Positions 1 to 10,485 of a DNA stretch of 10,485 bases are shown in pieces. Source of the stretch: Candidatus Saccharimonadota bacterium (GTDB lineage: Bacteria; Patescibacteriota; Saccharimonadia; Saccharimonadales; Saccharimonadaceae); NCBI GenBank assembly GCA_009778015.1, contig WRKS01000009.1:1-10485 (forward strand). Reading direction: 5' to 3'. A program made the translations under genes and the position numbers. Each line of letters opens with the position of its first letter. The first letter of the stretch is position 1. Under the pieces are notes generated by a model. That model was not told the DNA's origin, searched no databases, and worked only from the letters and a program-made list of their open reading frames with translations.

Positions 1-126
1 GCTGCTGCGAATATCGGCAAGCGCAGTGCTGGTTATTTCTGCTAACGCCGCACCAAAGAATAAAGAGTTATTAACCAATCCACCTCTATTTATTGAGTTC
101 TCGTTACTCACGCCGAGTTGGCCAAC
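1..126 (-). CDS. Partial paralogous C-terminal cassette, start side at the palindrome, continues off the left edge
   Basis: Read on the minus strand from 126 down to 1, this frame is open for all 42 codons. It begins VGQLGVSNENS and continues through NNSLFFGAALAEITS. It aligns directly with the plus-strand cassette that starts at the same dyad (VGQLGVDNTQ, then NNALFFGSATSEILS), so the two are paralogs pointing away from each other. Beyond the shared palindrome the DNA has diverged while the protein stays similar, which argues for selection on the protein. No start codon can be assigned: sequence upstream of the palindrome on this strand is the antisense of the other cassette. I therefore read it as a C-terminal segment lacking its own N-terminus, either a silent cassette or one side of a rearrangement junction. 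The rest lies outside the window. Function is unknown. Confidence 0.55.
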
Positions 127-398
127 TCGGCGTGGATAACACCCAAATACAAACTGGTAACCTATCCAATAACGCGCTATTCTTTGGTAGCGCAACATCG
201 GAGATCTTATCTCGCGATATTTATCAGGGCGGTTGGAACGACGATGATGGAGGCGTAGTTGCTTCAACCTGGCCTTGGCAATATCGCGGTGGAGCTTCAG
301 GTACTGTTCCAGTAAACTCTGGTGTTTTTGCTTATCGTCGTGTTGCGGGCGCCTCCAGCTGGGAGCTCTCCCACCGCACCATACTATTAGGCTACTAA
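93..398 (+). CDS. C-terminal cassette of a surface-type protein; TTG start doubtful
   Basis: An open frame runs from 75 (stop at 72-74) to the TAA at 396-398. The only candidate start is a TTG at 93 with no Shine-Dalgarno sequence. The residues before the palindrome (75-121) are antisense to the conserved coding sequence of the minus-strand paralog, so they are unlikely to be a real N-terminus. The meaningful part starts at about 117 (VGQLGVDN). It carries NNALFFGSATSEIL, a Gly/Asp-rich stretch, RGGASG, then NSGVFAYRR and ends SHRTILLGY. The RGG...GVFA...R pattern near the C-terminus vaguely resembles phage-tail and FGE-sulfatase/C-type-lectin-fold proteins; this is a weak resemblance. The last ten codons and the following bases are identical to the end of the cassette at the right edge of the window. 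It is probably a promoterless C-terminal module, expressed only if joined to an upstream constant part. Confidence 0.5.
   Translation: MSSRYSRRVGQLGVDNTQIQTGNLSNNALFFGSATSEILSRDIYQGGWNDDDGGVVASTWPWQYRGGASGTVPVNSGVFAYRRVAGASSWELSHRTILLGY
109..134. repeat. Perfect 26-bp palindrome at the junction of two divergent cassettes
   Basis: Each half is CACGCCGAGTTGG read inward, and all 13 pairs match with no spacer; the symmetry axis lies between 121 and 122. In both directions it encodes RRVGQLGV in the frame of the cassette leaving it. Paralogous protein similarity continues outward on both sides, although the DNA identity stops at the palindrome edge. It could be a recombination site, like the sfx sites between shufflon cassettes, or the scar of an inverted duplication or chimeric joint. 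Confidence 0.85.
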
Positions 399-416
399 AT
401 GTATGTGGGGGGTGAG
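368..416 (+). repeat. 49-bp repeat, left copy (inverted relative to 10367-10415)
   Basis: This 49-bp block covers the last nine codons of the plus cassette (from the Ser of SHRTILLGY), the stop codon, and 18 bases of 3' flank including a run of six G. It is identical base for base to the reverse complement of 10367-10415. Identity ends abruptly on both sides (T versus A before it, A versus G after it), while the cassette interiors are clearly diverged. Confidence 0.9.
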
Positions 417-447
417 AAAATAGGCCGGACCCAAGCCGACCTATTTT
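417..447. terminator. Bidirectional intrinsic terminator between cassette and tRNA-Asn
   Basis: A 12-bp stem pairs 417-428 with 436-447 around a 7-nt loop, with one C-A mismatch. The A/T ends of the stem give an AAAA run on one side and TTTT on the other, so it can work both ways. It lies 18 bp after the stop of the plus cassette and 10 bp past the 3' end of the minus-strand tRNA. Confidence 0.7.
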
Positions 448-457
448 AATATAATTT

Positions 458-532
458 TGGCTCCCCGGACTGGACTCGAACCAGTAACCTCGAAGTTAAC
501 AGCTTCTTGCTCCACCATTGAGCTACCGAGGA
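458..532 (-). tRNA. tRNA-Asn (anticodon GTT)
   Basis: On the minus strand the sequence folds as a 75-nt cloverleaf with encoded CCA (458-460). The acceptor stem pairs TCCTCGG with CCGGGGA (one T-G pair), followed by discriminator G. The D stem is GCTC/GAGC. The anticodon loop CTGTTAA places GTT at 498-500, giving asparagine, with U33 and A37. The anticodon stem has four good pairs and an A-G at its base. The T arm is ACTGG, TTCGAGT, CCAGT. Confidence 0.95.
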
Positions 533-541
533 ATCCACTTT

Positions 542-570
542 ATTCTATCACAGATTCCGTCAATGCGCAA
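542..570 (-). promoter_or_regulatory. Promoter for tRNA-Asn
   Basis: On the minus strand the -35 is TTGCGC (570-565), followed by a 17-bp spacer and the -10 TAGAAT (547-542). The -10 carries an extended TG motif (TGA before TAGAAT). The predicted transcript would begin near 535, just ahead of the tRNA 5' end at 532. Confidence 0.5.
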
Positions 571-595
571 GGGGGACCCATCAATGTGCGATAGC

Positions 596-2812
596 TTAGA
601 ACCTGCGCCAACGGCGGATGGCGTCCAGCCGTTTGAAGCGCCAGCCCGACTTGCCTGCCGCCAAGAAACTCATGGCCATGCCGAGGCCCAGGCCTGCATT
701 ACCGGCCGCTATAGGCGGTATCACGTCCTCTATAATCGCCTTAGCCGCAGCGGCCGCTGACGATGTAGTCTGATCGCCGATGCGAATGACCTGGGTTCGT
801 GCGCTCCAATCCGAAAGATGTTTAGCACTTGGCAGACCGGACGGTGCGGTGGTGGACCGAATACTAAAGCTGACATAATCATCGTCGGTCAGGCCAAACC
901 CGCTAATCAACACTTGGAGTGCCACCGCGTTGCCCGAGAAGCTTGGCGCCAACGAGGCAGTATCGCTACTGATGATTTGCCCATTGGCATTGTGCCAGTT
1001 AACTCGGATATCATAACGCTGGGCGCCATCTACCGGATCCCACATAAAGAAGCCGTTTTCTATGCGCGGGTTCTTGGCCGTATGCAGCTTACCGTTGTGC
1101 GGGTAGTCAACGGTCGCCGACGGCAAGGATGGGCCCCAAACCGCGTCACCACCCTTTGGCAAGGCTATAATATTGACATGGTAAACCCCACGGAGCACGA
1201 TACTAAACAGCGCGTCGTTAATGTGGAATTCGGTATCGCCGCCCATCACGGTAAAGGATTCTATCGGCGTGCCGTCTTGGTGTCTGACGTCAATTCTGTA
1301 GCCACCGGCGTCTTGCACCGGATCCCAGAAGATGGTCGCGAATGGGTCGGCGCTCGGGCCAGTAAAGCCAATGCCTTGCACTTGGTCTAGATGCTGATTG
1401 ACAATAGAGAGTTGCGCAGTCAAAGTTAGGGTGTTGTAGTAGTCCCCAGAAAGTGTCGCGACCACTGTATAGACGCCAAGGTCTTGGGCGCCGTTCCAGA
1501 CCGGACCGCTGGCAGTGTTCAAGTTATAACGCACTGTTACACCAGCCGGCAAGGTGCCAACGACCGCGAAATTATGCGTTTCGCCACTATAAACCGCCGA
1601 ATGGTTAGGGAAGGTTATACCGCGGATGATGCCGTTTGTGATAGTCAGGGTTGACGTAAGCACCAGCGGATTATGGTTCGGCCCGCCGATTGTCGCATGG
1701 GCTGTGTAGACCCCCGGGAAGATAGCCTGGCTTGATTCTACACCGGACGCGTTGATATAGGTATTGGTCACGCTGGCCGTAGGTGGTATGGCGCCGGTAA
1801 TGGTAAGACTATGAGCAGACCCGTCATATTCAAAGGTTTGCGAGCCATAGAAGAAGCCGGAACTACTGATATTAGCCTTGTTAATAGTAAGGGTGGCAGT
1901 GAGCCTGAGTTCATTATAGTTGCTGCCGGACAAAATTGCCACTACCTCATAGGCTCCCGCGTTCGTCGCGCCGTGGAAAGGCTTGCCGCCAACCTCGTAG
2001 CGGACCTCTACTTCGTCCGGGATTTCGCCGCTGACAAAGATATTCCGCACTTGATTATTGAATGTATGGGTGGCCCCGCTAAAGGTGATACCCGTAATAT
2101 CAATCTTGCCGATGGTGATAGTGGTCGTCATCAGATGCTCGCCGAATTCCTCATGCCAGAGCCGCGCGAAAGCCCGATGCACCCCCATGTCGCGTGCCCG
2201 ATTATTACTGTATTCAATCTCGGTTCCGGCCGGCGCGTTAGTAACCACCACCTCGTGTGTGGCGCCATCAAACGGTGTGGAAAGGGCCTCAAATTTAGCC
2301 TCGCTAAAGGGGCTGACGACTATCGGGTGCTCAGGGCAGCTAGGACAATCGGGGCAAGCAGGACAGGTCGGGCAGCTCGGGTTATTTGGGCAACTCGGGC
2401 AGTCAGGGCAAGTAGTCTGGCCCGGACAGGTTGGTGGACTAGCGCACGTAGTCTGCTCCGGGCAAGTTGAAGAGTTCGGGCAGTCCGGGTGTGCAGGGCA
2501 AATTGGGCAGGTTGTATTGCCCGAGCCGTCCACCACACAAGCCGGCGAGGTCGTTATCTCGCGCGCGTGCGGCACAGCCGAATCATCCGGTCTGACCGTA
2601 TCAAGCGGCGTATCCGGCATATCGGCGTCGTCTGGTTGTCCGTCAGGGTTAGTCTGATTGGACGCCTTCTTGTCGGGCGCCACGTATGCGGTGTCTTGCG
2701 CCTGTTCACGATCGGCTATACTTACCCTCCATAACGCATACGCGGCCGTGCTCAAACCACCCGCTGTCAATACTACTATCATTAGTATTTTACTAAAACG
2801 ACTTTTAATCAT
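596..2812 (-). CDS. Large envelope-anchored protein with Cys-Pro-X repeat, MBG-like repeats and Fn3-like domains
   Basis: A 738-aa protein of unknown role, predicted to be exported. Residues 8-30 are a hydrophobic signal anchor after a short basic N-terminus. Residues 35-100 are a polar, acidic linker. Residues 101-160 are a striking Cys-Pro-X repeat with cysteines on a strict three-residue register. About 165-475 holds four related beta-rich modules of the MBG type, each with a Y-N-x-L-x-L-T-A-x-L-x-I-like ending (clearest at 237-314 and 395-472). Two fibronectin-III-like modules follow at about 478-570 and 575-678, each with a WDPV motif. The C-terminus has an Ala/Gly-rich hydrophobic stretch (about 685-718) and a basic tail (RFKRLDAIRRWRRF), resembling a membrane stop or sorting-type tail without LPXTG. 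The ATG at 2812-2810 has only a weak GG-rich Shine-Dalgarno. It is probably a surface adhesin or structural protein; the domain naming comes from sequence pattern only. Confidence 0.85.
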   Translation of the reverse strand: MIKSRFSKILMIVVLTAGGLSTAAYALWRVSIADREQAQDTAYVAPDKKASNQTNPDGQPDDADMPDTPLDTVRPDDSAVPHAREITTSPACVVDGSGNTTCPICPAHPDCPNSSTCPEQTTCASPPTCPGQTTCPDCPSCPNNPSCPTCPACPDCPSCPEHPIVVSPFSEAKFEALSTPFDGATHEVVVTNAPAGTEIEYSNNRARDMGVHRAFARLWHEEFGEHLMTTTITIGKIDITGITFSGATHTFNNQVRNIFVSGEIPDEVEVRYEVGGKPFHGATNAGAYEVVAILSGSNYNELRLTATLTINKANISSSGFFYGSQTFEYDGSAHSLTITGAIPPTASVTNTYINASGVESSQAIFPGVYTAHATIGGPNHNPLVLTSTLTITNGIIRGITFPNHSAVYSGETHNFAVVGTLPAGVTVRYNLNTASGPVWNGAQDLGVYTVVATLSGDYYNTLTLTAQLSIVNQHLDQVQGIGFTGPSADPFATIFWDPVQDAGGYRIDVRHQDGTPIESFTVMGGDTEFHINDALFSIVLRGVYHVNIIALPKGGDAVWGPSLPSATVDYPHNGKLHTAKNPRIENGFFMWDPVDGAQRYDIRVNWHNANGQIISSDTASLAPSFSGNAVALQVLISGFGLTDDDYVSFSIRSTTAPSGLPSAKHLSDWSARTQVIRIGDQTTSSAAAAAKAIIEDVIPPIAAGNAGLGLGMAMSFLAAGKSGWRFKRLDAIRRWRRF
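2333..2512 (-). repeat. Cys-Pro-X coding repeat (9-nt period)
   Basis: Codons 101-160 of the envelope protein form a degenerate 9-nt tandem repeat. Fourteen cysteines from residue 102 to 159 are all spaced by 3 or 6 residues, and most are followed by proline. The repeat also makes the opposite strand look like an open GQ-rich frame, which is an artefact of the repeat. Confidence 0.85.
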
Positions 2813-2847
2813 GATTGTTGCCCTAACCTTTCCTTCATGTTAAGCCC

Positions 2848-2878
2848 ACTATACAGTATTTAGTTACCAGAATGTCAA
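2848..2878 (-). promoter_or_regulatory. Promoter of the envelope protein gene with a 19-bp spacer
   Basis: On the minus strand a consensus -35 TTGACA (2878-2873) and a near-consensus -10 TATAGT (2853-2848) are separated by 19 bp, rather than the usual 17. Overlong 19-20 bp spacers are the hallmark of promoters activated by MerR-family proteins, and a MerR-type gene diverges from this region. The spacer contains only a small dyad (GTA, six bases, TAC). The transcript would begin near 2841, giving a leader of about 29 nt. Confidence 0.6.
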
Positions 2879-2970
2879 GAGCTTCTGCCACCCCAATCAG
2901 CCGGCCGCCGAACACCGAAAAAGATTAAACTGTCTAAGGTGTTTGCAAAAGGCACGACAAGTGTGATACA

Positions 2971-2976
2971 TATAAT
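2971..2976 (+). promoter_or_regulatory. -10 box of the MerR-family gene
   Basis: An exact TATAAT lies 5 nt before the ATG at 2982 and 17 nt before the alternative ATG at 2994. There is no good -35 at normal spacing. The transcript would be leaderless from 2982 or have a leader of about 11 nt for 2994. Confidence 0.5.
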
Positions 2977-2981
2977 AGTAT

Positions 2982-3788
2982 ATGAAGAGTCAAATGGCTA
3001 TCAAAGAATTCGCCAAGTTCTCCGGTGTCAGCCCCACCACCTTGCGCTATTGGGACGAAATCGGCCTGTTTTCGCCGGGTTATCGCGATACCAGTAATAA
3101 TTACCGATATTATACGCCCGATCAAATTATCGCGTTGGACTTTATCAAGGTCTTAAGTCAAGTCGGCACGCCGCTCAAAACTATCAAGGACATGGCAAAC
3201 GACCGCAGCCCCGAGACTACTTTAGGCCTAATTAACCAGCAAGAGAGACGATTAGACCGCAAAATGCGCGAGCTAGTAGAAACCCATTCTATCATCCACA
3301 CCCGCCGCGAACTAATTTCTCAAGGCTTGCTCGCCGAAGAGAAGGGGCTAGGCATTACCACTATGGAGCTGGGCGAAACTTTGTTTGCATTAGGCCCGCG
3401 CAACCAACCACGAGACAGCGGTAGCTTTTATGAGTCGTTCGCTGAGTTCTGCGACCATGCCAACCACGCGCAAATTAACCTTAACCTGCCGATCGGCGGC
3501 CGTTACGACAATATCGGCTCCTTTACCGAGACTCCTTTAGTTCCAGACCACTATTATGTGCTGGACTCTGCCGGAGGGCAAAAACGGCCAGCCGGCCGCT
3601 ATTTAGTAGGCTGGCAACGCGGCTATTACGGCGACTTCGGCAACTTCCCCGAACGATTGGCCAAGTATATCAAAGAGTACGAACTCAGCCCCACTGGCCC
3701 GCTCTACGTCATCTACGCGCTAGACGAAACCTGCATCAATGACCCCAAAAACTACTTGGCCCAGATTTGCGTCCGCTTGCCCGACTAA
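2982..3788 (+). CDS. MerR-family transcriptional regulator with GyrI-like effector-binding domain
   Basis: A 268-aa protein. Residues 5-75 form the MerR winged-helix DNA-binding domain (IKEFAKFSGVSPTTLRYWDE, then GLFSPGYRD, then NNYRYYTPDQ). Residues about 80-120 are a charged helix fitting the MerR dimerisation coiled coil. The remainder, to GPLYVIYALDE near the end, looks like a BmrR/GyrI-like ligand-binding domain of the kind that senses hydrophobic or cationic molecules. The length matches BmrR-type regulators. Two starts are possible: ATG 2982, directly after the -10 box, or ATG 2994, which gives the typical MAIKEF start. It diverges from the envelope protein gene, whose promoter has a MerR-type long spacer, so local control is plausible. 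The ligand is unknown, and no efflux or detoxification gene lies next to it. Confidence 0.9.
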   Translation: MKSQMAIKEFAKFSGVSPTTLRYWDEIGLFSPGYRDTSNNYRYYTPDQIIALDFIKVLSQVGTPLKTIKDMANDRSPETTLGLINQQERRLDRKMRELVETHSIIHTRRELISQGLLAEEKGLGITTMELGETLFALGPRNQPRDSGSFYESFAEFCDHANHAQINLNLPIGGRYDNIGSFTETPLVPDHYYVLDSAGGQKRPAGRYLVGWQRGYYGDFGNFPERLAKYIKEYELSPTGPLYVIYALDETCINDPKNYLAQICVRLPD

Positions 3789-3821
3789 GATGTTAGCTTA
3801 TACCCCAAACTTAAGTAACTG

Positions 3822-3830
3822 TGTTATAAT
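3822..3830 (+). promoter_or_regulatory. Extended -10 promoter for ybaB-recR
   Basis: TGTTATAAT is a perfect extended -10 (TG at 3822-3823, TATAAT at 3825-3830). No convincing -35 is visible. A good Shine-Dalgarno, AAGGAG at 3842-3847, follows 4 nt before the ybaB ATG. Confidence 0.6.
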
Positions 3831-3851
3831 GAGCATAAGAAAAGGAGAAAT

Positions 3852-4145
3852 ATGGCTTTTGAACAACTGAAGATGCTAAACGAGCTGAAAAAGGCGCAAA
3901 AGGCGTTGGCCAATGAAATTATTGAGGTAGAGGCGGGCGACGGGGCAGTGGTAGTGCGAATTAATGGCGAGTTAAAGATCCAGAAGATTAGCCTAGACCA
4001 AGACAAAATTGATTTTGACGACATCTCGGAGTTGGAGCGCTGGCTAGAGAAGGCGATTGCCGAGGCTTATGCCCGGGCGCAAAAGATTGCGCAAGAAAAA
4101 ATGACTCCGCTAATGGGCTCGCTCGGGCTCGGCGGCGGTAAATAG
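3852..4145 (+). CDS. ybaB: YbaB/EbfC-family nucleoid-associated DNA-binding protein
   Basis: A 97-aa protein matching the usual length of about 100-110 aa for the family. An N-terminal amphipathic helix (about 1-22, Lys/Glu/Ala-rich) is followed by a beta hairpin (about 23-50: EVEAGDGAVVVRINGELKI, then QKISLD) and a long C-terminal helix (about 57-85). It ends in a Met/Gly-rich tail (MGSLGLGGGK) typical of YbaB proteins. The family forms tweezer-like homodimers that coat DNA. The gene lies 28 bp upstream of recR, an arrangement widely conserved in bacteria (commonly dnaX-ybaB-recR). dnaX is not here; its place is taken by the MerR gene, and ybaB has its own promoter. Start supported by AAGGAG at 3842-3847. 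Confidence 0.93.
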   Translation: MAFEQLKMLNELKKAQKALANEIIEVEAGDGAVVVRINGELKIQKISLDQDKIDFDDISELERWLEKAIAEAYARAQKIAQEKMTPLMGSLGLGGGK

Positions 4146-4173
4146 TAAGCGGCAGGACATAGGGTAAGGAAAT

Positions 4174-4791
4174 ATGTCGCAGCTACTGCTACCTAAAGCG
4201 TTTGCCGAATTGATTGCGGCTTTTGGCAAGATCCCGGGCGTTGGCGCGCGGACGGCCGAACGTTATGCTTATTTTATCTGGAAAACGGACCCGATTGTGG
4301 CTGGCAACCTGGCCGGCTCGCTGGCAGATTTGCACGAGTCTATCAAACTTTGCCCGAAAACCTTTGCTCTAATCTCAGAGGACGACGACGAGAGCCCGCT
4401 TTACAATGCAACAGATAGAGACAAAAGTCAAGTGCTAGTCGTAGAAGAGCCGCTGGATATCATAGCGATAGAAAAGACCGGCGGCTACACTGGGACTTAC
4501 CACTGTTTGGGCGGCGCGATTTCGCCGATTGATGGCATGACGCCAGAACAACTGAAAATCAACGAGCTACTAACTCGCATCAAAGAGGACGCGGTAACTG
4601 AGGTAATTATCGCAACCAACGCCAGCATTGAAGGCGAGAGCACGGCAATTTATCTAGCACGCTTAATCCGGGAGAAATCCCCCGAAGTCAAAACTAGCCG
4701 GCTAGCGCGCGGTATCCCGATTGGCGTGGACCTAGAGTATGCCGATAGTCTAACCCTCTCGCAAGCGCTCAAAGGCCGAACAGAGATATAG
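4174..4791 (+). CDS. recR: Recombination mediator RecR, zinc finger degenerate
   Basis: A 205-aa protein, normal for RecR. It works with RecO/RecF to load RecA at gaps. Residues about 15-38 form the helix-hairpin-helix (FGKIPGVGARTAERYAYFI). Residues about 85-180 are the Toprim domain (VLVVEEPLDIIAIE, YHCLGGAISPIDG, ATNASIEGESTAIYLA), and the tail GIPIGVDLEYADSLTLSQAL matches the family C-terminus. The region between them normally holds a four-cysteine zinc finger. Here only Cys60 remains; the second ligand position is Thr63, and the rest is an acidic loop (SEDDDES) without cysteine. The Walker-B-like C-terminal motif is intact, so the protein is probably functional but without structural zinc. 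Start supported by an AAGGA Shine-Dalgarno just upstream; likely cotranscribed with ybaB. Confidence 0.95.
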   Translation: MSQLLLPKAFAELIAAFGKIPGVGARTAERYAYFIWKTDPIVAGNLAGSLADLHESIKLCPKTFALISEDDDESPLYNATDRDKSQVLVVEEPLDIIAIEKTGGYTGTYHCLGGAISPIDGMTPEQLKINELLTRIKEDAVTEVIIATNASIEGESTAIYLARLIREKSPEVKTSRLARGIPIGVDLEYADSLTLSQALKGRTEI

Positions 4792-4852
4792 GCATTCAGC
4801 GGCTGACGCCGAGTCTGCTTAGTGCTTACCTTTAGCGTGCGGCATGATATTA

Positions 4853-4861
4853 TGATATAAT
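4853..4861 (+). promoter_or_regulatory. Extended -10 promoter of the DHH gene, leaderless geometry
   Basis: TGATATAAT (TG at 4853-4854, TATAAT at 4856-4861) ends only 7 nt before the ATG at 4869. Transcription would start at or within a base or two of the start codon. There is no Shine-Dalgarno in the gap, and no later in-frame start would keep the conserved DHH motif I. Confidence 0.65.
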
Positions 4862-4868
4862 AGAGAAA

Positions 4869-5879
4869 ATGAGTCAGATTCTAAGTTTCGCTAACAAATA
4901 TCAGCGTATCACAATTATACAAGCGGAGAACCCGGACGCCGACAGCCTCGGTTCGGCGCTGGCGCTAGAAAGCGCGCTGGATGCCGCGTTGGCTGCGGGC
5001 ACCGATATTACCCTGTATTGCCCGGTGCAAATACCAAAATACTTGCGCTACCTAAGCGGCTGGGATCGCGTAACCGACGACTTTGACGTTAAGGCCGATG
5101 CGGCAATCATTGTTGACACGGCATCAAAAGTATTGCTAAGCAAGCTGCTAGAAAAGCCGGAAATCGCGCACTTTTTGCAGCACAAGCCGATATTAGTCAT
5201 AGACCACCACGAAACGTCGCCGGATTTGCCGTTTAGTTTTGAGGCTATTGTCGCGCCCGCAGAGAGCACGACTAGGCTTGTCTTTGCCGATTTGGCCGAC
5301 CGCTCGCCTGACTTGCCCGACGTGATAACGCCTAGCGCGGCGCAAAATCTGCTAGCCGGTTTGATGGGCGACACACTGGGCCTGACCACGGCCAGCGTCG
5401 GGGCCTCTAGCTTTCGTTTGGCGGCCGACCTAATAGACAAGGGCGCCAACATCAACCAGCTGGAGCAAGCCCGCCACGAATTGATGAAAAAATCGCAGCG
5501 TATCTTGCGCTACAAGGCCGACTTAATCCAGCGCGTAGAATACCATTTGGACGGGCGGCTCGCAACGGTGCTAATTCCATTTGACGACATCCAAGCTTAT
5601 TCGGACGAATACAACCCGAACGTCTTGATTCTAGATGAGCTGCGTCTAGTAGAGGGCGTAGAGTTGGCGATTGCGATAAAAACCTATCCGGACGGCAAGT
5701 TGACCGGCAAGCTGCGGGCGGCCAAGCCAGTCGCTGAGGAGCTAGCGAGCGCTTTTGGCGGCGGCGGGCACCCTTACGCAGCCGGATTTAGGGTTTACGA
5801 AGATTACAGCGCCTTTATGCCAGAGCTGATCAACAAGGCGGCCGATATATTGGATAGCTTGGGCCGAGGAACGTCGTGA
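4869..5879 (+). CDS. DHH-DHHA1 phosphoesterase, NrnA-like (oligoribonuclease / pAp phosphatase family)
   Basis: A 336-aa soluble protein with both domains of the DHH-DHHA1 family. Motif I is NPDADSLGS (Asp23, Asp25), motif II is VDTA (Asp83), the DHH signature is IDHHETS (112-114), and motif IV is LMGDTLGLTT (Asp168). The C-terminal DHHA1 substrate-binding loop is FGGGGHPYAAGF (about 296-307). NrnA-type members degrade very short RNAs or nucleotides such as pAp; some relatives cleave cyclic dinucleotides. The histidine usually four residues before the first Asp of motif I (a metal ligand in NrnA and family II pyrophosphatases) is Ala19 here. Other metal residues are present, so activity may be kept. 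Its stop overlaps the start of the next gene by 4 nt, implying translational coupling. The exact substrate cannot be told from sequence. Confidence 0.9.
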   Translation: MSQILSFANKYQRITIIQAENPDADSLGSALALESALDAALAAGTDITLYCPVQIPKYLRYLSGWDRVTDDFDVKADAAIIVDTASKVLLSKLLEKPEIAHFLQHKPILVIDHHETSPDLPFSFEAIVAPAESTTRLVFADLADRSPDLPDVITPSAAQNLLAGLMGDTLGLTTASVGASSFRLAADLIDKGANINQLEQARHELMKKSQRILRYKADLIQRVEYHLDGRLATVLIPFDDIQAYSDEYNPNVLILDELRLVEGVELAIAIKTYPDGKLTGKLRAAKPVAEELASAFGGGGHPYAAGFRVYEDYSAFMPELINKAADILDSLGRGTS

Positions 5880-7240
5880 AAATCTTAAAAAACAAATTTA
5901 CCAACACGACTACTTACCAGTTGCGTTATGTCTTGCTGTATATTATTATCGGAGCGTTGTTGCTTGGCTCAATCATTGCGATGCCTGCGCTAACCGGTAT
6001 GCGTCTGTCCGAGGCAGAGCAGGCCAGCGCGCTAACATCTATAAGCCCAGATCTGCACTTGGCGAATTTCCCATACCACTTGTTGCAAGGTTTATCGGTT
6101 CACCTATTGGGGCTAAATCCGCTGGCGATTAAGTTGCCGTCTATTGTGCTAGGCATTATTACGGCCATTTTAATCACGCTCCTGCTTAACCGCTGGTATC
6201 GCAACCTGACCGCTTTTACCGCGACGGCGTTGATTGTTTCTAGCGTTGCTTTCCTTAATTTGACCGGCCAGGGCACGCCCGACATCCTCTACGTGTTGTT
6301 TCCGGTCTTGATGCTGTGGCTCGGGTCGCAAATCATTGACGAGAAGCCAAAGATAACGACGGTGGTCGCACTGGCGGTTACGACGATTATATCGCTATTT
6401 ATACCTTATATGGTATATTTTAACATAGCCCTTTTCTTTTTGATTATAACTCACCCACACCTCAGATTTAGCCTCGTGCAAATCCCGAAGCGGGCGATTG
6501 TGATTGCTATTATTGCGACCGTGGCGATGTTAGTGCCGCTGGTCTTCTTTATGGAGGGCTTTGAGGTTTGGCGTTTTGTCGGGCCGGATTTGAACATGAT
6601 GCACAACGCCGCTACCGCTTGGGGGCAAATCGCCGGCCTGAACGAGCCGCTGGCCTGGTTCTCGCTGCCGGTCTTGGCCTTGGCGGCCATCGGTATCTGG
6701 GCCACATTCCAAGATTACCATATCGCACGGAACCACATTGTCTTTATACTGATAGTGGTCGTAGCACTGGCGTCGCTTTTCTTCCCGCCATTCTTCGCGA
6801 TTGCAATACTTTTGATTACGATTCTGGTCGGCAACGGCTTGGGCTTTTTAATCAAAAATTGGCGCGGGATTTTCCCGCACAATATCTACGCGACTTTGAT
6901 TGCGCTTATGCCATTAGTGGCATTTTGTCTCCTGATTGCGATGGGCAGTATTAACTTCTTTTATATCGCACCAAGGACAATCACCGGCGTCCATTATGCG
7001 GCGAATACCGACTATCAGTTGCTAGACGAAAGCCTGCAAGAAGGCGACAGGCTAGTGATCAAAAACGGCGCGGCGTTCTACGACGCAGCTTTCCCCGGCC
7101 ACCAAGTTAACGAAAGCTTAGACGACCTAAACGGCGGCCGCATTATCTCTGACCACCCAATTTCCACCAATCGGCGGCTGGAGCGGATTATCACCAACAG
7201 TAGCGCGACTCAAGCGGCGCGATTTTACATTTACAGATAA
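5876..7240 (+). CDS. Polytopic membrane protein, GT-C/RgtA-like glycosyltransferase fold
   Basis: A 454-aa protein with about ten to eleven predicted membrane spans, including roughly 18-38, 84-104, 110-128, 135-150, two in 160-192, 205-225, 258-278, 286-320 and 336-358. A soluble C-terminal domain of about 90 residues follows (from about 365). The first extracytoplasmic loop holds RLSEAEQA and then NFPYHLLQGLSVHLLGLNPL with AIKLPSIVLG, matching the pattern of the PMT/ArnT-like GT-C superfamily: an acidic catalytic motif in loop 1, then a helix with LP-S. These enzymes move sugars from lipid-linked donors to proteins or lipids outside the membrane. The start is GTG at 5876, overlapping the DHH stop in GTGA, with GAGGA at 5866-5870 as Shine-Dalgarno. 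The donor and acceptor are unknown, and the functional call is by fold pattern only. Confidence 0.75.
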   Translation: MKILKNKFTNTTTYQLRYVLLYIIIGALLLGSIIAMPALTGMRLSEAEQASALTSISPDLHLANFPYHLLQGLSVHLLGLNPLAIKLPSIVLGIITAILITLLLNRWYRNLTAFTATALIVSSVAFLNLTGQGTPDILYVLFPVLMLWLGSQIIDEKPKITTVVALAVTTIISLFIPYMVYFNIALFFLIITHPHLRFSLVQIPKRAIVIAIIATVAMLVPLVFFMEGFEVWRFVGPDLNMMHNAATAWGQIAGLNEPLAWFSLPVLALAAIGIWATFQDYHIARNHIVFILIVVVALASLFFPPFFAIAILLITILVGNGLGFLIKNWRGIFPHNIYATLIALMPLVAFCLLIAMGSINFFYIAPRTITGVHYAANTDYQLLDESLQEGDRLVIKNGAAFYDAAFPGHQVNESLDDLNGGRIISDHPISTNRRLERIITNSSATQAARFYIYR

Positions 7241-7277
7241 AAACTTTTGCTTTGTGCTTGTGTTTATGAAAAGGGTT

Positions 7278-7286
7278 TGATATACT
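7278..7286 (+). promoter_or_regulatory. Extended -10 promoter for the GT4-GH57 operon
   Basis: TGATATACT (TG at 7278-7279, TATACT at 7281-7286) lies 7 nt before the ATG at 7294. A weak -35 TTGTGT sits at 7258-7263 with a 17-bp spacer. The spacing suggests a leaderless transcript from 7294, or a leader of about 15 nt for the second ATG at 7309. Confidence 0.55.
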
Positions 7287-7293
7287 GGTAAAT

Positions 7294-8568
7294 ATGAGGC
7301 GAGGTAAGATGCGAATTTTGATGTTGGGCTGGGAATTACCTCCTCACAATAGTGGCGGGCTCGGAGTGGCTTGCTACCATATGGCGCACGCTCTGGCCAA
7401 AAAGGGCGGCGATATTTCTTTTGTCTTACCCTATCAAGCCGACCACAACTGCAAGTTTATGAACATCTTAGCGGCGACTCATCTGGACCCGCTGGAGCGT
7501 TTCGGCGGCAGCGCTTACGATCACCTTGATTTGACCGCGCCTACTTTTGAGAGCGACCATGGCGGCTTTTCTATCCGTGATGTCCAAGCCAAGTATATTG
7601 AGTTTGTGACCAAGCACCTCAAGGACAATAACTACGACGTGATCCACGCACACGACTGGCTAACCTTAGAGGCGGGCGTGGCGGCTAAGCTGGCCTACGG
7701 CGTGCCGCTGATTGCACATATCCACGCGACCGAGTTTGACCGGAGCGGCGGCGACCGCGGCAACCCGATTATCCACGAGATTGAGCGCGAAGGCCTACTG
7801 ATGGCCGACAAAATCTTGGCCGTGTCCGAATACACCAGGCGCCTAATCCACGAACACTACGAGATTCCATTGGATAAGATTGAGGTCGCCCATAACGGTT
7901 TTGACCCAGACGAGTGGGGCGAGTACGACTACGATCCGGCCAACTTGGCGTATATTGAGCAAAAAAAGCAGAGTGGCTATACGGTCATCTCAACTATCTC
8001 GCGCTTGACGATCCAAAAGGGCTTGGTGCATCTGCTGCGCGCCTTTGCGTTGGCGCTGAAGTTTAACCCCAAAATGCTCTTGGTGATTGCCGGCGACGGC
8101 GACCAGAGAGACGAGTTGTTGGCGCTTTCGGCCGAGTTGGGCGTGATGCAAAAAGTGCTCTTTACTGGCTTTATCCGCGGCCGCGAAATCCGCGACATCT
8201 ACTCTAGCGCGGATATTTTTGTGATGAGCAGCCGTTCCGAGCCGTTTGGCTTGACAGCCTTTGAAGCCGCGCACCATGGTAGCGCGGTGGTCTTGACCCG
8301 CCAATCTGGCGTAGCCGAGGTGTTGATGAATGTGCTGAAATACGATTTCTGGGACGAGCACCGCTTGGCCGATATCTTGGTCAACATATCTCAGTCCAAG
8401 GGCCTGATGGAGGATTTACAAAAAGACGTTAGGCGCGAATACACCAAGTTGCCGTGGAGCAAGGTGGCCGATGTGATTTTGGGCGCCTACAAGTCCACGT
8501 TGCGCGGCGTGGCTGCCTTTAAGGCCGCGAGACTAAAACCAGAGAAGCGAGCAAGGAGAGCGGGATGA
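7294..8568 (+). CDS. GT4-family glycosyltransferase, glycogen/starch-synthase-like
   Basis: A 424-aa cytoplasmic GT-B-fold enzyme. The N-terminal domain has the loop GWELPPHNSGGLG (12-24), typical of glycogen synthases, and HAHDW (118-122). The C-terminal nucleotide-sugar domain has SRLTIQKG (236-243, Arg237 and Lys242 for phosphate contacts), AGDGDQRDEL, and the EX7E pair Glu316...Glu324 in SRSEPFGLTAFEA. It probably transfers glucose from an NDP-glucose donor to a growing alpha-glucan. Two starts are possible: ATG 7294, which follows the -10 directly, or ATG 7309 preceded by GAGG at 7301-7304, giving the usual MRILMLGWE start. Its stop overlaps the start of the GH57 gene in ATGA, so synthesis and remodelling enzymes are coupled. 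A role in trehalose or exopolysaccharide synthesis is a less likely alternative. Confidence 0.85.
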   Translation: MRRGKMRILMLGWELPPHNSGGLGVACYHMAHALAKKGGDISFVLPYQADHNCKFMNILAATHLDPLERFGGSAYDHLDLTAPTFESDHGGFSIRDVQAKYIEFVTKHLKDNNYDVIHAHDWLTLEAGVAAKLAYGVPLIAHIHATEFDRSGGDRGNPIIHEIEREGLLMADKILAVSEYTRRLIHEHYEIPLDKIEVAHNGFDPDEWGEYDYDPANLAYIEQKKQSGYTVISTISRLTIQKGLVHLLRAFALALKFNPKMLLVIAGDGDQRDELLALSAELGVMQKVLFTGFIRGREIRDIYSSADIFVMSSRSEPFGLTAFEAAHHGSAVVLTRQSGVAEVLMNVLKYDFWDEHRLADILVNISQSKGLMEDLQKDVRREYTKLPWSKVADVILGAYKSTLRGVAAFKAARLKPEKRARRAG

Positions 8569-9743
8569 GCAAGCCGACGATAGTATTGTATCTACATATG
8601 CACCAACCGTGGCGCGTGCGCCCTTACTCTTTATTTGAGGTAGGAAAAGACCATAACTACTATGGCTCGGACAATGAGCGAGTATTTAATAAGGTAGCCG
8701 AGAAGTCCTACCGGCCAATGCTGACGCTGCTCGGCAAGCTACTAGACAAACACCCGGATTTCGCGTTTTCGCTCTCGGTTACCGGGACATTTTTAGAGCA
8801 CGCAGAACTGTGGGGCGGAGATATTATAAAACAATTGCAAGAGTTAGTCAAGACAGGCCGGGTAGAAATTGTGGCCGAGACCTACCACCACTCGCTAGCC
8901 TTCTTTTACAACGAGGCAGAATTTGAGGACCAGGTTAAAATGCACCAAGCCAAGATTAAAGAGCTGTTTGGCGTCCAGTCAACGGCGTTTCGCAACACCG
9001 AGCTGGCCTACAATGACGCGCTGGCCGAAAAGGTGGCAAACATGGGCTTTAAGACAGTGCTAGCCGAGGGCTGGGACAAGATTTTGGGGTGGCGCGGTCC
9101 CGGCTATGTTTATGACGCCAAGGCGTCAAAGCCGTTACGTTTGCTACTCAAGAACTACCGCCTATCCGACGATATCGCCTTTCGGTTCTCGGACAAAAAA
9201 TGGAGCGAGCACCCGCTCTCGGCCCAAAAATATCTAGCTTGGGCCAAAGAAGCGACTATCAATCAGCCGCTATTAAACTTATTTATGGACTTTGAGACAT
9301 TTGGCGAGCACCAGTGGGCCGACACCGGGATTTTCAAGTTCTTTGAAAAATTTGTAGAGATGTGGTTTAAGAGTGATGGGGCGTTTGCTAAGGTTTCGGA
9401 CGCTGCATACGCCCACGAACCAAAAGACGTCATTTCAATGCCCGAGACGGTAACTTGGGCCGACACCGAACGCGATTTAACCGCGTGGGTCGGCAACGCG
9501 ATGCAGCGCGAGAGTTTAGCGCATCTCTATTCGCTACTACCCGAGATCAAAAAACGCAACGATGACAAGTTGCTCTACGACTTCAGGAACCTCTCTACCA
9601 GCGACCACTCGTATTATATGTGTACCAAATATTGGAACGACGGCGACGTTCACGCCTACTTTTCGGCCTACGAGTCGCCCTATGACGCCTTCTTGTTTGT
9701 GACGAACGCGATAAGAGACGTAGAGTATCGGGCACGCATGTAA
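8565..9743 (+). CDS. GH57-family glycoside hydrolase (alpha-amylase-like)
   Basis: A 392-aa protein with the five conserved regions of family GH57: region 1 LHMHQPW (His-Gln-Pro at 13-15); region 2 SVTGTFLEH (71-79); region 3 AFRNTELAYND, where Glu146 fits the catalytic nucleophile; region 4 MDFETFGEH, where Asp242 fits the acid/base; region 5 WADTERDLTAWVGNAMQR (298-315). The (beta/alpha)7 domain is present with only a short helical C-terminus, so this is a compact catalytic-only member. It has no signal peptide and is therefore intracellular. GH57 enzymes cleave or transfer alpha-1,4 (or 1,6) glucosidic bonds. Its start overlaps the GT4 stop by 4 nt, with AAGGAG upstream, which fits joint handling of a storage glucan. 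Amylase, transferase or branching activity cannot be told apart here. Confidence 0.9.
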   Translation: MSKPTIVLYLHMHQPWRVRPYSLFEVGKDHNYYGSDNERVFNKVAEKSYRPMLTLLGKLLDKHPDFAFSLSVTGTFLEHAELWGGDIIKQLQELVKTGRVEIVAETYHHSLAFFYNEAEFEDQVKMHQAKIKELFGVQSTAFRNTELAYNDALAEKVANMGFKTVLAEGWDKILGWRGPGYVYDAKASKPLRLLLKNYRLSDDIAFRFSDKKWSEHPLSAQKYLAWAKEATINQPLLNLFMDFETFGEHQWADTGIFKFFEKFVEMWFKSDGAFAKVSDAAYAHEPKDVISMPETVTWADTERDLTAWVGNAMQRESLAHLYSLLPEIKKRNDDKLLYDFRNLSTSDHSYYMCTKYWNDGDVHAYFSAYESPYDAFLFVTNAIRDVEYRARM

Positions 9744-9759
9744 GCGCCGAGTTTAGGGC

Positions 9760-9789
9760 TTGACACGGTGCCTCGGCTTAGTGTATACT
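9760..9789 (+). promoter_or_regulatory. Strong sigma-70-type promoter before the 168-aa gene
   Basis: A consensus -35 TTGACA (9760-9765), an 18-bp spacer and a -10 TATACT (9784-9789). Transcription would begin near 9796, leaving a short leader with a purine-rich AAGGGGAG Shine-Dalgarno right before the ATG at 9815. This is the best promoter match in the window, suggesting the product is abundant. Confidence 0.75.
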
Positions 9790-9814
9790 GGGGGTAAATC
9801 ATAAAAAGGGGAGT

Positions 9815-10321
9815 ATGCCAGACAAACAATTTCGTCGTCTGAAGACACTACTGCAAGAGGCAGAAACCAACCTTGCGGCGGCGCGCGAGTTGCTTTCAAG
9901 CGTGTTGGCGGATGATGGCGCAGTGGTGGCCCCGGCCGACCCAGTCACGGCTACCGACGGCAAGGTAGTAGAAGGCATCTTTGACGGCCAAGTGATGATT
10001 GGCCCAGACAACCGCAATTACCCGGTGCCATCTAACTATGCTTCCAAGTCTAAATTGGTAGAGGGCGATGTCCTAAAATTGACAATCACCCCAGAGGGCA
10101 ATTTCCTCTACAAGCAGATTGACCCAGTAGCGCGGCGCAACGCCGTGGGGGTGCTCAAGATGCGCGACGGCGTCTATTATGCCGATGTGGACGGTAAGGA
10201 CTACCGAGTATTATTGGCGAGCGTAACATTCTTCAAGCTCAAGGTTGGCGAGCGAGTCGCCGTGATTGTGCCGGCCGAGAACGCCGACGCTTCGTGGGCC
10301 GCGGTAGAGATGGCCCTGTAA
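9815..10321 (+). CDS. Hypothetical protein: N-terminal coiled coil plus two related beta-rich modules
   Basis: A 168-aa soluble protein of no assigned function. Residues 5-32 form a heptad-like amphipathic helix (FRRLKTLLQEAETNLAAARE). Residues about 49-105 and 110-166 look like two copies of one beta-rich module: each begins V-x-G, carries an aromatic-V or Y-x-V strand, then a K-L-x-V/E-G-(D/E)-x-(V/L) turn (SKLVEGDVLKLTI versus FKLKVGERVAVIV) and ends in a strand. The second copy is more diverged. I have the impression that similar proteins occur in other Patescibacteria, but cannot confirm it. It has its own strong promoter and an intrinsic terminator, so it is a single-gene unit. The small size, charge and lack of membrane spans fit a cytoplasmic or nucleic-acid-associated protein; that is inference. 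Confidence 0.8.
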   Translation: MPDKQFRRLKTLLQEAETNLAAARELLSSVLADDGAVVAPADPVTATDGKVVEGIFDGQVMIGPDNRNYPVPSNYASKSKLVEGDVLKLTITPEGNFLYKQIDPVARRNAVGVLKMRDGVYYADVDGKDYRVLLASVTFFKLKVGERVAVIVPAENADASWAAVEMAL

Positions 10322-10343
10322 GACTGCAATAACATTAACTTTG

Positions 10344-10364
10344 TCGCGCTTAGGCGCGATTTTT
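10344..10364 (+). terminator. Intrinsic terminator after the 168-aa gene
   Basis: TCGCGC pairs with GCGCGA across a TTAG loop, followed directly by five T. It starts 22 bp after the stop codon at 10319-10321. Confidence 0.85.
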
Positions 10365-10366
10365 AC

Positions 10367-10415
10367 CTCACCCCCCACATACATTTAGTAGCCTAATAGT
10401 ATGGTGCGGTGGGAG
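10367..10415 (-). repeat. 49-bp repeat, right copy (inverted relative to 368-416)
   Basis: Its reverse complement is identical over 49 bp to 368-416. It holds the last codons and stop of the right-hand cassette plus 18 bases of 3' flank. The two copies face each other across about 10 kb. Confidence 0.9.
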
Positions 10416-10485
10416 TAGATGTTACTGGTGCCGCCGGCTTGAATCGCTGCTATAAACGCAAATACTCCAGCAGCAATGCCCCCTT
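10385..10485 (-). CDS. Partial C-terminal cassette, start off the right edge
   Basis: On the minus strand the last 32 codons are open and stop at TAA (10387-10385). The peptide includes AAGVFAFIAAIQ and ends SNIYSHRTILLGY. It aligns with the left cassette (NSGVFAYRRVAG...SHRTILLGY) but is two residues longer in the middle and differs at many third positions, so it is a diverged paralog and not a recent duplicate. The final block, including the untranslated flank, is identical to the left copy, pointing to recent exchange or constraint at the 3' boundary. The bulk of the gene lies beyond the window. Function is unknown. Confidence 0.65.
   Translation of the reverse strand, partial: GGIAAGVFAFIAAIQAGGTSNIYSHRTILLGY

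Follow-up and report, generated by a model that had tools for sequence, protein, structure and literature searches.

Why should two related reading frames, both lacking an N-terminal part, meet head to head at a perfect palindrome in a Saccharibacteria genome? The locus lies at the start of the window (the whole stretch of DNA analyzed here, 10,485 bp), which represents the entire contig C9 of a genome assembly of 542,425 bp in 87 contigs (72% complete). The perfect 26-bp palindrome CACGCCGAGTTGGCCAACTCGGCGTG at positions 109–134 is composed of two inverted copies of a 12-bp 5′ core, CAACTCGGCGTG, at 109–120 on the minus strand and 123–134 on the plus strand, separated by a GC spacer at 121–122. 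As the original prediction had stated, both strands leaving the palindrome encode paralogous frames with VGQLGV and NN(A/S)LFFG in each, and the palindrome proved to be one of many such junctions in this genome. Translation of the minus strand revealed the 5′ part of a silent cassette at 1–126, the 3′ part of which is lost at the contig start and a near-copy of which is present on contig C39. The plus strand carries a silent cassette without N-terminal part, VGQLGV…SHRTILLGY*, at 117–398 (coding 117–395, stop 396–398). The earlier statement that neither frame has a start codon on its own side was correct in that the upstream sequence is the antisense of the partner, but an in-frame TTG is present on both sides (ORFs 93–398 and 1–267), within that antisense.

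Three further features of the window, absent from the earlier description, extend the pattern to its other end. A repeat search identified a 49-bp 3′ repeat of the cassette family at 368–416 on the plus strand, which covers the last codons, the stop and downstream bases, and an inverted second copy at 10367–10415 on the minus strand. The latter terminates a third silent cassette (10365–10485, minus strand), of which the 3′ end is present and the remainder is cut by the contig end. Folded as DNA, the 49-nt repeat has some stability (−9.5 kcal/mol, z −3.3; z −2.2 for a 43-nt cut), and the single-strand fold of the palindrome (−12.9 kcal/mol) is normal for a palindrome of such kind. The setting is intergenic, with a tRNA-Asn gene (458–532, minus strand) as an ordinary neighbor just beyond the right cassette. 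A 738-aa protein with MBG domains and a Cys-Pro-rich stretch (596–2812) adjoins the cassette pair, and RecR is also encoded in the window.

A protein search of the source genome identified 57 cassette matches on 21 of its 87 contigs, scattered among ordinary, unrelated genes, so the further copies that had been anticipated do exist. A cassette comprises the last ~90 residues between the 12-bp 5′ core (encoding QLGV) and a 3′ core of ~41 bp, which covers HRTILLGY, the stop and some bases after it. Across 26 contigs or contig stretches, picked mostly for cassette content (175,462 bases), we counted 60 5′ cores (at most one mismatch), 57 3′ cores (at most three substitutions) and 52 cassettes with both. 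Ten perfect palindromes of at least 26 bp occur in these bases, every one of them at a cassette junction, where about 0.04 palindromes of even 22 bp or more would be expected (4^-11 per centre). By position, 34 of the 57 cassettes form 17 head-to-head pairs, in which the cores are 2 bp apart in 13 cases, 3 bp in two and 24 and 31 bp in two; both cassettes are complete in 14 pairs of the 26 stretches, and the partner's core is visible beside two further cassettes at contig ends. Convergent neighbors were found three times, 186–337 bp apart, and the 26 stretches contain no complete tail-to-tail pair less than 150 bp apart.

These cassettes appear not to be expressed on their own. In the stretch from the nearest upstream stop to the cassette, 29 of the 57 have no in-frame ATG, GTG or TTG, 22 have GTG or TTG only, and six have an ATG; for these six, free-standing small proteins are unlikely but conceivable. 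An AGGAGG-like site precedes a start in one of the 57, and the median open stretch upstream is 15 codons. No constant N-terminus was seen adjoining any of the 57 cassettes, and with the constant region as query the sole silent match was one cassette's own start. By a rough ORF rule, in which ORFs of at most 250 aa were set aside if their overlap with a unit exceeded 30 bp, none of 40 units lies wholly within an ORF. Several units are only 1–6 bp from the end of a neighboring ORF, and loosely called ORF ends overlap two of them (C1:3040 by 223 bp and C51:3450 by 57 bp; other overlaps are at most 16 bp). Among 44 contig ends examined, a non-random choice of contigs, ten lie inside a cassette or its 3′ repeat (C5, both ends of C9, C11, C20, C25, C27, C39, C41 and C55).

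Several copies bear signs of movement. Positions 1–137 of the window match C39:1153–1289 in 134 of 137 bases, with three transitions, and the right partners of the two left cassettes differ. The right end of the window is identical to C2:1639–1759 over 121 of 121 bases and is then followed by a different flank. On the same contig, C2:1383–1753 (L061:1383–1753) appears to be a head-to-head pair with its centre deleted and the two inverted 3′ repeats left. An assembly cause is conceivable for these single cases on C39 and C2.

Codon analysis of 54 cassettes (three cut by contig ends were dropped) separates the ends from the body. At the ends, CTC and GGC are used in 53 of 53 cassettes each, GTG in 51 of 53, CAC and CGC in 54 of 54 each, ACC in 53 of 54, and CTA, TTA and GGC in 54 of 54 each. 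Synonymous choice is free at conserved residues of the body, for example at a glycine encoded by GGT in 26 cassettes, GGC in 23, GGG in four and GGA in one; codon entropy is 0–0.23 bits at the end codons versus 0.6–2.4 bits at conserved body residues. The variable part, which differs at all bases including free third positions, is thus flanked by two cores, of 12 bp and ~41 bp, that show DNA-level conservation with near-zero synonymous change, which indicates that the ends are held at the DNA level and the body at the protein level.

The body is also under purifying selection. None of the 57 matches contains an internal stop in a search that read through stops, and the sense frame of the aligned cassettes has no stop in 5031 codons, versus 166–404 in each of the other five frames; the sequences were cut at the first stop in this count, yet all 54 reach the C-terminal Gly or Gly-Tyr. 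From 300 sampled pairs, of which 123 were not usable, dN was lower than dS in all 177 usable ones (medians 0.74 and 2.12). The simplest explanation for such selection on pieces that seem unexpressed is that they are at times expressed via a complete gene. Similarity between cassettes in the 5′ part is uncorrelated with that in the 3′ part (Mantel r 0.012; a value as high arose in 413 of 1000 permutations). Mosaics would give this result, but so might saturation.

A constant N-terminus ending at the half-site, as the original prediction had envisaged, is indeed present elsewhere in the genome. With a homologous gene of a member of the same genus as query (P0002 of genome G002, cassette end removed), we obtained one long match, on contig C25, a gene of 728 aa up to the contig end that is 62% identical to the G002 gene. 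Its N-terminus is hydrophobic (by eye) and is followed by the constant region and by the cassette start, where the gene ends in …GGGLVYSLTQLGANDRPSIANGALA; the contig stops 41 bp past QLG. Around the cassette start, this gene shares 17–20 bp with eight silent loci and about 10–11 bp with the palindrome pairs. It reads QLGA, versus QLGV in all 53 silent cassettes having the site, and the 41 bp available past QLG have no match beyond the core among the silent cassettes of the 26 stretches, which together argue against a recent copy of any silent cassette seen. No complete gene carrying a copy of a silent cassette was seen in the 72%-complete genome. The 3′ end of the C25 gene was also sought, without success, via alaS (named by eye), its downstream neighbor in G002; alaS lies on C74, with a cassette pair further upstream. 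Contig C67 carries a further N-terminal paralogue of the C25 gene (L115:3263–4078), truncated at a contig end. A single expression site is therefore an assumption, given this paralogue and the incomplete genome.

The C-terminal domain is weakly FGE- or C-type-lectin-like in sequence. Pfam FGE-sulfatase was matched in three of 11 homologues, below the cut-off in both scores inspected, and solved structures gave one match, sulfatase modifying factor 2, at E 0.2; a search of solved structures with the cassette gave none. A lectin-like fold is suggested by these weak matches together with kinship to DGR targets (see below), and the protein is probably located on the cell surface. A structure model of P0002 from 11 sequences had a mean pLDDT of 37.6 and was useless.

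Taken together, we consider it probable that the cassettes form a dispersed bank of silent C-terminal donors for one probably surface-located, lectin-like protein, similar to the pilS copies of Neisseria. Copying would be unidirectional, from a silent cassette to the complete gene via the two short ends that they have in common, and would alter the surface that the protein exposes, much as happens to pilE with pilS donors. The palindrome might be a mere result of two 5′ ends meeting, or it might aid the start of exchange. For ordinary homologous recombination the shared 5′ end is short, which counts against a donor bank. The available text of PMC3240598 describes DGR homing with short 5′ identity of 8 bp or more, with a later qualification, so an RT-based route of transfer is possible.

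The distribution of relatives brings DGRs into consideration on other grounds as well. Matches were found in nine of 100 genomes searched (source included) and, at 1e-6, in 14 of 394 genomes of the family, with no more than 13 candidates scored per genome; scans of genome contigs and viral contigs with the cassette alignment confirmed no relative. In three relatives (G055, G006 and G017) the matching domain is a DGR variable region; self-BLAST for template/variable pairs located 18 of 19, 16 of 16 and 23 of 24 mismatches, respectively, at adenines of one copy. According to the part of PMC8144416 available, one DGR clade is restricted to Patescibacteria. G002 has four dispersed DGR template-like loci with shared flanks (L119, L120, L121 and L122); their differences inside the repeat are mainly at adenines (by eye), and counts that include the flanks are mixed. 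A TATAAT-like sequence was noticed by eye ahead of some of these loci.

The source genome itself has one match to RVT_1, an RT fragment at the start of C38. Among the RTs of relatives that were compared, it is nearest to those of G002 and G003 (47% and 42%), which adjoin another, FISUMP-type, kind of DGR target with mismatches at adenines in 22 of 22 and 18 of 19 cases. The end of the fragment recurs exactly further along the contig (42 bp; L139:404–445 and 1862–1903). No template repeat was found in the source genome, and its cassettes vary at all bases and at third positions.

A second set of cassettes exists in another genus. Genome G127 gave 62 matches at E ≤ 10 (26 below 1e-3), and the G055 gene as query gave 66. 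Two of the latter are full-length genes; of the remainder, two represent the N-terminal and 62 the C-terminal part. This set of about 60 cassettes is dispersed (stretches L176–L195 and L205–L224) and has fixed ends of its own, a 5′ core TCCTCTGGGTGGTCGGGGGC and a 3′ core GGTTTTCGTGGGG, which occur together in 65 places on these 40 stretches; the 65 include one complete gene and four template-like loci, and two of them contain stops. By the two-core rule there are four head-to-head pairs, with spacers of 51–52 bp, and two tail-to-tail neighbors, 24 and 133 bp apart. Cassettes also appear by eye to stand tail to tail across a TGTTATATAACA palindrome (L182:2563–2921 and L185:310–664). The silent cassettes share a fixed ..GTGGGG at their end. 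The complete gene of G127 (its contig C1, 3294–5531) ends in GFRGVVVIRP* beside recA (named by eye) and is followed by a hairpin with an 11-bp stem (by eye), resembling the hairpin that, in the accessible text of PMC3240598, is required behind a DGR target. Three pieces match this gene, for the most part in the region upstream of the cassette: one at 99.3% over 152 bp, another at 95.7% over 184 bp and the third at 85.5% over 165 bp.

Of the alternatives to a donor bank, the one that survives best holds that the cassettes are alternative DGR templates, or misplaced cDNA of a variable region, and that an RT copies them into the complete gene. The same domain family serves as an adenine-mutated DGR variable region in three relatives, four template-like loci are dispersed in each of G002 and G127, and the fixed ends and the three gene-like pieces of G127 would suit such an origin. 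So would the mismatch rates of 36 G127 cassettes to their nearest template-like copy (0.57 at A, 0.38 at C, 0.29 at T and 0.24 at G; 42 of the 62 matches were aligned, and two without anchor and four template-like ones were left out), although these mismatches are enriched at A and not confined to it. Against it, the body in the source genome varies at all bases including third positions, the C38 RT fragment is nearest to RTs of a different DGR type, the cassettes have little sequence in common past the 3′ core, where a template RNA would require it, and G127, 64% complete, has no RVT_1 match. We regard this reading as rather unlikely.

The arrangement at the palindrome had originally been likened to a shufflon, and a classical one, with a site-specific recombinase inverting segments at the 12-bp core, would account for the inverted cores of the 17 head-to-head pairs. 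The genome also contains one XerC/D-like gene (C3:1431–1955) with a cassette just upstream at C3:752 (L079:752–1030). The cassettes, however, are spread over 21 contigs among unrelated genes instead of forming one array beside an N-terminus, which adjoins none of the 57. A dedicated recombinase nearby, also proposed, did not materialize: PF00239 was matched in none of the four genus members searched (the source assembly being 72% complete), and the PF00589 (XerC/D-like) match is single in all four, two of which have no cassette match. What stands of the proposal is a set of cassettes of the variation type in the genome of a CPR bacterium (Saccharibacteria); a strict shufflon is quite improbable.

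We give equally little credence to functionless dispersal, in which the units would be MITE-like or cDNA insertions without a donor role. Their scattering and uneven outer boundaries would fit, as would the short inverted CTAACC(C)TCACC that some of them carry at both outer ends (by eye) and the deletion derivative on C2. The retention of both cores in 52 cassettes, the freedom from stops and the purifying selection on copies that seem not to be expressed speak against it. Finally, an MDA or assembly chimera at the palindrome, raised at the outset and in keeping with contigs that often end within cassettes, is very unlikely and deserves hardly any weight given 17 junctions with different flanks and partners, a near-identical left cassette joined to two different partners and carrying three substitutions, and head-to-head pairs in G127 too.

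A donor bank and a DGR ancestry may also be combined. In a scenario that we advance tentatively, as a less likely possibility, an ancestral DGR RT would have scattered diversified variable-region copies, which were then selected as an archive and copied back via short ends of the DGR-homing type, independently in the two genera of the source genome and G127; the head-to-head pairs would then have arisen as by-products of the copying or would take an active part in it. Genomes of Saccharibacteria are very small, and most of these organisms live on other bacteria. To keep about 57 cassettes for varying one protein, which presumably faces the host bacterium or phages, is a large outlay for such a genome. 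The donor bank would join retroelement hypermutation and templated cassette copying in the same protein family of sister lineages, and how one diversity mechanism turns into the other would become testable by long-read sequencing.

No report of silent cassettes in Saccharibacteria was found among titles and abstract openings, which does not prove that none exists. R64 pilV shufflons have alternative C-terminal segments and inverted short cores; different from them, the cassettes described here form no contiguous array, have no adjacent constant gene and have no dedicated recombinase that we could find. In Gracilibacterium, the available text of PMC6851277 describes a different, repeat-based hypervariable gene. 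Cyanobacteria encode remote paralogues of DGR variable proteins (PMC7517822), and the accessible part of that study likewise indicates that relatives of a variable lectin domain lie scattered within a single genome; those are genes, whereas the present ones are pieces without N-terminus and with fixed DNA ends. DGRs with C-type-lectin-fold targets share with our case the protein family and, in relatives, the use of the C-terminal segment as variable region, but the source genome stores its variation in many diverged coding cassettes and not in an adenine-specific manner. Similar to pilS and pilE of Neisseria, the silent copies are 5′-truncated, presumably promoter-less and placed at various loci, and the constant N-terminal region is confined to the putatively expressed gene. 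In the Neisseria system, one-way transfer depends on RecA, RecO and RecR, the last of which the window happens to encode. Neisseria has 19 silent copies, whereas about 57 occur here, single or head to head at a palindrome, and they belong to an unrelated protein of the DGR-target family, into whose gene they would be transferred.
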